Position numbers and translations under genes: made by a program. The notes beneath the pieces were generated by a model. The model worked only from the letters and a program-made list of their open reading frames with translations. It was not told the origin of the DNA and made no database searches. DNA of 64,000 nt from Hymenobacter sp. APR13 (GTDB lineage Bacteria; Bacteroidota; Bacteroidia; Cytophagales; Hymenobacteraceae): the NCBI RefSeq assembly GCF_000737515.1, contig NZ_CP006587.1:4521001-4585000 (forward strand), written 5' to 3'. Shown here piece by piece: positions 1 to 64,000 of the stretch. Position 1 is the stretch's first letter. Each line of letters begins with the position of its first letter.

Positions 1-452
1 CCCAGCAGCGCATAGGCCGTGAGCAGCGCAATGCCCAGCCCAAACAGCGCCACCCAGCCCACCGAGGGCTGAAACACTCCCACCAGCGGCCCCGGAAACA
101 GCAGCAGCGCCAGCAGCCCCAGGGCCAGCGCGGCCCCGTTCAGCAGCAGCGCGGCCCCCAGCCACGCCCGGTAGCGGCCGGCGCGGGCCGGCAGCGGCGC
201 CAGATATTTCACCAGGCCCACGTGCGTGCCGTCGTTGGGCAGCGTCGTGAACAAGGCCATCAGGTTCTGGAAGTGCGCCAGCAGCGTGAGGCCGCCGGGG
301 CCGCCGTACACGGCCAGCAGCTTGTTGAGCAGCAGTGCCCCTGCCGCACGCGCCACCACGGCCACGCCCGAGCCTACCGAGCCGCGCACAAACTGCCGGG
401 CGGCGGGTGGCGCGGCGGGCGGCGTGGCGGCGGATGGGCGGGCAACTGACAT
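1..452 (-). CDS. Wzx-type polysaccharide/O-antigen flippase, N-terminal part (runs off window)
   Basis: An open minus-strand frame starts at the ATG at 452 and runs off the left edge, giving about 150 residues. After a Pro/Ala-rich start it reads FVRGSVGSGVAVVARAAGAL, then LLNKLLAVYGGPGGLTLLA and LPNDGTHVGLVKYLAP. This pattern of an early glycine-rich helix, a 'K-AVYxGPxG' turn and 'G-x-VKY' resembles the first helices of O-antigen translocases (WzxE/MATE-like), which flip lipid-linked sugars across the inner membrane. At least three hydrophobic segments are visible. It is divergent from corA with a 73-bp gap. The family is inferred from the N-terminus only; the end of the gene lies outside the window. 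Confidence 0.7.
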   Translation of the reverse strand, partial: MSVARPSAATPPAAPPAARQFVRGSVGSGVAVVARAAGALLLNKLLAVYGGPGGLTLLAHFQNLMALFTTLPNDGTHVGLVKYLAPLPARAGRYRAWLGAALLLNGAALALGLLALLLFPGPLVGVFQPSVGWVALFGLGIALLTAYALL

Positions 453-525
453 GGGCCCCAAAAGTACGCCGGCCAACTTTCTCCCCGCCTTCCGCCGTAC
501 ATTGGCCTCAATCCGCCTCCCTTCT

Positions 526-1731
526 ATGGAACCCGCTTCTCCCACAGCCGCCGCCCCGCTGCTGCCGCCCCCCGATGCCTCCACCGAGCCCACGCCCGAG
601 CGCCGGCATTCCGTGGCCGACCGCGCCGACACCCGCTTGGCCCGCGAGGCCCACGTGGGCCAGCGCCCGGGCACACTCACCATCCGCGAAGGCTCGCTCA
701 CGCCCCGGCTGTTTTTGATTTCCTACGACGAAAATTCCTGCCAGGAGCGCGAATACGACGACTATCAGGAGCTGCTGGCCTACTTCCACGGCCACCCCGA
801 GCTGCGCCACTGGATTGATGTGCGCGGCTACAACGACCTGGAGCTGATGCAGCAGATTATGGCCGACTTCGAGCTGCACCCGCTGCAAATGGAAGACGTG
901 CTGGGCGACTATCAGCGGGCCAAAGTGGACGTGTTCGGCGACAATCGCCTGTTTCTTGTGTCGCGCATGACGGAGTTCACGCAGCTGCTCGAAATCGACG
1001 ACGACCAGCTCTCCATCTTCACCGGCCCCAACTACGTGCTCACGTTTCAGGACGACTACGTGGACTGCCTCGACACCGTGCGGCAGCGCATCCGGTCGGG
1101 TTTCAGCCAGATCAAGCGCAAGCCGCCGCTATACCTGGCCTACGCCCTCACCGACGTGGTGCTCGACCAGTACTACCCCACGATGGCCGCCATCGGCGAC
1201 TATATTGAGAAGCTGGAAGACCGGATTCTGCAGGACCGCCCCGACCGGCGCGTGCTGGGCCGCATTCTGCGCATGAAAAAGGACATCATCCGGTTCCGGC
1301 GCTTCGTGTACCCGGAGCGCGAGAAAGTGGCCGAAATCCTGCGCATGCCCGACGAGATAGTGCCTGAAGAAATGAAGGTCTACTTCCGCGACTGCTACGA
1401 CCACGCCATCCAGGCCCTGGACTTGGCCGAGAGCTACCGCGAATCGGTGACGAGCCTGGTGGAGCTATTCATGAGCAACCAGAGCAACCGCATGAACGAG
1501 GTGATGAAGGTGCTGACCATCATCAGCTCCATCTTCATCCCGCTGAGCTTCGTGGTGGGCCTCTACGGCATGAACTTCCAGCGCGAAAACCCCGACGGCA
1601 GCATCAACCACCTCAACATGCCCGAGCTCTACGAGCCCTGGGGCTACCCGGTGCTGCTGGTGGTGCTGGTGAGCATTGTGGCGTTCCAGCTGGTGTATTT
1701 CTACCGCAAAGGCTGGCTCACGAATAGGTGA
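526..1731 (+). CDS. corA: CorA family magnesium/divalent metal transporter
   Basis: The 401-residue protein has a long acidic cytoplasmic domain and two C-terminal membrane helices (about 330-347 and 375-395). The CorA signature YGMNF follows the first helix, with GMN near residue 348. CorA pentamers import Mg2+ (also Co2+/Ni2+) through the inner membrane. The open frame extends upstream to 226, but that part overlaps the divergent flippase and is Ala/Pro-rich without pattern, so the ATG at 526 is chosen. The N-terminal 50 residues are poorly conserved-looking (Pro/Ala-rich). The gene stands alone, followed by an inverted repeat rather than a U-tract terminator. Confidence 0.93.
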   Translation: MEPASPTAAAPLLPPPDASTEPTPERRHSVADRADTRLAREAHVGQRPGTLTIREGSLTPRLFLISYDENSCQEREYDDYQELLAYFHGHPELRHWIDVRGYNDLELMQQIMADFELHPLQMEDVLGDYQRAKVDVFGDNRLFLVSRMTEFTQLLEIDDDQLSIFTGPNYVLTFQDDYVDCLDTVRQRIRSGFSQIKRKPPLYLAYALTDVVLDQYYPTMAAIGDYIEKLEDRILQDRPDRRVLGRILRMKKDIIRFRRFVYPEREKVAEILRMPDEIVPEEMKVYFRDCYDHAIQALDLAESYRESVTSLVELFMSNQSNRMNEVMKVLTIISSIFIPLSFVVGLYGMNFQRENPDGSINHLNMPELYEPWGYPVLLVVLVSIVAFQLVYFYRKGWLTNR

Positions 1732-1746
1732 GATACTACAGGTCCT

Positions 1747-1844
1747 GTCATCCTGAGCTTGCGAAGGACCTTATTTCAGCTGAACGATAATCGTAACAAC
1801 GACTTGTTCAAGCGTGATAAGATCCTTCGCAAGCTCAGGATGAC
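1747..1844. repeat. Long intergenic inverted repeat (28-bp arms)
   Basis: Arms at 1747-1774 and 1817-1844 pair over 28 bp with one mismatch, around a 42-base loop. The core reads GTCATCCTGAGCTTGCGAAG and its complement. It lies between the convergent 3' ends of corA and nadR, so it may end both transcripts, although there is no clear T-tract. It is one of several such elements in this window; the core sequence differs from the others. Confidence 0.85.
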
Positions 1845-1882
1845 GATAAATCCACCAACCCACTACCGCACAAACCCACCAC

Positions 1883-3088
1883 CTACCCCCACTTGCGCGG
1901 GTCGGTGGTGAGGGCGGAGGCCAGCACGTTCTGCGGCTCGCCGAGCACGGCGTAGACCTGCTGCAGGCGCTCCTCCACGGAGCCCGTGAGCAGCGTGTAG
2001 GGGATTTGCAGCATGTCGAGCTGCATGGCCACCATGCCGTGGTGGAAGTCGCGCAGGGCTTCCGGGTCGCGCCAGCCGTCATCTTCGTACGGAATGTCGG
2101 GGGCGCAGAGGAAGGTGTGGAAGTAACGCTGCCGGCATTCGGCGGCCAGCGCCATCAGTTCGGGCGCGCAGCGGGCATAGTAGAAGTAGGAGAACTGCGC
2201 CGTGGTGGCCGCGTTGGTGTCCACGAACAGGAAGTGGCGGGCGTGCGGCACGGCCTCGTCTTCCAGCTCGCGGTGGCGGTGCGCAATGTAGAGCAGGTCG
2301 TCGAAGTCGGTGGCGCCGTTCTTTTCCTCGTGCAGCGTGCGGCCGTACTCGTGCACCCACACGGTGCCGTAGGCCGCGGCCAGCGCCTTGCTGAGCGTGG
2401 ATTTGCCAGTGCTTTCGGCCCCCATCAGCACAATCTTGCGGATAAACTGGGGCGAGTGAAAGTGCGCCTGCACCACCGGATGCAGGAAGGCATTGTGCCC
2501 GTACAGGTCTTCGCGAATCCGGGTGCCGGAAATAGGCACCGTTGTGCGGGCCGGATCTACCCCCACGTACTCAGCGCCGATGTGCGCTGCGAAGCCGGGG
2601 CCGTAGTCTTCGGAGGCAAATACCACATCGGGCCGCAGGGGCTGCTGCCGCAGCCAGCGCCGCACAAACTCGCGGTGCGAGTGGTCGTCGGCCTCGTTGG
2701 GCGGCACGGGCAGCTGGCCCACCGGCAGGGCCACCACGTGCAGCACCGTGCTACCGATGCGCGGCGGCGTGCCCGGCTCGGACCCAGCCGGCGTGTAAAT
2801 CTGCCGGATCCAGCTGGCGCGGGTTTCGGCGTCCATCGTGGCCGGATCGGGGTTGGAGTACACCAGCACGTAGAGGTCCTGCACGCGGGCCGCCGCCTGC
2901 TCCAGCAGCAGCTGGTGCCCGGCATGAAACGGCAGAAATTTGCCCACCACCAGCCCGATAGGCCAGGATGCAGCGGAAGTAGAAGTTGGGTTCAAGCGCA
3001 GTGAAGTTGAGGCCGGCCTGAAAAAGCGGCTGGCTGAACAGGCAATATATTCAGTTTTGCATGGAAGCCGGCCTTGCGGCGCTTGCAT
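1883..3088 (-). CDS. nadR: NadR-like bifunctional NMN adenylyltransferase / ribosylnicotinamide kinase
   Basis: The N-terminal half is a nucleotidyltransferase of the NMNAT type: GLVVGKFLPFHAGH carries the HxGH-like motif (PFHAGH, residues 53-58 from the ATG), and ISGTRIR at 186-192 matches the family's second motif. The C-terminal half begins with a P-loop, GAESTGKST (223-231), as in the RN kinase of NadR. Such proteins convert ribosylnicotinamide to NMN and NMN to NAD+. There is no helix-turn-helix, so the repressor function of enterobacterial NadR is absent. The ATG at 3088 gives 46 unmatched residues before the conserved start; a TTG about 16 codons upstream of GLVVG could be the true start. 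It is convergent with corA. Confidence 0.88.
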   Translation of the reverse strand: MQAPQGRLPCKTEYIACSASRFFRPASTSLRLNPTSTSAASWPIGLVVGKFLPFHAGHQLLLEQAAARVQDLYVLVYSNPDPATMDAETRASWIRQIYTPAGSEPGTPPRIGSTVLHVVALPVGQLPVPPNEADDHSHREFVRRWLRQQPLRPDVVFASEDYGPGFAAHIGAEYVGVDPARTTVPISGTRIREDLYGHNAFLHPVVQAHFHSPQFIRKIVLMGAESTGKSTLSKALAAAYGTVWVHEYGRTLHEEKNGATDFDDLLYIAHRHRELEDEAVPHARHFLFVDTNAATTAQFSYFYYARCAPELMALAAECRQRYFHTFLCAPDIPYEDDGWRDPEALRDFHHGMVAMQLDMLQIPYTLLTGSVEERLQQVYAVLGEPQNVLASALTTDPRKWG

Positions 3089-3115
3089 GAGCGCGCCCCA
3101 ACCTCTCCCAGACGG

Positions 3116-3718
3116 CTATTTCAGCTCCAGGCCCGTACGGCGCAGCTCCGGGCCGGCGGTGCGGTAGAGGTGGTAGGTGTTGGTGCCGGCTTCATATTCC
3201 AGCCCGATTTCCGGGGCGCTGCTCTCGAAAGGCTGCCCGCCCAGCAGGCGGCCCTGGCTGTCGTAGAGGTAGGCCTTGCCGGGGCCCGGCTCCGTGATGG
3301 CATACACGCGGCGGCCACTGCCAAAGTCGAAGAACTGCACCGGCTTGGCGCCGGAAGTGAGGAAGCGCTGGCCCAGCAGGCGCCGCCCGCCGGCTTCAAA
3401 CAGATCCAGCTGGCCGCCGGCTTCGCGCACCACCACGAAAGAGCGCCGCTGCTGGTCGGGGATGAGCCGGAACACCGAGCTGCGGCTCCAGGTAGCCACC
3501 CGGCGGCGGCTCACGATGTCGCCGGCCAGCGTGAAGGTCACCTGCTCGCCGTGCTGATTGACCACGGTAAGGCGGGTGCGGCTGAGCGTGGGGCCGGCCG
3601 CTTCCACCAGCGCCTCGCTCTGCAGCCTCGCACCCATGCTGATGGGGAAGCCCGGGTAGGTGGCGCCCTGCTGATCGAAGGCGTAGACGTAGCCGTTTTC
3701 CAGCAGCACCACCAGCAC
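3116..3718 (-). CDS. C-terminal fragment of the frameshifted membrane-anchored protein
   Basis: This 200-codon frame is a continuation of the gene at 3736-5859, not an independent gene. Reading the same frame upstream of its ATG gives sensible sequence (NLFLYDTNGNAYPNW, then LDFNLAAQPLYLTVGG) that joins the upstream frame at the run of seven C at 3834-3840. The fragment holds beta-propeller-like repeats: YVYAFDQQGATYPGFP, KAYLYDSQGRLLGG and LDLFEAGGRRLLG share a 'YxxDxxGxxxxG' pattern. Whether it is translated depends on whether the frameshift is real. Confidence 0.7.
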   Translation of the reverse strand: MLVVLLENGYVYAFDQQGATYPGFPISMGARLQSEALVEAAGPTLSRTRLTVVNQHGEQVTFTLAGDIVSRRRVATWSRSSVFRLIPDQQRRSFVVVREAGGQLDLFEAGGRRLLGQRFLTSGAKPVQFFDFGSGRRVYAITEPGPGKAYLYDSQGRLLGGQPFESSAPEIGLEYEAGTNTYHLYRTAGPELRRTGLELK

Positions 3719-3735
3719 GTCGCGCCCGCCTACGG

Positions 3736-5859
3736 TTAGGTACAGCGGCTGAGCGGCCAGGTTGAAGTCCAGGCGTTTGGGCTGCCAGTTGGGGTAGGCG
3801 TTGCCGTTGGTGTCGTACAGAAACAGGTTTCCGCCCCCCCGGCCACCAGCAGCCGCGGGGCCGCCCCCGCCCCTTCCGGCGACACACTCAGGCCCGTAGC
3901 CCGCACCGAGTCGGGCAGGTTGAGCGGAAACTGCGGCGCCGGGCGCCCCTGCTGATCCAGGAAATGCAGCTGCCCGGCCGTGGCCAGCAGGTAGCCGGCG
4001 CGGCCGGCCACCGTGCGGCGCTGCAGCCGCCCCACCAGCGGCCCCGGCAGCGAGTCAGACCAGGCCACCACGTTTTCGGGCGTCACGTAGTGCAGCACCT
4101 GGGCGGCATCCTGCACCAACACGCCGGGCCGGGTGGCGCCGGCCACCGGCACCAGCAGCGGCGCTCCGGCCAGCGGCGTTTTGAAGGCCAGTACGCTGCC
4201 CGTGCCAGTGCTGCCCTGCGGCCGCGCCACGGCCGGACCCACCAACGGATGGCGCAGCAGCAGCTGGCTGAAATACTGAGCGCCTTCTTCCTGCTCATTG
4301 GCGGCGGGCACCAGCTGCAGCGCCACCTGCGGAAACCGCTTAAACAACGACTCGTTGCGCAGCAGCCCGGCCCGGCGCTCTTCCACCAGCCCGCGCAGCA
4401 GCAGGTTCCAGGCGTTGCGGGTATCCAGCACCACGCTCAGGCGGGCCAGCGGCTGGGTTTCCTGCAGAAAAGCCACCTGCGTGGGCGAGCGGGACCATAC
4501 GTTTTCGGCGGCCACGTCCTGCAGCCAGGCCCGCAGCGCAGCGGCATCGTCGCCGAACACCAGGTAGCTGCCCACCACGGCCACCACCGGCGCCCGGAAG
4601 CCGGCAAACAGCGGCCCCACCAGCCGGGCCGGCAGTTCCGGCACCCCGGTCTGGTGAATCTGGTAGGGCCCTACCCGCTCAAACGACGGGCTGGCGCCCA
4701 CTACCCGGCGCAGCTGGCCCAGCAGCAGCGCCTGCTGCGCGGGCCGGGCACACCACATCAACGCCAGGCGGCCGGGCTTCACGCGGGCCGTGGGCGGGGC
4801 CAGATAGGCCAGCGCCACTTCCTGACTCAGGCCCGCCGTGAGGCTGTCGAGCAGCGGCAGCACGGCCGGGTTGAGGGTATCGGGGCGGGGTGTAGCCGGG
4901 CGCGGGCCGCGCAGAACGCCGGCCGGGCCCAGGCCCAAGTGCACCAGCAAGGCCGTGCGCAAGCTCAGCACTTCGGCCATGCGCAGGCGCTGGGCGGGCT
5001 GGCCACGCAGCCGCTCGTGCAGGCTGCCGGCCGTGGTTTCGGGGTTGACGAAGCCGTTGAACACCACTTTGTTGCCGGCCAGCTTCATTTCCAGCTGACC
5101 GTTGCGGCCCAGGCTGGTCAGGGCCCCGATGCTCGGCCCTACGTCGGCTCGAAAAAACACACCCAGCAGTTGCGGCAGCCGGCGGTAGTTGATCAGCAGC
5201 GTGGCGTCCACGTCGCGCAGGCGGAAGAAGTCGGTGCCCTGGAAGTCAGCGGCAACAGTGGGCTGCGCGGGGCCAGCCAGGCGGCGCACCACGGCTTCCA
5301 CCAGCAGCGGATTAGGACTAAATATCAGGTGGTTGCGGTGGTTGAGAAACGTGAGGCCGCGTCCGGTGCCGGGCTCATTGATTTCGGTGAGCAGCGTGCC
5401 CTCGTAGTCGCGGGTGCGCACCCGAAACTGCGGGTCGCGGGCCAGGGCATCCACCAGGCTGCGCACCTGCCGGTACTCGCGCACGCTGCCGATGGGCACC
5501 TGCAGCAGCACATCGAAGCGGCCGGGCCCGGTGACGTGTACCGACGTCAGCACGTGCTTGCGGCCCAGAAAGCGCAGCACCACGTTGCGGCTGCCAGTGA
5601 GGCTGTCAATCAGCGCCACCGTGTTTTCGAGGTTCTGGAAATACCGCACGGTGGTGAGGTTGTCCCAGACCTGGGTTTCCTTGAGGTGGCGCACCAGCGT
5701 GGGCTGGTCGCGGGTGGCGGTTACCAGCACGGCATCGTCGGGCACCAGCGCCCAGGGGTCGAGGGGAACGGCGGCTACCGTGCGCCGGTAGTACACGTAC
5801 GACGCCAGCGCCGCCAGCAGAAACAGACCGGTAAGAAAGACTAGTAGCTTTTTTGACAT
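3736..5859 (-). CDS. Large membrane-anchored periplasmic protein (DUF3352-like), 5' part, frameshifted
   Basis: The protein starts MSKKLLVFLTGLFLLAALAS, a single N-terminal membrane anchor, and continues as a mostly extracytoplasmic domain of about 650 residues. The first part (VLVTATRDQPTLVRHLKETQ, then 'NLTTVRYFQNLENTVALIDS') resembles DUF3352-type proteins of unknown function. After RLLVAGG the frame changes to a Thr/Pro-rich tail (TPTATPTPTGSPNAWTS) that looks wrong, and the good sequence resumes in the +1 frame (3116-3718). One extra G in the seven-G run at 3834-3840 would restore a protein of about 914 residues. The ATG at 5859 is preferred over 5907 because the anchor begins there. Function unknown. 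Confidence 0.75.
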   Translation of the reverse strand: MSKKLLVFLTGLFLLAALASYVYYRRTVAAVPLDPWALVPDDAVLVTATRDQPTLVRHLKETQVWDNLTTVRYFQNLENTVALIDSLTGSRNVVLRFLGRKHVLTSVHVTGPGRFDVLLQVPIGSVREYRQVRSLVDALARDPQFRVRTRDYEGTLLTEINEPGTGRGLTFLNHRNHLIFSPNPLLVEAVVRRLAGPAQPTVAADFQGTDFFRLRDVDATLLINYRRLPQLLGVFFRADVGPSIGALTSLGRNGQLEMKLAGNKVVFNGFVNPETTAGSLHERLRGQPAQRLRMAEVLSLRTALLVHLGLGPAGVLRGPRPATPRPDTLNPAVLPLLDSLTAGLSQEVALAYLAPPTARVKPGRLALMWCARPAQQALLLGQLRRVVGASPSFERVGPYQIHQTGVPELPARLVGPLFAGFRAPVVAVVGSYLVFGDDAAALRAWLQDVAAENVWSRSPTQVAFLQETQPLARLSVVLDTRNAWNLLLRGLVEERRAGLLRNESLFKRFPQVALQLVPAANEQEEGAQYFSQLLLRHPLVGPAVARPQGSTGTGSVLAFKTPLAGAPLLVPVAGATRPGVLVQDAAQVLHYVTPENVVAWSDSLPGPLVGRLQRRTVAGRAGYLLATAGQLHFLDQQGRPAPQFPLNLPDSVRATGLSVSPEGAGAAPRLLVAGGAETCFCTTPTATPTPTGSPNAWTSTWPLSRCT

Positions 5860-6052
5860 TGGAACTCCGGGAGCGGGCGGCAAAAATAGGTATTCAGCCG
5901 TAGCCAACCGCTTCGCTGCCCCTCATACGGCGCCGGCCGGCGCGAAGCCGGACCACGCGCCCCCGGCCTAGCGGTTTGGCTTCGCGCCGACGGCCATAGG
6001 ATGCCGCTAGGTTGGCGCGCAGCCGGTCCGTAAATCTGCTTATCTTCAACCC

Positions 6053-6664
6053 ATGACTTTCTGTGGCAGATTTTTCGGGGTTGGGGCCGCAGGGCTTTCG
6101 TTCAAAGCCGGGTTGCTGGCAGCACCGCTGGTGCTGCTTTCGGGCTGCTTTCAGCTGCGCGAGCCCGAGCCCGCCGGCGCGGCCAGCGACTGGCTACCGC
6201 CCACCCAGATTGATATTCTGCTGGCTAATTTCACCACGGCCGTGCAGACCCTGAACGTGGTGAACTACGAGCGCACATTTGTGGGGCCGCAGTACCGCTT
6301 CCTGCCCGACCCCACGGCGGCCGGCACCGCCACCACGCTGTTTACCAACTGGAGCGTGAACGAGGAGCGCGACTACCTCAACGGCCTGCGCCGCCGCTCC
6401 GCCGCCGGCACCGCCCAGAACCAGCTCACGTTCAGTGGCCGCCGCGACCAGTTTTTCACCGCCGACTCGGCCGAGGTTTCGGCCCTCTACCAGCTGAAAA
6501 TCGTGCAGTCGGACACGGCGTTTCGCTCCACGATGCTGGAAGGCAACATCCGGTTGCTGGTGCGGCGTCGTAATAATGAATGGAAGATAGCCAGCTGGCG
6601 CGACCAGCGCACATCCAGCGCCCTGAGCTGGACCGACCTGAAAAAGTATTTTATCCGCAACTGA
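6053..6664 (+). CDS. Hypothetical lipoprotein, first of a sister pair
   Basis: A 203-residue protein with a long signal sequence ending in the lipobox LLSGC, so it is probably an outer-membrane-facing lipoprotein. The mature part is alpha+beta and ends in NNEWKIASWRDQRTSS. The next gene has the same plan: lipobox, 'F...(F/V)...Y...R...F' near the start, and a C-terminal 'W+(I/M)(A/R)SW.D' segment. The two look like diverged duplicates, with a fold perhaps of the NTF2/SnoaL type (inference from the ending alone). They are 64 bp apart and probably co-transcribed. Confidence 0.75.
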   Translation: MTFCGRFFGVGAAGLSFKAGLLAAPLVLLSGCFQLREPEPAGAASDWLPPTQIDILLANFTTAVQTLNVVNYERTFVGPQYRFLPDPTAAGTATTLFTNWSVNEERDYLNGLRRRSAAGTAQNQLTFSGRRDQFFTADSAEVSALYQLKIVQSDTAFRSTMLEGNIRLLVRRRNNEWKIASWRDQRTSSALSWTDLKKYFIRN

Positions 6665-6665
6665 A

Positions 6666-6767
6666 GAGTAGCTGAGCAGTTGAGTAGCTGAGTACTTTAG
6701 TTTACCTGCCGCTGCCGCATATCCGCCTATGCCCCAACTTACTCAGCTACTCCGTTACTCGGTTACT
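6666..6767. repeat. Word-built inverted repeat spanning a start codon
   Basis: Left arm 6666-6694 consists of variants of GAGTAGCTGAG. The right arm, about 6736-6767, has the complement (ACTCAGCTACTCC, GTTACTCGGTTACT). The start codon of the second lipoprotein (6729) lies in the loop, so the right arm encodes residues 3-13 of its signal peptide. Similar words occur at 12936-12967. Confidence 0.65.
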
Positions 6768-7256
6768 TTCTGCGCCGTGGGAGCCGCAGGCTGCAACCCG
6801 TTTGCTCCTGGCCTCGACGACCAGCCCACCGACCCCAACCAGCTGCTGGGCAACCCCGTGACGGTGCGCGGCTTTTTCGAGCGGTTCCGCAGCGCCTATC
6901 AGCTGCGCGACTCCACGCTCTACGGCCAGCTGCTCGACCGGCGCTTCACGTTCACGTACCGCGACTTCGCGGCCAACGTGGACCGCACCTGGAACCGCGA
7001 CGTGGAAATTGCCACCACCTACCGCCTGTTCCGGGCCTCGCGCACCGCCAACCTGCAATGGACCCAGTACCTGCCTACCACCGACACGCTGTTTTCCGAC
7101 ACGCTCGTGTACGTGGAGCGGGCTTTCCAGCTCAGCATCGAGCAGCGCGACAACCAGCAGTTCAGCGGGGCCGGCTCGGCGCGGCTGGTGCTGGTGCGCC
7201 GCCAGAAAGGCGACCCATGGCGCATGCGCAGCTGGTACGACCGGAGCGAGTTTTAG
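6729..7256 (+). CDS. Hypothetical lipoprotein, second of a sister pair
   Basis: A 175-residue protein with lipobox VGAAGC (Cys22). The mature domain reads 'GFFERFRSAYQLRDSTLYGQ...FTFTYRDF' and ends DPWRMRSWYDRSEF, mirroring the upstream lipoprotein. The signal peptide is unusual: residues 3-13 (QLTQLLRYSVT) are encoded by the right arm of a repeat also found in non-coding DNA elsewhere in the window. Only one positive charge precedes the hydrophobic stretch. No better downstream start leaves room for a signal peptide, so 6729 is kept. Function unknown. Confidence 0.75.
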   Translation: MPQLTQLLRYSVTFCAVGAAGCNPFAPGLDDQPTDPNQLLGNPVTVRGFFERFRSAYQLRDSTLYGQLLDRRFTFTYRDFAANVDRTWNRDVEIATTYRLFRASRTANLQWTQYLPTTDTLFSDTLVYVERAFQLSIEQRDNQQFSGAGSARLVLVRRQKGDPWRMRSWYDRSEF

Positions 7257-7317
7257 GGCTTCTACCCAATCTTCACGCTACGACGCCCACAGCGCATACA
7301 TCCTGCCCCCCAAAACC

Positions 7318-7357
7318 AACGGGGCGGCCGCCAGAGATTTCCAGCGGCCGCCCCGTT
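7318..7357. terminator. Bidirectional hairpin terminator
   Basis: A perfect 14-bp stem (7318-7331 with 7344-7357, AACGGGGCGGCCGC) lies between the convergent ends of the lipoprotein gene and the FKBP gene. It has no long T-tract but is flanked by A-rich sequence on the left. Confidence 0.75.
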
Positions 7358-7373
7358 CGGCAAGCAATACTAC

Positions 7374-7940
7374 TTATTGGATGTTGGTCAGCTCCACGTC
7401 GAAGCGCAGGGGCGCGTCGGGCGGGATAACGCCGTTGGCGCCGGCTGGCCCATAGGCCAGCTCCGACGGCATCAGCAGAATGGCCTTTTCGCCTTTGCGC
7501 ATCTGCGCGATGCCCAGCTCCCAGCCCGTAATGACCTGGCCGCCGCCCACGCGGTACACAAACGGCACCGGCTGGCCGTCGGCCCCAATACGCGACTTAT
7601 CGAACACTTGATTGTTGCTGATCAGGCTCCCCTTGTACACCACCGAAGCCTGCTGGCCGGCGGTAGGCAAGTTGCCGGTACCGGGCGTTTTGGTGATGAT
7701 GTAGAGGCCTGAAGGCTGCCGACGGGCCGTGGTGAAGCTGCTGTCGGCAATGTATTTGGTAATGGCCAGCGAATCGGCTGTGCGCACCTGCTTCTGGCGC
7801 AGCAATGCCTGAGCGTTCAGAGCGTCAATGTCGATACCGGAGTCGTTGCAGGCCGTGAGAAGCGCACCCGACGACAGCAGCAGGCTGCCAGCCAGCAAGT
7901 ATCGAGCGGAAGAAACAGTGCGAAGAAAAGAAGGGAGCAT
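7374..7940 (-). CDS. FKBP-type peptidyl-prolyl cis-trans isomerase, lipoprotein
   Basis: A 188-residue protein with lipobox LLTAC (Cys31) and a C-terminal FKBP domain. Visible FKBP features are VVYKGSLISNNQVFDKS, the turn 'PFVYRVGGGQVITGWELGI', MRKGEKAILLMPSELAYG, and the ending LRFDVELTNI. It should catalyse prolyl isomerization on proteins in the periplasm or at the outer membrane. It is similar in layout to the GldI-type FKBP lipoproteins linked to gliding in Bacteroidota, but that role cannot be assigned from sequence alone. It is convergent with the sister lipoproteins. Confidence 0.9.
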   Translation of the reverse strand: MLPSFLRTVSSARYLLAGSLLLSSGALLTACNDSGIDIDALNAQALLRQKQVRTADSLAITKYIADSSFTTARRQPSGLYIITKTPGTGNLPTAGQQASVVYKGSLISNNQVFDKSRIGADGQPVPFVYRVGGGQVITGWELGIAQMRKGEKAILLMPSELAYGPAGANGVIPPDAPLRFDVELTNIQ

Positions 7941-8186
7941 AGGGAGAAAAGAGAAAAAGTCTGATCAGGAACAAGAGTACAGCTGGGGCCTATAGGTTGC
8001 AGGCCGCTGAGCGTCCACCAAAAGTAAGCACATTACCCAGCCGGCCCCTGCTTGCTGCTTAGTACAGCGCCCGTGGCCCCAATGGTTCCGGGTTGCCGGT
8101 TTCTGGAGCTGCCACGGCCCCGTATGGTATTCGATGCTCAGAATACTTCTATCTTCCCGGCCCAAATCCTGTTTTCGCTCTTTTTT

Positions 8187-9644
8187 ATGTCTGAGAAACA
8201 AGGCCATTTTCAGCGGGCCATTACGCTGTTCGACGCCATCATGATTGTCACCGGCAGCATGATTGGCTCCGGTATTTTTATTGTCTCGGCCGGCATTGCG
8301 CGGCAGGTTGGCTCGGCGGGCTGGCTGCTGGTGGTGTGGCTGATTACGGGCTTTATCACGCTGGCCGGCGCCGTGAGCTACGGCGAGCTGGCGGCCATGT
8401 TCCCGAAGGTGGGCGGGCAGTACGTGTACCTGCGCGAGGCCTACAACAAGCTGGTGGCCTTCCTCTACGGCTGGTCGCTGTTCCTTGTGATTCAGACTGG
8501 CGTAATTGCGGCCGTGGCCGTGGCGTTTGCGCGGTTTGTGGGCGTGCTGGTGCCGTGGTTCAGCGAGCAGAACGTGCTGTTTGAGCTGGGCCCGCTGAAG
8601 TTTTCCACCGTGATGCTGCTGGCCATCTTCATGCTGGTGGGCCTCACCTGGGTGAACTCGCGCGGGGTGCGCGGCGGCAAACTCATCTCCAACATCTTCG
8701 GCAGCACCAAGCTGGTGGCGCTGGCGTTGCTCATCCTGTTCGGGCTGGCCCTGGGCATCAGCGACCAGGCCGTGAGCCTCAACTTCCACAACATGTGGGA
8801 GGCCGTGAGCTACGACGCCGCCGGCCAGGGCACGCCGCTTACCACCTGGGGCCTGGTAGGCGCCATCGGCCTGGCCATGACCGGCTCCCTGTTCAGCTCC
8901 GACGCCTGGAACAACATCGGCTTCTCCGGCGACGAAATCGTGCGGCCCGAGCGCACCATCGTACTCAGCATGGCCATCGGCACCGGCATCGTGACGGGGC
9001 TGTACCTGCTCATCAACCTGGTGTATCTGTTGGTGCTGCCGCTGCACGGCGACCCGGCCGCCGCCGCCTCCGACCTCATGAGCCGCGGCATCATGTATGC
9101 CGCCGACGAGCGGGTAGGGACGGCCGTGGCCGGCAGCATTCTGGGCAAAGTGGGCGCCGGCTTCATGGCCGTGCTCATCATGATCAGCACGTTTGGGGCC
9201 AACAACAGCATCATCCTGAGCGGCGCCCGCGCCTACTACGCCATGGCCAAAGACGGCCTGTTCTTCCCTGGCATGGCCCGCCTCAACAAGGCCGGCGTGC
9301 CCGGCGTGGCGCTGTGGGCGCAATGCATTTGGGCCTGCGGGCTGTGTTTGTCGGGTTCCTACGGGCAGTTGCTCAACTACGTGATGTTCTCGGTGATTCT
9401 GTTCTACGTCATCACCATCATCGGCATCTTCGTGTTGCGCCGCACCCGTCCCGAGGCGCCCCGCCCCTATCGCGCACTCGGCTACCCGGTGATTCCGCTG
9501 CTGTACGTGGTGCTGGCGTCGGCCTTCTGCGTCATCCTGCTGGTGTCGCCCACCACGGCCCGCGACGCGGGCCTGGGGCTGCTGCTGGTAGCGCTGGGCG
9601 TGCCGGTGTACTACCTGTTCGGCAAGCGCTTCGGCGGACAATAA
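8187..9644 (+). CDS. APC superfamily amino acid permease
   Basis: A 485-residue, 12-helix transporter. The first helix has the APC unwound motif GSMIGSGIF, followed by SYGELAAMFPKVGGQYVYLR, typical of the LAT-like/APC branch. Later signatures are FSSDAWNNIGFSGDEI and PERTIVLSMAIGTG. It probably imports or exchanges amino acids at the inner membrane; the substrate cannot be read. The frame is open upstream to 8052, but the ATG at 8187 directly precedes the conserved start (MSEKQGHFQRAITLFDAIM). A strong terminator follows at 9678. Confidence 0.9.
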   Translation: MSEKQGHFQRAITLFDAIMIVTGSMIGSGIFIVSAGIARQVGSAGWLLVVWLITGFITLAGAVSYGELAAMFPKVGGQYVYLREAYNKLVAFLYGWSLFLVIQTGVIAAVAVAFARFVGVLVPWFSEQNVLFELGPLKFSTVMLLAIFMLVGLTWVNSRGVRGGKLISNIFGSTKLVALALLILFGLALGISDQAVSLNFHNMWEAVSYDAAGQGTPLTTWGLVGAIGLAMTGSLFSSDAWNNIGFSGDEIVRPERTIVLSMAIGTGIVTGLYLLINLVYLLVLPLHGDPAAAASDLMSRGIMYAADERVGTAVAGSILGKVGAGFMAVLIMISTFGANNSIILSGARAYYAMAKDGLFFPGMARLNKAGVPGVALWAQCIWACGLCLSGSYGQLLNYVMFSVILFYVITIIGIFVLRRTRPEAPRPYRALGYPVIPLLYVVLASAFCVILLVSPTTARDAGLGLLLVALGVPVYYLFGKRFGGQ

Positions 9645-9677
9645 CGGCCCCGGCGCTCCGCCGCGGCTACTTTCAAC

Positions 9678-9713
9678 AAGAAGGCCTCCCCGGATATCCG
9701 GGGAGGCCTTCTT
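9678..9713. terminator. Perfect 36-nt palindromic terminator
   Basis: Arms 9678-9695 and 9696-9713 are exact complements (AAGAAGGCCTCCCCGGAT). As RNA it forms a GC-rich stem with flanking A and U, 33 bp after the permease stop codon. Confidence 0.85.
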
Positions 9714-9724
9714 ATTGTTGCGGT

Positions 9725-9840
9725 CAGTGAGCAGGGAGTAGTTGGTAGTGAGTAGTTAGAGCGAGAAAGTCGTGTGGACGTTGAAACTCAGCTCAGCCCT
9801 CCGCTCAACGCTTATTACCAAATACTCAATACTGATTACT
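9725..9840. repeat. Word-built imperfect inverted repeat
   Basis: The left part (from about 9728) consists of variants of GAGTAGTTGGTAGTGAG, and the right part (9814-9840) of variants of their complement (ACCAAATACTCAATACTGA). It resembles the element between accB and accC. It fills the gap between two convergent genes and overlaps the stop codon at 9836. Confidence 0.55.
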
Positions 9841-10546
9841 TGCGGCGGCGCTTGGTTCCTTCCGAGGGCAGCAGCGTCACGTTGACGGGCTGGGAGCCGC
9901 GGGTGCGGATTTCCTGGTCTTGGTAGCCGCCGTAGCCGTACACGAGGGAATTTTCGCCGGCGGGTACTTCCAGCGTGTAGTTGCCGTTGGCATCAGTGCC
10001 GGTGCCTTTGCGCGAGCCTTTCAGCAGCACCGTGGCGCCGGCCATCGGGCGGCCATCCTCGTCCAGAATGCGGCCCGAAAGCGTAACGGTGGCAGGGGCC
10101 GCGGGTGCGGCCGGAGCAGCTTCAGCAGCCGGAACGGCTTCCTCTGCCGGCGCTGCTACCGGTGCCACCGACTCTGCGGTGCGAGCGGCCAGGCCAGCCT
10201 CGGCGGCTGGGCGCACTACGGTGGGCTTCTTGGCATCGGTGGCGGCCAGCTTAGCGGCATCGGCAGCCGCTTTTTCTTCGGCGTCCGTTGCATCGGCGGT
10301 GGCAGCAGGAGCAGCTTCCCGTGCGCCCGTTACGCTGGCTTCACCCAGCATCACCGACGGAATGATGGTGGTAACCACGCGGCGGCCGCTGGAACCCGGC
10401 AAAAACATGTAGCCGATGACGGCCAGCAGCAGAATGGCACCCACAATCAGGGCCAGCCGGCCGTTGCCGGAGGAATAATCCTCTTCTTCACTTAGTAGTG
10501 CGCTGTCGTCGGTTTCAGGCTCAGGAACAGTAAATTTAGTGGGCAT
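9836..10546 (-). CDS. Membrane-tethered carboxypeptidase-regulatory-like domain protein
   Basis: A 236-residue protein in three parts: an acidic cytoplasmic start, one membrane helix at about 31-50 (LALIVGAILLLAVIGYMFLP), a 100-residue Ala/Glu/Pro linker (AEEAVPAAEAAPAAPAAPA), and a C-terminal beta-sandwich of about 80 residues. The sandwich has the CarboxypepD_reg-like pattern VTLSGRILDEDGRPMAGATV, then GTGTDANGNYTLEVPAG, as in TonB-dependent receptor plug extensions. The tail is basic (GTKRRRK). The Ala-rich linker suggests a tether reaching across the periplasm. Function unknown. Confidence 0.8.
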   Translation of the reverse strand: MPTKFTVPEPETDDSALLSEEEDYSSGNGRLALIVGAILLLAVIGYMFLPGSSGRRVVTTIIPSVMLGEASVTGAREAAPAATADATDAEEKAAADAAKLAATDAKKPTVVRPAAEAGLAARTAESVAPVAAPAEEAVPAAEAAPAAPAAPATVTLSGRILDEDGRPMAGATVLLKGSRKGTGTDANGNYTLEVPAGENSLVYGYGGYQDQEIRTRGSQPVNVTLLPSEGTKRRRK

Positions 10547-10760
10547 AGGGATGGATTGGGGAGTTGGAAAAAATCAGAGCAAAACCGGTGCGAACCTGGC
10601 TGCCAGCGCTGAAAAAACAGCGGCTGAAAAAGGGGTTCACCACGGGTTCCTAAAGATATAGGAACTGTTACATTCTATCCTAATTATTGCAACTATCCGG
10701 CCCTGGGGACGCTGCTTTTTTCATTTTAGCAATAAGACAGGCCCCATGAGTAGCGCGCAC

Positions 10761-10792
10761 AAAAAATCCCCGCTCCTTTCGAAGCGGGGATT
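10761..10792 (-). terminator. Intrinsic terminator of the minus-strand hydrophilic protein gene
   Basis: The stem AATCCCCGCT (10765-10774) pairs with 10783-10792, followed on the minus strand by a T6 run (10761-10766 read as A on plus). It is 28 bp past the stop codon at 10821. Confidence 0.85.
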
Positions 10793-10820
10793 CTGTTGCT
10801 CGCAGCCGAAGCCGATGGCG

Positions 10821-11237
10821 TTAGTCGTGGGCGGGTTTGGCCGGGCCGCTGGGCTCCTTATCGCCAAAATCCTGGTCGCGCGACCGGACAGCGTTGCCCA
10901 TGTCGTAGCTTCCTTCGGCCTCGAAACCAGGGCCCTGGGCCTGCTCGCCGGCGTTCTGGTGGTCGTTGCCGCCCTGGGGCTCGGTTTCGCTGCCGCCAAT
11001 GTGCAGGTTTTCGAGCTGGTTTTTCTGGTCGCTGCGCTGGGTGTAGCCGTTGGCGCCGGTGTTGCGTTGCGCCGAGGGGTCGTTGGCTTCCTTGCCGTTG
11101 CTGAGCAGCGACTTAAAGTCTTTTTCCTTTTCCAGCTGCTCGTTCTGAGCCGTGTTGCTGTTGTCGGTGATGTTCTTATTTTCCTGGTCGTTTTTGTTGA
11201 CATCGTCGCCGCTGCCAAACAGACTATCTAGTGCCAT
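10821..11237 (-). CDS. Small hydrophilic, probably disordered protein
   Basis: A 138-residue protein starting MALDSLFGSGDDVNKNDQEN. It is rich in Asn, Gln, Asp, Glu and Gly, has almost no hydrophobic clusters and no Cys, and is probably unfolded in solution. The frame is open further upstream (to 11447), but that part lacks coding character and the ATG at 11237 starts the compositionally distinct protein. A proper terminator follows, which supports a real gene. The composition resembles stress-type hydrophilins; no family is recognised. Confidence 0.65.
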   Translation of the reverse strand: MALDSLFGSGDDVNKNDQENKNITDNSNTAQNEQLEKEKDFKSLLSNGKEANDPSAQRNTGANGYTQRSDQKNQLENLHIGGSETEPQGGNDHQNAGEQAQGPGFEAEGSYDMGNAVRSRDQDFGDKEPSGPAKPAHD

Positions 11238-11529
11238 GTTGGGGGAATGTAATGGGTGAGGAATTATATGAGCAGGTACGCGCCTTACCCCGTGAAGTTG
11301 TGTGCAGGCCACGTCCCGGCAGTAGGCTCTCTGTAAACCCGGCAGCAGCATGTCAGGTTTTGGCATCGGCACCGTCAATCGTATCAGTAGCGGCCCGCCC
11401 ACGCCAAACCGCGGCCCGGCTCCGGCCCGTATACCGGGCTGGCTCACGCAGCCAACTCCGGCCGGGTTTGCCCGACATTGACGATGTTTGCCGCCGGGCT
11501 TTTTTCATTTCCCCCCTCCCCTTCGCGCT

Positions 11530-12828
11530 ATGCACCTGGTTATCATCGGCAACGGCATTACGGGCGTGAGCTGCGCCCTGGCAGTGCGGCGGCTCTCGCC
11601 CGAGGCCCGCATTACGCTGGTGTCGGAGGAGACGCCACACCACTTTTCCCGCACGGCCCTCATGTACGTGTACATGGGCCATATGCGCGCCCAGGACATC
11701 AAGCCCTACGAAGACTGGTTCTGGCTGGAAAACCGCCTGGAGCTGGTCCACGACACCGCCACCGCCCTCGATGCCGGCCGCAAAACCGTGCACCTGAGTT
11801 CCGGTCCGCCCCTCACCTACGACAAGCTGCTGCTGGCCACCGGCTCGGTGAGCCGGCTGGCGGGCTGGCCCGGCCAGCACCTGCCGGGCGTACAGGGCCT
11901 GTACTCGCTGCCCGACCTAGAGCAGATGCACCGCGACACGCACGGCATCCGGCAGGCCGTGGTGGTGGGCGGCGGCCTGATCGGGATTGAGCTGGCTGAG
12001 ATGCTGCACTCCCGCGGCATTGCCGTGACCATGCTCGTGCGCGACAGCCGCTACTGGGGCTCGGTGCTGCCCCCCGAAGAAGCCGCCCTGATTGAGCTGC
12101 AGCTGCGCGCGCACCACATTACGGTGCATTACGGCACTGAGCTGGCCGAAATCCTGCCCGACGACACTGGCCGGGTGCGCGCCGTGCGCACCACCCAGGG
12201 CACCGAGCTGTCCTGCCAGTGGGTAGGCTTGGCTACCGGCGTGGCCCCCAACCTGGCGTTGGCCCGCACCTGCCCCAGCCTGGAAACCGACCGCGGCATC
12301 CTGGTGGACGCGCACCTGCAAACCAGCCTGCCCGACGTGTACGCCGCCGGCGACTGCGCCCAGCACCGCCAGCCCGGCGCCGCCGAGGTGCCCATCGAGC
12401 AGCTCTGGTACACCGGCCGCATGCAGGGCGAAACCGTGGCCTACACCCTCTGCGGGCAGCCGACGCCCTACCAGCGCGGGCCGTGGTTCAACTCGGCCAA
12501 GTTCTTTCAGCTCGAGTACCAGACCTACGGCCGGGTGCCGGCGGAGGCTATGGCCGACGAGCACACCTGCTACTGGCAGCACCCCAATGGCCGCCACGCC
12601 CTGCGCATCAACTACCGGCCCGGCCAGGGCAACGCCGTAACGGGCGTCAACGCCCTGGGCATCCGGCAGCGCCACGACGTGTGGGAAACATGGCTGCGGG
12701 CCGGCACGCCGGTGCAGGAAGTGCTGGCCCAGCTGCGACGCGCCAACTTCGACCCCGAATTTTTCCGCCGCCACGAGCCCGCCATCCTGCGTACGTTCAA
12801 CCAGCAGCTTCTTTCAAGGAGTACCTGA
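11530..12828 (+). CDS. NAD(P)/FAD-dependent oxidoreductase (pyridine nucleotide-disulfide reductase type II)
   Basis: A 432-residue flavoprotein. The N-terminal FAD site reads MHLVIIGNGITGVSCALAVR, the NAD(P) site VVVGGGLIGIELAEML, and the second FAD motif DVYAAGDCAQ. The order matches rubredoxin/ferredoxin reductases and NirB-like modules. About 100 extra residues follow the core (from RMQGETVAYTL on). It probably moves electrons between NAD(P)H and a protein partner. The two genes that follow (a small membrane protein and a polyferredoxin) point to a membrane partner. The ATG at 11530 begins exactly at the FAD-binding strand, so it is preferred to the in-frame 11488. Confidence 0.88.
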   Translation: MHLVIIGNGITGVSCALAVRRLSPEARITLVSEETPHHFSRTALMYVYMGHMRAQDIKPYEDWFWLENRLELVHDTATALDAGRKTVHLSSGPPLTYDKLLLATGSVSRLAGWPGQHLPGVQGLYSLPDLEQMHRDTHGIRQAVVVGGGLIGIELAEMLHSRGIAVTMLVRDSRYWGSVLPPEEAALIELQLRAHHITVHYGTELAEILPDDTGRVRAVRTTQGTELSCQWVGLATGVAPNLALARTCPSLETDRGILVDAHLQTSLPDVYAAGDCAQHRQPGAAEVPIEQLWYTGRMQGETVAYTLCGQPTPYQRGPWFNSAKFFQLEYQTYGRVPAEAMADEHTCYWQHPNGRHALRINYRPGQGNAVTGVNALGIRQRHDVWETWLRAGTPVQEVLAQLRRANFDPEFFRRHEPAILRTFNQQLLSRST

Positions 12829-12935
12829 GAACGTCATGCAGAGGCGCAGCCAAAGCATCTCGCGTGCTGACGTTGTGGTGCTGCTGATTACTACACGAGC
12901 GAGATGCTTCGGCTGAGCCTCTGCATGACGTTCTC
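12827..12935. repeat. Family-A inverted repeat, copy 1
   Basis: Arms 12827-12863 and 12899-12935 (37 bp, two mismatches). The core reads ACGTCATGCAGAGGCGCAGC and GCATCTCGC. The left arm overlaps the stop codon of the flavoprotein gene. Further copies are at 20067, 29942 and 48904. Confidence 0.9.
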
Positions 12936-12975
12936 ACCTTACTCCGTTACTCAACCACTCAGCTACTCTTTTCCC

Positions 12976-13203
12976 GTGGATTTCTCCAAGCTCTACCGTC
13001 CCAGCGCCCTCAACAGCTTCCAGTTCATTGCCGTTACGGGCCTGATTATGAGCGGCGGCGCGCACCTGATTCTGCATTTCTTCGCGCACCACTCACTGCC
13101 CGGCTACAACTGGCTATATGTGTGCTGGGCGGCGCTATACGTGGTAGGCTCGCTGCTGAACCTGTTCGGCAAACCCAGCGAAGACCACCATCACCACCAC
13201 TAG
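12976..13203 (+). CDS. Small two-helix membrane protein with a natural histidine tail
   Basis: From the GTG at 12976 the protein is 75 residues: MDFSKLYRPSALNSFQF, then two hydrophobic helices (about 17-37 and 45-64), ending KPSEDHHHHH. The ATG at 12904 is in frame, but the segment in between is encoded by the family-A repeat and a word-repeat (ACTCCGTTACTC), so it is probably not conserved. It sits between the flavoprotein gene and the polyferredoxin gene on the same strand. The His tail could bind metal or simply be a soluble tail. No family is recognised. Confidence 0.65.
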   Translation: MDFSKLYRPSALNSFQFIAVTGLIMSGGAHLILHFFAHHSLPGYNWLYVCWAALYVVGSLLNLFGKPSEDHHHHH

Positions 13204-13253
13204 GCGCGGCCTGTTGCCAGCTTTCATTTCCCGCATGTTTTCCGCTGTCTGTC

Positions 13254-14633
13254 ATGGCTTTTGACTCTAACCTGACCCTGCCCCGCCCACCGGTACCCGA
13301 CACCACGGCCACCGAGAAAACCCTGCTCACGGTGGTTGGCCTGGGGCTCCTGGCGCTGCTCACCGTGGCCTTCGATGCCGATGCAGGCCGGGCGCGCCTC
13401 AGCTTCTGGGCGGGCGTGCTGCTGCTGAGCGCGGGCACGCTGGGCTGGGCCTGGTACACGTTTGGGCGCCAGCCGGCCGGGGTGCTCCAGGACAACCTCT
13501 GGCTGCGGGCCAGCAGCAGCCGCGGCGCCGTGGCCTGGCTTACGGCCGTGGTCCTGACCGGCTTCTACGTGGTACTCTACTGGTTCAGCAACGACGACGG
13601 CCAGGGCAACTTCGGGCCGCTCAATCAGCTCATTCACGCCCTCGACCCGTTCAGCCAGTGGCTGCGCCACAAGCCCAGCGACCAGTGGTTTTTATACGGC
13701 ACCTTCTACACGCTGGCCGTGCTGCTGATGGGTGGCCGGGCGCTGTGGAAGTACCGCCACTCGCCCTACCAACGCATCCGAACGGCCTCGGTGATGTTCT
13801 TTCAGCTGGGGTTTGCGTTTCTGCTGCCGGGGCTGCTGCTAGCGTTTCAGCGGCCCGAGTATTACTTCTCCTACTTCTGGCCCCTGAAATACGACTATCT
13901 GTTTCCAAGCACGGTGAGTTATCTGCTCAAAGACGGCGGCCCGGCGCTGGGCGTGTTCATGGTGTTCTGGGGCGTGGTGATGTCCTTGGTGGGCACGCCC
14001 ATTCTCACGTATTTCTTTGGCAAGCGCTGGTACTGCTCGTGGGTGTGCGGCTGCGGCGGGCTGGCCGAAACCGCCGGCGACCCCTACCGCCACCTCTCCG
14101 ACAAAAGCCGCGCCGCCTGGCGCTGGGAAGTCCGCATCATCTACACCGTGCTGGTGCTGATTGTGGCCCTCACGGCCCTGCTGTGGCTGGGCGCCTCGGG
14201 CGCGGTGCCGGCCCTGCAAGCCGTTACGGAGCCACTGTCCAAGGCCTACGGCTTTGCCATCGGCTCGGTATTTTCGGGTGTGATTGGGGTGGGCTTCTAC
14301 CCGCTGATGGGGGCGCGGGTGTGGTGCCGGTTCGGGTGCCCGATGGCAGCCTATCTGGGGCTGCTGCAAAAGCACTTTTCGCGCTTCCGCATCACCACCA
14401 ACGGCGCACAGTGCATTTCGTGCGGCAACTGCTCCAACGTCTGCGAAATGGGTATCGACGTGAAGCAGTACGCCCAGCGGGGCGAGCCTATCATTCGGGC
14501 CTCGTGTGTGGGCTGCGGCATGTGCTCCACGGCCTGCCCGCGTGGCGTGCTCAACCTCGAAAACGGCCCTACCGAAGGCCGCTACCAGGGCAGCCAGCTC
14601 ATCCACGCCGACTCGCTGCGGATTCTGAGCTAA
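13254..14633 (+). CDS. Polytopic membrane polyferredoxin (NapH/CcoG-like 4Fe-4S protein)
   Basis: A 459-residue protein with about six membrane helices. Two membrane-edge cysteine motifs (CSWVCGCGG and CRFGCP) resemble those of NapH/NosR/CcoG proteins. A C-terminal ferredoxin domain has two 4Fe-4S sites, CISCGNCSNVC and CVGCGMCSTAC, each followed downstream by its own P/M context (CPRG). Such proteins pass electrons across or along the inner membrane. With the upstream flavoprotein it could form an NAD(P)H-linked electron channel. The ATG at 13254 is used; the frame is open to 13122, but that part overlaps the upstream small gene. Confidence 0.88.
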   Translation: MAFDSNLTLPRPPVPDTTATEKTLLTVVGLGLLALLTVAFDADAGRARLSFWAGVLLLSAGTLGWAWYTFGRQPAGVLQDNLWLRASSSRGAVAWLTAVVLTGFYVVLYWFSNDDGQGNFGPLNQLIHALDPFSQWLRHKPSDQWFLYGTFYTLAVLLMGGRALWKYRHSPYQRIRTASVMFFQLGFAFLLPGLLLAFQRPEYYFSYFWPLKYDYLFPSTVSYLLKDGGPALGVFMVFWGVVMSLVGTPILTYFFGKRWYCSWVCGCGGLAETAGDPYRHLSDKSRAAWRWEVRIIYTVLVLIVALTALLWLGASGAVPALQAVTEPLSKAYGFAIGSVFSGVIGVGFYPLMGARVWCRFGCPMAAYLGLLQKHFSRFRITTNGAQCISCGNCSNVCEMGIDVKQYAQRGEPIIRASCVGCGMCSTACPRGVLNLENGPTEGRYQGSQLIHADSLRILS

Positions 14634-14657
14634 GCCACTTATTGACTGCCACAACAG

Positions 14658-14700
14658 AAAGCGGCGGCACTTCCTGATAGGAACGTGCCGCCGCTTTTTT
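14658..14700 (+). terminator. Intrinsic terminator after the polyferredoxin gene
   Basis: The stem AAAGCGGCGGCAC (14658-14670) pairs with 14685-14697 and a run of T follows. It lies between convergent genes and, with its A-rich left flank, could serve both. Confidence 0.9.
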
Positions 14701-14743
14701 CTATGCTTGTTGGCCTGGGTCTGCGTTTGCGGGCTCCCGTAAC

Positions 14744-15610
14744 CTAGCGCTTGAACTCCAGCGGCCCTTTCGGCTTCAGCCAGGCTTTGAGGTCGGCGTA
14801 AGGAAACAGGTAGTCGGTTTCGGGCTGCAGGGCCTGAATGACGTGCGGAAAGCCGAAATCGTAGTAGAGCGTGAGGCCGAAGGGCGTGAGGGCGAAGTCG
14901 TAAAACCGCGGGTCGTTGGCTTCGAGGGTGGCGGTGCGGGTGCTGTCGTTCCAGTATAGGCGTTGCCGCACGTCAGCCAGCATGGCGGTATCCAGCTCCG
15001 GGTAGCTGGTGGGCAAAGCAGCCAGGTGCGCCCCAATGCGGCGGTTGATGGACTGCTGCCAGCGCTGGCGGAGCGCCAGCGTGTCGGCCAGCAGGTCGCG
15101 CACCTGCAGCAGGCGGCCCGTGCGCAAGTCGAAGGTGGCGTGCCGAACCGACGACGACGGGTATGCGCCCATATACTCCGCCGTGAGGGCCATCGACAGC
15201 AGGTAGTCATCATTGTAGAGCACCTCGTAGCTGGTGCCCACAAAGCCGCTCTGGCCATTGATTTCGTACTCGGCCAGCGCCTGCCGGAGGCCGCTGGCGG
15301 CTGTCAGGGGCTCGGGTAGCATCTCCAGGTCTTCGCCCAACGCCGCGTCTACCAGGTATTGGTTGATGCGGCCGGCTGCCGCCGCCACGGGCAGCTGCAC
15401 CTGCGGCACGACGAAGGCGCTTTTCCCGGTGTCACCGACGCTCACGACTAGGGCGCGGGGGCTGGCTGCCACTACCGCCGGGGCTTTGGCCGGCCGGCCG
15501 GCCGTAGCACTTTTTTTCTTGGGTTGAGCTGGGGTTGTCCGCTGGGCCAGCGTGGGCACCGTAGTCAGCAGCAGCGCCGGCAGCAGCCAACGCAAATAGG
15601 TCTGGGGCAT
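14744..15610 (-). CDS. Secreted DUF3298-like protein
   Basis: A 288-residue protein with a signal peptide (LRWLLPALLLTTVPTLAQ), a basic/Pro linker, and a domain that ends with FYDFALTPFGLTLYYDFGFP and FPYADLKAWL. This ending is typical of the DUF3298 domain found beside DUF4163 in PdaC/RsiV-like proteins. The middle segment VRHATFDLRTGRLLQVRDLL fits too. It probably acts outside the inner membrane; the substrate is unknown. It is convergent with the polyferredoxin gene. Confidence 0.72.
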   Translation of the reverse strand: MPQTYLRWLLPALLLTTVPTLAQRTTPAQPKKKSATAGRPAKAPAVVAASPRALVVSVGDTGKSAFVVPQVQLPVAAAAGRINQYLVDAALGEDLEMLPEPLTAASGLRQALAEYEINGQSGFVGTSYEVLYNDDYLLSMALTAEYMGAYPSSSVRHATFDLRTGRLLQVRDLLADTLALRQRWQQSINRRIGAHLAALPTSYPELDTAMLADVRQRLYWNDSTRTATLEANDPRFYDFALTPFGLTLYYDFGFPHVIQALQPETDYLFPYADLKAWLKPKGPLEFKR

Positions 15611-15692
15611 AAACAGGCAGGATTCGGCTGCAACTTACAGTTGAATCCACACATCTGCCCGGAGCAGCCGGCCGGCGTCAGCGGCAAACGCC

Positions 15693-16688
15693 CTACGGCT
15701 TTACAAAAGCCAGCAGCGCCGCCAGAAACTGCGGGGTGGCCTCCAGATGCGGAATGTGGCCCACGCCCGCCAGCGGCACTAATTTGGCTCCTTTGATCTG
15801 GCCAGCCACGCGCTTACCCAGCACCGGATACTGGCCCATGGCGGCCAGCACCTGCGGATTGTTGATGAGGCCCTTCCCTACCACCGTGCGGTCATCCTGC
15901 CCGATGATGAGCAGCGTGGGCACCCGCACCTGGCCGAACTCGTAGCAGACCGGCTGCTGGTAGATCATGTCGAAGGTGAGGGCGTTAGCGCGGGCCACCT
16001 GCCCGAAATCCGGGCTTTTGGTTTGGGCCGCCAGCGGCAGCAGCCACTGGTCGTGGGCGGCGGGGTAGCCGTGCGGGTAGTAGGTGGCGTGGTATTTCCG
16101 GATGCTGGCCTCGGTGCTTTTGCGCTCGGTAGCCTCGGCCTGATCGACGGATTGGAACGGTACGCCCACGCGGTAGTCCTCCAGCCCGATGGGATTTTCC
16201 AGGACCAGCTTCTCAGTGGTTTCGGGGTAGAGCAAAGCGAAGCGCGTGGCCAGCATACCGCCCATGCTGTGCCCCACCACCACCGCCTTTTTCACGCCCA
16301 GCGTATCGAGCAGCTGCCGGGTGTTGCGGGCCAGTTGGTGAAAGGAATAATGAATATCGGGCTTATCGGACTTGCCGAAGCCCAGCTGATCGGGCACCAC
16401 CACCCGGAAGCCGGCGGCCGTCAGCGCCCGGATGGTTTCCACCCAGTACGCGCCAAAGAAGTTTTTGCCGTGCAGCAGCACCACTGTGTGGCCGTTGGGG
16501 CGGGCAGTGGGCGGCACGTCCATGTAGGCCATGCGCAGCGGCTGCCCTTCCAGCTTCAAAGGCAGCATACCCACCGCAAACGGGTAGTCGTAGCCGGAGA
16601 GGGTAGCATCGAGCACGGCAGGCACAGGCTGGGCCGCTACGGCGCGGGCCAGCAGCAACATCAGCACCAGAAGAGAGGAACGCAGCAT
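15693..16688 (-). CDS. Secreted alpha/beta hydrolase
   Basis: A 331-residue protein with a clean signal peptide (MLRSSLLVLMLLLARAVAAQ) and an alpha/beta-hydrolase fold. Features seen are VVLLHGKNFFG (oxyanion region), the nucleophile elbow GHSMGG (Ser141), an acid in GQDDRTV, and the catalytic His in GVGHIPHLE. It is similar to haloalkane dehalogenase/epoxide hydrolase-type esterases; the substrate is unknown. The frame extends to 16754, which would overlap the upstream gene; the start at 16688 places the signal peptide first and leaves a 28-bp gap. Confidence 0.85.
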   Translation of the reverse strand: MLRSSLLVLMLLLARAVAAQPVPAVLDATLSGYDYPFAVGMLPLKLEGQPLRMAYMDVPPTARPNGHTVVLLHGKNFFGAYWVETIRALTAAGFRVVVPDQLGFGKSDKPDIHYSFHQLARNTRQLLDTLGVKKAVVVGHSMGGMLATRFALLYPETTEKLVLENPIGLEDYRVGVPFQSVDQAEATERKSTEASIRKYHATYYPHGYPAAHDQWLLPLAAQTKSPDFGQVARANALTFDMIYQQPVCYEFGQVRVPTLLIIGQDDRTVVGKGLINNPQVLAAMGQYPVLGKRVAGQIKGAKLVPLAGVGHIPHLEATPQFLAALLAFVKP

Positions 16689-16716
16689 CAGCAAAGCAGC
16701 ATAGGTGAGCTGCTGC

Positions 16717-17238
16717 TTACGCAGAACCGGCAGGCCGGGCTGCCGATGCTTCATGGCGCAACGCTGCCATGTGCGTTAGGGCCGCCACCATATCGGGCCA
16801 TTGCCGCAAGGAGAAATAATGGTCTATTTCTTCTCCGTTGTAGGTAATGCTGATATACTGTTCGTCGGTTTCAAAGTCTTCCGCCACTTCCAGCTGCAGC
16901 ACTGCAACTGGCTGATCAGCCTTCCGGCTCCCACCATCCAACAACCAGCGGCCATTGAGCATCACGGCTTCCAGCGGCGCCCGGTAGCGGTGCGGGCGCA
17001 ACCAGCCCCCGGTAACCAGGCGCACTTCAGTGGGAGAAACGCTGAACCGGCCAAACAGCAGCCAGACACTGTAGAGGCTGCCGGCCAGCAGCCACGCCAG
17101 CCACACCACGGCGGATTCCCCCAAAAGCAGGTGGCCGAAATACACCACTACCAGCAGCAGGCAACTCCCTATACCGTTCAGCCCGGGCCAGCTATACAGC
17201 CGGATGCGGGGCGCGCGCACTTCGGAAAACACCGGCAT
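16717..17238 (-). CDS. Hypothetical membrane protein with PH-like domain
   Basis: A 173-residue protein with two hydrophobic segments near residues 20-38 and 43-62, followed by a soluble beta-rich domain: FSVSPTEVRLVTGGWLRPHR, then VAVLQLEVAEDFETDEQY. The layout (two helices, then a small beta domain beginning 'F.vs...v....g') resembles bacterial PH-like membrane proteins, but the match is weak. The gene lies 22 bp downstream of the duplicated barrel protein gene on the same strand and 28 bp before the hydrolase, so the three could share a transcript. Confidence 0.65.
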   Translation of the reverse strand: MPVFSEVRAPRIRLYSWPGLNGIGSCLLLVVVYFGHLLLGESAVVWLAWLLAGSLYSVWLLFGRFSVSPTEVRLVTGGWLRPHRYRAPLEAVMLNGRWLLDGGSRKADQPVAVLQLEVAEDFETDEQYISITYNGEEIDHYFSLRQWPDMVAALTHMAALRHEASAARPAGSA

Positions 17239-17260
17239 CGTGCTTCTGCTTCTTGCGCTG

Positions 17261-17821
17261 CTAGCTGCCGGCGGCCTGGTCGCGCTGGCGCAGCAGCAGC
17301 TCGATGGTGCGCGTGTCCTCGTCGCTCCAGATTACGCTGCGCACGTCGTCGAGGCCGAGCACGGTGTGGCCGTCGGGCTCGCCGTACTGGGTGTACACTT
17401 CCAGCAGCAACTCCTCTTCCGTGAGCCGCACCACGTAGCCGTAGTAGTCGTGGTCGTTCTGGGTTTCGAGCAGCAGCAGCTGGTGCGTGTCGAGGGCGTG
17501 CTGAAGCAGCGCGGGCACGGTGTGGTAGGTGGTATCGAGGCCGTCGGGGGCGGCGGCCTGGCCGTAGGCTACTTCGGGGTTGTTTTCCTTGAACTCAATC
17601 AGGCGCACATACCGGTCATCGAAATGCACTTCCGACACCGTTTCCAGGCCGAGCGTACGCACGCCCGTGAGCAGGCCCTGCCGCGTGATGGTGCGCAGCA
17701 CCAGCAGCTCGGGGTTGATGCTGAGCACGTAGCCCAGAAACAGCGTGCCACCGGTCTGCACCGACACAATGCGGCGGCTGCGCTGGGCCCGCTGCAGCAT
17801 ATCAATCAATAAAGCTCCCAT
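17261..17821 (-). CDS. Hypothetical cytoplasmic protein with two similar small beta-barrel halves
   Basis: A 186-residue protein without signal or helix. It contains two halves of similar layout: SVQTGGTLFLGYVLSINPEL, then LETVSEVHFDDRYVRLIEF, and LETQNDHDYYGYVVRLTEEE, then LDDVRSVIWSDEDTRTIELL. Each reads as 'strand-turn-GYV-strand ... V-strand ... ddr-strand', the pattern of an SH3-like or Sm/LSm barrel. RNA or protein binding is possible but not shown. No family is recognised. Confidence 0.7.
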   Translation of the reverse strand: MGALLIDMLQRAQRSRRIVSVQTGGTLFLGYVLSINPELLVLRTITRQGLLTGVRTLGLETVSEVHFDDRYVRLIEFKENNPEVAYGQAAAPDGLDTTYHTVPALLQHALDTHQLLLLETQNDHDYYGYVVRLTEEELLLEVYTQYGEPDGHTVLGLDDVRSVIWSDEDTRTIELLLRQRDQAAGS

Positions 17822-17907
17822 CGTAGTAAACAGCTAAAGGCCGTAAATATAGGCCGTCGGTTGCTGCTATCGAAAGTAAGCTGCTTTTGCGGGCTGAGCG
17901 AAGAACG

Positions 17908-18615
17908 CTAGGCCAGCGTTTGCATGAGGTAGCGGTCGAGGAGACGGTGCAGCGCCTGCAGCCGCTGCCCTACTGCCTGCCGGTCGGCCTCGCTGGCCGA
18001 CACGGTGCCGGTGCGGCTGGTGAGGTAGCGGGCCAGCGCCGAGTTGTCGTGCAGCAGTTCCTGCAGCTCGGTTTGTGCCTGCTCCCACCGCTCCGGCAGG
18101 CCGCAGTCCAGGAGCTGGCGCCGCAGCTGTATGGTGCGGCTCACTAAGTCGGCTAGCATGGTAAGCAGGGTTTCTTCGCCGGACGTAATGGCGCGGGGTT
18201 CGCGCCCAATCACGCACATCGACCCGATGTTGTCGCCGTTGGGCATGCGCAGGGCCGCGCCGGCGTAGAACCGCAGCCCGGCCGACTGCGCCGTGTACGG
18301 ATTGATCAGGCGGCAGCTATTGGCCGACAAATCCTCAAACGACAGCACCTTATCCTGCAACACCGCCGCCGAACACAGGCTATCGGCCCGATCTACCCGC
18401 TCCAGCCCGGGCAGGCCGGTATTAGCCTTGAAAAACACCTGCTCCTCATCCACCAACGAAATCAGCGAGATGGGCAGGTTAAACAGTTGGGCCGCCAGCG
18501 CCACATACTCATCAAATACGGGCTCGGGCGTGGTGTTCAGAATCCGGTACTGGTGTAGGGTGCGCAAACGGTGCGCATCATGAGCTGGAATCAACTGGTC
18601 AGGCAAGGCATCCAT
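17908..18615 (-). CDS. GAF domain protein
   Basis: A 235-residue protein. Residues 20-165 form a GAF domain: HQYRILNTTPEPVFDEYVAL, FNLPISLISLVDEEQVFFKA, the 'SLCSAAVLQDKVLSFEDL' segment, FYAGAALRMPNGDNIGSMCV. This is the form common in Bacteroidota GAF sensors beginning 'R...L..Y.IL.T..e..FD'. The rest is a coiled-coil-like helical tail with no kinase or cyclase domain, so it may be a stand-alone sensor or a partner protein. The ligand is unknown. Confidence 0.85.
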   Translation of the reverse strand: MDALPDQLIPAHDAHRLRTLHQYRILNTTPEPVFDEYVALAAQLFNLPISLISLVDEEQVFFKANTGLPGLERVDRADSLCSAAVLQDKVLSFEDLSANSCRLINPYTAQSAGLRFYAGAALRMPNGDNIGSMCVIGREPRAITSGEETLLTMLADLVSRTIQLRRQLLDCGLPERWEQAQTELQELLHDNSALARYLTSRTGTVSASEADRQAVGQRLQALHRLLDRYLMQTLA

Positions 18616-18649
18616 GGCGGCAAAAATACCAGTCCCGAAGCAGAATGGC

Positions 18650-18673
18650 TAATATATTTTATTTAATATATTA
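18650..18673. repeat. AT-only hairpin at the end of the peroxiredoxin gene
   Basis: TAATATATT (18650-18658) pairs with AATATATTA (18665-18673), a pure A/T palindrome in GC-rich surroundings. It contains the TAA stop codon of the peroxiredoxin gene. Confidence 0.6.
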
Positions 18674-19132
18674 AGCTTGATTCAGCTCGGCCAGCACTTT
18701 TTTGGCCGTTTCTACGTGGTCGGTGGCCCGGTTCATGGAGTTGAAAATGTAGCGAATCATGCCTTCCTTGTCGATGACGAACGTGACGCGGCCGGGCAGC
18801 AAACCCAGCAGGGCGCGGGGCACCTCATAGAGCTTGCGCACCTGCCCGCCGACATCGGCCAGCAGCGGGAAGGGCAGCCGGTGCTTCTGGGTGAATTTCT
18901 GGTGCGAGGCCTCCGAATCGGAGCTGACGCCCACCACTTCGGCCCCAAGGTCCTGGAAATCCTGGTACTGGTCGCGGAACGAGCAGGCTTCGGCGGTGCA
19001 GCCGGGCGTATCGTCTTTGGGGTAGAAGTACAGCACGATGGCCCGCTGCCCGCGCTGCTCGCTCAGGCGGAACGAGTCGCCGGTGGTGGTTTTGAGAGTG
19101 AAGTCGGGGGCCTGGTCGCCTATCTGAAGCAT
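18671..19132 (-). CDS. bcp: Thioredoxin-dependent peroxiredoxin, Bcp/PrxQ type
   Basis: A 153-residue protein. It has the PrxQ motif DDTPGCTAEAC, with the peroxidatic Cys45 and resolving Cys50 five residues apart, plus YFYPKD and VVGVSSDSEASHQKF. It reduces hydrogen and organic peroxides with electrons from thioredoxin in the cytoplasm. The start at 19132 (MLQIGDQAPDFTL) is the usual one; the longer frame to 19294 is not supported. It is divergent from the GT2 gene. Confidence 0.93.
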   Translation of the reverse strand: MLQIGDQAPDFTLKTTTGDSFRLSEQRGQRAIVLYFYPKDDTPGCTAEACSFRDQYQDFQDLGAEVVGVSSDSEASHQKFTQKHRLPFPLLADVGGQVRKLYEVPRALLGLLPGRVTFVIDKEGMIRYIFNSMNRATDHVETAKKVLAELNQA

Positions 19133-19354
19133 ATATGAGGCGCGCAATGTGCGCGGGCTGAGGGTGTGAGAAAGCCGGCAGCTACCTATAAGGCGGGCAG
19201 CCGGCGCGCAAAAGTAGATGGAAACCCGCTGCCAGCACCGAATGTTGCGCCCGCCGCGGGGCGGCGTGGGGGGCAACCGGGTCCAAGTCTGCATCTTTGT
19301 GGTCTGTAACTTTCTCTGCCCTCCAAAAGCGGGCGGCTATGTGCTGCCCCTGCC

Positions 19355-20044
19355 ATGCTGATTGACGTCATTATTCCTGCTTTCAACGAAGAGCAGTCCA
19401 TTGCGCAGGTGCTGCGCGAGATTCCGGCCGGTCTTGTGCGGGAAGTCATTGTAGTCGACAACAACTCCTCCGACCGCACCGGCGAGGTGGCCCGCGCGGC
19501 TGGCGCCACGGTGCTGCGCGAAACCCGCCCCGGCTACGGCCACGCCTGCCTGGCCGGCATGGCCCACGCCTTCGCCCGCCCCCTGCCCGAGCAGGCCGAC
19601 ATCATCGTGTTTCTGGACGGCGACCATTCCGACTACCCCGAGGAAATGCCGCTGCTGGTGGCCCCCATCCTGCGTGGTGAGGCCGACATGGTCATCGGCT
19701 CGCGGGCGCTGGGCGAGCGGGAAGCCGGCTCCATGATGCCGCAGCAGATTTTCGGCAACTGGCTGGCCACTAACCTGCTCCGCCGCCTCTACGGGGCCCA
19801 CTTCACCGACCTGGGCCCGTTCCGGGCAATCCGGCGGGAGGCGCTGCAACGTATTGGCATGGCCGACACCACCTACGGCTGGACGGTGGAAATGCAGCTC
19901 AAAGCCGCCAAGCTGCGCCTGCGCAACACCGAAGTGCCGGTGCGCTACCGCCGCCGCATCGGCACCAGCAAAGTATCGGGCACGGTGCGCGGCACACTGG
20001 GCGCCGGCTACAAAATCCTCTGGACCATTTTCCGGTATCTGTAA
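19355..20044 (+). CDS. GT2 family glycosyltransferase, polyprenyl-phosphate mannose/glucose synthase-like
   Basis: A 229-residue GT-A enzyme without membrane helices. It starts MLIDVIIPAFNEEQSIAQVL, has IVVDNNSSD, the DxD-type metal site FLDGDHSDYPEEM, and MVIGSRALGEREAGSM, then TDLGPFRAIRREAL. The layout matches DPM/DPG-synthase-like proteins that charge a polyprenyl phosphate with a sugar. The two genes that follow (processive GT2 and GT-C) would be consistent with use of such a lipid-linked sugar. Confidence 0.88.
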   Translation: MLIDVIIPAFNEEQSIAQVLREIPAGLVREVIVVDNNSSDRTGEVARAAGATVLRETRPGYGHACLAGMAHAFARPLPEQADIIVFLDGDHSDYPEEMPLLVAPILRGEADMVIGSRALGEREAGSMMPQQIFGNWLATNLLRRLYGAHFTDLGPFRAIRREALQRIGMADTTYGWTVEMQLKAAKLRLRNTEVPVRYRRRIGTSKVSGTVRGTLGAGYKILWTIFRYL

Positions 20045-20066
20045 ACGGCCTGATCTTGTGCAAGTA

Positions 20067-20173
20067 AGAACGTCATGCAGAGGCGCAGCCGAAGCATCTC
20101 GCTTGCTTACTCAGGATTAGTAACTCAACCTCAGCAAGCGAGATGCTTCGGCTCCGCCTCTGCATGACGTTCT
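20067..20173. repeat. Family-A inverted repeat, copy 2
   Basis: Arms 20067-20107 and 20133-20173 pair over 41 bp with one mismatch around a 25-base loop. It lies between the two GT2 genes, which read in the same direction. Confidence 0.92.
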
Positions 20174-20191
20174 CTTTAGTCATCTTTTGAA

Positions 20192-21661
20192 ATGCTTTTC
20201 CTCGAAATCACGCTGCTGGTCGTTTATGGGCTGTGTCTGCTGTTTGTGTTGGGCTTCAGCCTCACGCAGTTTCAGCTGACGCGGCTGGCCCGGCGTGCCT
20301 ACCGGCAGGGCCTGCTGCCGGAGCCGGCCGCGCCGGCCGTGTGGCCCCGCGTGACGGTGCAGCTGCCGCTCTACAACGAGGTGTTTGTGGCCGAGCGCCT
20401 TATTGACGCCTGCGCCGCCCTCGACTACCCCACCGACCGCCTCCACATCCAGGTCCTCGACGACTCCACCGACGAAACTGTGGCCCTGGTGGCGGCGCGC
20501 GTGGCCTACCACCAGGCCCGCGGCCTGCACATCGAGCAGGTGCGCCGGCCCGACCGCCAGGGCTACAAGGCCGGCGCCCTAGCCTACGGCCTGACCCATT
20601 CCGAAGCCGAGCTGGTGGCCATCTTCGACGCCGACTTTGTGCCGCAGCCTGATTTCCTGCGCCGCACGGTGCCGTACTTTCAGCAGGAGCCGCGCCTGGG
20701 CGTGGTCCAGACGCGCTGGGGCCACCTCAACGAGGAGTATTCGCTGCTAACCGAGCTACAGGCGTTCGGGCTGAACGCGCACTTCCATGTGGAGCAGCTG
20801 GGCCGCAACGCCGGCGGGCACTTCATCAATTTCAACGGCACAGGCGGCGTGTGGCGCCGCAGCTGCATCGAGGATGCCGGCGGCTGGCACGCCGATACGC
20901 TCACCGAAGACCTGGACCTGAGCTACCGCGCCCAGCTGCGGGGCTGGCGCTTCCACTACCTGCCCCACGTGGTGGCCCCGGCCGAGCTGCCCGCCACCCT
21001 CGACGCGCTGAAGTCGCAGCAGTTCCGCTGGACCAAGGGCGCCGCCGAAACCGCCCGCAAGCACCTGCGCAACGTGCTCCGCTCCGGGCAGCCGCTGTCC
21101 ACCAAGCTGCACGCCACGTTTCATCTGCTCAACAGCTCGGTGTTTGTGGCCATTCTGGTGATGGCGCTGGTGAGTGTGCCGCTGGTGTTCGTGCGGGCCG
21201 ATTTGCCGGAACTGAAGCCGGTGCTGCGGGTGGCCTCGGTGTTTCTGCTGGCCTTCGTGCCACTGGTGTACTACTATTACACGGCCTGGCGCCTCGATAA
21301 GCCCACCGCCCCGCGCTGGCGCTTCGCGGCCGACTTCCTGCTGTTTTTGTCGGTGTCGATGGGGCTGACGCTGCACAACGCGCGGGCGGTGCTGCTGGGC
21401 TACCAGGGCCGGCAGTCGGCGTTTATCCGCACGCCCAAGCTGGGGCTGGTGAAGCGCACCGGCGGCTGGCGCGGCCGCCGCTACCGCACCGGCGACCTGC
21501 TCGACGGCCTCACGTTCACGGAAGGACTGCTGACGCTGTACTTCGCCTTCGGAGTGGGCGCCGGGCTGTATTTCGGCGACTGGGGCCTATTGCCGTTCCA
21601 CCTGATGCTCACGGCCGGCTACGGCATTATCTTCCTGTATTCCGTCCGGCACCGGGCCTGA
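20192..21661 (+). CDS. Membrane GT2 glycosyltransferase, cellulose-synthase/CslA-like
   Basis: A 489-residue protein: one N-terminal helix (LEITLLVVYGLCLLFVLGFS), a cytoplasmic GT-A domain, and three to four C-terminal helices. It has the processive beta-glycosyltransferase signatures VLDDSTDET, IFDADF (DxD), TEDLDLSYR and QFRWTKG (Q-x-RW). The family builds beta-linked glycans or glycosylates lipids with nucleotide sugars. It is very like the CslA-type enzymes of Bacteroidota, whose products are largely unknown. It is close downstream of a DPM-like GT2 and upstream of a GT-C gene. Confidence 0.9.
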   Translation: MLFLEITLLVVYGLCLLFVLGFSLTQFQLTRLARRAYRQGLLPEPAAPAVWPRVTVQLPLYNEVFVAERLIDACAALDYPTDRLHIQVLDDSTDETVALVAARVAYHQARGLHIEQVRRPDRQGYKAGALAYGLTHSEAELVAIFDADFVPQPDFLRRTVPYFQQEPRLGVVQTRWGHLNEEYSLLTELQAFGLNAHFHVEQLGRNAGGHFINFNGTGGVWRRSCIEDAGGWHADTLTEDLDLSYRAQLRGWRFHYLPHVVAPAELPATLDALKSQQFRWTKGAAETARKHLRNVLRSGQPLSTKLHATFHLLNSSVFVAILVMALVSVPLVFVRADLPELKPVLRVASVFLLAFVPLVYYYYTAWRLDKPTAPRWRFAADFLLFLSVSMGLTLHNARAVLLGYQGRQSAFIRTPKLGLVKRTGGWRGRRYRTGDLLDGLTFTEGLLTLYFAFGVGAGLYFGDWGLLPFHLMLTAGYGIIFLYSVRHRA

Positions 21662-21704
21662 TACCGGTTGTCAGCTACTTCATCCAACAGATCAGCTACC
21701 CGGC

Positions 21705-23126
21705 ATGAACAAGCTGACGGACAACAATTCACCCAAACCGCTTGCTAACGATTCGCGGCCGATAACCGGCCGGCAAGCGCTGGCATTGCTGGTTTCGGGC
21801 GGGGCGTACGCGGGGCTGGCTTACGCCACTCCGCGGGCAGAATTCGGGCTGCTGCTGGGGCTGCTGGCGGTGGCATTTGGGGCGTACGCGTGGCTGCTAC
21901 ACTCGCGGCTGCCGCTATGGGCGGGCCTGCTGGCGGCGCTGCTGCTACGGCTGCTGTGGCTGCCGGCCCTCCCCGCCCTCTCCGACGACTACCACCGCTT
22001 CCGCTGGGACGGCCTGCTGGTGGCCGCTGGCCTCAACCCGTACCAGTACCGCCCGGATGAACTCGTGGCTGATGATTCTGCGGCTGGGGTCCAGGCCAAC
22101 CCGACCTCGCCCCAGCCGGCAACCACGCTGCTTCAGCCCGCCGCTGAGGAACTCCAGACGCTCTATCCGAGGCTGAACTCGCCGCACTACTACTCCGTGT
22201 ATCCGCCGGTGTGCCAGGCGGTGTTCGGGGTAGCGTCGGGCATCTTTCCGGCCCATGAGCGGGGCGCGGTCCTGCTGATGCGGCTGGTGCTGCTGCTGGC
22301 CGAAGCCGCCACGGCCGGGCTGCTGCTGGCGCTGCTGCGGCAGCTGGGGCTGCCCCGGCAACGGGCGCTGTGGTACCTGCTCAACCCGTTGGTGCTGGTG
22401 GAGCTGACCGGCAACCTGCACTTCGAGGCCCTGGTGGTAGCACTACTGCTGCTGGCGCTGTGGCTGCTGGCGCGGGGGCACTGGGCGGTTTCGGCGGGGG
22501 CGCTGGGGCTGGCGGTGGGCACCAAGCTGCTGCCGCTGCTGCTGCTGCCACTGCTGTTGCGCCGGCTGGGCTGGTGGCGCACGGCAGCCTACGGCGCCCT
22601 CACGCTGCTGACGGTGGCGCTGCTATTCGCGCCGTTCGTGTCGGCAGAGCTGGCCCGCAACATCGGCCGCAGCCTCAACCTGTATTTCCGCAGCTTCGAG
22701 TTCAATGCCAGCGTGTATTACCTGCTGCGCGCCGGCGGCTACTACCTCACCGGCTACAACCAGATTGCCCGCATCGGGCCGGCGCTGGCCCTGGGCAGCG
22801 TGGCTTGGATTCTGCTGCTGACCTTCGGCGAAAAGCGCCCGACCTGGGCCACCCTACCGGCCACCCTGCTGCTGCTGCTCACGGGCTACTACCTGCTGGC
22901 TACCATCGTGCACCCGTGGTACCTGACGCCGCTGCTGGCCCTGAGCGTGTTTACGCGCTACCGCTACGCCTTCGTGTGGTCGGGACTGATAGTGCTGTCG
23001 TACGCGGCTTACCAAACCACGGCCTATACCGAGAATCCGTGGCTACTGGCGCTGGAATATGGCGTTCTGCTGGGCGCTATGGTTTGGGATTATCGCCAGC
23101 AGCGGCTGGTGCGGCTGGCTGCTTAA
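21705..23126 (+). CDS. GT-C fold polyprenyl-phosphate-dependent glycosyltransferase (DUF2029/GT87-like)
   Basis: A 473-residue protein with about 11-12 membrane helices. The first loop carries an acidic pair, LSDDYHRFRWDGLL, followed by GLNPYQYRP, typical of GT-C mannosyltransferases with an Asp-rich first periplasmic loop. Later it has NLHFEALVVALLLLALW and VGTKLLPLLLLPLLLRR, as in DUF2029 proteins. It should use a lipid-linked sugar on the outer face of the membrane. The gap to the previous gene is 43 bp. The acceptor is not known. Confidence 0.82.
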   Translation: MNKLTDNNSPKPLANDSRPITGRQALALLVSGGAYAGLAYATPRAEFGLLLGLLAVAFGAYAWLLHSRLPLWAGLLAALLLRLLWLPALPALSDDYHRFRWDGLLVAAGLNPYQYRPDELVADDSAAGVQANPTSPQPATTLLQPAAEELQTLYPRLNSPHYYSVYPPVCQAVFGVASGIFPAHERGAVLLMRLVLLLAEAATAGLLLALLRQLGLPRQRALWYLLNPLVLVELTGNLHFEALVVALLLLALWLLARGHWAVSAGALGLAVGTKLLPLLLLPLLLRRLGWWRTAAYGALTLLTVALLFAPFVSAELARNIGRSLNLYFRSFEFNASVYYLLRAGGYYLTGYNQIARIGPALALGSVAWILLLTFGEKRPTWATLPATLLLLLTGYYLLATIVHPWYLTPLLALSVFTRYRYAFVWSGLIVLSYAAYQTTAYTENPWLLALEYGVLLGAMVWDYRQQRLVRLAA

Positions 23127-23155
23127 GCTGCTGGTCGGCACCTTACCCCCAGCTT

Positions 23156-23785
23156 CTACTCGCCGGAGGTGTCGCGCCAAGCGGCCAGGTCGGCGGCATC
23201 GTCTACGTCGCGCAGCGTGGGCAGCTGCGCGACGGTCAGGCCCATACGGTCAGCGTCGGCCAAGGTGTGGGCCAGCACGGAGTCAGTACTCCAGCTTTTT
23301 CCCAGGAAAACATCTTCGTACAACTCTTTCATTCCCAACAGATAATACCCGCCATCCTCAGCCGGCCCTACAACCAGGTCATGCGTAGCCAGCGCAGCGT
23401 ATGCCTGCTCCAAAATAGCCGTGGACAAACCCGGGCAATCCGTCCCGACGATGAGGACGGCGCGGGCGCCCTGGTTGAAGGCGTGGGCAAATGCCGTCAG
23501 CATGCGCGCCCCCAGGTCGCCGGGAAACTGCAGCTGCTGCTCGTAGTCCGGCCAGGCGTCGGCGCTGGCGGGGGGGGTTGTTGGGGCTTCGGCCAGCCAC
23601 ACGGTTTTGTGGGCGGGCAGTGCCTGCGCCACGGCCCGGGTATGGGCCAGCAGCTCCCGGTACACGGCCAGCGCCGCTTCGTTGCCGATGCCGGCGGCCA
23701 GTCGGGTTTTCACCTTACCCAGTTCGGGGTGGCGGGCGAAAACGAGCAGGTGCTGGTGAGCAGGATTGGTACTGGTGGCAGACAT
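23156..23785 (-). CDS. TIGR04282/DUF2064 family glycosyltransferase of arsenosugar-type clusters
   Basis: A 209-residue nucleotidyl/glycosyltransferase-like protein. It has HLLVFARHPELGKVKTRLAA, IVGTDCPGLS, the DLVVGPAEDGGYYLLGM motif and LRDVDDAADL. These match DUF2064 (TIGR04282), which sits beside ArsS in many bacteria and is annotated as arsenosugar-biosynthesis associated. The frame is open to 23893, but that part is encoded by an inverted repeat; the ATG at 23785 is chosen. Together with the rhodanese, ArsS and AhpD-like genes upstream it forms a same-strand cluster. Confidence 0.88.
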   Translation of the reverse strand: MSATSTNPAHQHLLVFARHPELGKVKTRLAAGIGNEAALAVYRELLAHTRAVAQALPAHKTVWLAEAPTTPPASADAWPDYEQQLQFPGDLGARMLTAFAHAFNQGARAVLIVGTDCPGLSTAILEQAYAALATHDLVVGPAEDGGYYLLGMKELYEDVFLGKSWSTDSVLAHTLADADRMGLTVAQLPTLRDVDDAADLAAWRDTSGE

Positions 23786-23833
23786 AAGCGGAAGAGAATT
23801 CAAAAGCAATGATTGTGAAGCTGACGTGACGCC

Positions 23834-23933
23834 GCTGTGTAGCGCGAACTTTGTAGTTCGCGCCCCCGCGCCGCCCGGACGATTTCGTTTCAACGGCGCG
23901 GAGACGCGAACTACAAAGTTCGCGCTACACAGC
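23834..23933. repeat. Perfect 29-bp inverted repeat
   Basis: Arms 23834-23862 and 23905-23933 are exact complements. The core TAGCGCGAACTTTGTAGTTC itself contains a smaller palindrome (GAACTTTGTAGTTC). It lies within the cluster, 16 bp before the rhodanese stop codon and upstream of the DUF2064 start. Confidence 0.92.
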
Positions 23934-23949
23934 GTCAGGACCGACGAGC

Positions 23950-24516
23950 CTACTCATATACCTTACGGCCTTTTTTCAGCCACGGGCTCCACAGCACCGA
24001 GTATGGGTGCACCTCGTCGGTGCGGCCCTGGGCGTTGAACACCGGGTAGCCGTCGTTCACCCACTGAAAAATGCCGCCGTAGAGGTTGCGCACGTCGCGG
24101 AAGCCGAGGGCGCGCAGCCGCTCCCCTACCCGCTCGCTCCGGTAACCTACCGAGCAGTACACCACTACCGGCCGGTCGCGGGGCACGTCGCGGAACTCAG
24201 CCTTCTCGAAGGTGCCGAAGTCCACAAACCGGGCGCCCTGCAGGTGGCTGATGCGGTACTCTTCGGGTGTGCGGGTGTCCAGCAGCACCACGCCGCCGGG
24301 CTTGGCCTGCAGGGTGGCGGCCAGCTGCGCCGGCTGCATCAGCGGCACCGTGTTGCGGTACAGCGTTTTCAGCAATTGGTCGTAGGCGGTGTTGTTGCGC
24401 GCCGGCTCGCCCTGCCGCTCCCGCCCGCAGGCCCCCAGCGCCAGCAGCCACAGCCCCGACGACACCAAACTCGTGCGGCGCAGCCAGGCCAGCTTATGTA
24501 CAAGGCGATTCAGCAT
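23950..24516 (-). CDS. Rhodanese-domain lipoprotein
   Basis: A 188-residue protein with signal peptide and lipobox (LLALGAC) and one rhodanese domain: VVLLDTRTPEEYRISHLQGA, active-site loop YCSVGYRSE (Cys nucleophile), and LYGGIFQWVNDGYPV. It is predicted to be extracytoplasmic, which is unusual for a sulfurtransferase. It lies 42 bp downstream of arsS. Rhodanese-like proteins are found near TIGR04282 genes in related bacteria (recollection, not checked), so a role in the same pathway is possible. Confidence 0.87.
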   Translation of the reverse strand: MLNRLVHKLAWLRRTSLVSSGLWLLALGACGRERQGEPARNNTAYDQLLKTLYRNTVPLMQPAQLAATLQAKPGGVVLLDTRTPEEYRISHLQGARFVDFGTFEKAEFRDVPRDRPVVVYCSVGYRSERVGERLRALGFRDVRNLYGGIFQWVNDGYPVFNAQGRTDEVHPYSVLWSPWLKKGRKVYE

Positions 24517-24558
24517 ATTTAGTGGTGCGGTTTATGGCAGTTGCGCTGGCCGAAGTGG

Positions 24559-25608
24559 CTACGTGGTAGCGCCGCCGCAGCTGGAGCCCGCACCAGCCGT
24601 ACAGCCGAAGCAATGCTGGTTTACCACGATGGCCCGGGCGTTCAGCGCCGCTTCGTCGAAGTCGCGGATGTGTTGGGGGGCGGTGGCGGCCACGGGCAGC
24701 TCCAGCATCTGGTTGAAGTCGCAGTCGTAAAGCAGCCCGTCCCAGCTCACGCTGAGCGTGCTGCGGCACATCACGTTTTCGGCCGCCGTGGGGTTGTAGG
24801 CGGCCACCAGCTTCTCCATGTAGCTTTCGTAGTTGCCGCTTTCCAGCAGATACTCCAGAAAACGGCTCACGGGCAGGTTGGTGATGGCCAGCAGGTTGTT
24901 GAACACGATGCCATGCTCGCGCAGCAGCCGCTGCTTAAACTCGCGTTCCAGCGACGCCTGGTTGCCGGGCAGAAACGCCCCCGACGGGTTGAACACCAGA
25001 TCCAGCTGCAAACCCGAGCCTTCCACGCCGTAGCCTACCTGGTTCAGCATCTGCAAGGCCCGGATGGAACGCCCGAACACGCCTTCGCCACGCTGGGCAT
25101 CGGTGCGGGCCGCCGAGAAGTGCGGCAACGACGACACCACCTGCACCCGGTGCTTGGCAAAGAACTCCGGCAAATCGTGGTACTTTTTGTTGGCCACGAT
25201 GATGGTGAGGTTGCAGCGCACGATGGTCTGCCGGCCCAGGGCCGAAATCTGCTCCACCAGCCAGCGGAAGTCCGGGTTCATCTCCGGCGCTCCGCCCGTT
25301 AGGTCCACCACCTGGATGTCCGACTGCGCCAGCGCCGCTAGGCACTGCTGCATCGTTTCGCGGGTCATGATTTCGGTGCGGTCGGGCCCGGCGTCCACGT
25401 GGCAGTGCTTGCACACCTGGTTGCACATCTTACCCACGTTGATCTGCATCACGCGCAGGCTGGTCGGGCGCAGCGGCAGCAGGCCGGTTTCGCGCAGCTT
25501 GTGCGCAAAGGCCGGCAGGTGCGCCCCGGCGGCATCAGCCTGCGAAAGAACCGTCAGCTGGTAGCCAGTATCGGCCAATAGCGCGTGGCGCGCCTGGAGA
25601 GACTTCAT
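24559..25608 (-). CDS. arsS: Arsenosugar biosynthesis radical SAM protein ArsS
   Basis: A 349-residue protein with the radical SAM motif CNQVCKHC (Cys62, Cys66, Cys69) and DLTGGAPEMNPDFRWL. The C-terminal half has MCRSTLSVSWDGLLYDCDFN and the Cys-rich end HCFGCTAGAGSSCGG, both diagnostic of ArsS. In cyanobacteria ArsS transfers 5'-deoxyadenosyl to methylated arsenic. Some ArsS proteins carry selenocysteine in the Cys-rich part; here those positions are Cys. No arsenite methyltransferase (ArsM) gene is in the window. The conserved text begins within the first 50 residues, so the start at 25608 is reasonable. Confidence 0.92.
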   Translation of the reverse strand: MKSLQARHALLADTGYQLTVLSQADAAGAHLPAFAHKLRETGLLPLRPTSLRVMQINVGKMCNQVCKHCHVDAGPDRTEIMTRETMQQCLAALAQSDIQVVDLTGGAPEMNPDFRWLVEQISALGRQTIVRCNLTIIVANKKYHDLPEFFAKHRVQVVSSLPHFSAARTDAQRGEGVFGRSIRALQMLNQVGYGVEGSGLQLDLVFNPSGAFLPGNQASLEREFKQRLLREHGIVFNNLLAITNLPVSRFLEYLLESGNYESYMEKLVAAYNPTAAENVMCRSTLSVSWDGLLYDCDFNQMLELPVAATAPQHIRDFDEAALNARAIVVNQHCFGCTAGAGSSCGGATT

Positions 25609-25736
25609 AAATCGCTGATTTACGCTGATTGAATTGATTTCACTGATTACTGGTCACCAGAAACTGCTACTGAAAGGGCATAATATCTGACTGAAAAAAT
25701 CAGCGAAATCACCTCAATCAGCGCAAATCAGCGATT
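25609..25736. repeat. Word-built inverted repeat between arsS and the AhpD-like gene
   Basis: The left arm begins right after the arsS start codon (25609-25649) and holds three to four variants of CGCTGATTTA/CGCTGATTG. The right arm (about 25696-25736) has the complement (CAATCAGCG, AAATCAGCG) and reaches the stop codon of the AhpD-like gene. Each arm is thus itself a degenerate short tandem repeat. Confidence 0.7.
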
Positions 25737-26074
25737 CACATGGACAGCTCTTTGGCCTTGTTCATCATCTGCACGCCGTGCACCAGGGCGGCTCCGCCCT
25801 TGATGGCGGCGGCCACGTGCACTGCTTCCATCATCTGGGCTTCGTCGGCGCCTTTCTGCAGCGAGTCCGACGTGTAGGCGTCGATGCAGTACGGGCATTG
25901 CACGGCGTGGGCTACGGCCAGCGCAATCAGCGACTTTTCCCGCTCCGACAGGGCGCCGTCCTTGAACACCTCGGCATAGTAGGCAAAAAACTTGTTGCCC
26001 ATCTCGGGCTGCCACTCGGTGATGTTGCCAAATTTGGCCAGGTCGGCTGGGTTGTAATAGGTTGACTTTTCCAT
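25736..26074 (-). CDS. AhpD-like carboxymuconolactone decarboxylase family protein, arsenosugar-associated
   Basis: A 112-residue protein starting MEKSTYYNPADLAKFGNITE. It has the AhpD redox motif CPYC (Cys60, Cys63) and the helix QKGADEAQMMEAVHVAAAIK. Its length and sequence fit the 'arsenosugar biosynthesis-associated peroxidase-like' family that accompanies ArsS. It could reduce an arsenic or peroxide intermediate with the CxxC pair. It is 127 bp upstream of arsS (the gap filled by a word-repeat) and 56 bp downstream of the H-NOX gene. Confidence 0.9.
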   Translation of the reverse strand: MEKSTYYNPADLAKFGNITEWQPEMGNKFFAYYAEVFKDGALSEREKSLIALAVAHAVQCPYCIDAYTSDSLQKGADEAQMMEAVHVAAAIKGGAALVHGVQMMNKAKELSM

Positions 26075-26130
26075 GGAAAGAAGAAGAAACAGAGGGTGGT
26101 AGAAAGTGAATAGATGCGAGCAGGCCGTTG

Positions 26131-26679
26131 TCAGGCCGTTACTACGCGGCGGACCCGAATGCGAACCTGCTCGCCGTCCTCGCTGGTTTCGGGCTCCACC
26201 ACGATGCGGTCGGCCTCGTCGTAGTAGGCGGCAATGCCGCGCACGATGCCCACGGCCAGCGCCCCCATCCGGCGTTTCGACACGTAGTTGATTTCCAGCT
26301 CGTCGGGCGAGAGGCGCGTGACCTGCAGCACGGGCGGGGCATTTTCGGCGTGTTCCTGCCGGACCTGCCGGTGCATGGTATTTTCGGTGTGCTCCAGCAT
26401 ATCCAGCGTGGTCCACTGGGGTTGCAGCAGCTTCTGGTACATGTACATCAGATCAGGCACCAGATACTCCCCGAATTTCTCGTGCAGCTCCTGCGCCGAG
26501 AGGCCGGTCATTTCGGCGGCTTGCCCGACCAATGCATACATATGCTCGTCGGGGTACACGTTCTTATGATCGAAATTGGTAGCGCTCAGGCCTGCCGCTT
26601 CCATCAGCCGCACCCACGTGCTGTGGTCGTACTGCGTTTGTACGTAGCGCTTCAGAAGCGTGAAAATGGTACCGTGCAC
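26131..26679 (-). CDS. Stand-alone H-NOX haem nitric-oxide sensor
   Basis: From a GTG at 26679 the protein reads MHGTIFTLLKRYVQ, the usual H-NOX start, and is 182 residues long, the usual size. The proximal haem ligand aligns with His103 (TMHRQV), and the haem-propionate motif Y-x-S-x-R is YVSKR (Tyr132, Ser134, Arg136). These are one residue off the numbers of the Thermoanaerobacter protein (102, 131, 133, 135). The distal Tyr of oxygen-binding H-NOX (Tyr140 there) is Leu141 here, so it should bind NO but not O2 stably. No histidine kinase or cyclase partner is nearby. The longer frame to 26727 adds no conserved residues. Confidence 0.88.
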   Translation of the reverse strand: MHGTIFTLLKRYVQTQYDHSTWVRLMEAAGLSATNFDHKNVYPDEHMYALVGQAAEMTGLSAQELHEKFGEYLVPDLMYMYQKLLQPQWTTLDMLEHTENTMHRQVRQEHAENAPPVLQVTRLSPDELEINYVSKRRMGALAVGIVRGIAAYYDEADRIVVEPETSEDGEQVRIRVRRVVTA

Positions 26680-26749
26680 TGCTGTAAAGTCTGGTGAAAA
26701 AAGATTTTCCAGTCTAAATAACACCAATCTGGCCAGAAACTATCTGGCA

Positions 26750-26784
26750 AAAAGAAGGCGTGAAGAAGTTTTCTTCCTCACGCC
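26750..26784 (-). terminator. Intrinsic terminator of the anti-sigma gene
   Basis: GGCGTGAAGAAG (26758-26769) pairs with 26773-26784 with one mismatch, followed on the minus strand by TTCTTTTT. It is 22 bp past the stop codon at 26807 and separates the sigma/anti-sigma pair from the H-NOX gene. Confidence 0.82.
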
Positions 26785-26806
26785 CTCTTATATCGTGCTG
26801 CGCAGC

Positions 26807-27754
26807 TTAGAGCATTTTGCCCAGCACCGTCATCGTAGAAAGGGTAGGCGAAACGCTACCACCAGCGTCTTCCACCGTCATGGCGAAGGCCTGGGCGCTG
26901 GCAATGTCCTTCATCTGCTGCAGGCTGTCGCCGGCGGCGGTGGTGGCAGCCAGCACACCGGCATCCACGGGCTTGCCGTTGTCGAGGGCCCAGAGCTGGT
27001 ACTGCTTGCCAGCGGGCGGCGTGGGCAGGCTGCGCACATTCACGTACACGGCTTTAGTCGTGGGGTTGTAGAGCACCCGCGCTTTAGCGGAAGGCGCGGC
27101 CGGGGTGCCGGCCAGAATCACGCTCTGGTACTGCTCGTCGCGGAGCACGGCCAGCTCACGGTCCTGGGTGAGCAGGCGCTTTTCAGAGGCCTGCTGGGTG
27201 GCCGCGAAACGGGCCTGGTCGTTCTGGGCCGCAAACAGAGCCGTTTCCGTATTCTGCCAGCGGTTATAGAGCACGTAGTTGCCGGCCAAACTCAGGAGCA
27301 GGGCCACCGAGGCGGCCATCAGCCAGCCAAAGCCAGCGCGCGGCGCCGCCTCATACACCGGCTCGGGCGCACTCCCAATGGGCCGTACGACGGGCTCGTC
27401 CTTTCTTACAGGATCGGGCACGATGGGAGCCGTAGGCACACCCAGCGGAGCAGCCTCAGAAGTGGGAGCCGCAGCTACGGTGGGTGCGAAAGGCACCACT
27501 GGAGTTTCGTCGACAGAAGTGCTACGGATAGCTTGTTGCCAGCCTGCCAGCACCCGCTCCCGCATGGCGGGTGGCGGCGTAATGGCGTGGGCTTGCGCAT
27601 ACGCATCCAGGCCGCCAATAACGGCCTGCAACTCGTGTTGCACTGTCGGATGGGTGGCAGCCATCTGCTCTACCTGGGCCGCCTCGGCGGCAGAGAGTAC
27701 GCCTAGCGCGTATTCTTCCAGAATGCCTGATTCGATATATTGCTGAATGTCCAC
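26807..27754 (-). CDS. RskA-family anti-sigma factor
   Basis: A 315-residue protein. The N-terminal zinc-less anti-sigma domain reads IESGILEEYALGVLSAAEAA. A single membrane helix lies near residues 145-165 (WLMAASVALLLSLAGNYVL). A coiled coil and an extracytoplasmic RskA domain follow (VYVNVRSLPTPPAGKQYQLW, MTVEDAGGS). It would hold the sigma factor encoded just upstream until a periplasmic signal cleaves it. The gap to the sigma gene is 2 bp, so the two are translationally linked. Confidence 0.92.
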   Translation of the reverse strand: MDIQQYIESGILEEYALGVLSAAEAAQVEQMAATHPTVQHELQAVIGGLDAYAQAHAITPPPAMRERVLAGWQQAIRSTSVDETPVVPFAPTVAAAPTSEAAPLGVPTAPIVPDPVRKDEPVVRPIGSAPEPVYEAAPRAGFGWLMAASVALLLSLAGNYVLYNRWQNTETALFAAQNDQARFAATQQASEKRLLTQDRELAVLRDEQYQSVILAGTPAAPSAKARVLYNPTTKAVYVNVRSLPTPPAGKQYQLWALDNGKPVDAGVLAATTAAGDSLQQMKDIASAQAFAMTVEDAGGSVSPTLSTMTVLGKML

Positions 27755-27756
27755 GG

Positions 27757-28326
27757 CTATCGGATCAGTTTAGAGAGTACCTTGATAGCAGCGCGGGCGC
27801 GGGTTTTCACCGTGCCTAGCGGCAGATTCAGCTCGTCGGCTACTTCACTCTGGGTGTAGCCTCCGAAGTACAGCATATCAACGACCTGCTGTTGGTCAGG
27901 GGAGAGTTTTTTGGTCATTTCCTGCAAACCGATGTGCTCGGGCCGGAACGTGGGCGAAGCGGGCTCACGTACTGCGGCGCTGTCTTCAAGCGGCTGGGTA
28001 CGAGTACCTACGCGGTACTGTCGGGAGCGGATTTTGTCGATGGCTAAATTCCGGCTCACGTTCATTACCCACGTAAACAGCCGGCCTTTGCTAGCATCGT
28101 AGGAGGAAAAAGAGTTCCAGATCTTGACCATGCTTTCCTGTAGCACGTCTTCGGCTTCTTCTTCCTTTTTAACGACGCGCATAATAACGCCGTAGAGGGC
28201 AGCCGAGTATCGGTCGTAGAATAGCGTCATGGCCGCCTCGTCCCGGTCGCGCAGACGCTGCACCAGCAGGTCTTCGCCATCGGCTATCGGGGGCATGGCT
28301 TCGGGGGGAATGACATTCACGGGCAA
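27757..28326 (-). CDS. ECF sigma factor, SigK-like
   Basis: A 189-residue RNA polymerase sigma-70 factor. Region 2 is seen as FYDRYSAALYGVIMRVVKKE and DVLQESMVKIWNSF, with TWVMNVSRNLAIDKIRSR, and region 4 as LSPDQQQVVDMLYFGGYTQS and LPLGTVKTRARAAI. The last is the helix-turn-helix that reads the -35 element. Its cognate anti-sigma follows with 2 bp between. The likely regulon includes this operon; nothing in the window marks other targets. Confidence 0.94.
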   Translation of the reverse strand: MPVNVIPPEAMPPIADGEDLLVQRLRDRDEAAMTLFYDRYSAALYGVIMRVVKKEEEAEDVLQESMVKIWNSFSSYDASKGRLFTWVMNVSRNLAIDKIRSRQYRVGTRTQPLEDSAAVREPASPTFRPEHIGLQEMTKKLSPDQQQVVDMLYFGGYTQSEVADELNLPLGTVKTRARAAIKVLSKLIR

Positions 28327-28536
28327 TGGGATATAAGACGAGTGAGCAATGAAGCAAAGCTTACCGACAAGCGAAAGTACACTTCCCGGGCAATTGTTCG
28401 CGCTGGGCCGCCGGTAAATTTGCTATAGCTCCCGGCGGCGGCATGGCAACCTGCGTGCTACGGCTGCGTTTGCCTATAAGTTGTTCTGTGGCCGAGCCTT
28501 TCCGCCCGGCCGATTCTTTCTCTACCCACCTTTGTC

Positions 28537-29940
28537 ATGCCCATTGAATCCCGTAACCCCTACACCGGCCGCGTAGAGCGCCGGTTTCGGGCGTTTTCCT
28601 GGTCGAAGACCGAGCGTATTCTCACCCAGAGCCACCGCGCCGCCGCCACGTGGCGCACTACGCCGTTTGCCGAACGCACCCGCCTCATGCACCGCGCCGC
28701 CGAACTGCTGCGCGAGCGGCAGGACGAGCTGGCCCGCCTCATGGCCGTGGAGATGGGCAAGCCGCTGGCCGACGGCCGTGCCGAAGCCCTGAAATGTGCC
28801 CTCTGCTGCGACTATTACGCCGAGCACGCCGAGCAGTTCCTGGCCGACGACATCATCAAGACCGAAGCGCAGCGCAGCTTCATCAGCCACGAGCCCATTG
28901 GGGTGGTGCTGGCCATTATGCCCTGGAACTTCCCGTTCTGGCAGGTGGTGCGTTTCGCGGCCCCGGCCCTGATGGCCGGCAACGTGGGCCTGCTCAAGCA
29001 CGCCTCCAACGTGCCGCAGTGTGCGCTGGCGCTGGAAGAGATTTTCCACGATGCCGGCTTCCCGCCTGCCACGTTCCGCACGCTGCTCATCGGCTCCGAC
29101 CTGATTGAGCCGCTCATTGCCGATGACCGGGTGCGGGCCGTAACGCTCACCGGCTCGGAAGCCGCCGGCGCCCAGGTGGCCGCCACGGCCGGGCGCTACA
29201 TCAAAAAAACCGTGCTGGAGCTGGGCGGCTCCGACGCCTTCATTGTGCTGGCCGATGCCGACCTGGAGGTGGCCGCCAAAACAGCCGCGCAGGCCCGCAT
29301 GATCAATGCCGGCCAGAGTTGCATTGCGGCCAAGCGCTTTATCGTGGAGAAGCCGGTATTGAAGGAGTTCATCTCGAAGATGAAGACCCACCTGCTGGCC
29401 TTCCGCCCCGGCGACCCGCTCTCCGAAGGCACCCAGTACGGCCCATTGGCCCGCCCCGACCTGGCCGACGAGCTGACCGAGCAGGTGAACGACTCGATTA
29501 AGCAGGGCGCCAAAGTGGAGCTGTACGGCGGCCAGAGTGAGCCCGGCACCGCCCTGTTCCGCCCCATGATTCTGAGCAACATCCGGGCCGGCCAGCGCGC
29601 CTACGACGAGGAGCTGTTTGGGCCGGTGGCGCTAGTGCTGGAAGCCAAAGACGCCGACGACGCCGTGCGCCTCGCCAACGACTCGCGCTTCGGCCTCGGC
29701 GGCTCCGTCTGGACGGCTGACGTGGCGCGCGGCGAGGCGCTGGCCCGGCGCGTGGAAGCCGGGGCCGTGTTCGTCAATAGCCTCGTGAAGTCGGCCCCGG
29801 AAATGCCGTTTGGTGGCGTGAAGAAGTCAGGCTACGGCCGTGAGCTGTCGTATCTGGGCATCCGGGAGTTCGTGAACCAGAAGTCCATCTGGATAGCCAA
29901 GGAAGAAAAGCCGGCGGCTGGTAAGAAGAAGGTGGAGTAG
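28537..29940 (+). CDS. NAD(P)-dependent succinate-semialdehyde dehydrogenase (aldehyde dehydrogenase family)
   Basis: A 467-residue enzyme with the ALDH signatures MPWNFPFWQVVRF, the catalytic Glu228 in LELGGSD and Cys262 in NAGQSCIAAKR, and the ending MPFGGVKKSGYGRELS. The short N-terminus (IESRNPYTG) and the Cys context are like GabD/YneI-type succinate semialdehyde dehydrogenases. It oxidises succinate semialdehyde (or a similar aldehyde) to the acid. The tail is basic (KPAAGKKKVE). It is a single gene, followed by a family-A repeat. Confidence 0.9.
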   Translation: MPIESRNPYTGRVERRFRAFSWSKTERILTQSHRAAATWRTTPFAERTRLMHRAAELLRERQDELARLMAVEMGKPLADGRAEALKCALCCDYYAEHAEQFLADDIIKTEAQRSFISHEPIGVVLAIMPWNFPFWQVVRFAAPALMAGNVGLLKHASNVPQCALALEEIFHDAGFPPATFRTLLIGSDLIEPLIADDRVRAVTLTGSEAAGAQVAATAGRYIKKTVLELGGSDAFIVLADADLEVAAKTAAQARMINAGQSCIAAKRFIVEKPVLKEFISKMKTHLLAFRPGDPLSEGTQYGPLARPDLADELTEQVNDSIKQGAKVELYGGQSEPGTALFRPMILSNIRAGQRAYDEELFGPVALVLEAKDADDAVRLANDSRFGLGGSVWTADVARGEALARRVEAGAVFVNSLVKSAPEMPFGGVKKSGYGRELSYLGIREFVNQKSIWIAKEEKPAAGKKKVE

Positions 29941-29941
29941 A

Positions 29942-30037
29942 AGCACGTCATGCAGAGGCGCAGCCGAAGCATCTCGCCAGTGTGGCAGAATTACTATACT
30001 GGCGAGATGCTTCGGCTGCGCCTCTGCATGACGTGCT
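29942..30037. repeat. Family-A inverted repeat, copy 3
   Basis: Arms 29942-29981 and 29998-30037 are exact 40-bp complements with a 16-base loop. This copy is between convergent genes. Confidence 0.93.
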
Positions 30038-30053
30038 ATTCCCTCCTGCTACC

Positions 30054-30821
30054 TCACGCGTAGCCCAGCACCTTATACACCACGTACCCGCTGATTTCGT
30101 GCAGCAGCAGGCTCCAGCGGCTCAGAGCCTGCGGGTCGGGCATGAGCCAGTAGTCGGGGGTGGCGGCGCGGTCGGTGCTGAAGTAGCCGGCCGGGAAGGG
30201 CTGCGGGTGCAGGCCCACCTGCGCGAAGCAGCCCAGCGCCCGCCGTTGATGAAACGCCGACGTCACCAGAATGAGCGTGTCCAGCTCGGGGCGCGCCTGC
30301 GTGATGCGGCGCGTGAACAGGGCGTTTTCGCGGGTGTTGCGGCTCTGGTCTTCTTTGATAATGACCGAATCGGGCACGCCGGCCAGGTGCAGCAGCGTGA
30401 TGAGGTCGGCGGCTTCGGTGTGGGCCTTGCGCAGCATGGCGCCCGAGCCGCCCGACACCAGAATGTGGCGCACACGCCCGGCCCGCCACAGCCACAGCGC
30501 GTTGGTGAGGCGGTCTGCGCCTTCGTGCAGGTACACCCGGTCGTGCGGCGACTTGTTGACGCTGGTGATGCCCGTGAGCAGCACGGCCGCGTCGGCGCGG
30601 GGCGGCAGCTGGCGCAGGCGCACCGGGGGCAGCTCCCAGGCCAGCAGCGCCTCATTGATCAGGCCGGGGTTGGTGAGCAGCAGCAGCAGCGCCAGCGTGG
30701 CCAGTAGCAGCTGGCGGCGACGGGCCGGCTGCCGCACCAGCACTGCCGCCAGCAGCAGCACTACCAGCCACACGGCCGGCGACAACAGAAAATCGAGGAG
30801 CTTGGAGAGAACGAAGAACAC
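30054..30821 (-). CDS. YdcF/ElyC family (DUF218) membrane protein
   Basis: A 255-residue protein with two N-terminal helices (FFVLSKLLDFLLSPAVWLVV and RQLLLATLALLLLLTNPGLI) and a DUF218 domain: RADAAVLLTG, ILVSGGSGAMLRK, ITLLHLAGVPDSVIIKEDQS, NTRENALFTRR, LVTSAFHQRRALGCF. Members of this family, such as ElyC and SanA, take part in envelope integrity. Their biochemical reaction is not settled. It probably shares a strand but not an operon with the GNAT gene upstream (76-bp gap). Confidence 0.9.
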   Translation of the reverse strand: MFFVLSKLLDFLLSPAVWLVVLLLAAVLVRQPARRRQLLLATLALLLLLTNPGLINEALLAWELPPVRLRQLPPRADAAVLLTGITSVNKSPHDRVYLHEGADRLTNALWLWRAGRVRHILVSGGSGAMLRKAHTEAADLITLLHLAGVPDSVIIKEDQSRNTRENALFTRRITQARPELDTLILVTSAFHQRRALGCFAQVGLHPQPFPAGYFSTDRAATPDYWLMPDPQALSRWSLLLHEISGYVVYKVLGYA

Positions 30822-30897
30822 TGCGAAAAGCTAAAACCCGGCGCCGGAAGCTGGCCGCCAGTCCAAGCAAAGGTAGCCGCAATGCCGGAGGCACGTG

Positions 30898-31422
30898 TCA
30901 GTGGGCGGCACGCTCCCACTCAGCCTTCAGCACCGACATGATGATTTTGTCGTGAAACAGGCCGTTTCTCTTGCAGGCCTGGCGCATCCGGCCTTCTTCC
31001 ACAAAGCCGGCTTTGGCGTAGGCTTTCCAGCCGCCGATGTTGGTTTCCGAAACCGTGAGCATGATCCGGTTTAGCTGCCGAACTGAAAAGCCCACGGCCA
31101 GCACCTGCCGAGTTACGGCAGTGCCGATGCCCCGCCCCCAGTGGTCTTTCTGCCCAATGAGGATGAAATACTCGGCCGACTGGTTGATGGCGGAGATGCC
31201 GGACAGCCCGGCATAGCCGATCAGCTCGTTGGTGTCGGGGAGGAAGATGCCCAGGTTGAGGCTTTTCTGATCCTGCAGCGTAGCCGCATACCACTCGTTG
31301 ATCTGTTCGTCGGTATGCATGCGCTGGAAAGCCGACAGCGAGTACTTAATTACTTCCGGGTCGCGAATCCAGCGGTAGAAGCTGGCCACGTGTTCCTGCT
31401 GGAGGGGAGCTACTGTTATCAT
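30898..31422 (-). CDS. GNAT family N-acetyltransferase (RimJ/SpeG-like)
   Basis: A 174-residue protein starting MITVAPLQQEHVASFYRWIR. It has the acetyl-CoA-binding segment GQKDHWGRGIGTAV, followed by VRQLNRIMLTVSETNIGGWK and the C-terminal AGFVEEGRMRQACKRNG. This is the ribosomal-protein acetyltransferase-like branch (RimJ/SpeG). The acceptor is unknown. The ATG at 31422 is chosen; the frame to 31509 runs into the terminator of the upstream gene. Confidence 0.9.
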   Translation of the reverse strand: MITVAPLQQEHVASFYRWIRDPEVIKYSLSAFQRMHTDEQINEWYAATLQDQKSLNLGIFLPDTNELIGYAGLSGISAINQSAEYFILIGQKDHWGRGIGTAVTRQVLAVGFSVRQLNRIMLTVSETNIGGWKAYAKAGFVEEGRMRQACKRNGLFHDKIIMSVLKAEWERAAH

Positions 31423-31475
31423 GCACTGCCTGCTGAGTGGGAGCCGTCGGGGCTCCGGGGGCCGCAAGTTCACAA

Positions 31476-31518
31476 AAAAGCCCGTTGTGCTCAGGCTAGC
31501 TGAGCACAACGGGCTTTT
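31476..31518 (-). terminator. Intrinsic terminator of the thioredoxin-like/28-aa pair
   Basis: A perfect 18-bp stem (31476-31493 with 31501-31518, AAAAGCCCGTTGTGCTCA) with flanking A and T runs lies 18 bp past the small gene's stop codon and upstream of the GNAT start. Confidence 0.9.
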
Positions 31519-31536
31519 ATTTATCTGCCGCTACGG

Positions 31537-31623
31537 CTACCGAAATAGCAGCAGCATGAGCAGCAGCGAAACGACCAAGGCTACAAGCGCCCACACGTCT
31601 TTGTGCAAGCGCAGCCCACTCAT
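31537..31623 (-). CDS. 28-residue single-helix membrane peptide, overlapping the thioredoxin-like gene
   Basis: The start ATG at 31623 overlaps the TGA of the upstream gene (sequence ATGA at 31623-31620), the usual arrangement for translational coupling. The peptide reads MSGLRLHKDVWALVAL, then VVSLLLMLLLFR: a short basic start and one membrane-length helix, with positive charges on both ends. It is followed by a good terminator. It is too short to compare with any family by eye. Real expression is inferred from the overlap and the terminator. Confidence 0.6.
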   Translation of the reverse strand: MSGLRLHKDVWALVALVVSLLLMLLLFR

Positions 31624-31976
31624 GAAGTCTGGGGCATGAATTCCTGCAGGCGCTGCAACATGCTCAGCACGTCAACTTCGGTGGTCAGCATGTCGCACTC
31701 CAGCAGGCGTCCCTGGCAGTACGAGACGAAGAACGGCGCTACTTTCTCCTGCATAATCTTTTTGGCGACCGGGTTTTCATCGGAATTCAGCCGCACAAAC
31801 AAGATAGTCTTAAATTCCTCGTCATCCGAGAATTTTGCGAAAGGCGGAGCCAGCAGTTCACATGTATCACAGTTTTCCGATGTGAACTTGGCAAACACCT
31901 TCAGGTGTTCGTGCGTGAGCTGGCGCAGCTGCTCATCGTTTACATCATGCACCCGCTGTCGTTCAGCAACTTTCAT
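31620..31976 (-). CDS. Thioredoxin-fold protein with CDTC motif
   Basis: A 118-residue protein with no signal peptide. It has FTSENCDTCELLAPPFAKF (CxxC at Cys36 and Cys39), then ILFVRLNSDENPVAKKIM, the cis-Pro segment VAPFFVSY, and the final strand-helix QGRLLECDMLTTEVDVLSML. This is the thioredoxin fold, but the active-site sequence CDTC is not the CGPC of thioredoxin, and the segment is acidic. It may be a disulfide reductase with a particular partner. A 28-residue membrane peptide gene overlaps its end by 4 bases. Confidence 0.82.
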   Translation of the reverse strand: MKVAERQRVHDVNDEQLRQLTHEHLKVFAKFTSENCDTCELLAPPFAKFSDDEEFKTILFVRLNSDENPVAKKIMQEKVAPFFVSYCQGRLLECDMLTTEVDVLSMLQRLQEFMPQTS

Positions 31977-32075
31977 ACGGCAAAAAAGTGTGCGCTGCTC
32001 TCAGGCAGCACCAAGAATAGAAACAAGCAACTTCGAAGATACACCGCCCTGACAACATTACTGCCAACGCATACG

Positions 32076-32115
32076 AAAAAGCCGTCCCGGAAATTCCATT
32101 TCGAGACGGCTTTTT
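32076..32115 (-). terminator. Intrinsic terminator of the DUF885 gene
   Basis: AAAAAGCCGTC (32076-32086) pairs with 32105-32115 over 11 bp around an 18-base loop, with T5 on the minus strand. It is 25 bp past the stop at 32141. Confidence 0.85.
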
Positions 32116-32140
32116 CATAATGAAACAGGCTGATAGTTGC

Positions 32141-33913
32141 TTAGGATTTCTTCAGCATCATGGCCCGGATGTAGCGCACCGGGGCGCTGCCGAAACTCAG
32201 GAATTGCTCGTGGAAGGACTTCAGGTCGAAGCCTTGGCCCTGCTCCTTCTTCAGCTCTTGGCGCAGGTCGTAGATTTCGGTGTAGCCGGTGAAGTACGAG
32301 CTGAGCTGCACCTGGCTGAGGGTGGCGCGGCGCCACTTGTTGCGGGCCTCGGCTTCTTCCTGGAACCCGTCGCGGCGGAGCATGGCCACGGTGGCGGCCT
32401 CGGAGGCGTTTTTCACGTGCACTTCGTGGTCGAGGATGGCGTTGAGCGTCACGCGCATATTCCACTTGTCCCACATCAGCCACATTTCATCGGTGTTGCC
32501 ACCGTAGCCGCTTTCCAGCATCATGCGCTCGGCGTACACGGCCCACCCTTCAATCATGGCGCCATTGCCGAAGATGGACTTGATGAGCGAGGGGCTGCGG
32601 TTGGCGTACACGAGCTGCGTATAGTGGCCCGGAATGGCCTCGTGGATGTTGAGGATCTGCAGCGTGTAGGTGTTGTATTCGCGCAGGTAGCTCTGGGCCT
32701 GGGCGTCGGGCTGGCCGGTGAGAGGCTCCACGTTGTAGTAGGTGTTGGCGGCCTTGTCGTAGGGGCCGGGGGCCGAAATGCTGGCGCCCGCGCCGCTGCC
32801 GCGCATGTAGAGCGGCGTTTCGCGCACTACCAGCGGCTTGGTGGGGTCCTGGGTGAGCAGCTTGTGGTCATCTACCCACTTCACCAGCGTGGGCATCTGG
32901 TCTTTCACGGCCTGCACGAAACCGGCCGGCGTGGCGTGTTTTTCCGAAAGCTTGCCGATGACCTGCTGCACGGTAGCCAGCGAGTCGGTGGGTAGCGGCT
33001 GGCCCGGGAAGTATTTGGGGTAGAGGCGGGTGGCGCGCGTCTTCATGTCGCGCAGCAGCTCCTGCTTGTGCGTGAGGGCCTTTTCGTAGACCTGCCCGGC
33101 CGAGTAGGTGCTCTGGATGTCGTAGCTGAACTTGCGGGCGAACAGGTCCTGGCCCAGCCGGAAGCTGCGGAATTTGCCGGCCGGCAGCACCTCCGTTTTC
33201 AGAAACCGGAGGTAGTCCTCGATGCTCAGGCGCGTAGTAGCCAGCCGGTTGGCAAAGTCCTCCTTTTCGCGTGCCGACAGCCCCGAGCGGGCCACGGAAT
33301 CTTCCAGGGCCTTGCCGAACACCTCCAGCCCTCCCTGGTTCTGCAGAATGGCCAGCTCGGTGTGCTCTTTGGTGGGCGTGCTGATGTTTTGCTCGGCAGC
33401 AGCGTAGTAGTCGGCGGCACGCGAGATTTTCAGGCTGATGGCCCGCAGCCGCCGATCCAGCGGCCAGTAGCGGCCGTTGAGGATTTCGCCCACCGAGGCC
33501 CCCAGGTTGTAGTTGGCCGGGTTCCACTGCCAGTCGCGCAGCGTGTCGGCGTAGAAGCCGCTGCTGCGCACGTAGTTCTGCATCAGGCGCCAGTCGGTCT
33601 GGTTGTTGACGCTCAGCTCCTCGGGCTTGAACGTGGCCAACTCGGTGGCGCGGCGCCGCAGGGCCTTGGCCTCGGTGCGGCGGCGGCCTTCGTTGGGCAC
33701 CACCAGCAGCGAGTCGTAGCGGTGGTAGCCGGCGCCGCTGGCCCACTCGGGGTTGTAGTACCAGAGCGAGTCAATGAAGCGTGACTTGTAGCGCTCAAAC
33801 GCCGCATCGGGCTGAGCATCGGCCTCGGCCGTTTTGCGCCCCGGCGAGTCGGAGCAGGCGGCCAGGGAAGCAGCGGCCGCCAACGTGGCAGCCAGGAGTA
33901 GCGGGTGTTTCAT
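32141..33913 (-). CDS. DUF885 family lipoprotein, metallopeptidase-like
   Basis: A 590-residue protein with lipobox SLAAC near residue 20 (MKHPLLLAATLAAAASLAAC). The body is largely helical. The zinc-type motif is in HEAIPGHYTQLVY (HExxxGH), with a downstream Glu in NGAMIEGWAVYAERMMLE, which fits the DUF885 family of putative M3-like peptidases. It probably acts in the periplasm or at the outer membrane. The frame extends upstream to 34147 but only through an imperfect 21-bp tandem repeat, so the ATG at 33913 is used. Confidence 0.9.
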   Translation of the reverse strand: MKHPLLLAATLAAAASLAACSDSPGRKTAEADAQPDAAFERYKSRFIDSLWYYNPEWASGAGYHRYDSLLVVPNEGRRRTEAKALRRRATELATFKPEELSVNNQTDWRLMQNYVRSSGFYADTLRDWQWNPANYNLGASVGEILNGRYWPLDRRLRAISLKISRAADYYAAAEQNISTPTKEHTELAILQNQGGLEVFGKALEDSVARSGLSAREKEDFANRLATTRLSIEDYLRFLKTEVLPAGKFRSFRLGQDLFARKFSYDIQSTYSAGQVYEKALTHKQELLRDMKTRATRLYPKYFPGQPLPTDSLATVQQVIGKLSEKHATPAGFVQAVKDQMPTLVKWVDDHKLLTQDPTKPLVVRETPLYMRGSGAGASISAPGPYDKAANTYYNVEPLTGQPDAQAQSYLREYNTYTLQILNIHEAIPGHYTQLVYANRSPSLIKSIFGNGAMIEGWAVYAERMMLESGYGGNTDEMWLMWDKWNMRVTLNAILDHEVHVKNASEAATVAMLRRDGFQEEAEARNKWRRATLSQVQLSSYFTGYTEIYDLRQELKKEQGQGFDLKSFHEQFLSFGSAPVRYIRAMMLKKS

Positions 33914-34020
33914 GTGGCAAAGAGGTTGAAGCGGCAAGGTAGCGGGCAAGGACGGGGTTTGGTGCGGGGCGTTGCGCCACCTGCCAATGTACCAGATTGC
34001 GCCCCGTGTCCTACACGCCG

Positions 34021-34188
34021 CGTTTCCACCCGTGCAGCTTACGCTTCCACCTGTGCGGATCGTATTTCCACCCGTGCGGATTACGTTTCTACCTATGCGG
34101 ATTTCATTTCCATCCATGCAGCTTACGTTTCCACCCGTACGGACCACGTTTCCACCTACACGCAGCCTGATTTCACCCGTACTGGCAG
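34021..34188. repeat. Imperfect 21-bp tandem repeat, about eight units
   Basis: Units start at 34021, 34042, 34063, 34084, 34105, 34126, 34147 and 34168. The shared pattern is close to CGTTTCCACCCGTGCGGATTA, slightly abbreviated as CGTTTCCACCCGTGCGGATT. Units 7 and 8 are degenerate. Because 21 is divisible by 3, all frames stay open across it, giving false extensions of neighbouring genes on both strands. It lies in the divergent gap between DUF885 and the next plus-strand gene, so it may carry regulatory sites. Confidence 0.88.
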
Positions 34189-34274
34189 AAGGGCACTTAT
34201 ACTGCCCGCTTCTGGCCCTACGTTTGCACCCGGCGGCCGGCTTCCTTTCTTATCCTTCGGTTTTCTGCTTTCCC

Positions 34275-34778
34275 ATGCGTTTCTTCTATCTGCTGCTCCT
34301 GCCGCTGCTGCTCGCTCTCCCGGCCCGCGCCCAGTCCGTTGCCCGCCTCGATGTCGCCAACGGCTTCCGGGGGCTCACCTTTGGCTCGCCGCTCACCGAA
34401 GCGCTTCACCTGAACCTGGTGCAGGATAAAGGCGACGAGAAAATATACGAGCGGCTGGACGAGCAGCTGCGCGTGGGCAGCTTCACGGCGGCGCGCATTC
34501 ACTACAAGTTTTTCCGGGGGCAGTTTGCGGCCGTCACCATCATCGTGAAGGGCGCCGCCGATGCCCAGAAGGTGCGCCCCACGTTCGAGGCCCTCTACGG
34601 GCCCGGCCGCCTGCAGGGCTTCAGCTGCAAGTGGCAGGGCGCACTGGTGGCCCTCTCCTGCGCCTCCCTCGCCGACGACCAGACCATTCTGGCCATGAGC
34701 AGCGTGCCCCTGGCCGCCCAGATGCAGCAGGCCAAAGTGCCCGTCGGCACCACCAAGCTCAAAACCAAGCAGAAGTAG
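34275..34778 (+). CDS. Hypothetical secreted protein
   Basis: A 167-residue protein with signal peptide MRFFYLLLLPLLLALPARAQ. The mature part reads VARLDVANGFRGLTFGSPLT, ALHLNLVQDKGDEKIYERLD, then ARIHYKFFRGQFAAVTIIVK and ADAQKVRPTFEALYGPGRLQ. This is a small alpha/beta domain of a type common in Bacteroidota, of unknown function, and it ends in a basic Lys-rich tail (TTKLKTKQK). The ATG at 34275 is chosen; the upstream frame comes from the tandem repeat. Confidence 0.75.
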   Translation: MRFFYLLLLPLLLALPARAQSVARLDVANGFRGLTFGSPLTEALHLNLVQDKGDEKIYERLDEQLRVGSFTAARIHYKFFRGQFAAVTIIVKGAADAQKVRPTFEALYGPGRLQGFSCKWQGALVALSCASLADDQTILAMSSVPLAAQMQQAKVPVGTTKLKTKQK

Positions 34779-34792
34779 AAGCCCGCCTGCCT

Positions 34793-34867
34793 GTGGCACG
34801 GACTTCAGTCCGTAGCCCGCACTCTACCCATGGACAGCAGGGGTCTACGGACTGAAGTCCGTGCCAC
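34793..34867. repeat. Perfect 23-bp inverted repeat
   Basis: Arms 34793-34815 and 34845-34867 are exact complements, with core GCACGGACTTCAGTCCGTAG. The core itself has an inner palindrome (CGGACTTCAGTCCG-like), as in other elements here. It is between convergent genes. Confidence 0.92.
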
Positions 34868-34878
34868 GGCGAAGCTTC

Positions 34879-35364
34879 CTACTGCGGTGCGGCCGAGGTG
34901 GTGTAGCGGATAGTGCCGCCCAGCTGCTGCCCAATGGCTGCCAGTTCTTCCCATTCGGCATTGTCGCCGCCACGGCAGCGCGCTCGTTGGTTGATTTCAG
35001 GGTAGCCCTCGTTCTGATACACGGCATAGGCCCGCACCATCAGCGTCCGGCCTTCCACCATACCCGCTATCCGTATCCTTGAGCTGCGCACCTCCAGCGG
35101 ATACGTGGCCAGCGTCAGCAGCTCCGGGCTGCTGTGCTCGATGGCGTAGCCGCGCACGGCCAGTACCTGCGCCAGCCGTCGCCAAATCACCATGGGAGCA
35201 TCGGTCAGCTCTATCACCATGGTATCGTGCTCTTTGGTGGCCGTGGCTTCCAGCACGGACCCACGGGCAGGAGCAGGCACTTTCACCGGCGCAGGGCGGG
35301 TCTGGGCGTGGGCTAGTGGCGCGGCACCGGCCAGTAGCAGCAGGCAGCATAGTTTTTTCAGCAT
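34879..35364 (-). CDS. Hypothetical secreted protein
   Basis: A 161-residue protein with a signal peptide (MLKKLCCLLLLAGAAPLAHA). The mature part has KEHDTMVIELTDAPMVIWRR, LAQVLAVRGYAIEHSSPELL and EVRSSRIRIAGMVEGRTLMV. One small alpha/beta domain is implied. No family is recognised. The ATG at 35364 is preferred to 35388 because it places the signal peptide first. Confidence 0.72.
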   Translation of the reverse strand: MLKKLCCLLLLAGAAPLAHAQTRPAPVKVPAPARGSVLEATATKEHDTMVIELTDAPMVIWRRLAQVLAVRGYAIEHSSPELLTLATYPLEVRSSRIRIAGMVEGRTLMVRAYAVYQNEGYPEINQRARCRGGDNAEWEELAAIGQQLGGTIRYTTSAAPQ

Positions 35365-35497
35365 CGGAAAGGAAATAAAAGGATTCACGTAGTTTTCAGA
35401 CCGATTCGCGGGACAATCGCCCTGCCCTCGTTCCCGGACCGGGCGGGTGTCAAACTTCGCGCCACTCCTCGTTTCTCTACCGCCCTATTCTGCTGCT

Positions 35498-36931
35498 ATG
35501 CGCCTTTTTCCGCTGCTTCTGCTCCCACTATTGGCCTGCTCGCAGGCGCCCGTCGAGACGACCCGCCCGCCGCTGCCCGAGGGGCCGCCGGCCATTCCGG
35601 TGGAGTCGGGCGGCCGCTGCGTAGCCCAGGCGGGCACTGCCTTTCCCGAAACTTTCGAGGCCGGCAGCAAAGGCGCCTACACCGCCGCCACCGAGCCGCT
35701 GGGCACAGGGCTGTGGTATTTTGAAGACGCCCTGATCGGCTCGTCGGAACAGGACCACAAGCACGGCGAGCACGCCGCCCGCCTGCGCGGCAAGGGCCGG
35801 CTGCGCATGAACTTCGATGCGCCGGCCGGCGTGCGCACCATCCGGGTCAGCAGCGCGCTGTATGGGCAGGACGCCGCCGCCACCTGGGAGCTGTGGGGCA
35901 GCGTGGACGGCGGCCGCACGTTCCGGCGCATCGGGCAGCCAGTGCGCGTGCAAAGCCCGCGCCTGCTCAGCACCACCTTCCAGGCCGGCCCTACGCCCGC
36001 GCCGCTGCGCCTGGAAATCCGCAAAACCGACGGCGGCTCCGGCCGCCTCAACATCGACGACATTGCCCTGGAAGCCGCTGGCGGCGCGGCAGTGGCAGGC
36101 GGCAGCGTGGCCACCACTCCACAACCCACCACTCCGCAACCCACCAACCCAAACCAGGCCGTAGTGGTCGGCCGCGACGATAACATGGCCCTGGGCAACC
36201 CCAGCGGCGCCACCGCCGACGCCAGCAACCCCACCAATTACCTGCTCACCAAACCGCAGTTCACCATCGGCTACAACGCCCAGCGCGGCACGCCCACGTG
36301 GGTGAGCTGGCACCTCAACCGCGCCTGGATGGGCGCGGCCCCGCGCCAGGACGACTTCCGCCCCGACCCGGCTCTGCCGCGGCAGTTCTACGCCGTCACG
36401 CGCAATAGCTACTCCGGCTCCGGCTTCGACAAAGGCCACAACTGCCCCAGCGCCGACCGCACCACCGACCTCGACGACAACTCGGCCACCTTCCTGATGA
36501 CCAATATGATTCCGCAGGCGGCCAACAACAACCAGCGCACCTGGGGCAACCTCGAGGAATGGACCCGCGCCCAGGTGCAGCGCGGGCAGGAAGTGTACGT
36601 GGTGATGGGCTGCTACGGCAAAGGCGGCACCGGCCTCAACGGCCTGAAAACCACCATCGACCAGGGCCGCGTGACGGTGCCGGCCCGCGTCTGGAAGCTG
36701 CTGGTGCTGCTGCCCGAAGGCACCAACGACCTGCAGCGCATTGCCGCCGGCCAGGCCCGCATCCTCGCCATCGACACCCCCAACGACCAGGCCGTAGACC
36801 CCGACTGGAGCCGCTACCGCGTGAGCGTGGACGCCCTGGAAGCCGCCACCGGCCTCGACCTGCTCAGCAAGCTCCCCCTGGAAGCCCAAACCCGCCTGCA
36901 GAAAACGGTGGATACGGGTCCGGTGCGGTAA
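35498..36931 (+). CDS. DNA/RNA non-specific endonuclease (NUC1/NucA type) lipoprotein
   Basis: A 477-residue protein with lipobox LLACS (Cys14). Residues 45-195 form a beta-sandwich-like domain (FETFEAGSKGAYTAATEPLG is close to its start). A Pro/Thr linker follows (about 200-220), then a NUC1 nuclease domain. The active site is DKGHNCPSADR (311-321): the usual DRGH has Lys in place of Arg, with His314 as the base. TNMIPQAANNNQRTWGNLE carries the metal-binding Asn. It should cut DNA and RNA outside the cell, perhaps for nutrition. A protein with a NuiA-like inhibitor domain is encoded at 42962-43849. Confidence 0.93.
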   Translation: MRLFPLLLLPLLACSQAPVETTRPPLPEGPPAIPVESGGRCVAQAGTAFPETFEAGSKGAYTAATEPLGTGLWYFEDALIGSSEQDHKHGEHAARLRGKGRLRMNFDAPAGVRTIRVSSALYGQDAAATWELWGSVDGGRTFRRIGQPVRVQSPRLLSTTFQAGPTPAPLRLEIRKTDGGSGRLNIDDIALEAAGGAAVAGGSVATTPQPTTPQPTNPNQAVVVGRDDNMALGNPSGATADASNPTNYLLTKPQFTIGYNAQRGTPTWVSWHLNRAWMGAAPRQDDFRPDPALPRQFYAVTRNSYSGSGFDKGHNCPSADRTTDLDDNSATFLMTNMIPQAANNNQRTWGNLEEWTRAQVQRGQEVYVVMGCYGKGGTGLNGLKTTIDQGRVTVPARVWKLLVLLPEGTNDLQRIAAGQARILAIDTPNDQAVDPDWSRYRVSVDALEAATGLDLLSKLPLEAQTRLQKTVDTGPVR

Positions 36932-36937
36932 AAAACT

Positions 36938-37048
36938 GTACTGCGAAAGTCCGTTTCGCGACGAGCGAAGCGAGTATCCGGCACCACGCCCTATGTGCTG
37001 GCGCGTAGGAACTCGCTTTGCTCGTCGCGAAACGGACTTTCGCGGTAC
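36938..37048. repeat. 38-bp inverted repeat, two mismatches
   Basis: Arms 36938-36975 and 37011-37048. The core reads GAAAGTCCGTTTCGCGACGA, with an inner palindromic tendency. It is between the convergent nuclease and hydrolase genes, 7 bp from the nuclease stop codon. Confidence 0.92.
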
Positions 37049-37056
37049 GGGGCGCG

Positions 37057-37881
37057 CTACTGGCTCAGAAACCGCAGCACGGCCGCGGCATACAGGTCGC
37101 CGTAGTTGCCGGGTTTTGAAGTCAGGGCCATCAGGCCGCCGCCGTGGGCTCCCTCGAAGGTGAGTAGCTCGCGGCGCTGGCGGCGGCGAGCAGTCTGCAC
37201 GATGCGGGTGGAGTCGGCCAGCGGCGTGTTTACGTCCTGGATGCCGGCTACCAGCAGCATCGGGCACTGTATGCGCGGCAGCAGCTGCGGATACTGCACC
37301 GCCTCGGCCGGCAAAGTCACGACTTTGTTCTTTGCCTGCTTAATGGCGGCCACCAGCTGAGTGGGGTCGGCCACGTAGCCTTCCCCGATCAGGAAATCCG
37401 GCTTGTCGGTGGCTGCCACATGGGTGGCCATGATGGTGCCCATCGAGAAGCCGAAGATGCCCGTGCGGGTGCCCGGGTACTGCTGGCGGGCGTAGCGGAA
37501 TGCGGCGCGCAGGTCGGTGGCAAACTCGGCATAGTACAGCCGTTGCTGGTCGATAGCAAAGTCGGAGCTGTGGCCGAAGCCGCGGTAATCGAAGAGCAAC
37601 ACCCGGTAGCCCACATTGGCCAGCATCCGGGCGTGATAGAGCAGCTGGCCCATATTGCCGGCGTCGCCCTCGGCCACTACGATGGTTGTGTGCTGGTCGG
37701 TGCCGCCCTGGGGCTCGATGATCCAGCTGTTGAGTTGCGCGTGGTCGGGCGTTTCGATGCGTACCGTGCGGTACGGCAGCCTCAGCGAGTCGGGCGTGTA
37801 GGCATAGTCGCGGCTGGGGCGCAGGGCCCAGGCGGGCAAGATAGTCAGCAGGCAGAAGGCCAAGAATAGGTAGCGTTTCAT
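37057..37881 (-). CDS. Secreted alpha/beta hydrolase (BAAT/FrsA-like)
   Basis: A 274-residue protein with signal peptide MKRYLFLAFCLLTILPAWAL and an alpha/beta hydrolase core: TTIVVAEGDAGNMGQLLYH, VLLFDYRGFGHSSDF, and the nucleophile GFSMGTIMATH. GIQDVNTPLADS and GAHGGGLMALTS hold the likely acid and His. The sequence resembles Abhydrolase proteins of the 'dienelactone/FrsA' kind. The substrate is unknown. The start at 37881 is at the signal peptide. Confidence 0.85.
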   Translation of the reverse strand: MKRYLFLAFCLLTILPAWALRPSRDYAYTPDSLRLPYRTVRIETPDHAQLNSWIIEPQGGTDQHTTIVVAEGDAGNMGQLLYHARMLANVGYRVLLFDYRGFGHSSDFAIDQQRLYYAEFATDLRAAFRYARQQYPGTRTGIFGFSMGTIMATHVAATDKPDFLIGEGYVADPTQLVAAIKQAKNKVVTLPAEAVQYPQLLPRIQCPMLLVAGIQDVNTPLADSTRIVQTARRRQRRELLTFEGAHGGGLMALTSKPGNYGDLYAAAVLRFLSQ

Positions 37882-38186
37882 AGGTAGCAGTGAGATTGAT
37901 GAGATGAGTTGCAAGCTAAGGCCCGGACCGGGAACTAACAGCGCAAGAAAGTGCTTTTCAGCCATCCTCCTGCTGATAGGCGGAGGCGGGCAGCCAGCTG
38001 GCGGCACCCCGATACCGAAAGCTCGCGCAACTTCCTGATTGGGTGGTATCTTTGTGGCGGCGCCGCCCCGGCGCTGCTACTGCCCCTGCCCTGCCTCTCC
38101 CGCCCATCAACTCCTGTCCGCAGGGGTTAATGGGCTTTTTTGTGGCCGATGGGGCTGGTTTTCTTTTGATTTTTCTGCCTGTTTCT
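37882..38186. other. Divergent intergenic region with a -7-like element
   Basis: About 305 bp between the hydrolase and MFS genes. TATCTTTG at 38047-38054 fits the Bacteroidota -7 (TAnnTTTG) for the MFS gene, but no clear -33 is seen at the usual distance. It would leave a leader of about 125 nt. No hairpin or ORF of note was found. Confidence 0.4.
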
Positions 38187-39356
38187 ATGCTTACGCTTCG
38201 TTTGCCGCTTGCTGTTTCCCGCCCGCCCCGCCAGGTTTACCGGGTGGCCGTGGGGGTCCTGTTTTTCCTGATGGGCCTCACGTTTTCCACCTGGGCGTCG
38301 CGCATTCCCACCATTCAGCAGCAGCTGGGCATTTCGGAAGCCCGGCTGGGGCTGCTGCTGCTGGCGGCACCGGTAGGCTCCATGGCTTCGCTGCCGGTGG
38401 CGGGGTGGCTGGTGGCGCGGCTGGGCAGCCGTCGGGTGGTGCTGGGCGGCATTGTGGGCTACGCGCTGGGCTTGGTGGCGCTGGGGCTGGCGCAGTCGGT
38501 GCCGCTGCTGGTGGCGGGGCTGGTGCTGTTTGGCTTCGTGTCCAACCTGTCTAATATTGCCGTCAACACCCAGGCGGTCGGCGTAGAGCAGTTGCACCGC
38601 AAGTCCATCATGGCCTCGTTTCACGGGCTCTGGAGTTTGGCCGGTTTTGCTGGGGCGGCGCTGGGGGCTCTCATGATTGGCCAGCAGGTGGCCCCGCTGC
38701 CGCACTTCGTGCTGGTGGCTGTGCTGGTGGTGGCGGGCGTAGCAGTTTGCAGCACCTCCATCCGCCCCCGCGACGCCAGCCTCGGCGCCGACGTGAAGGT
38801 GCCCCTGTTCGCGCTGCCCGACAAGTCGCTGCTGTTGCTGGGGGTGCTGGCGTTCTGCTCCATGATTTGCGAGGGCGCCATGTTCGACTGGAGCGGGGTG
38901 TATTTCCGCAAGGTGGTGCACGCCGAGGCCGCCTGGGTGGGCGCCGGCTACACGGCCTTCATGTGCACCATGGCCGGTGGCCGCTTCATTGCCGACGGCT
39001 TCGCGCACCGCTACGGGCTGCGTCGCACGCTGCAGCTAAGCGGTTTGCTCACGGCTACCGGCCTGCTGCTGTCGGTGGCGCTGCCGGCCCTGCCCACGGC
39101 TATTCTGGGCTTTCTGCTGGTGGGGTTTGGGGTGTCGTCGGTGGTGCCGCTGGTGTATGGCGCGGCGGGCCGCTCCACCACCATGCCGGCCAGCGTGGCG
39201 CTGGCGGCCGTGTCCACGGTCGGGTTCCTGGGGTTTCTGTTCGGGCCGCCGCTGATTGGTATTGTGGCCGGCTTCACCAGCCTGCGGGTGTCGTTTTCCA
39301 TCATTGCCGGCCTGGGCCTTTGCGTGGCGGCGCTGGCTAGTCGGGTGAAGGGGTGA
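38187..39356 (+). CDS. MFS transporter, YbjJ-like
   Basis: A 389-residue protein with 12 membrane helices. It has GLTFSTWASRIPTIQQQLGI and LGSRRVVLGG (MFS motif A region), and the second half starts KVPLFALPDKSLLLLGVLAF. The WASRIP sequence is typical of the YbjJ/fucose-permease-like branch, whose substrate is unknown. The ATG at 38187 is at the first helix; the frame is open upstream to 38043 without conserved-looking text. Confidence 0.85.
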   Translation: MLTLRLPLAVSRPPRQVYRVAVGVLFFLMGLTFSTWASRIPTIQQQLGISEARLGLLLLAAPVGSMASLPVAGWLVARLGSRRVVLGGIVGYALGLVALGLAQSVPLLVAGLVLFGFVSNLSNIAVNTQAVGVEQLHRKSIMASFHGLWSLAGFAGAALGALMIGQQVAPLPHFVLVAVLVVAGVAVCSTSIRPRDASLGADVKVPLFALPDKSLLLLGVLAFCSMICEGAMFDWSGVYFRKVVHAEAAWVGAGYTAFMCTMAGGRFIADGFAHRYGLRRTLQLSGLLTATGLLLSVALPALPTAILGFLLVGFGVSSVVPLVYGAAGRSTTMPASVALAAVSTVGFLGFLFGPPLIGIVAGFTSLRVSFSIIAGLGLCVAALASRVKG

Positions 39357-39410
39357 TGAAGTGATGAGGTGAACCGTGACAAGTAACAAGTGACAGGTAA
39401 ACGGTGATAC
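39357..39410. repeat. Short word-built repeat after the MFS gene
   Basis: Variants of GTGATGAGGTGAACCGTGAC and AAGTAACAAGTGACAGG occur just past the MFS stop codon. The same words return around 43856-43915 and 44010-44075. No coding function is seen. Confidence 0.55.
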
Positions 39411-39445
39411 GTGTAGGGCGGTACACTGGGCGCGGCCGGCAGCGG

Positions 39446-39487
39446 ACGGTCATTGGAAGGCAACGGCCTCTCAATGACCGTTTTTTT
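39446..39487 (+). terminator. Intrinsic terminator of the MFS gene
   Basis: ACGGTCATTG (39446-39455) pairs with 39472-39481, followed by T6. An inner GGC/GCC pairing is possible in the loop. Confidence 0.85.
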
Positions 39488-39525
39488 ATGGTATACTGTC
39501 CTGTTCACCGCCCATTCCTGCCGCC

Positions 39526-40575
39526 ATGTCGCACTCCATCTACACTCCCCGGCAGCAATACGTGCTGCTGATTGTCTGCCTGCTGGTGCTGGCGGGGCTG
39601 GTGCTGTTTGGGCTGGGCAGCTACATCACCGGGCTGTTCGGGGCGGGCATCCTGTACGTGGTGCTGCGGCCGTGGTGGGCGGCGCTGGTGCACCGCCGCC
39701 ACTGGAACCGGCAGCTGGCCAGCGCCACGCTGCTGACGTTTGCGCTGGTAGTCATCATCCTGCCCTTCACGGCCCTGACCCTGATGCTCGTCAACCGGCT
39801 GCAGTTCTACGCCGTGCACACCGATACCACCCAGCTCATGGCCGTGCTGCACGCCTTCGAGCGCCGCATCGGCGTCAGTTTCACGGCCGACCAGAACGTG
39901 CAGACGCTGATCCGGCAGGGCCTGGGCTGGTTCAGCCAGCGGCTGCCTTCGCTGGCCAGCGGGCTGCTGCACTTCGCCATCGTCATCGGCCTGATGCTGT
40001 TCACGCTCTACTTCATGTTTGTGCAGGAAGAAGGGTTTCTGCACGGCCTGCGCCGCTACCTGCCCTTCCGCGACACAACGCTGCGCGAGCTGGGCGAGGC
40101 CCTGCGCAACAACGTGCACGCCAACGTGCTCGGCCAGGCCCTGATTTCGCTGGTGCAGGCCATCCTGACGGGTCTGCTGCTCTGGGTGTTTAAGGTGCCC
40201 GACGCCCTGTTTTGGGGCATGGTATCGTTTTTTATGGCCTTCATCCCGGTGCTGGGCACCCCGCTGGTGTGGGTGCCGGCGGCGCTGGTCAAGCTGGCGC
40301 AGGGCCACACCGGGCAGGGCGTGGGCATTCTGCTGCTGGGTCTGGTGGTGGTGATGAACATCGACAACCTGCTGCGCATCGTGCTGGCCCGCCGCATCGG
40401 CGACATCCACCCGCTCGTCACGCTGGTAGGCGTGATTCTGGGGGTGGAAATTTTCGGCATCCTCGGCCTGGTTATCGGGCCGCTGCTGCTCTCCTACTTC
40501 ATGGTGCTGATGCGCGTGTTTGAGCGCGAAAACCGCCACCGGCCCGCTCCCGCCGACGCTGCGGCCCAGCCGTAG
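39526..40575 (+). CDS. AI-2E family transporter
   Basis: A 349-residue protein with about seven to eight helices. It has VVIILPFTALTLMLVNRLQF, a soluble segment at about 90-150, and the family's C-terminal signature IPVLGTPLVWVPAALVKL, DNLLRIVLARRIGDIHPLVT, LGVEIFGILGLVIGPLLLSY. The family was named for AI-2 export but most members probably are small-solute or cation antiporters. The C-terminus is hydrophilic. It ends 3 bp from the convergent M28 gene. Confidence 0.88.
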   Translation: MSHSIYTPRQQYVLLIVCLLVLAGLVLFGLGSYITGLFGAGILYVVLRPWWAALVHRRHWNRQLASATLLTFALVVIILPFTALTLMLVNRLQFYAVHTDTTQLMAVLHAFERRIGVSFTADQNVQTLIRQGLGWFSQRLPSLASGLLHFAIVIGLMLFTLYFMFVQEEGFLHGLRRYLPFRDTTLRELGEALRNNVHANVLGQALISLVQAILTGLLLWVFKVPDALFWGMVSFFMAFIPVLGTPLVWVPAALVKLAQGHTGQGVGILLLGLVVVMNIDNLLRIVLARRIGDIHPLVTLVGVILGVEIFGILGLVIGPLLLSYFMVLMRVFERENRHRPAPADAAAQP

Positions 40576-40578
40576 CCA

Positions 40579-42216
40579 CTACTTCGCAAACCGCTCCCCA
40601 AAGAAATTGCCGGGGCTCCAGGTGGGCCGCTGCGGGTTGTTGGCCACCAGATAGCCCACCAGAAAATTCAGCTGGGCGTAGGTTTTGCCCGCCTCGAAGT
40701 CGAACTGACCGTTGATGTCGTCCTGGGGCTTGTGGTACGTAACGGCGCGCCACTTCTGCACTTGCTCGCTGAGGTTGTTGCGGCCATCGGCCGTTTTGTT
40801 GCCGTACTTGATGTGCAGCGCCGGAATACCCTGCGTCACGAAACTGTACTGGTCGGAGCGGATGAAGCGGTTCTGGGCTGGCTCGGGGTCGGCTTCCACC
40901 GTGAGGCCCAGCGCCCGCGCCGCCTCCGCCACCGGCGCGGCCAGCGTGGAGTTTTCGGCCCCCAGCGCCACCACCGACAGCAGCGGCGCAATGATGGTCG
41001 GCATGTCGGTATTGACGTTGGCCACCAGCTTTTCGCGGGGCACGGTGGGGTTGCGGGCAAAGTACGCCGAGCCCAGCAGGCCCATCTCCTCCCCCGTCAC
41101 CACCGTCAGCAGCACCGAGCGTTTCGGCCGCTGCTTGGGCTTCAGCTGCTGATACACGCCGGCAATTTCCAGTAGCGTCGTTACGCCGGTAGCATTATCG
41201 TGGGCGCCGTTGTAAATGGAGTCGCCGGCCACGGGGGCACCCACGCCGAGGTGGTCGAGGTGGGCGGTGTGCACCACGTACTCCTGCCGCAGCTGCGGGT
41301 CGGCGCCTTCAATTTTACCGACGACATTGTAGCTGGTCACGTCCTGGTAGCGGCTGCGCTGGGTGGCGACCAGGCGCGGCAGCAGCGCCACAGAAGCAGA
41401 TTTGCCGGCCCGCAACGCCGCCATGGCTTGCGTGGTATCGACAGCGGCTCCCGCAAACAGCCGCTGCAGCGTGGCCGCGCTGATGGAGCCCGCCACCTGA
41501 ATCTGCGGCTGGAAGCTGCGCGACACTGCCACTTTTCCGTCGGCCCCCAGCACGCTCACGAGGCCTTTGGGCGGGTCGGGCAGCTTCGTGGTGGCTTTGG
41601 GCGCGGCCAGCAGCACGCCTACGGCCCCGTGGCGGGCGGCGGTTTGCAGCACGGTCAGCAGGTCGGTGTTGTAAAGGCGCACGGCGTCGGGGAAATGCGT
41701 GGGCTCCAGCCGCGTCACTACTACCACCTTGCCCCGGGCATCGAGGCCGGCGTAGTCGTCATACCCTAGCTCAGGCGCGCTGATGCCGAAGCCGGCGAAA
41801 ACCAGCCCGGCTTCCACGGCCGTTTCCGGCTGCTCGGGGTTGGGATATAGCGTGAAGTCAGTGCCATAGGCCAGCGCGCTGGCCGGGCCGGCCGGTGTCA
41901 GTCGCAACGTGGCCCCGGCTTCCGTGATGGCGCGCCGCAGCTGCACGGTTTGCAGGAAGGTGCCGTTTTCGCCGGCTGGCTGCACGCCGCGCTGCTGCAA
42001 CTGCGCTACCACGTAGTCAACGGCCATTTTGTAGCCCGGTGTGCCCGGTTGCCGTCCGCGCAGCTGGTCGTCGGCGAGGTACTGCACGTGGGCCTTGAAC
42101 CCGGCCGGACTGATGCTGCTTAGGGGCTTGCGGAGGGGCTTGGGTGGTTGCTGGGCGAAAGCCGAAAAACCTGGCAGCAACATGCCAACTCCTAGTAAGA
42201 TGTTCCGAGATTTCAT
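40579..42216 (-). CDS. M28 family zinc aminopeptidase, secreted
   Basis: A 545-residue protein with signal peptide MKSRNILLGVGMLLPGFSAF and, from about residue 310, an M28 peptidase domain. Zinc-type residues are in VHTAHLDHLGVG, GAHDNATGVTTLLE, VTGEEMGLLGS (Glu base) and the end AVTYHKPQDD. A PA (protease-associated) domain lies in between (GKVVVVTRLEPTHFP). It should act on peptides in the periplasm. The start at 42216 is 1 base from the stop codon of the upstream gene (TGACATG), so the two are probably coupled. Confidence 0.88.
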   Translation of the reverse strand: MKSRNILLGVGMLLPGFSAFAQQPPKPLRKPLSSISPAGFKAHVQYLADDQLRGRQPGTPGYKMAVDYVVAQLQQRGVQPAGENGTFLQTVQLRRAITEAGATLRLTPAGPASALAYGTDFTLYPNPEQPETAVEAGLVFAGFGISAPELGYDDYAGLDARGKVVVVTRLEPTHFPDAVRLYNTDLLTVLQTAARHGAVGVLLAAPKATTKLPDPPKGLVSVLGADGKVAVSRSFQPQIQVAGSISAATLQRLFAGAAVDTTQAMAALRAGKSASVALLPRLVATQRSRYQDVTSYNVVGKIEGADPQLRQEYVVHTAHLDHLGVGAPVAGDSIYNGAHDNATGVTTLLEIAGVYQQLKPKQRPKRSVLLTVVTGEEMGLLGSAYFARNPTVPREKLVANVNTDMPTIIAPLLSVVALGAENSTLAAPVAEAARALGLTVEADPEPAQNRFIRSDQYSFVTQGIPALHIKYGNKTADGRNNLSEQVQKWRAVTYHKPQDDINGQFDFEAGKTYAQLNFLVGYLVANNPQRPTWSPGNFFGERFAK

Positions 42217-42217
42217 G

Positions 42218-42817
42218 TCAATTGCCCTTTCTGTAACGGGGCGAAACCCACCCTTCCGGCACCCGGCGCGAGCCTTTGCTGTCAAATGATGTGAAGCTTT
42301 TGCCTTGTAGCTCCACCTTGTTTTTGATGAAGTAATGATAAACACAGGCCGTGTCCTGCGGCTGACTCAAGGTAAATTCAATGGTCCTCCCCTCCATCAC
42401 CGAATCTCCATCCAGCACCGTTGGCACTTGATAATTGATGCAATCCAGCCAGCCGTTAGGAAAGTACTCGATGATATAAGGAAACCGGCGGCCCTTGGTG
42501 TAGTAGGCATCTGATTGCAGCTCACCAGCCTTAGTGAGGCGCCGCCAATGGCCGTACGGAATGTACGTATGTGTCTTGCCAGGTCCGGGTTCCACACGCA
42601 GCGGCCCTTCATCGTAGTTGGTGCGCCAAACAGTACAATAGGCCTTATGGATTTTGTCCACTGTGTCACCTTTGGCCAGCGTGGCTTTCTCCTGTTTAGT
42701 CAGGTGGCGGCGGTATCCGCCGTCCTGCCAATTCTCCGGCAATTTGATGTGCTGGAGCGTAAGGATGGTAAACGCTACTATAACGGTGGTTATAATTCCG
42801 ATTTTCAGTTCTTCCAT
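42218..42817 (-). CDS. Hypothetical membrane-anchored protein
   Basis: A 199-residue protein with one N-terminal helix (IGIITTVIVAFTILTLQHI). The rest is soluble and rich in aromatic residues: KIHKAYCTVWRTNYDEGPLR, YGHWRRLTKAGELQSDAYYT, YIIEYFPNGWLDCINYQVPT. Its codon use is less GC-rich than the neighbours. It is translationally coupled with the M28 peptidase gene. No family is recognised. Confidence 0.6.
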   Translation of the reverse strand: MEELKIGIITTVIVAFTILTLQHIKLPENWQDGGYRRHLTKQEKATLAKGDTVDKIHKAYCTVWRTNYDEGPLRVEPGPGKTHTYIPYGHWRRLTKAGELQSDAYYTKGRRFPYIIEYFPNGWLDCINYQVPTVLDGDSVMEGRTIEFTLSQPQDTACVYHYFIKNKVELQGKSFTSFDSKGSRRVPEGWVSPRYRKGN

Positions 42818-42868
42818 ATCAACTAGTTGTGAAATACAGCTAAGTCAATTTAGCTCCTCAGAACGGCA

Positions 42869-42904
42869 GGCCGTAACGCGCATTGGATAGTTCGCGCTAC
42901 GGCC
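42869..42904. repeat. Short hairpin in the gap before the HIT-fusion gene end
   Basis: GGCCGTAACGCG (42869-42880) pairs with 42893-42904 with one mismatch. It carries the words of the larger elements (TAGTTCGCGCTACGG). No T-tract follows. Confidence 0.5.
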
Positions 42905-42961
42905 CGACAATTCTTGAGGCAAACCGCTGCTCAACAGCAGTCAACTGCTCTAATCAATCTA

Positions 42962-43849
42962 TTACGTTTCCGTCAGCACGGTTTTGAAGCCGGCCAGCTT
43001 GCCGCTGGCGGTGCGGCCGAGGGCATAGGCCTGCACCTGCGGGCCGGTGCCCACGCGGTACACCTTCACGTCCTGCAGCTCCTGCTTCAGGTACATCTGC
43101 AGGGCCTTGAAGCGGTTAGCCTGGGCCGGGTCGCCGAGCACGCCGTCGTCGGCGGTGTGGTTACGCAGGAACAGGGTCAGCTCTTGGGCTTCCACTTTGG
43201 TGCCAGCTTCGGCCCCTACAGCTTGCAGCAGCGCCGCATCGGTCAGCGGGCCGGCCGGCGCGTCGTAGCTCACCGGCTCCAGCGCCGCATCCGACTCACT
43301 TAGGAACAGCAGCCCTTTCGTGAGCTGCTGCAGCTGCGCCGTAGTGCCATCGGCCGGGGCGGCGTCGGTGGCGGAAGCTGCTGGCTCGTTAGCTGCGGCG
43401 GTTTCGCGGCCACCTTTGGTGTCCAAGGCATCTACGGTACGGCTACCAGCGGCGGTAGGTACCTGCGCGGCAATGGCGGCGGCCAGCTCCTGCATCCGGT
43501 CTTCGGCCACCTTGATTTTGGGGTTGGCGAAGTTCATGTCCGCCACCTTGTTCATCGGAATCAGGTGAATGTGGGCGTGCGGCACCTCCAGCCCGATAAC
43601 GGCCACCCCAATCCGACGGCACGGCACGGCCGCCTGCACGCCCTTGGCCACGCGCTGCGCAAACAGGTGCAGGGCCGCCAGCTCCTCGGCCGGCATATCG
43701 AAGATGTAGTCGATTTCGCGCTTCGGAATCACCAGCGTGTGGCCTTCCACCAGCGGCGTGATGTCGAGAAACGCCAGATGCTGGTCGTCCTCGGCTACTT
43801 TATACGCGGGCAGCTCGCCCGATACAATACGCGAGAAAATGGAAGCCAT
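42962..43849 (-). CDS. HIT-domain protein fused to a NuiA-like nuclease-inhibitor domain
   Basis: A 295-residue protein. Residues 1-130 are a HIT hydrolase: MASIFSRIVSGELPAYKVAE and the catalytic HAHIHLIPM (H-x-H-x-H at 91-95). A 45-residue Ala/Glu/Thr linker follows (ANEPAASATDAAPADG). Residues 172-295 resemble Nuclease A inhibitor proteins: LQQLTKGLLFLSESDAALEP, TKVEAQELTLFLRN, VYRVGTGPQVQAYALGRTAS, GKLAGFKTVLTET. The HIT part should cleave AMP from nucleotides or proteins. The fusion is unusual, and NuiA's natural target is a DNA/RNA non-specific endonuclease like the one at 35498. The inhibitor part is assigned from recollection of the family pattern. Confidence 0.78.
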   Translation of the reverse strand: MASIFSRIVSGELPAYKVAEDDQHLAFLDITPLVEGHTLVIPKREIDYIFDMPAEELAALHLFAQRVAKGVQAAVPCRRIGVAVIGLEVPHAHIHLIPMNKVADMNFANPKIKVAEDRMQELAAAIAAQVPTAAGSRTVDALDTKGGRETAAANEPAASATDAAPADGTTAQLQQLTKGLLFLSESDAALEPVSYDAPAGPLTDAALLQAVGAEAGTKVEAQELTLFLRNHTADDGVLGDPAQANRFKALQMYLKQELQDVKVYRVGTGPQVQAYALGRTASGKLAGFKTVLTET

Positions 43850-43855
43850 TGGTGA

Positions 43856-44075
43856 TTTTGGTGATGGGGTGATGGGGTGATGAGGTGAACCGTGACAGGT
43901 TACAAGTAACAAGGGCCTTTTGTCAGTCAGGCCAAAGTAAGGCAAAAAGCCAGACGGCGAAGCAAGATGCTTCGCCGTCTGGCTTTCTACGAGTTGATGG
44001 CGGGGCGGTTCACTTGTAACCTGTGACCTGTAACCTGTCACAGTTCACCTCATCACCCCATTACTTCATCACCTG
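43856..44075. repeat. Word-built inverted repeat enclosing a terminator
   Basis: Left part 43856-43911 holds variants of GGTGATGGGGTGATGAGGTG and GTGACAGGTTACAAGTAACA; right part 44010-44075 has their complement. The 19-bp hairpin at 43946-43986 is nested between them. The left part begins 7 bases from the HIT-fusion start codon and the right reaches the greA stop codon. Confidence 0.65.
43946..43986 (-). terminator. Intrinsic terminator of greA
   Basis: A perfect 19-bp stem (43946-43964 with 43968-43986, AAAGCCAGACGGCGAAGCA) and a 3-base loop, followed by T5 on the minus strand. It is 90 bp past the greA stop. Confidence 0.85.
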
Positions 44076-44076
44076 A

Positions 44077-44550
44077 TTACCGACTGATTTCCAGAATCTC
44101 GAACTGCAGCTTGCCGGCGGGCACGGTAATCTCAGCCTTGTCGCCGGCCGACTTGCCCAGCAGGCCTTTGCCGATGGGCGACTTCACGGAGATTTTGCCG
44201 GCGGCCAGGTTGGCTTCTTCCTCGGCCACCAGGGTGTAGTCGAGCACCGCGTTATTTTTCAGGTTCTTGAGCTTCACCTTGCTCATGATGAGCACTTTAG
44301 TGAGGTCGAGGCCGGCTTCGTCGAGGATGCGGGCGTTGCCGACCACTTCTTCGAGCTTCGAGATTTTCAGTTCCAGCAGACCCTGGGCTTCCTTGGCGGC
44401 GTCATACTCCGCGTTTTCGCTCAGGTCGCCTTTGTCGCGAGCTTCGCGCAGCGCTTCGGCAGCCTCAGAGCGGCCACGGATTTTGAGGTCCTGCAGTTCG
44501 TCCTTGAGTTTCTGAAGGCCTTCGGCGGTATAATAGTTGATGGTGGCCAT
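44077..44550 (-). CDS. greA: Transcript cleavage factor GreA
   Basis: A 157-residue protein: N-terminal coiled coil (LKDELQDLKIRGRSEAAEAL, then the tip DLSENAEYDAAKE with the acidic pair that enters the RNA polymerase channel) and C-terminal FKBP-like domain (SPIGKGLLGKSAGDKAEITV). It rescues backtracked RNA polymerase. The ATG at 44550 starts MATINYYTAEGLQKLK, the usual start. A hairpin and U-run lie in the leader, between the likely promoter and the start codon. Confidence 0.95.
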   Translation of the reverse strand: MATINYYTAEGLQKLKDELQDLKIRGRSEAAEALREARDKGDLSENAEYDAAKEAQGLLELKISKLEEVVGNARILDEAGLDLTKVLIMSKVKLKNLKNNAVLDYTLVAEEEANLAAGKISVKSPIGKGLLGKSAGDKAEITVPAGKLQFEILEISR

Positions 44551-44569
44551 GGGAGGGTGATGGTAAGCT

Positions 44570-44632
44570 AAAAAACAAGGAGAACGGCCGGCACTGCCGA
44601 CCGTTCTCCAACACGGGTTCATGGCAAATATA
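44570..44632 (-). promoter_or_regulatory. greA promoter and leader hairpin (possible attenuator)
   Basis: Read on the minus strand: TATATTTG at 44632-44625 is a full match to the Bacteroidota -7 (TAnnTTTG). About 8 nt after the expected start site a hairpin (GGAGAACGG at 44609-44601 pairing with CCGTTCTCC at 44587-44579, plus inner pairs) is followed by TTGTTTTTT (44578-44570). This is the shape of an intrinsic terminator within the greA leader. It could instead end the upstream dehydrogenase transcript. Confidence 0.6.
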
Positions 44633-44736
44633 CGAATCTGCGGGAAAAGAAGCCACCCCTCAATGATGAGGTCGCGCCTACTGGCCGTCCGGGCCGGCGC
44701 GTCAGCGGTTGGGCCAGAGCCCGCTAGCCAGCCAGC

Positions 44737-45678
44737 CTAGCGACCTAAAAAGGCCGCAATTTTGCCCGCCAGCACCTCGTTGATGCGCTGGTAGCTCTGG
44801 TAGCTCCAGCCGCCCACGTGCGGCGAAAGCACGACGTTGGGCGCCGCCGCCAGGTACGCAAACCGGGCCTGCTGCCCGGCGTTCAGGGTCGTGAGCTTCT
44901 CGTTTTCCAGCACGTCGAGGCCGGCGCCGCGCACCTGGCCGGTTTGCAGGCGCTGCACCAGCGCCGCGTGGTCGAGCACCTCACCACGGGCCGTGTTGAG
45001 CAGCCAGATGGCGTTGCGGAAACCCGCCAGCAGCTCCTCGTTCACAAAGTGGTGGTTGGCCGCCGAGTACGGAATGTGCAAGCTCAGCACCTCGGCCCGG
45101 TCCTGCAGCTCGGCTAAGCTCACCAGTGTGGCGTGGGCGTCAGGCAGCACGGCCGGGTCGTGGTCGTGGGCCAGCACCGTGCAGCCAAACGCCTGCAGGC
45201 GGCGCGCAAAGGCCCGGCCCATGTGACCGTAGCCGAGCAGGCCAATGGTCTTGCCCCCAATTTCCTCGCCCCGGTTGGCCTCGCGGCGCCACTGCCCGGC
45301 CCGCACCTCGTGGTCGGCGCGGGCAATGTTGCGAAACAGCGCCAGCAGCAGCCCTACGGCATATTCGCCCACCGCGTCGCGGTTGCCTTCGGGCGCGTTG
45401 AGCAGCGTAACGCCCGTCGCCGTCAGCGCCGCCTCGTCGATGTTATCGACGCCGGCGCCGGCGCGGGCCACGTAGCGCAGCTGCGGGCCGTGGCCGAGCA
45501 GCTCGGCCGTTACGCGCAGCTTGGAGCGCACCATCATGCCCTCGTAGGGATGGGCGGCCAACGCGGCGGGCACTTCGGCCACGCTCAGGTCGGGCCGGTA
45601 GTGCAGCGTCACCCCGATTTCCTGCATCAGGTCGGGCAGGCTGGGGTGCATTTCGTCGATGACGAGGCAGAGGGACAT
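44737..45678 (-). CDS. D-2-hydroxyacid dehydrogenase, phosphoglycerate dehydrogenase-like
   Basis: A 313-residue NAD-binding enzyme of the SerA family. It has RYVARAGAGVDNIDEAALTA, APEGNRDAVGEYAVGLLLAL, the Rossmann loop IGLLGYGHMGRAFARRLQAF, LNTARGEVLDHAAL and the catalytic Glu/His pair in DVLENEKLTT and LSPHVGGWS. There is no ACT domain, so feedback control by serine is not expected. It probably makes phosphohydroxypyruvate or a similar 2-keto acid. Upstream of greA on the same strand. Confidence 0.9.
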   Translation of the reverse strand: MSLCLVIDEMHPSLPDLMQEIGVTLHYRPDLSVAEVPAALAAHPYEGMMVRSKLRVTAELLGHGPQLRYVARAGAGVDNIDEAALTATGVTLLNAPEGNRDAVGEYAVGLLLALFRNIARADHEVRAGQWRREANRGEEIGGKTIGLLGYGHMGRAFARRLQAFGCTVLAHDHDPAVLPDAHATLVSLAELQDRAEVLSLHIPYSAANHHFVNEELLAGFRNAIWLLNTARGEVLDHAALVQRLQTGQVRGAGLDVLENEKLTTLNAGQQARFAYLAAAPNVVLSPHVGGWSYQSYQRINEVLAGKIAAFLGR

Positions 45679-45690
45679 AGTTGTAAATTC

Positions 45691-46305
45691 CTATCGAGCC
45701 GGCGCCGACTCTTCAAACTCACCGGCTGCCAACGACATTGCCTCCACAGATGTGGCTTCACACGTCATCGTGTACCCTTCTGTACGGCCAGCAAACACGA
45801 ATTTCAGTGGCAAAGCACCGTTGCTGGCTTTCAGATACGTGTACCAGTTACCCATCTGGTGTTTGGCGTAATGTTCTGGGTCTACACGCAGTTTCGGCGA
45901 AAAGTAATAGACGATGGAATTCCCATCGGAGTCTACCTGCAACGTCTGGCACTCATATCCAGCAATTACAGCCGTTTCCTTTAGATGTTTAACTACAACA
46001 TCAGAGCCGCCTTTATCTGCATTTGTTATTGTGCCCTTGCCATTTAGAAAAAAAGTAGACAGGTTGGTATCGCCTTTATACAACTGTAGCAACTGCTTTT
46101 TATCGGTATACGACTTGTAGTTATTGCCACTGATATAATACAGGTTTTCGTAACCAAGCACCGGGCCTAGCTTGTCGGTAATGTCCTGGCCTGCCAGCGT
46201 AGCAAACGAGTTGCGATACACTATTTTACCAGAAAACCAGGGCCCGATGGCCGCCATTGTAAGTATGCATAGCAAGAATGCGCCAGCTAGAAGTAGTTTT
46301 TTCAT
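45691..46305 (-). CDS. Hypothetical secreted protein (DUF4412/GLPGLI-like layout)
   Basis: A 204-residue protein with signal peptide MKKLLLAGAFLLCILTMAAI. The mature part reads GKIVYRNSFATLAGQDITDK, YYISGNNYKSYTDKKQLLQL, then AVIAGYECQTLQVDSDGNS and VYYFSPKLRVDPEHYAKHQM, SNGALPLKFVF. That order (substrate-like strand, 'aGyeC..', 'vyy') is like the beta-rich DUF4412 and GLPGLI proteins. The GC content is lower than that of the flanks. Function unknown. It is 12 bp from the dehydrogenase gene and probably co-transcribed. Confidence 0.65.
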   Translation of the reverse strand: MKKLLLAGAFLLCILTMAAIGPWFSGKIVYRNSFATLAGQDITDKLGPVLGYENLYYISGNNYKSYTDKKQLLQLYKGDTNLSTFFLNGKGTITNADKGGSDVVVKHLKETAVIAGYECQTLQVDSDGNSIVYYFSPKLRVDPEHYAKHQMGNWYTYLKASNGALPLKFVFAGRTEGYTMTCEATSVEAMSLAAGEFEESAPAR

Positions 46306-46393
46306 TGGAGAGCAGGGTAGATAAAAAAGGTGGTAAATGACTGAAACCAGCCGGCTGCCTCAAGCCTGTCTGACGCCGGCAAGGTATCCTTGG

Positions 46394-47182
46394 CTACGCC
46401 TGCCGCTCGCGCTCCACCAGCTGCGTCAGACCCACGAAATCGGCGACGCTGAGCTGCTCGGCGCGCTTGTCGAAGATGGGGTCGGTGGTGGCTTCGGCGG
46501 GCATGCCGAAGGGCTTGAGGGCGTTGCGGAGCGTTTTGCGGCGCGTAGAAAAAGCCTGTTTCACCACTTTAAAGAACAGCACCTCGTCGCAGTCCAGCTT
46601 CTCGGTGGCGTTGCGCGTGAGCCGGATAACGGCCGACTGCACCTTGGGTGGCGGGTTGAACACGTGCGGCGGCACCGTGAACAGGTACTCGATGGTGTAG
46701 AACGCCTGCAGCAGTACGCTCAGGATACCGTAGGTCTTCGAGCCCGGCCCTTCGGCCAGGCGGTCGGCCACTTCTTTCTGAATCATGCCCACGCTCTCAC
46801 GCACCTGCTGGCGGTGGGCCAGAATCTGGAAGTAAATCTGGCTGCTGATGTTGTAAGGAAAGTTGCCGATGATGCTGATCGGCTGGCCCGGATAGAGCGT
46901 GGCCAGGTTCATCTTCAGGAAATCCTGGCTGTGGATGCGGCCTTCCAGCGCCGGAAAGTGCTTGCCCAGATATGCCACCGACTCCCGGTCGATTTCCACC
47001 ACCGATGTGCGGTACTCCGCATGCTGCAGCAGCGTGCCGGTCAGCACGCCCATTCCCGGCCCGATTTCCAGCACTTCCTGCACGCCGTCGGGCAGGCGCA
47101 GCGCCTCCACAATCTTGCGGGCAATGTTGGCATCGGCCAGAAAGTGCTGACCCAGGTGTTTTTTGGCTTTAACGGAATCCAT
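46394..47182 (-). CDS. rsmA: 16S rRNA (adenine1518-N6/adenine1519-N6)-dimethyltransferase
   Basis: A 262-residue protein of the RsmA/KsgA family. Signatures: KKHLGQHFLADANIARKIVE, the SAM site EIGPGMGVLTGTLLQ, IGNFPYNISSQIYFQIL (NxPY catalytic motif), and KTYGILSVLLQAFYTIEYLF, FNPPPKVQSAVIRLTR. It dimethylates two adenines near the 3' end of 16S rRNA. The stop codon is 88 bp from the start of the minus-strand hypothetical gene below it. It is divergent from the aminopeptidase gene. Confidence 0.95.
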   Translation of the reverse strand: MDSVKAKKHLGQHFLADANIARKIVEALRLPDGVQEVLEIGPGMGVLTGTLLQHAEYRTSVVEIDRESVAYLGKHFPALEGRIHSQDFLKMNLATLYPGQPISIIGNFPYNISSQIYFQILAHRQQVRESVGMIQKEVADRLAEGPGSKTYGILSVLLQAFYTIEYLFTVPPHVFNPPPKVQSAVIRLTRNATEKLDCDEVLFFKVVKQAFSTRRKTLRNALKPFGMPAEATTDPIFDKRAEQLSVADFVGLTQLVERERQA

Positions 47183-47435
47183 GCAGTCGGGAGGAATGAG
47201 GTGACAGGTGACGGAGCAATACGGTCGTGGGCAAATAGAGCGAGGAATACAGCAAAGGCCCGGGAAGCTGGCGGAATCAAAACGCCGCCGGCTGCCTGCA
47301 GCTTGTCACCGCCTCACTTCATTATCTCACTTCTACAAAAGGCCTACCTTCACGGCCGCAAAGGTACGGTCCCGCTTGCTGAATCCGGCGCTGACGTGCT
47401 TTTCTGGTTTGTTCCGCTCTAAATTCCCTGTTTCT

Positions 47436-48884
47436 ATGTCGCTGCTCCTTCGTTACGCTGCCGATTTCTCCGCCTCGGCCGATACCGCGTTTATCCTGCC
47501 GGCCGGCACCACCGAGCTGCCCGTAGCCGCCGCTGCCGACCTCTCCGAGCCGGCCCGCCAGTACGTGGCCGACCAGCTGGCCGCCGACAACAAGCTGATC
47601 CGCATCAACCACTACGCCCACCACCACTACTACGTGGTGGCCGCCGACAAAAGGACGCCGGCCTTGGCCGCCGAAGCCCTGCGCAAAAGCGGCCACCAGC
47701 TGCACGCCCAGCTCAAGGCCGACAAAGTGCGCAACCTGTTCATTCAGGACCTGACCGACGGCGGCACGCTGCCGCTGGCCGAGGGTCTGGCCCTCACGGC
47801 CTATCAGTTTGAAGGCTACAAGACCGACGAGAAATCCCGCCAGGCGGCCCCGCTGGAAAGCGTAACGCTGGTGGGCCCAAACCTCAGCGCCGAGCGGGTG
47901 CAGGAGCTGCAGCACGTGCTGGAAGGCGTATTCCTGGCCCGCGACCTGGTAAACGCGCCCCTCAACAAGCTCAACGCCCTGCAGTTTGCCGAGCGCATGG
48001 CTGCGGCTGGCGAAGAGGCTGGCTTCCACACCGAAATCCTGGATCTGGTGCGGATTGAGGCCCTGCGCATGGGTGGCCTGCTGGCCGTCAACCAGGGCAG
48101 CCCCGAGCCGCCCACGTTCACCATCATGGAGTACAAGCCGGAAGGCGCTACTAATAAGAAGCCCTACGTGCTGGTGGGCAAAGGCGTGGTGTTCGATACC
48201 GGCGGCCTGAGCCTCAAGCCTACGCCCGCCAGCATGGACATGATGAAGTGCGACATGGCCGGCGGTGCCGCCGTGGTGGGCACGCTCTATGCCTTGGCCA
48301 AAAACCAGGTGCCGCTGCACGTTATCGGCCTCGTGCCGGCCACCGACAACCGCCCTGGCGGCCTCGCCTTCGCCCCCGGCGACGTCATCACCATGTACAG
48401 CGGCCTCACGGTGGAGGTGATGAACACCGACGCCGAAGGCCGTCTGCTGCTCGGCGACGCCCTGGCCTTCGCCAAAAAGTACGACCCCGAGCTGGTGCTC
48501 GACTTTGCCACGCTCACCGGTTCGGCCGCCCGCGCCATCGGCAAGGAAGGCATCGTGTGCATGGGCACCGCCGACGAAGACACGCTCAGCGCCCTGAAAA
48601 AGGCCGGCCACGCCACCCACGAGCGGCTGGTGGAGTTTCCGCTCTGGGATGAGTACGCCGACCACATCAAGTCCGACATTGCCGACATCAACAACATCGG
48701 CAAGGCCGAAGCCGGCGCCATTTCCGCCGGCAAGTTCCTGGAGCGCTTCACCGACGGCTACCCTTGGGTGCACTTCGACATTGCCGCCCCCGCCTTCCTC
48801 ACTGCCCCCGACTCCTACCGCGGCAAAGGCGGCACCGGCACCGCCGTGCGCCTCACGTATGAGTTCCTGAAAGGCAAGGCCTAA
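47436..48884 (+). CDS. Leucyl aminopeptidase (M17 family)
   Basis: A 482-residue protein. The C-terminal catalytic domain has VGKGVVFDTGGLSLKP, MDMMKCDMAGGAAVVGTLYA, NTDAEGRLLLGDALAFAKKY (M17 signature) and LVLDFATLTGSAARAIG. These contain the two-zinc ligands. It cleaves N-terminal residues from peptides in the cytoplasm. The N-terminal domain is the usual alpha/beta P-domain. The ATG at 47436 is chosen; the frame extends to 47208 over the intergenic region. Confidence 0.93.
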   Translation: MSLLLRYAADFSASADTAFILPAGTTELPVAAAADLSEPARQYVADQLAADNKLIRINHYAHHHYYVVAADKRTPALAAEALRKSGHQLHAQLKADKVRNLFIQDLTDGGTLPLAEGLALTAYQFEGYKTDEKSRQAAPLESVTLVGPNLSAERVQELQHVLEGVFLARDLVNAPLNKLNALQFAERMAAAGEEAGFHTEILDLVRIEALRMGGLLAVNQGSPEPPTFTIMEYKPEGATNKKPYVLVGKGVVFDTGGLSLKPTPASMDMMKCDMAGGAAVVGTLYALAKNQVPLHVIGLVPATDNRPGGLAFAPGDVITMYSGLTVEVMNTDAEGRLLLGDALAFAKKYDPELVLDFATLTGSAARAIGKEGIVCMGTADEDTLSALKKAGHATHERLVEFPLWDEYADHIKSDIADINNIGKAEAGAISAGKFLERFTDGYPWVHFDIAAPAFLTAPDSYRGKGGTGTAVRLTYEFLKGKA

Positions 48885-48903
48885 GAACGTCCTGTAAAAG
48901 GCC

Positions 48904-48998
48904 GTCATGCAGAGCGGACCCGAAGGCGTAGCGAAGCATCTCGCTAGTATGGTAAGCACTACACTAGCGAGATGCTTCGGCTGCGCCTCTGCATGACG
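48904..48998. repeat. Family-A inverted repeat, copy 4 (one arm extended)
   Basis: Right arm 48963-48998 matches family A. The left arm (48904-48948) has a 9-base insertion/rearrangement (CGGACCCGAAGGCGTAGCGA) relative to it, so this copy is diverged. It lies between the aminopeptidase gene and pdxA. Confidence 0.8.
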
Positions 48999-49032
48999 TT
49001 CAAAGCCCCCTCAATCCCCAAGCCCTAAAATC

Positions 49033-50085
49033 ATGCTTCCACGCATTGGTATTTCCGTTGGCGACCTTGCCGGTATCGGCCCGGAAATCATCTATAAAAC
49101 CTTCCTCGACCAGCGCCTGCTCAAGTTCTGCACGCCGGTCGTGTACGGCACCGCCACGGTGCTCTTCGACGACTTTCCGGTGCCCGCCGATGGCGAGCCC
49201 CTCACGTTCCGGCAGGTGCGCGAAGCCGCCGACATTGCGCCTGGCAAGCACAACGCCGTAACGTGCTGGGAAGACGACTTCCACCTCACGCCCGGCCAGC
49301 CCAGCACCGCCAGCGGCACCGCCGCCCGCCAGAGTCTGCTCGCCGCCGCCCGCGACCTGAAAGCCGGCCTGCTCGACGCCCTCGTTACGGCGCCCATCAG
49401 CAAGGAAAACACCCAGGCCGACGACTTCCGCTACCCCGGACACACCGAGTTCCTGACGGCTTTCTTCGACACCAAAGAGAGCCTGATGCTGCTGGCCGCC
49501 GACGAGCTGCGCGTGGCCACCGCCACCGGCCACATCCCGCTCAAGGACGTGCCTGGCCGCGTCACCAAGGAGCTGCTCAATACCAAACTGCGCATTCTGC
49601 TCAAGTCGCTGAAGCAGGATTTCGGCATTGAGAAGCCGCGCGTGGCCGTGCTGGGCCTCAACCCCCACGCCGGCGAAAACGGCCTGCTCGGCACCGAGGA
49701 GCGCGATGTCGTGACGCCCGTGGTGCAGCAGCTGCTCCACGACGGCCACCTCGTGTATGGCCCCTACCCTGCTGATGGCTACTTCGGCACCGGCCAGTAC
49801 CGCCAGTTCGACGCCACCCTTTCCCTGTACCACGACCAGGGCCTGATTCCGTTCAAAACCCTGGCCTTCGAGCGGGGTGTAAACTTCACGGCCGGCCTGC
49901 CCGTCATCCGCACCTCTCCCGACCACGGCACCGCCTACGGCCTGGCCGGGCAGTTCAAGGCCGACGAAACGTCGTTCCGGGAGGCGCTGTACATGGCCTG
50001 CGAGCTGGTGCGCCAGCGCCAGCTGCTGGCCGGTATCAAGCCGCTGGTGCCCGGTCCGCCCCTGCGCGGCGGCCGCCACGAGTAG
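49033..50085 (+). CDS. pdxA: 4-hydroxythreonine-4-phosphate dehydrogenase PdxA
   Basis: A 350-residue protein. PdxA features: PRIGISVGDLAGIGPEIIYK, the metal-ligand segments FRYPGHTEFLTAFF and GLNPHAGENGLLG, and the end ATLSLYHDQGLIPFKTLAFE and RTSPDHGTAYGLAGQ. It oxidises 4-phosphohydroxy-L-threonine in the DXP-dependent vitamin B6 pathway. No other pdx gene is in the window. The frame ends with a Gly/Arg-rich tail. Confidence 0.95.
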   Translation: MLPRIGISVGDLAGIGPEIIYKTFLDQRLLKFCTPVVYGTATVLFDDFPVPADGEPLTFRQVREAADIAPGKHNAVTCWEDDFHLTPGQPSTASGTAARQSLLAAARDLKAGLLDALVTAPISKENTQADDFRYPGHTEFLTAFFDTKESLMLLAADELRVATATGHIPLKDVPGRVTKELLNTKLRILLKSLKQDFGIEKPRVAVLGLNPHAGENGLLGTEERDVVTPVVQQLLHDGHLVYGPYPADGYFGTGQYRQFDATLSLYHDQGLIPFKTLAFERGVNFTAGLPVIRTSPDHGTAYGLAGQFKADETSFREALYMACELVRQRQLLAGIKPLVPGPPLRGGRHE

Positions 50086-50195
50086 GCAGCTTCCTGGTTT
50101 ATACCAAGTCGTTTAAAGAAGAATCAGCTTTATCATCTGGCTCTCTCCTTTCCGGAGAGGGGGCCGGAGGTGAGGCGAACCGCATAACGACATCC

Positions 50196-50235
50196 AAAAA
50201 GCCGCCCTGGCCCTCATTGGCCGGGCGGCTTTTTC
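50196..50235 (+). terminator. Intrinsic terminator after pdxA
   Basis: AAAAAGCCGCCCTGGCC (50196-50212) pairs with 50219-50235 with one wobble pair, and T5 follows. It separates pdxA from the HigA-like gene. Confidence 0.9.
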
Positions 50236-50275
50236 GTTTCCTTATTGAAACATTCTTTTCAAAATCGAAATTTTG

Positions 50276-50307
50276 TTTGGCCTTTCGAAACACGCGCCGT
50301 AGCTTTG
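50276..50307 (+). promoter_or_regulatory. Bacteroidota-type promoter of the HigA-like gene
   Basis: TTTG (50276-50279), 20 bp, then TAGCTTTG (50300-50307): both elements of the Bacteroidota sigma-A consensus. Expected start near 50313, about 36 nt upstream of the ATG. The A/T-rich stretch at 50240-50278 lies just upstream. Confidence 0.75.
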
Positions 50308-50348
50308 CAGCATCATTACCCAGATTCCGGTTCCCGTACTACTTCCTG

Positions 50349-50717
50349 ATGCTGCTTCTCACTCCGCCTGATTACCGTACCGCCCTGCGTCGCCTCGACG
50401 CCTTGGTGGCCGCCGGCGTGGAAGGCAACGCGGCCCTGGAAGCCGAGCTACGGGAGCTGATTGCGGCCCTCGATGCCTACGAAGGCAAGCTGGGCCTGCT
50501 GCCGATTCCGAACCTGCCCACCTCGCTGGCTGAAATGATTGAGCTGAAGCGCCAGCAGATGCGGCTCAAGCAGAAGGACTTGGCGCAGCTGCTGGAAGTG
50601 CCCGCCGGGCGCCTCTCCCAGATTCTCAGCGGCAAGCGGCGCGTCACGCTCGACCTGGCCAAGCGCCTCTATGAGCGGCTCGGTATCCCGCCCGATTTCA
50701 TCCTGAAATACGCCTGA
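50349..50717 (+). CDS. XRE family DNA-binding protein, HigA-like
   Basis: A 122-residue protein. The N-terminal 55 residues are helical (YRTALRRLDALVAAGVEGNA, LIAALDAYEGK), and the C-terminal part is an XRE helix-turn-helix: MRLKQKDLAQLLEVPAGRLS, QILSGKRRVTLDLAKRLYER. That layout is the one of HigA-type antitoxins with N-terminal helices. No HigB toxin gene is visible beside it, so it may be a lone regulator. The in-frame ORF extends to 50217, but the promoter above starts transcription after that. Confidence 0.85.
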   Translation: MLLLTPPDYRTALRRLDALVAAGVEGNAALEAELRELIAALDAYEGKLGLLPIPNLPTSLAEMIELKRQQMRLKQKDLAQLLEVPAGRLSQILSGKRRVTLDLAKRLYERLGIPPDFILKYA

Positions 50718-50742
50718 CCGCCCGCCAAACAGCACTATCTGC

Positions 50743-50774
50743 TTTTACAAAACGGGGAAAACTTGTTACTTTTG
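50743..50774 (+). promoter_or_regulatory. Bacteroidota-type promoter of the yceD-rpmF block
   Basis: TTTT (50743-50746) at the -33, 20 bp, then TACTTTTG (50767-50774), a full -7 match. The expected start is about 16 nt upstream of the GTG of yceD. Confidence 0.7.
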
Positions 50775-50795
50775 CCCCCTGCTACCTACTAAACC

Positions 50796-51338
50796 GTGAA
50801 GAAGGACTCGCAATACGACTTGAATATTGCCAAGCTGGCCGACAAAACGCACCATTTTGCGTTTGAGCTCGACCGTGCCTTTTTCGAGCAGTTCGACCAG
50901 CAGCTCATTCCCGACGGGACCGTGCACGCCGAAGTGACGCTGCACAAAACCGACCGCCTGCTGACCCTCGATTTCGACATCAAGGGCACCGTGCGCCAGG
51001 TCTGCGACCGGAGCCTCGACGACTACGACCAGGAAATCGACACGCAGGAGCAGCTGCTCGTGCGCTACGGCGACCGGGAAGTGGAGCTCGACGACAACGT
51101 GCTGCAGATTACGGCCGACACCCAGACGCTGCCCCTGGCCCAGCACCTGTTCGACTACATCGGGCTGGCGCTGCCCATGAAGAAGCTGCACCCGCGCTTC
51201 CAGAACGAGCCCGACGAAGACCCCGACTCTGCCACCAAACTCATCTTCACCACCCGCCAGGACGGCGACTCGGATGGGGATGACGACGGCGACGACGATA
51301 TTGACCCGCGCTGGAATGCCCTGCGCAACCTCAACTAA
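50796..51338 (+). CDS. yceD: DUF177/YceD family protein
   Basis: A 180-residue protein with a GTG start at 50796. It reads YDLNIAKLADKTHHFAFELD, LTLDFDIKGTVRQVCDRSLD (the family's Cys context, with one Cys here) and EDPDSATKLIFTTRQ. The C-terminal tail is a very acidic Asp-run (GDDDGDDDIDPRW). YceD is encoded before rpmF in most bacteria and has been tied to 23S rRNA maturation. It is the first gene of the block yceD-rpmF-plsX-fabH. Confidence 0.9.
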   Translation: MKKDSQYDLNIAKLADKTHHFAFELDRAFFEQFDQQLIPDGTVHAEVTLHKTDRLLTLDFDIKGTVRQVCDRSLDDYDQEIDTQEQLLVRYGDREVELDDNVLQITADTQTLPLAQHLFDYIGLALPMKKLHPRFQNEPDEDPDSATKLIFTTRQDGDSDGDDDGDDDIDPRWNALRNLN

Positions 51339-51390
51339 GCCCCGGCTTAGCCCTTTTTCCTGATTTCAACTTTTCTTTTTTAACTGTACC

Positions 51391-51618
51391 ATGGCTCATC
51401 CTAAACGCCGGACCTCCTCCGCCACCCGCGACAAGCGTCGCTCGCACGACAAACTGACCCCGAAAGCTGTAAGCCTCTGCGCCACCACCGGCGAGTTGCA
51501 CCTGCGCCACAAGGCCTATGTAGTGGACGGCGACCTGTACCTGCACGGCAAAGTTGCCATCAAGGACTACGCTCCCGTAGCTGCTCCGGCTGCCGCCTCC
51601 GACAACGACGAAGAATAG
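51391..51618 (+). CDS. rpmF: 50S ribosomal protein L32
   Basis: A 75-residue protein: MAHPKRRTSSATRDKRRSHD, then LTPKAVSLCATTGELHLRHK. The N-terminal basic part matches L32, with the Zn-type region reduced to one Cys (LCATTG), so the zinc-ribbon Cys set is not complete. The C-terminal 25 residues are an acidic/Ala tail (PVAAPAAASDNDEE), longer than the E. coli protein. It follows yceD as usual. Confidence 0.95.
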   Translation: MAHPKRRTSSATRDKRRSHDKLTPKAVSLCATTGELHLRHKAYVVDGDLYLHGKVAIKDYAPVAAPAAASDNDEE

Positions 51619-51657
51619 TCGCGTCGCCGCTTTTCCTGCGGCTACTCCCCTATTAGT

Positions 51658-51694
51658 GGCCCCGCTCTGCGCTTTTTAGGCGCAGGGCGGGGCC
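51658..51694. terminator. Strong hairpin between rpmF and plsX
   Basis: GGCCCCGCTCTGCGC (51658-51672) pairs with 51680-51694 with one wobble, loop TTTTTAG. No T-tract follows, so it may be a processing or attenuation hairpin rather than a full terminator. Confidence 0.6.
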
Positions 51695-51745
51695 CGGGAG
51701 TTAGCTGCGGGTTTCTCTCCCAGACTCCTCTTTGATACCCCGTAC

Positions 51746-52687
51746 ATGAAGATAGCCCTGGACGCTATGGGGGGCGATTTTGCGCCCCAGGCAGCTGTTG
51801 ACGGTGCTGTGCTGGCTGCTCAACAGCTGGCTGGCAAAGCCCGGATTGTGCTAATCGGCCAGGAAGATGCTGTTCGTCCGCTGCTGGAAAAGCATGGCGC
51901 GGCAGCTGCTGAACTGGAGTTGGTGCCGGCCTCGCAGATTATTGAAATGGGCGAGCATCCGGCCAAAGCCTACCAGCAGAAGCAGGATTCCAGCATTGCC
52001 GTCGGCTACCGTATGCTGCACGAGGGCCAGATTGAGGCCTTCTGCTCGGCTGGCAACACGGGCGCTATGCTTGTGGGGGCCATGTTCAGCGTGAAGCCGG
52101 TTCCGGGCGTCATGCGCCCGGCCATTGCCAACTTCGTACCCAAGCTGCACGGCGGCCTGGGTATTCTGCTGGATGTGGGCGCCAACGCTGAGTGCAAACC
52201 CGAAATGCTGGAGCAATTCGGCGAACTGGGCTCCCTCTACGCGCAATACGTGCTGGGCATCGACAAGCCCAAGGTTGGGCTGATGAACCTGGGTGAAGAA
52301 GAAGGCAAAGGCACTTCTATCACGCAGGCCGCTCATCAGCTGCTGAAAGTGAACCCTCATATTCACTTCATCGGCAATATCGAAGGCCGCGACCTGTTCA
52401 ACGATAAGGCCGACGTCATCGTCTGCGACGGCTACACCGGCAATGTGATGCTGAAGATGGCCGAGTCCATCTACGACATCATGGCCGACAAAAAGATGCA
52501 GGATCCGTTCTTCGACAAGTTCAACTACGAAGCCGTCGGTGGCTCCCCTATTTTGGGCATCAACGACAATGCCATCATCGGGCACGGGGTTAGCACGCCG
52601 CTGGCTATCTGCAACATGCTGCTGCAAGGCTACCAGATGGCACATTCCGGCATCTCCGACCAGATAAAAAACACTTTCAAGTCCTAG
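51746..52687 (+). CDS. plsX: Phosphate acyltransferase PlsX
   Basis: A 313-residue protein. It starts [20 protein letters not shown] and has [15 protein letters not shown] text ([19 protein letters not shown]), [40 protein letters not shown] and [15 protein letters not shown]. PlsX makes acyl-phosphate from acyl-ACP for phosphatidic acid synthesis at the membrane. It is followed by fabH, the classic order. Confidence 0.96.
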
Positions 52688-52695
52688 CGACTAAG

Positions 52696-52717
52696 TCCGG
52701 CCCCGGCCGGATTTTTT
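52696..52717 (+). terminator. Weak terminator-like hairpin after plsX
   Basis: TCCGGCC (52696-52702) pairs with 52705-52711, with T6 (52712-52717). The loop is only 2 bases, so the real stem is likely shorter; it may reduce read-through into fabH. Confidence 0.55.
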
Positions 52718-52743
52718 CTTGCCGCGCCCCCGACCTTTCTTCA

Positions 52744-53763
52744 ATGAAAATAACCGCTGCAATTACCGGAGTGGGCTCTTACGTGCCCGATTACGTGCTT
52801 ACCAACCACGAACTCGAGAAGCTGGTAGATACAACCGACGAGTGGATTACCACCCGGACGGGCATTAAGGAGCGTCGCATCCTGAAAGGCGAAAACCAGG
52901 GCACTTCGGTGATGGCCATCAAGGCAGTGCAGCAACTGCTGGAGAAAACGGGCACCAAAGCCGAGGACATTGATCTGCTGATCTGCTCGACCACCACCCC
53001 GGACCTGGTGTTTCCGGCCACGGCCAACATTATTTCGGCTGCCGTGGGTACCACCAAGGCGTTCAGCTTTGATATGCAGGCCGCCTGCTCGGGCTTCCTG
53101 TTTGCGCTGGCCACCGGCGCCCAGTACATCCAGACCGGCACCTACCAGAAGGTAGTGGTGGTGGGCGCCGACAAGATGTCGTCCATCATCGACTACACCG
53201 ACCGCGCCAACTGCATCATCTTTGGGGATGGCGCCGGTGCCGTGCTGCTTGAACCCAACACCGAGGGCTTCGGCGTACTCGACCAGGTGCTTCGCTCCGA
53301 CGGCAACGGCGAGCAGTACCTGCACCAGAAAGCCGGTGGCAGCCGCCGCCCGCCTTCTTCCGAAACCGTGGCCAACCGCGAGCATTTCGTGTATCAGGAA
53401 GGCGCTACGGTGTTCAAGTTCGCCGTAACGAACATGGCCAACGTAGCGGCTCAGGTGATGGAGCGCAACCACCTCACCAACGAGGAGGTGGCGTGGCTGG
53501 TACCGCACCAGGCCAACAAGCGTATCATCGATGCCACCGCCAACCGCATGGGCGTGGGGCCGGAGAAGGTGATGCTCAACATCCACCGCTACGGCAACAC
53601 CACCAACGGCACGATTCCGCTGTGCCTGGCCGACTATGAGCAGCAGCTGCGCCGCGGCGACAACCTCGTGCTGGCCGCTTTCGGCGGGGGCTTCACGTGG
53701 GGCTCCATCTACCTGAAGTGGGCCTACGACCCCAAACCCGATCCAAACGCCGCCCAGGCATAG
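52744..53763 (+). CDS. fabH: Beta-ketoacyl-ACP synthase III (FabH)
   Basis: A 339-residue thiolase-fold enzyme with catalytic residues Cys115 (AACSGFL), His255 (PHQANKR) and Asn285 (YGNTTNGT), and the FabH start [20 protein letters not shown]. It starts fatty-acid elongation by joining acyl-CoA and malonyl-ACP. The spacing to plsX is 56 bp. The ending [15 protein letters not shown] is normal for the family. Confidence 0.96.
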
Positions 53764-53803
53764 CGGCGCGAAAACGGAAAACCTCTATACTTGCACTCCC
53801 GTC

Positions 53804-53845
53804 GTGCCGCCCCGCCACCACTGCCGGGACGGCACTTCTTTTTTC
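53804..53845 (+). terminator. Terminator after fabH
   Basis: GTGCCGCCCCG (53804-53814) pairs with 53825-53835 with one mismatch; TTCTTTTTTC follows. It separates fabH from efp. Confidence 0.8.
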
Positions 53846-53960
53846 AATTAAGACTTTAGAAGTAAAAATTAACCAGTGGCTCGTTGCTTTCAGACAGATT
53901 GCCAGCCAAAGGATAGTGCTTACTTCTTGATGCTTGATTCCTAATTCTTAATTCCCACCC

Positions 53961-54524
53961 ATGGCAACCACTGCAGACTTTCGCAACGGGCTCGTTCTGA
54001 ACTACAACGGCGAATTGCACGTCATCACCGAATTTCAGCACGTGAAGCCCGGCAAAGGCCCGGCCTTCGTGCGCACCAAGCTCCGCAACATCAAAACCGG
54101 CCGCGTCATCGACAACACGTTCAATGCTGGCGTGAAAGTGGAAACGGCCCGCGTAGAGCAGCGCCCGCACCAGTACCTCTACAAAGACGACTACGGCTAC
54201 ACGTTCATGGACAACGAGTCGTTTGAGCAAGTAGTGCTGCCCGAGGCCATGGTGCCCTTCGCCGACATCATGAAGGAAGGCCAGGTGGCCACCATCCTGT
54301 TCCACGCCGAAACCGAGCAGCCCCTCACGGCCGAGCTGCCGACCACCGTGGAGCTGGTAGTGACCTACACCGAGCCCGGCCTGAAAGGCGACACCGCTAC
54401 CAACACGCTCAAGCCGGCCATCGTGGAAACCGGCGCCCGCATTCAGGTGCCGCTGTTCATTGATACTGACACCAAAATCCGCATCAAGACCAGCGACTAC
54501 TCCTATGTCGAAAGAGTCAAGTAA
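53961..54524 (+). CDS. efp: Elongation factor P
   Basis: A 187-residue protein. Domain I has LNYNGELHVITEFQHVKPGK and the tip GKGPAF; the modified residue is Lys32. Domain II/III: YLYKDDYGYTFMDNESFEQV, ETGARIQVPLFIDTDTKIRI. EF-P relieves ribosome stalling at polyproline. The way the Lys is modified cannot be told from the window. The gene lies 22 bp before accB. Confidence 0.96.
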   Translation: MATTADFRNGLVLNYNGELHVITEFQHVKPGKGPAFVRTKLRNIKTGRVIDNTFNAGVKVETARVEQRPHQYLYKDDYGYTFMDNESFEQVVLPEAMVPFADIMKEGQVATILFHAETEQPLTAELPTTVELVVTYTEPGLKGDTATNTLKPAIVETGARIQVPLFIDTDTKIRIKTSDYSYVERVK

Positions 54525-54546
54525 GCAGCCACTCAAGCCTTCCTCC

Positions 54547-55038
54547 ATGAAAGCCAAAGAACTCCAGGACCTCATCGACTTCATCGCCAAGTCGGGACTG
54601 AATAAAGTCAACATCGAAACCGAGGAATTTAAAATCTCGGTTCAGCGCGAGCCCAACACCCGCCAGGTGATGAGCGTAGCAGCCCCAGCGCCCCAGGCAG
54701 CTCCGGCCGCCGTAGCGGCTCCGACCCCAGCAGCCCCGGTTGCGGCGGCAGCAGCAGCTCCGGCCCCGGCCGCCGCGGCTCCGGCCGAAGCCGCCAACAT
54801 GGTACCGCTGAAATCCCCGATGATTGGCACGTTCTACCGCAGCAGCAGCCCCGAGACGCCAGCCTTTATTCAGGTTGGTGACTTAGTGGAGAAAGGTCAG
54901 GTGATTTGCATCATTGAGGCCATGAAGCTCTTCAACGAAATTGAAGCCGAGCAGAGCGGCCGCGTGGTAAAAGCTCTGGTGGAAAACGCCTCGCCAGTGG
55001 AATATGACCAGCCGCTGTTCCTGATTGAGCCGATGTAA
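54547..55038 (+). CDS. accB: Acetyl-CoA carboxylase biotin carboxyl carrier protein
   Basis: A 163-residue protein: N-terminal helical segment (MKAKELQDLIDFIAKSGL), an Ala/Pro linker (about 40-85, APAPQAAPAAVAAPTPAAPV) and the biotinyl domain with EAMKLFNEIEAE, Lys128 the biotin site. The ATG at 54547 is chosen; 54505 in the same frame would overlap efp by 20 bases. It forms the carrier subunit of acetyl-CoA carboxylase with accC downstream. Confidence 0.95.
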   Translation: MKAKELQDLIDFIAKSGLNKVNIETEEFKISVQREPNTRQVMSVAAPAPQAAPAAVAAPTPAAPVAAAAAAPAPAAAAPAEAANMVPLKSPMIGTFYRSSSPETPAFIQVGDLVEKGQVICIIEAMKLFNEIEAEQSGRVVKALVENASPVEYDQPLFLIEPM

Positions 55039-55049
55039 TTTTTGGTATG

Positions 55050-55146
55050 GAGTAGTGAGTACTAAGTAGTGAGACTGGGTACCTCCAGAAATCATGAAGT
55101 GGCTATTGCTCATTACTCACTACTTAATACTCACCACTCAATACTG
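55050..55146. repeat. Word-built inverted repeat between accB and accC
   Basis: Left arm 55050-55074 (GAGTAGTGAGTACTAAGTAG-like) and right arm 55112-55146 (CTCACTACTTAATACTCACC-like) are near-complementary. Each consists of repeated GAGTAGT/ACTCACTACT words. It ends 5 bases from the accC start codon, within a likely operon. Confidence 0.7.
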
Positions 55147-55151
55147 AACTC

Positions 55152-56498
55152 GTGTTCAAAAAAATACTGATTGCCAACCGGGGCGAAATTGCCTTGCGCA
55201 TTATCCGCACCTGCAAGGAGATGGGCATCAAGACGGTGGCCGTGTACTCTACCGCCGACAAGGAAAGCCTGCATGTGCGCTTTGCCGATGAGGCCGTGTG
55301 CATTGGCCCACCGGCTTCGTCGCAGAGCTACCTGAGCATCCCGACGCTGATTGCCGCCGCCGAAATCACCAACGCCGACGCCATTCACCCGGGTTATGGC
55401 TTCCTGAGCGAAAACGCCGAATTCTCGCGCGTGTGCCACGAAAACGGCATCAAGTTCATCGGGGCCTCGCCCGAGATGATCAACCAGATGGGCGACAAGG
55501 CTTCGGCCAAAGCCACCATGATCAAGGCCGGCGTACCCTGCATTCCGGGTTCGGTGGGCTTGCTCGACTCGGTGGAGCAGGGCAAGAAGATTGCCGCCAA
55601 GATCAAGTATCCCGTCATTCTGAAGGCGACGGCCGGTGGCGGTGGGCGCGGCATGCGCATCATCAACTCCGAGGACGAGTTCGAGAAAGCCTGGAACGAC
55701 GCCCGCACCGAGTCCAAGGCCGCCTTCGGCAACGACGGCATGTATCTGGAGAAGTTTGTGGTGGAGCCCCGCCACATCGAAATCCAGATCTGCGGCGACC
55801 AGTTCGGCCACGTGTGCCACCTGTCGGAGCGCGACTGCAGCATTCAGCGCCGCCACCAGAAGCTGGTAGAAGAAGCACCTTCACCGTTCATGACCGACGA
55901 TCTGCGCGAGCGGATGGGCGCAGCCGCCATTGCCGGCGCTGCCGCTATCGGCTATGAAGGTGTGGGCACCATCGAGTTCCTGGTCGATAAGGACCGTAAC
56001 TTCTACTTCATGGAGATGAACACCCGCATTCAGGTGGAGCATCCCGTGACGGAAGAGGTTATCAACTACGACCTGATCAAGGAGCAGATCAAGGTGGCGG
56101 CGGGCATCCCGATTTCGGGCAACAACTACGCCCCCAAGATGCACGCCATGGAGTGCCGCATCAACGCCGAGGACCCAAGCAAGGATTTCCGGCCGTCGCC
56201 GGGCAAAATCACGACCCTGCACATCCCCGGCGGCCACGGCGTGCGCGTAGACACGCACGTGTATGCCGGCTACCAGATTCCGTCCAACTACGACTCGATG
56301 ATTGCCAAGCTCATCACCGTGGCCCAGACCCGGGAGGAGTGCATCGTAAAGATGAAGCGCGCTCTTAGCGAGTTTGTGGTGGAAGGCGTGAAAACGACGA
56401 TTCCGTTCCACCTCAAGCTGATGGACAACGCCGATTTCAAGGCCGGCAACTTCACCACAAAGTTTCTGGAAACCTCTTTCGACTTCACGGAGCTGTAA
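55152..56498 (+). CDS. accC: Acetyl-CoA carboxylase biotin carboxylase subunit
   Basis: A 448-residue protein with a GTG start at 55152. It has the ATP-grasp/biotin carboxylase signatures [63 protein letters not shown] (Arg/Glu site) and the end [16 protein letters not shown]. It carboxylates biotin on AccB with bicarbonate and ATP. accA and accD are not in the window. Confidence 0.97.
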
Positions 56499-56525
56499 CC
56501 TCAACCAGCTTACGGTTTTCGTTTC

Positions 56526-56560
56526 AACGCCCGGTTTGCTTTGCAAGCCGGGCGTTTTCG
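56526..56560 (+). terminator. Intrinsic terminator after accC
   Basis: AACGCCCGGTTTGC (56526-56539) pairs with 56543-56556 with one wobble; TTTTCG follows. The gap beyond it to 56795 is AT-richer and shows no gene. Confidence 0.88.
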
Positions 56561-56795
56561 TGTGCGGCCCATCCGAAACGGAGCAACACAGCACCAGCTT
56601 TGGTCAATATAGTATTATTACAAGCAAGCCACTCAGCGTGCATCATTTACAAAAGTGCCATCAGCGTCTAAAAACAGCATATTCAATATTTTAGCCCAAA
56701 TTCTACACGCAAAATCAATGTTCCTCAATTGAATAATTCTCATAAATCAGGTAGTATTGCTTCGTTCTTTCTTGCCACAACCAACTCCCACTTTT

Positions 56796-58595
56796 ATGAG
56801 AAAAATGAACGCGCTGGCCCTCTGGGGGCTGGCTGCCGCAGGACTGCTTGCGCAAGCCTGCAACAAAGACGCGGTGCAGCCCATGGCAGCCCCAAGCGCC
56901 GCCCCGGCCACGCAGAGTGCCGTGGTGACCAATGGCGTGATGATGCAGGCCTTCTACTAGGATGTGCCGATCAGCAGCACGCAGGGCACTTGGTGGCAGG
57001 TGCTGGGCTCCCGGGCCGCCGAGCTGAAGGCTGCCGGCATTACTGCCCTTTGGCTCCCGCCGGCCTACAAAGGCGGCAGCCAGAGCGACGTCGGCTACGG
57101 CGTGTATGACCGCTACGACCTGGGCGAGTTCAACCAGAAAGGCACCGTGGCCACGCGCTATGGCACCCTCGGGCAGCTGCAGACCGCTATTGGGGCCATG
57201 AAGGGCCAGGGCCTGCAGGTGTACGAGGACATGGTGATGAACCACATGACCTGGGCCGACGCCCAGGAAAACGTGAACGGCAACCTGGTGTACACCAAGT
57301 TCAACTTCCCCGGCCGCGGCAACACCTACAGCAGCTACAAGTGGACCTTCAACAACTTCACCGGCACGCAGCAGGCGCCTAACAACGGCTGGTACCAGTG
57401 GAAAAGCTGGGACTTCCAGCCCTACGCCAACAACGACGCCTACGACAACCTGCTGGGCTCGGAAATCCAGTACAACAACAACGCGGCCAACCAGACCGAG
57501 ACCATCAACTGGGGCAACTGGATTACCACCAAGATGAGCCTCGACGGCTACCGCCTCGATGCCACCAAGCACATCTACACGCCCTACGTGAACCAGTGGC
57601 TGGACGCGGTGAAAACCAACGGCCGCTTTGCCGTTTCGGAGGCCTGGTTCCGCAACCTGCAGGACCTGAAGAACTACGCCGCCGCCACCGGGGGCCGCAC
57701 CAGCCTCTTCGACGTGCCGCTGCACTACACCTTCCAGGATATGAGCAACGGCAACGGCGCCTGGGACATGCGTGGGCTGCAGTTCGCCGGTTTCACCGAG
57801 AGCAACCCCACGCTGTCGGTGAGCTTCGTGGATAACCACGATACCGACCACCCCGGCGCCCTGTACTCGCCCGTGACCAACCTGAAGATGCTGGCCTACG
57901 CCTACATCCTGACCCGCGCCAACGGCTACCCCTGCGTGTTCTACAAGGACTACTACAACTACGGCCTCGGCAACCAGATCAAGACCCTGAACGGTATCCG
58001 CCAAGCCAACGCCTACGGGGCCGCCGCCGAGTACACCAGCATCAACGACGCCGACGTGTACGTGTACTCCCGCGCCGGCGACGCCACGCACAAAGGCCTG
58101 CTGATGCTGCTCAACGACGGCAGCACGGCCCGCACCAAAACGGTGACCACGCCTTTCAAAAACGCTACCCTCACCGACAAGACCGGCAACCGCACCGGCA
58201 CCGTAACCACCGATGCCAACGGCACCGGCAACTTCCCGGTGAATGCCCGCAGCTACTCGGTGTGGGTGCCCGGCGGCACCGTCACGACGCCTCCCTCCAC
58301 CACTACCACGGCCGTATCGTTTAACGTGACGTACAGCGGTACCGTATCGGGGCAGGACGTGTACGTGCTGGGCAGCACCGCCCAGCTCGGCGCCTGGAAC
58401 ACGGCCAACGCCATCAAACTCAGCGGCGCTACCTACCCCGTGTGGAAAGGCACCATCAACCTGACCAGCGGCACCAGCGTGCAGTACAAGTACATCCGCA
58501 AGGATGCCGCCGGCAACGTGCTCTATGAAGGCGGCGCCAACCGCACCTTCACGCCCACCGGCACCAGCCAGACGCGCACCGAAACGTGGCAGTAA
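56796..58595 (+). pseudogene. Alpha-amylase (GH13) with C-terminal CBM20, interrupted by one in-frame TAG
   Basis: Reading from MRKMNALALWGLAAAGLLAQ (signal peptide with lipobox LAQAC), the frame meets TAG at 56958-56960 (codon 55). The same frame then goes on for 544 codons without another stop. The stop is at QAFY-*-DVP, where alpha-amylases have Trp (QAFYWDVP), so one G-to-A change turned TGG into TAG. Downstream are the GH13 residues in DGYRLDATKHI (nucleophile Asp), AVSEAW (Glu) and VDNHDTDHPG (Asp). A C-terminal CBM20 starch-binding domain follows (VSFNVTYSGT, VYVLGSTAQLGAWN). Full length would be 599 residues. Confidence 0.85.
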
Positions 58596-58628
58596 GCTGG
58601 TTTTAGTAACCTGAAAAGCATGTAAAAG

Positions 58629-58656
58629 AAAAGGCCGGCTGTATAGCCGGCCTTTT
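58629..58656. terminator. Bidirectional terminator between amylase and DUF3109 genes
   Basis: AAAAGGCCGGCT (58629-58640) pairs with 58645-58656, loop of 4, flanked by A and T runs. It serves two convergent genes. Confidence 0.9.
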
Positions 58657-58660
58657 TTGC

Positions 58661-59236
58661 TTATTCGGCAGGGTTGCCGTGCTCGATTTCGTGCACCAGC
58701 TCGCCGTACCAGTCCTCGCCGTACTTGCGGATCAGGGGCTCTTTCAGGAACTGGTAGACGCGCACGCCCAGGTTGGCGCCGAAGCTGCAGGCAGGCGAGC
58801 AGATGCTCCATCGGTCGTAGTTGAGGGCCTCAAAGCCGTCGTACTTGGTGATGCGGATGGGATACAGGTGGCAGCTGATGGGCTTTTTGAAGCTGGTGGC
58901 GCCAGCCAGGTAGGCCTGCTCGATGCCGCACTTTAGGATGCCCCGCTCGTCGTAGAGGGCGTAGGCGCACTCCCGGTCGTTGATGGTGGTGGTGCTGTAG
59001 TCGCCTTCCCAGTCTTTGATGTAGAGGCCCTGGGCCTCGATGGCCTGCTGGCCGGCCTCGGTGAGGAAGGGCTTGATGGCGGCGTATTCCTGCTCCAGGA
59101 TGGCCAGCTCGGCGTCTTCGAGCGGCGCGCCCAGGTCGCCTTCCACGCAGCAGGCACCCTTACAGGCTTCGAGGTTGCAGACGAAGAAATTGTCCCGAAC
59201 GTCGTCGGAAATCAGGGTGTTCTGGATCTGAATCAT
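58661..59236 (-). CDS. DUF3109 family cysteine-rich protein
   Basis: A 191-residue protein starting [20 protein letters not shown]. It has Cys-rich segments: [36 protein letters not shown] and [14 protein letters not shown]. The Cys pattern resembles YkgJ/DUF3109 proteins that are thought to bind a zinc or Fe-S centre. Function is not known. It is divergent from pcrA. The ATG at 59236 starts the conserved text; the longer frame to 59335 does not. Confidence 0.87.
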
Positions 59237-59348
59237 GGTAGTAGGGTTCCGCAGCGCATGCCGACGGTTTTGCAGTGGGCCGGAGAACAGTCGGCGGCAA
59301 AACCGCCGGGGCCCACGGCAGGAAATCGGAAACACAAAGATAACCCTG

Positions 59349-59380
59349 TTTCGTGGCCCGGCTGCAATGCCGTACCTTTG
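59349..59380 (+). promoter_or_regulatory. Bacteroidota-type promoter of the UvrD/PcrA gene
   Basis: TTTC (59349-59352), 20 bp, then TACCTTTG (59373-59380), close to the TTTG/TAnnTTTG consensus. The expected start near 59387 leaves only 7 nt before the ATG at 59394 but 25 nt before the ATG at 59412. Confidence 0.65.
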
Positions 59381-59411
59381 CTAACAAGCCAATATGCTTA
59401 GCCAACACCGC

Positions 59412-61676
59412 ATGGGACTCGATTATCATTCCTTACTGAACCCCTCGCAGGCCGCCGCCGTCATGCAGATTGAAGGCCCCTGCATGATTATAGCCGGCGC
59501 GGGCTCGGGCAAAACCCGGGTGCTGACCTACCGCATTGCCAACCTGCTGGAGCAGGGCGTCAATCCGTTCAACGTGCTGGCCCTCACCTTCACCAACAAG
59601 GCCGCCAAGGAAATGCGTGCCCGGATCGAGAAGGTGGTGGGCCCCGAGGCCAAAAACCTGTGGATGGGCACCTTCCACAGCATTTTCGCGCGTATTCTGC
59701 GCTCCGAGGCCGACAAGATGGGCTATCCCCGCTCCTTCACCATCTACGACACGCAGGACAGCAAAACCCTCATCGGCCAGATCCTGAAGGAAATGGAGCT
59801 CGACGACAAGCTCTACAAGCCGAACATGGTGCTGAGCCGCATTTCGTCGGCCAAGAACAAGCTGATTTCGGTGCAGCAATACGTCAACGACCCCGTGATC
59901 CGGCAGGACGACGAGGCAGCGCTGCGGCCCAAGCTGGGCGCCATCTACCAGCAATACGCCGCCCGCTGCTTCAAGGCCGGGGCCATGGACTTCGACGATC
60001 TGCTTTACCAGACCAACGTGTTGTTCAAGGACCACCCCGACGTGCTGAACAAGTACCAGAACATGTTCCGGTACGTGATGGTGGACGAGTACCAGGACAC
60101 CAACTACTCCCAGTACCTGATTGCGCGCAAGCTGGCCGCCAAGGAGCGCAACATCTGCGTGGTCGGCGACGACGCGCAGAGCATCTACGCCTTCCGGGGC
60201 GCCGATATTCAGAACATTCTGAATTTCGAGAAGGATTACCCGGAGCTACAGGTATTCAAGCTGGAGCAGAACTACCGCTCCACCAAGAACATCGTGTGGG
60301 CGGCCAACTCGGTTATCAAGAACAACCAGGCCCAGCTGCGCAAGGACGTGTTTTCCGACAACGAGGAAGGCCCGCTGATTGAGGTGCTGAAGGCCGCATC
60401 CGACAACGAGGAAGGCAAGCTGGTGGCCCAGAGCATCTACGAGGACAAGATGAACCAGCACTTGTCGTACGACGACTTTGCCATCCTGTACCGCACCAAC
60501 GCCCAGAGCCGGGCCATGGAGGAATCGTTGCGCAAGCTCAACATCAAGTACAAGATTGTCGGCGGCCTGAGCTTCTACCAGCGCAAGGAAATCAAGGACT
60601 TGGTGGCCTACCTGCGCCTCACGGTGAACCCCAACGACGAGCAGGCGTTGCGCCGCGTCATCAACTACCCCAAGCGCGGTATCGGCGACACCACCATTGC
60701 CAAACTCCTGAGCGCAGCCGAAGAAAGCAACCACACCATCTGGGAAGTGGTGGCCAACGCCGACCAGTTTCTGCCGGCCCGCGCCGCCAACCCGATTGTG
60801 GACTTCGCCGAGAAAATCAAAGCCTACACGGCCATTGCGGCCAAGGATGATGCCTTCGAGGCGGCCAAGTTCATTGCCAAGAACTCGGGCATGATTGAGG
60901 AGCTCTACGCCGACAAGAGCATCGAGGGCCTGAGCCGCTACGAGAACATCCAGGAACTATTGAACGGCGTGAAGGCTTTCGTGGAAGACCCCGAACGCGA
61001 GGAAAAAACGCTGGGCGCCTTCCTGCAGGACATTGCCCTGGTAACCGACGCCGACACCAAGGACGCCCAGGCCGAGGGCGAGCAGGTGACCATGATGACC
61101 ATTCACTCGGCTAAGGGCCTGGAGTTCCGCAACGTCTACATCGTGGGCATGGAGGAAAACCTGTTTCCGAGCCAGATGATGATTACCTCCAAGGCCGATC
61201 TGGAGGAGGAGCGCCGCCTGTTCTACGTGGCCATCACCCGGGCCGAGAAGAAGCTGACCCTGAGCTACGCCACCTCCCGCTACCAGTGGGGCAACCTGCG
61301 CAGCTGCGAGAAAAGCCGCTTCCTCGACGAAATCGACCCGAAGTTTGTCGACTTCAAGTATTCGGCCGGCCCCGGGCCCGACCGCGCCGGTCCGGGCGAG
61401 TCGCCGTTCGGGCACGTGTTTGAGCGCCGCTCGAACCTGATTCCGCCCGCGCCGCGTAAGACAGCCGCCACCAAGTACGTGGCACCGGCCGATTTCGTAC
61501 CTTCCGACACCAGCAACCTGCAAACCGGCCAGCGCGTCGAGCATCCCAAGTTCGGCTTTGGCCAGGTAACCAAGCTGGAAACCGTGCAGGGCTCCACCAA
61601 AGCCATTATCAACTTCGACGAGGTTGGCGAGAAGACGTTATTGCTGAGTTTTGCGAAATTGCGCGTGCTAGGCTAA
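59412..61676 (+). CDS. pcrA: UvrD/PcrA family ATP-dependent DNA helicase
   Basis: A 754-residue SF1 helicase. Motifs seen: Walker A GAGSGKT (29-35), TFTNKAAKEMRAR (Ia), VDEYQDTN (II), GDDAQSIYAFRGAD (III), QNYRSTKNI (IV), MTIHSAKGLEFRNVYIVGME (V), YVAITRAEKKLTLSYA (VI). The C-terminal Tudor-like part has VEHPKFGFGQVTKLE. It unwinds DNA in repair and clears proteins from it. The start at 59412 leaves room for a ribosome site after the promoter; the in-frame ATG at 59394 is also possible. Confidence 0.94.
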   Translation: MGLDYHSLLNPSQAAAVMQIEGPCMIIAGAGSGKTRVLTYRIANLLEQGVNPFNVLALTFTNKAAKEMRARIEKVVGPEAKNLWMGTFHSIFARILRSEADKMGYPRSFTIYDTQDSKTLIGQILKEMELDDKLYKPNMVLSRISSAKNKLISVQQYVNDPVIRQDDEAALRPKLGAIYQQYAARCFKAGAMDFDDLLYQTNVLFKDHPDVLNKYQNMFRYVMVDEYQDTNYSQYLIARKLAAKERNICVVGDDAQSIYAFRGADIQNILNFEKDYPELQVFKLEQNYRSTKNIVWAANSVIKNNQAQLRKDVFSDNEEGPLIEVLKAASDNEEGKLVAQSIYEDKMNQHLSYDDFAILYRTNAQSRAMEESLRKLNIKYKIVGGLSFYQRKEIKDLVAYLRLTVNPNDEQALRRVINYPKRGIGDTTIAKLLSAAEESNHTIWEVVANADQFLPARAANPIVDFAEKIKAYTAIAAKDDAFEAAKFIAKNSGMIEELYADKSIEGLSRYENIQELLNGVKAFVEDPEREEKTLGAFLQDIALVTDADTKDAQAEGEQVTMMTIHSAKGLEFRNVYIVGMEENLFPSQMMITSKADLEEERRLFYVAITRAEKKLTLSYATSRYQWGNLRSCEKSRFLDEIDPKFVDFKYSAGPGPDRAGPGESPFGHVFERRSNLIPPAPRKTAATKYVAPADFVPSDTSNLQTGQRVEHPKFGFGQVTKLETVQGSTKAIINFDEVGEKTLLLSFAKLRVLG

Positions 61677-61810
61677 CCGTTGTTCCGGGCCGCACGCCGC
61701 CGCCAGGCGTGCCTGCCCACCGGCTAACGCTGCTTTGCTGGTACAATCCGGAACAACAGCCTCCTATTTTTGCACTGCCGCCGGCCTGCGCCGGCGCTTA
61801 TTTTCTTAGA

Positions 61811-62539
61811 ATGCCCCTTCCCATCTTACATAAACACGAGCTGCTCCAGCGTGAGTACGGCCAAACCACTTTCCAGCTCATCCAGGGCCTGCGCGAAGTG
61901 GAAGACAAGACCGAGCGTACGCGCCGCGCCACGCAGATCGTGCAGCTGATTTTCCGGCTGCAGCCCAGCCTGCGCGACCAGCCCAACTCCCAGGAGAAAG
62001 TCTGGAACCACCTCTACGAGATGGCCGACGAAGACCTGGACATTGACGCGCCCTTCCAGCTGAAAGGCCTGAAAGAGCTGCACCAGCAGCCCAAGCCCCT
62101 CGCCTACCCCGAGAAAAACCTCAAGCTGCGCGCCTACGGCCGCGGCGTGGAGCTGATGGTAGAGAAGGCCCTGACGCTGGAAGACCCCACAGAACGCGAG
62201 CAGGCCACCATCACCATCGGCCGCACGATGAAGTTTCTGTACCGCTCGCACAACAAGGAAAACGCCAAGGACGTCACGATCCTGAAGCACCTCAAGGACC
62301 TGTCCGGCGGCCAGCTCACCCTGGACCCGGCCACCGTGGAAGCGCAGAGCCTGTTTGAAATGGCGGCTGCACCGGCAGTAGCCGGCGGCCGGCCGGCTCC
62401 GTTCATTGTGCCCCAGCCTCGCCAGGAGCGCGAAGGCCGCCGCGGCGGCAACGGTGGTGGCAATGGCGGCAACCGCCGCGACAAGCAGCGCCGGGGCGGC
62501 AAAAAAGGCCGCCAAGAACCGCAGCAGCCTCCGCAGTAA
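61811..62539 (+). CDS. DUF4290 family protein
   Basis: A 242-residue protein. The first 180 residues match DUF4290, a Bacteroidota-only family that is normally beside murA: LREVEDKTERTRRATQIVQL, LRDQPNSQEKVWNHLYEMAD, LRAYGRGVELMVEKALTL. The tail is basic, Gly/Arg/Asn-rich (GGNGGGNGGNRRDKQRRGGK), and may bind nucleic acid. TATTTTTG at 61765-61772 is a good -7 element upstream. Function is not known. Confidence 0.9.
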   Translation: MPLPILHKHELLQREYGQTTFQLIQGLREVEDKTERTRRATQIVQLIFRLQPSLRDQPNSQEKVWNHLYEMADEDLDIDAPFQLKGLKELHQQPKPLAYPEKNLKLRAYGRGVELMVEKALTLEDPTEREQATITIGRTMKFLYRSHNKENAKDVTILKHLKDLSGGQLTLDPATVEAQSLFEMAAAPAVAGGRPAPFIVPQPRQEREGRRGGNGGGNGGNRRDKQRRGGKKGRQEPQQPPQ

Positions 62540-62550
62540 GCACACCTCTG

Positions 62551-62636
62551 CCGCAAGCTACCCGCTTGTTTCTCTTTATTCCAACCATTTCAATCAGCTT
62601 GCGGCCTGTAGCTTACGGCTGGTAGCTCAATAACAC
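62551..62636. repeat. Word-built repeat between the DUF4290 gene and murA
   Basis: CCGCAAGCTAC near 62551 is complemented by GTAGCTT/AGCTTGCGG near 62597-62630. The right part is a 14-bp direct repeat of the form AGCTTRCGGCYKGT. It is the same class of element as those at 9725, 43856 and 55050. Confidence 0.5.
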
Positions 62637-63941
62637 ATGGCTTCATTTGAAGTAATTGGCGGGCATCCGCTGAAGGGTGAAATCGTGCCGCAGGGCGCAA
62701 AAAACGAGGCCCTGCAAATCCTCTGCGCCGTGCTGCTCACGCCAGAGCCCGTCACGATTTCCAACATCCCCGACATCCGCGACGTCAACAAGCTGATTGA
62801 ACTGCTACGCGACATGGGCGTGAAAGTGGGCAAGCTGGCCTCCGACACCTACCGTTTCCAGGCCGACGCCGTCAACCTCGACTACCTCGATACGCCCGAG
62901 TTCATTGCCCAGGCTGGCGCGCTGCGCGGCTCGGTGATGATTTTGGGCCCGATGCTGGCCCGCTTCGGCAAGTGCCAGCTGCCCAAGCCCGGCGGCGACA
63001 AAATCGGCCGGCGTCCCATGGATACGCACTTTTTGGGCCTGGAGAAACTGGGCGGCAAGCTCACGCTGGAAGGCACCGACTTCTACCGCATCAAGGCCGA
63101 AAACGGCCTGACCGGCGCCTACATGATGCTGGACGAGGCCTCCGTAACCGGCACCGCCAACATCCTGATGGCCGCCGCGCTGGCCCAGGGCACCACTACC
63201 ATCTACAACGCCGCCTGCGAGCCGTATCTGCAGCAACTGTGCAAGATGCTGGTGCGCATGGGCGCGAAAATCAACGGCATCGGCTCCAACCTGCTCACCA
63301 TTGAGGGCGTGCAAAGCCTCGGCGGCACCGAGCACCGCATGCTGCCCGACATGATTGAAATCGGCTCCTTCATTGGTCTGGCGGCCATGACGGGCTCGGA
63401 AATCACCATCAAGGACTGCCAGATTCCGGAGCTGGGCATCATCCCCGACACGTTCCGCAAGCTGGGCATCAAGCTGGAGTTCCGCGGCGACGACATCCAC
63501 ATTCCGGCCCAGGACCACTACGAAATTGCCACCTACCTCGACGGCTCCATCCTGACGGTTTCCGACCACACCTGGCCCGGCTTCACGCCCGATTTGCTCA
63601 GCATTGTGCTGGTGGTGGCCACCCAGGCCAAAGGCACGGTGCTTATTCACCAGAAGATGTTCGAGTCGCGCCTGTTCTTCGTCGACAAGCTCATCGACAT
63701 GGGCGCGCAGGTGATTCTCTGCGACCCGCACCGCGCCACCGTTATCGGCCTCGACCAGCGCCAGAAGCTACGCGGCATCAGCATGACCTCCCCCGACATC
63801 CGGGCCGGCGTGGCCCTGCTGATTGCGGCCCTCTCCGCCGAAGGTCGCAGCGTGATTGAGAACGTGGAGCAGATTGACCGCGGCTACCAGTACATCGACC
63901 AGCGCCTCACGGCCCTCGGCGCCAAGATTCGCCGCCTATAG
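62637..63941 (+). CDS. murA: UDP-N-acetylglucosamine 1-carboxyvinyltransferase MurA
   Basis: A 434-residue protein. It starts MASFEVIGGHPLKGEIVPQG, has the Lys22/Asn23 pair (AKNEALQIL) and LGPMLARFGKCQLPKPGG. It catalyses the first committed step of peptidoglycan synthesis, transferring enolpyruvate to UDP-GlcNAc. The active-site loop reads PGGDKIGRRPMD: the residue that is Cys115 in E. coli (PGGCxIGxRP) is Asp121 here. That form is known from naturally fosfomycin-resistant bacteria. The gene ends close to the window edge. Confidence 0.96.
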   Translation: MASFEVIGGHPLKGEIVPQGAKNEALQILCAVLLTPEPVTISNIPDIRDVNKLIELLRDMGVKVGKLASDTYRFQADAVNLDYLDTPEFIAQAGALRGSVMILGPMLARFGKCQLPKPGGDKIGRRPMDTHFLGLEKLGGKLTLEGTDFYRIKAENGLTGAYMMLDEASVTGTANILMAAALAQGTTTIYNAACEPYLQQLCKMLVRMGAKINGIGSNLLTIEGVQSLGGTEHRMLPDMIEIGSFIGLAAMTGSEITIKDCQIPELGIIPDTFRKLGIKLEFRGDDIHIPAQDHYEIATYLDGSILTVSDHTWPGFTPDLLSIVLVVATQAKGTVLIHQKMFESRLFFVDKLIDMGAQVILCDPHRATVIGLDQRQKLRGISMTSPDIRAGVALLIAALSAEGRSVIENVEQIDRGYQYIDQRLTALGAKIRRL

Positions 63942-63963
63942 GCTGTTTGATTTTCCTGCATAC

Positions 63964-63998
63964 AAATGCCCGGTTGCCGCTTTGGCAGCCGGGCATTT
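63964..63998 (+). terminator. Intrinsic terminator after murA
   Basis: AAATGCCCGGTTGCC (63964-63978) pairs with 63984-63998 around GCTTT, with one mismatch. The right edge is at the window end. Confidence 0.85.
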
Positions 63999-64000
63999 TG

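Follow-up and report, generated by a model that had tools for sequence, protein, structure and literature searches.

The stand-alone H-NOX protein encoded in the window, the whole 64-kb stretch of Hymenobacter DNA analysed here, is probably an orphan sensor of the NO type with its partner elsewhere, holding an old syntenic position beside a separate organoarsenic module. The protein would signal in trans, most likely via a histidine kinase encoded elsewhere in the genome, from an old and fixed site immediately after an ECF sigma/anti-sigma pair in the direction of transcription. A separate organoarsenic unit would consist of the four genes AhpD-ArsS-rhodanese-TIGR04282, which follow H-NOX in this lineage and may share its transcript. 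H-NOX and the arsenic genes look more like long-standing neighbours than components of a single system, because related genomes often retain one of the two and lack its companion.

Five genes lie in a row on the minus strand. Their coordinates and profile matches agree with the order given in the preliminary description. The H-NOX gene (26131..26679) starts with GTG and encodes a stand-alone protein of 182 aa (Haem-NO-binding; PF07700, 115.8 bits, cut-off 25.5). It is followed by the gene for an AhpD-like, arsenosugar biosynthesis-associated peroxidase-like protein with a CPYC motif (25736..26074; TIGR04169, 195.3 bits, cut-off 120), whose PDB relatives are AhpD/CMD proteins. Next comes ArsS (24559..25608), a radical SAM protein with the motif CNQVCKHC (CxxxCxxC) and a DUF3641 domain (TIGR04167, 448.9 bits, cut-off 300; PF12345). 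The last two genes encode a rhodanese-domain protein with an N-terminus that is lipoprotein-like by eye (23950..24516; NF045521, 173.3 bits, cut-off 145; PF00581) and a TIGR04282 arsenosugar-type glycosyltransferase/DUF2064 protein (23156..23785; 205 bits, cut-off 134; PF09837). ArsS and the TIGR04169, NF045521 and TIGR04282 matches all score above curated cut-offs. The gaps along the run are 56, 127, 42 and 164 bp, the first being as long as originally described. H-NOX is preceded, in the same orientation, by the genes of an RskA-type anti-sigma factor (26807..27754; PF10099) and an ECF sigma factor (27757..28326; TIGR02937, PF04542).

PF07700 is the sole domain match in H-NOX, and no DNA-binding or enzymatic domain was found in it. 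Its closest PDB relatives, by alignment to solved chains, are the H-NOX proteins 6ocv and 4iah. The residues H103 and Y132-x-S134-x-R136, already pointed out before, are present; we take them to be the proximal His and the YxSxR haem-propionate motif. Leu141 was also confirmed, at what is presumably the position of the distal Tyr in the O2-binding type. These five residues (H103, Y132, S134, R136, L141) are identical in all 97 H-NOX proteins found at the locus in the genus, and the distal Tyr of the O2-binding subtype is thus replaced by Leu141 in 97/97. They are equally fixed with ArsS (35/35), alone (25/25) and in other contexts (37/37). Judged by these residues the protein is of the NO type, and it is predicted to bind NO. 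An alignment of 10 H-NOX proteins, with M1, H2 and G3 invariant, supports GTG at 26679 as the start codon; two relatives (L061 and L064) have ATG at this position.

H-NOX has no adjoining histidine kinase or cyclase, as noted previously. HATPase_c matches are absent from the 64-kb window, and GGDEF matches from the whole genome. The nearest HATPase_c match is at contig position 4589489, ∼42 kb from H-NOX. For relatives, 79 loci were collected, and genes were called on nine of these. At two of the seven neighbour-scanned loci outside Hymenobacter (L254, L255), a PAS histidine kinase is encoded close upstream of H-NOX; at the other 5/7 no kinase was found. NO from a copper nitrite reductase was considered as a reason for H-NOX and rejected: NirK occurs in 5/120 genomes and is absent from this one.

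A terminator-like hairpin (26731..26806, minus strand; -39 kcal/mol, z -7.2 versus shuffles) lies between the anti-sigma gene and H-NOX. A custom script detected a hairpin with a U-run in 42/60 homologous gaps. The hairpin was revealed by folding and is not among the matches of a consensus terminator scan, which gave 3 matches with 5.1 expected. The 56-bp gap between H-NOX and AhpD has no hairpin here, and 8 of 38 homologous gaps have one. The AhpD/ArsS gap (25609..25735, minus strand) is one long inverted repeat (-64.4 kcal/mol, z -9.7), and the window has just two copies of its 20-base arm, at 25611 and 25716. No promoter could be assigned, because both scans were null: E. coli-type promoters gave 1 match with 1.5 expected, and a strict Bacteroidota-type motif matched in 0/60 and 0/39 gaps. 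With a hairpin in front of it, H-NOX is likely to be the first gene. That hairpin, together with the hairpin-free gap downstream, renders a common transcript of H-NOX and the AhpD/ArsS genes plausible.

Going by its profile matches, the four-gene module would carry out organoarsenic chemistry. A dedicated ArsM (NF038099) gave no match in this genome at E 1e-60; the family was found in 34/120 genomes of the genus. A relative of arsenite methyltransferases is encoded ∼3.4 Mb from the locus (361.9 bits to 5evj; below the NF008823 cut-off, with 188.2 vs 263). The idea that the genome has no methylation step was rejected, since this relative of solved arsenite methyltransferases is encoded elsewhere in it. 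A GT2 gene on the other strand (19355-20044) scored 44.3 bits against TIGR04283 (cut-off 182) in a search of the locus.

To follow the neighbourhood in relatives, 120 genomes of the genus were used, 101 of them H-NOX-bearing; neighbourhood genes were called with a simple custom script. In 35 of these 101 the H-NOX gene is found just ahead of ArsS. Seven further loci come from the sister genus code; AhpD is present in 7/7 and ArsS in two (L162, L179). Conservation of the H-NOX/ArsS neighbourhood had been proposed as a mark of a functional link. The adjacency does recur, but the whole syntenic stretch is conserved and not the pair alone. Indeed, this stretch also takes in ALDH, the sigma/anti-sigma pair and three glycosyltransferase genes. 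Adjacency and strand of AhpD relative to H-NOX are kept at 53/53 loci holding both. H-NOX occurs with none of the four module genes at 25 loci (in two of these, G106 and G018, the downstream sequence is limited to 504 and 1926 bp), and the ArsS block occurs without H-NOX at 6.

Retention was tabulated for 117 homologous loci of the 120 genus genomes (G094, G097 and G108 were left out). Presence was scored from tblastn matches (E 1e-6, 35% of query), and H-NOX genes with an in-frame stop (G023, G072, G073) counted as present. With kinship ignored, AhpD was present at 53/97 loci with H-NOX and 11/20 without (OR 0.99, p = 1), and ArsS at 35/97 and 6/20, respectively (p = 0.80). H-NOX was likewise not associated with rhodanese (p = 0.80) or DUF2064 (p = 0.62). 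When two loci with <2.5 kb downstream were dropped, the H-NOX tests gave p 0.46 to 1. The functional link between NO sensing and arsenic chemistry suggested by the preliminary description is not borne out by these uncorrected counts, in which H-NOX is independent of all four genes (p 0.6-1.0). Within the module, and again with kinship ignored, AhpD and ArsS (41/23, 0/53; p = 2e-15) and ArsS and DUF2064 (41/0, 31/45; p = 4e-12) were strongly associated; ArsS and rhodanese reached only p = 0.024.

A kinship-corrected test was carried out with independent contrasts on an ALDH tree (112 rows). Here no gene pair reached significance, module pairs included. In 11 supported independent H-NOX contrasts, ArsS was unchanged in 8.5 and AhpD in 9.1. 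ArsS changed in the same direction as H-NOX in 2.1 and in the opposite direction in 0.4 (p 0.625); for DUF2064 the values were 2.2 and 0.8, and for AhpD 0.2 and 1.7. Six AhpD contrasts gave 3.1 same and 0.0 opposite for ArsS (p 0.25), and 0.8 and 1.4, respectively, for DUF2064. Because module pairs also fail on the tree, the raw p-values overstate how far H-NOX stands apart from the module. The tree-corrected test is too weak to settle the link between H-NOX and ArsS.

The five genes could instead be one functional operon, in which H-NOX would sense NO and control AhpD/ArsS, and organoarsenic synthesis would answer NO. The shared strand, the hairpin-free 56-bp gap and the hairpin placing H-NOX as likely first gene fit such an operon, as do the recurring adjacency in the genus and at two sister-genus loci, the methyltransferase relative in the genome and a weak, non-significant lean on the tree towards H-NOX and ArsS changing together. 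Nevertheless, we regard it as unlikely. Retention of H-NOX and of the module genes is not associated, and no DNA-binding or enzymatic domain was found in H-NOX besides PF07700. ArsS is missing at 62 H-NOX loci, and 53 of these genomes carry ArsS elsewhere, not within 6 kb of H-NOX (one of the 53, G014, was counted on a split ArsS match below cut-off). Outside the genus, 8 genomes of an order sample hold both genes and none has them together, though in six they are on different contigs. A narrower form, limited to a subset of Hymenobacter, in which H-NOX and AhpD/ArsS would be one NO-responsive transcription unit tuning organoarsenic synthesis with no kinase or cyclase involved, we hold to be slightly less probable still. 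Its link would work only in lineages with both, which would explain why retention shows no association.

A two-gene redox pair, with H-NOX as haem sensor, the AhpD-like protein as CxxC thiol protein and ArsS as a frequent but dispensable follower, is quite improbable. AhpD does directly follow H-NOX at 53/97 H-NOX loci and at all seven sister-genus loci, and at three of the latter (L168, L169, L173) it stayed with H-NOX when an inversion removed the upstream neighbours. However, AhpD is as frequent at loci without H-NOX, it accompanies ArsS at 41/41 loci with ArsS, and the contrasts lean against joint change with H-NOX. Moreover, of 20 ArsS regions examined, the 16 away from the H-NOX locus show no H-NOX near ArsS, and in 8 of these 16 AhpD lies directly before ArsS. 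Even more doubtful is a partnership of H-NOX with the directly upstream sigma/anti-sigma pair. This is its most constant neighbour: at 97/97 H-NOX loci of the genus, the anti-sigma gene directly precedes H-NOX in the same orientation. Yet a terminator-like hairpin separates the two in 42/60 gaps, sigma and anti-sigma genes are both present at 20/20 loci without H-NOX, and the same inversion split the pair from H-NOX. An orphan H-NOX beside a separate organoarsenic module remains our preferred reading.

Hymenobacter stands out as a lineage in which an orphan H-NOX is highly conserved, and the locus illustrates how misleading a conserved neighbourhood can be: the pair occurs in more than 30 genomes, yet presence and absence at this locus give no indication that H-NOX is kept for the arsenic genes. 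If true, a link between NO and arsenic would give H-NOX sensing a new output. A search of open-licence literature returned no paper joining H-NOX with arsenosugar, arsenosugar with Hymenobacter, or H-NOX with Hymenobacter. Section 10 of PMC8738867 and the legend of its figure name several families of H-NOX neighbours, and no radical SAM, AhpD or rhodanese is among them. Compared with the ArsS/TIGR04167 arsenosugar-type cluster, as named in NCBIfam, the locus matches ArsS, TIGR04169, NF045521 and TIGR04282; it differs in having no dedicated ArsM, with the methyltransferase relative far away on the genome. H-NOX/kinase and H-NOX/cyclase operons, as presented in excerpts of PMC8738867 and PMC6759604, differ from the Hymenobacter locus in that a kinase or GGDEF gene is absent beside H-NOX here. 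With the bacterial stand-alone H-NOX proteins with adjacent kinase or diguanylate cyclase in the same excerpts (PMC8738867, PMC6759604), the protein shares the PF07700 domain, the proximal His, the YxSxR motif and the lack of a distal Tyr.

The minus strand of the window carries, in order of transcription, genes for an ECF sigma factor (27757-28326), an RskA-type anti-sigma factor (26807-27754), H-NOX (26131-26679), an AhpD-like protein (25736-26074), ArsS (24559-25608), a rhodanese-domain protein (23950-24516) and a DUF2064/TIGR04282 protein (23156-23785). The same-strand grouping of the last five, proposed in the preliminary description, was borne out, all five scoring above curated cut-offs (Pfam for H-NOX, the sole source of its identity; Pfam or NCBIfam for the others). 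Likewise, the H-NOX residues singled out there, His103, YxSxR (Y132-x-S134-x-R136) and Leu141, were confirmed and are identical in 97 of 97 H-NOX proteins from this locus in the genus.

The neighbourhood was compared among relatives, as had been suggested. Among 120 genus genomes, 101 have an H-NOX match and 107 an ArsS above cut-off. The H-NOX/ArsS grouping recurs: in 35 of the 101 H-NOX-bearing genomes ArsS lies on the same strand 0.6-1.6 kb downstream, and the adjacency is therefore not due to chance. Gene maps revealed the order ALDH, sigma, anti-sigma, H-NOX in most mapped genomes, followed by a variable middle part and, beyond it, often by three glycosyltransferase genes and a peroxiredoxin gene. 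Mapped loci vary in which middle genes persist. In four genomes (G023, G072, G073, G061) the H-NOX matches are split in two or contain in-frame stops, possibly as decaying copies; that of G061 sits off the usual locus.

The locus was fetched in 117 of the 120 genomes (G094, G097 and G108 were left out) and its genes were scored by tblastn. H-NOX was present in 97 loci and ArsS in 41. H-NOX proved independent of AhpD (present/absent 53/44 with H-NOX, 11/9 without; OR 0.99), ArsS (35/62 and 6/14; OR 1.32, p 0.80), rhodanese (p 0.80) and DUF2064 (p 0.62); without two loci having <2.5 kb downstream, p ranged from 0.46 to 1. Thus, the suggested link between NO sensing and arsenic chemistry finds no support in co-retention with any of the four genes across the 117 loci; such a link is conceivable where both H-NOX and ArsS are present. 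Of the 62 H-NOX loci without ArsS, 53 lie in genomes holding ArsS elsewhere, in one case (G014) as a split match below cut-off. With kinship ignored, the other pairs mostly co-vary over the 117 loci (AhpD and ArsS, p = 2e-15; ArsS and DUF2064, 4e-12; rhodanese and DUF2064, 3e-9; AhpD and rhodanese, 1e-6; AhpD and DUF2064, 1e-5), ArsS and rhodanese more weakly (p only 0.024). Judged by family names and this raw co-occurrence, AhpD, ArsS, rhodanese and TIGR04282 form a module of their own.

Related genomes are not independent, and changes were also followed on a gene tree built from the nearby ALDH (112 rows), where H-NOX changes at least 15 times. Across 11 supported independent H-NOX contrasts, ArsS changed in the same direction in 2.1, in the opposite direction in 0.4 and not at all in 8.5 (p 0.625); the corresponding values were 0.2, 1.7 and 9.1 for AhpD, 0.5, 0.4 and 10.0 for rhodanese, and 2.2, 0.8 and 8.0 for DUF2064. 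This shows that ArsS and AhpD usually stay unchanged when H-NOX is gained or lost. Control pairs also fell short of significance: over six AhpD contrasts ArsS gave 3.1 same and 0.0 opposite (p 0.25) and DUF2064 0.8 and 1.4, and rhodanese and DUF2064 went together in 4.2 of 6 (p 0.125). The ALDH tree therefore cannot prove the module more tightly knit than its tie to H-NOX.

Twenty ArsS regions at a distance from H-NOX were also retrieved. Four (L135-L138) are the locus described above minus H-NOX, and 16 are other clusters, none of which has H-NOX among its mapped genes. An AhpD-like or GT2 gene lies near ArsS in 14 of the 16, and AhpD directly precedes ArsS in eight. One further cluster type (L121, L122, L125, L126, L134) comprises Omp85-like, GT2, HpnA-like epimerase, SDR, AhpD and ArsS genes, with an added aquaporin in L121 and L126; in G010, G083 and G051 an ArsM matching the dedicated arsenosugar ArsM profile NF038099 lies ~5 kb from ArsS. 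Another (L130-L132) comprises ArsS together with an SBP_bac_5-type binding protein, GT2, DUF2064 and a gene that groups with the ArsM of L128; NF038099 found no match at E 1e-60 in the respective genomes (G056, G002, G017). Across the 120 genus genomes NF038099 matches in 34; of the 41 genomes whose H-NOX locus contains ArsS, only two (G030, G109) belong to this set. The profile has no match in the window's genome, where a relative of solved arsenite methyltransferases (361.9 bits to 5evj) is encoded ~3.4 Mb away, and organoarsenic chemistry is therefore possible in this strain.

Beyond the genus, 20 H-NOX regions were fetched from a family sample of 60 genomes, covering part of that sample's H-NOX matches, and one more came from G250. 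In one sister genus code (g85), AhpD follows H-NOX in 7 of 7 loci and ArsS in 2 of 7; in other genera AhpD follows in 0 of 13 regions where gene clustering recognised H-NOX (it did not in one family region, L172, and two order regions, L159 and L160). Three g85 loci (L168, L169, L173) have the ALDH/sigma/anti-sigma side inverted, with the breakpoint just upstream of H-NOX, so that H-NOX is cut off from the sigma pair but keeps its place beside AhpD. Among 157 genomes of the order, eight from outside the genus hold both H-NOX and ArsS; in two of them the genes share a contig at a distance of >1.4 Mb, and in six they fall on different contigs and hence give no distance. One family member outside the genus (G275) carries six H-NOX matches spread over five contigs. 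In two Bacteroidota MAG loci (L254, L255) a PAS histidine kinase gene closely precedes H-NOX; five other loci had no histidine kinase among the one or two neighbours scanned in each (10 proteins overall). In one Bacteroidota MAG (L260:4588-5949) ~30 bp separate a SpoIIE-type phosphatase gene from an H-NOX relative downstream of it.

The anti-sigma/H-NOX gap folds at -39 kcal/mol (z -7.2), and a script search detected a hairpin with U-run in 42 of the 60 homologous gaps, so that H-NOX probably heads a transcription unit of its own. In the H-NOX/AhpD gaps such hairpins occurred in 8 of 38 cases, in the AhpD/ArsS gaps in 6 of 17. The 56-bp H-NOX/AhpD gap has nearly no fold (-0.5 kcal/mol), and the module genes may ride on the H-NOX transcript; promoter scans placed no promoter. 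The 127-bp AhpD/ArsS gap (25609-25735) consists of a single long inverted repeat, folding at -64.4 kcal/mol (z -9.7), which may interrupt the transcript in this strain. Its 20-base arm has no further match inside the window; the repeat is possibly a small mobile or REP-like element. A second inverted repeat in the rhodanese/DUF2064 gap (23843-23924) has a 19-base arm with two exact copies on opposite strands.

Most likely, H-NOX acts as an orphan NO-type sensor. Whether or not ArsS is present, the haem residues of H-NOX are just as strictly conserved, and for this reason its job seems independent of the module. That H-NOX lacks a kinase or cyclase neighbour, as first described, held up: none of the 54 HATPase_c matches in the genome, some of which are not kinases, falls inside the window, and GGDEF has no match in the genome. 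On these grounds a histidine kinase acting in trans would be the likeliest partner. According to part of a review on H-NOX (PMC8738867), H-NOX genes usually adjoin kinase or cyclase genes; among the neighbours named in that part no ArsS type appears.
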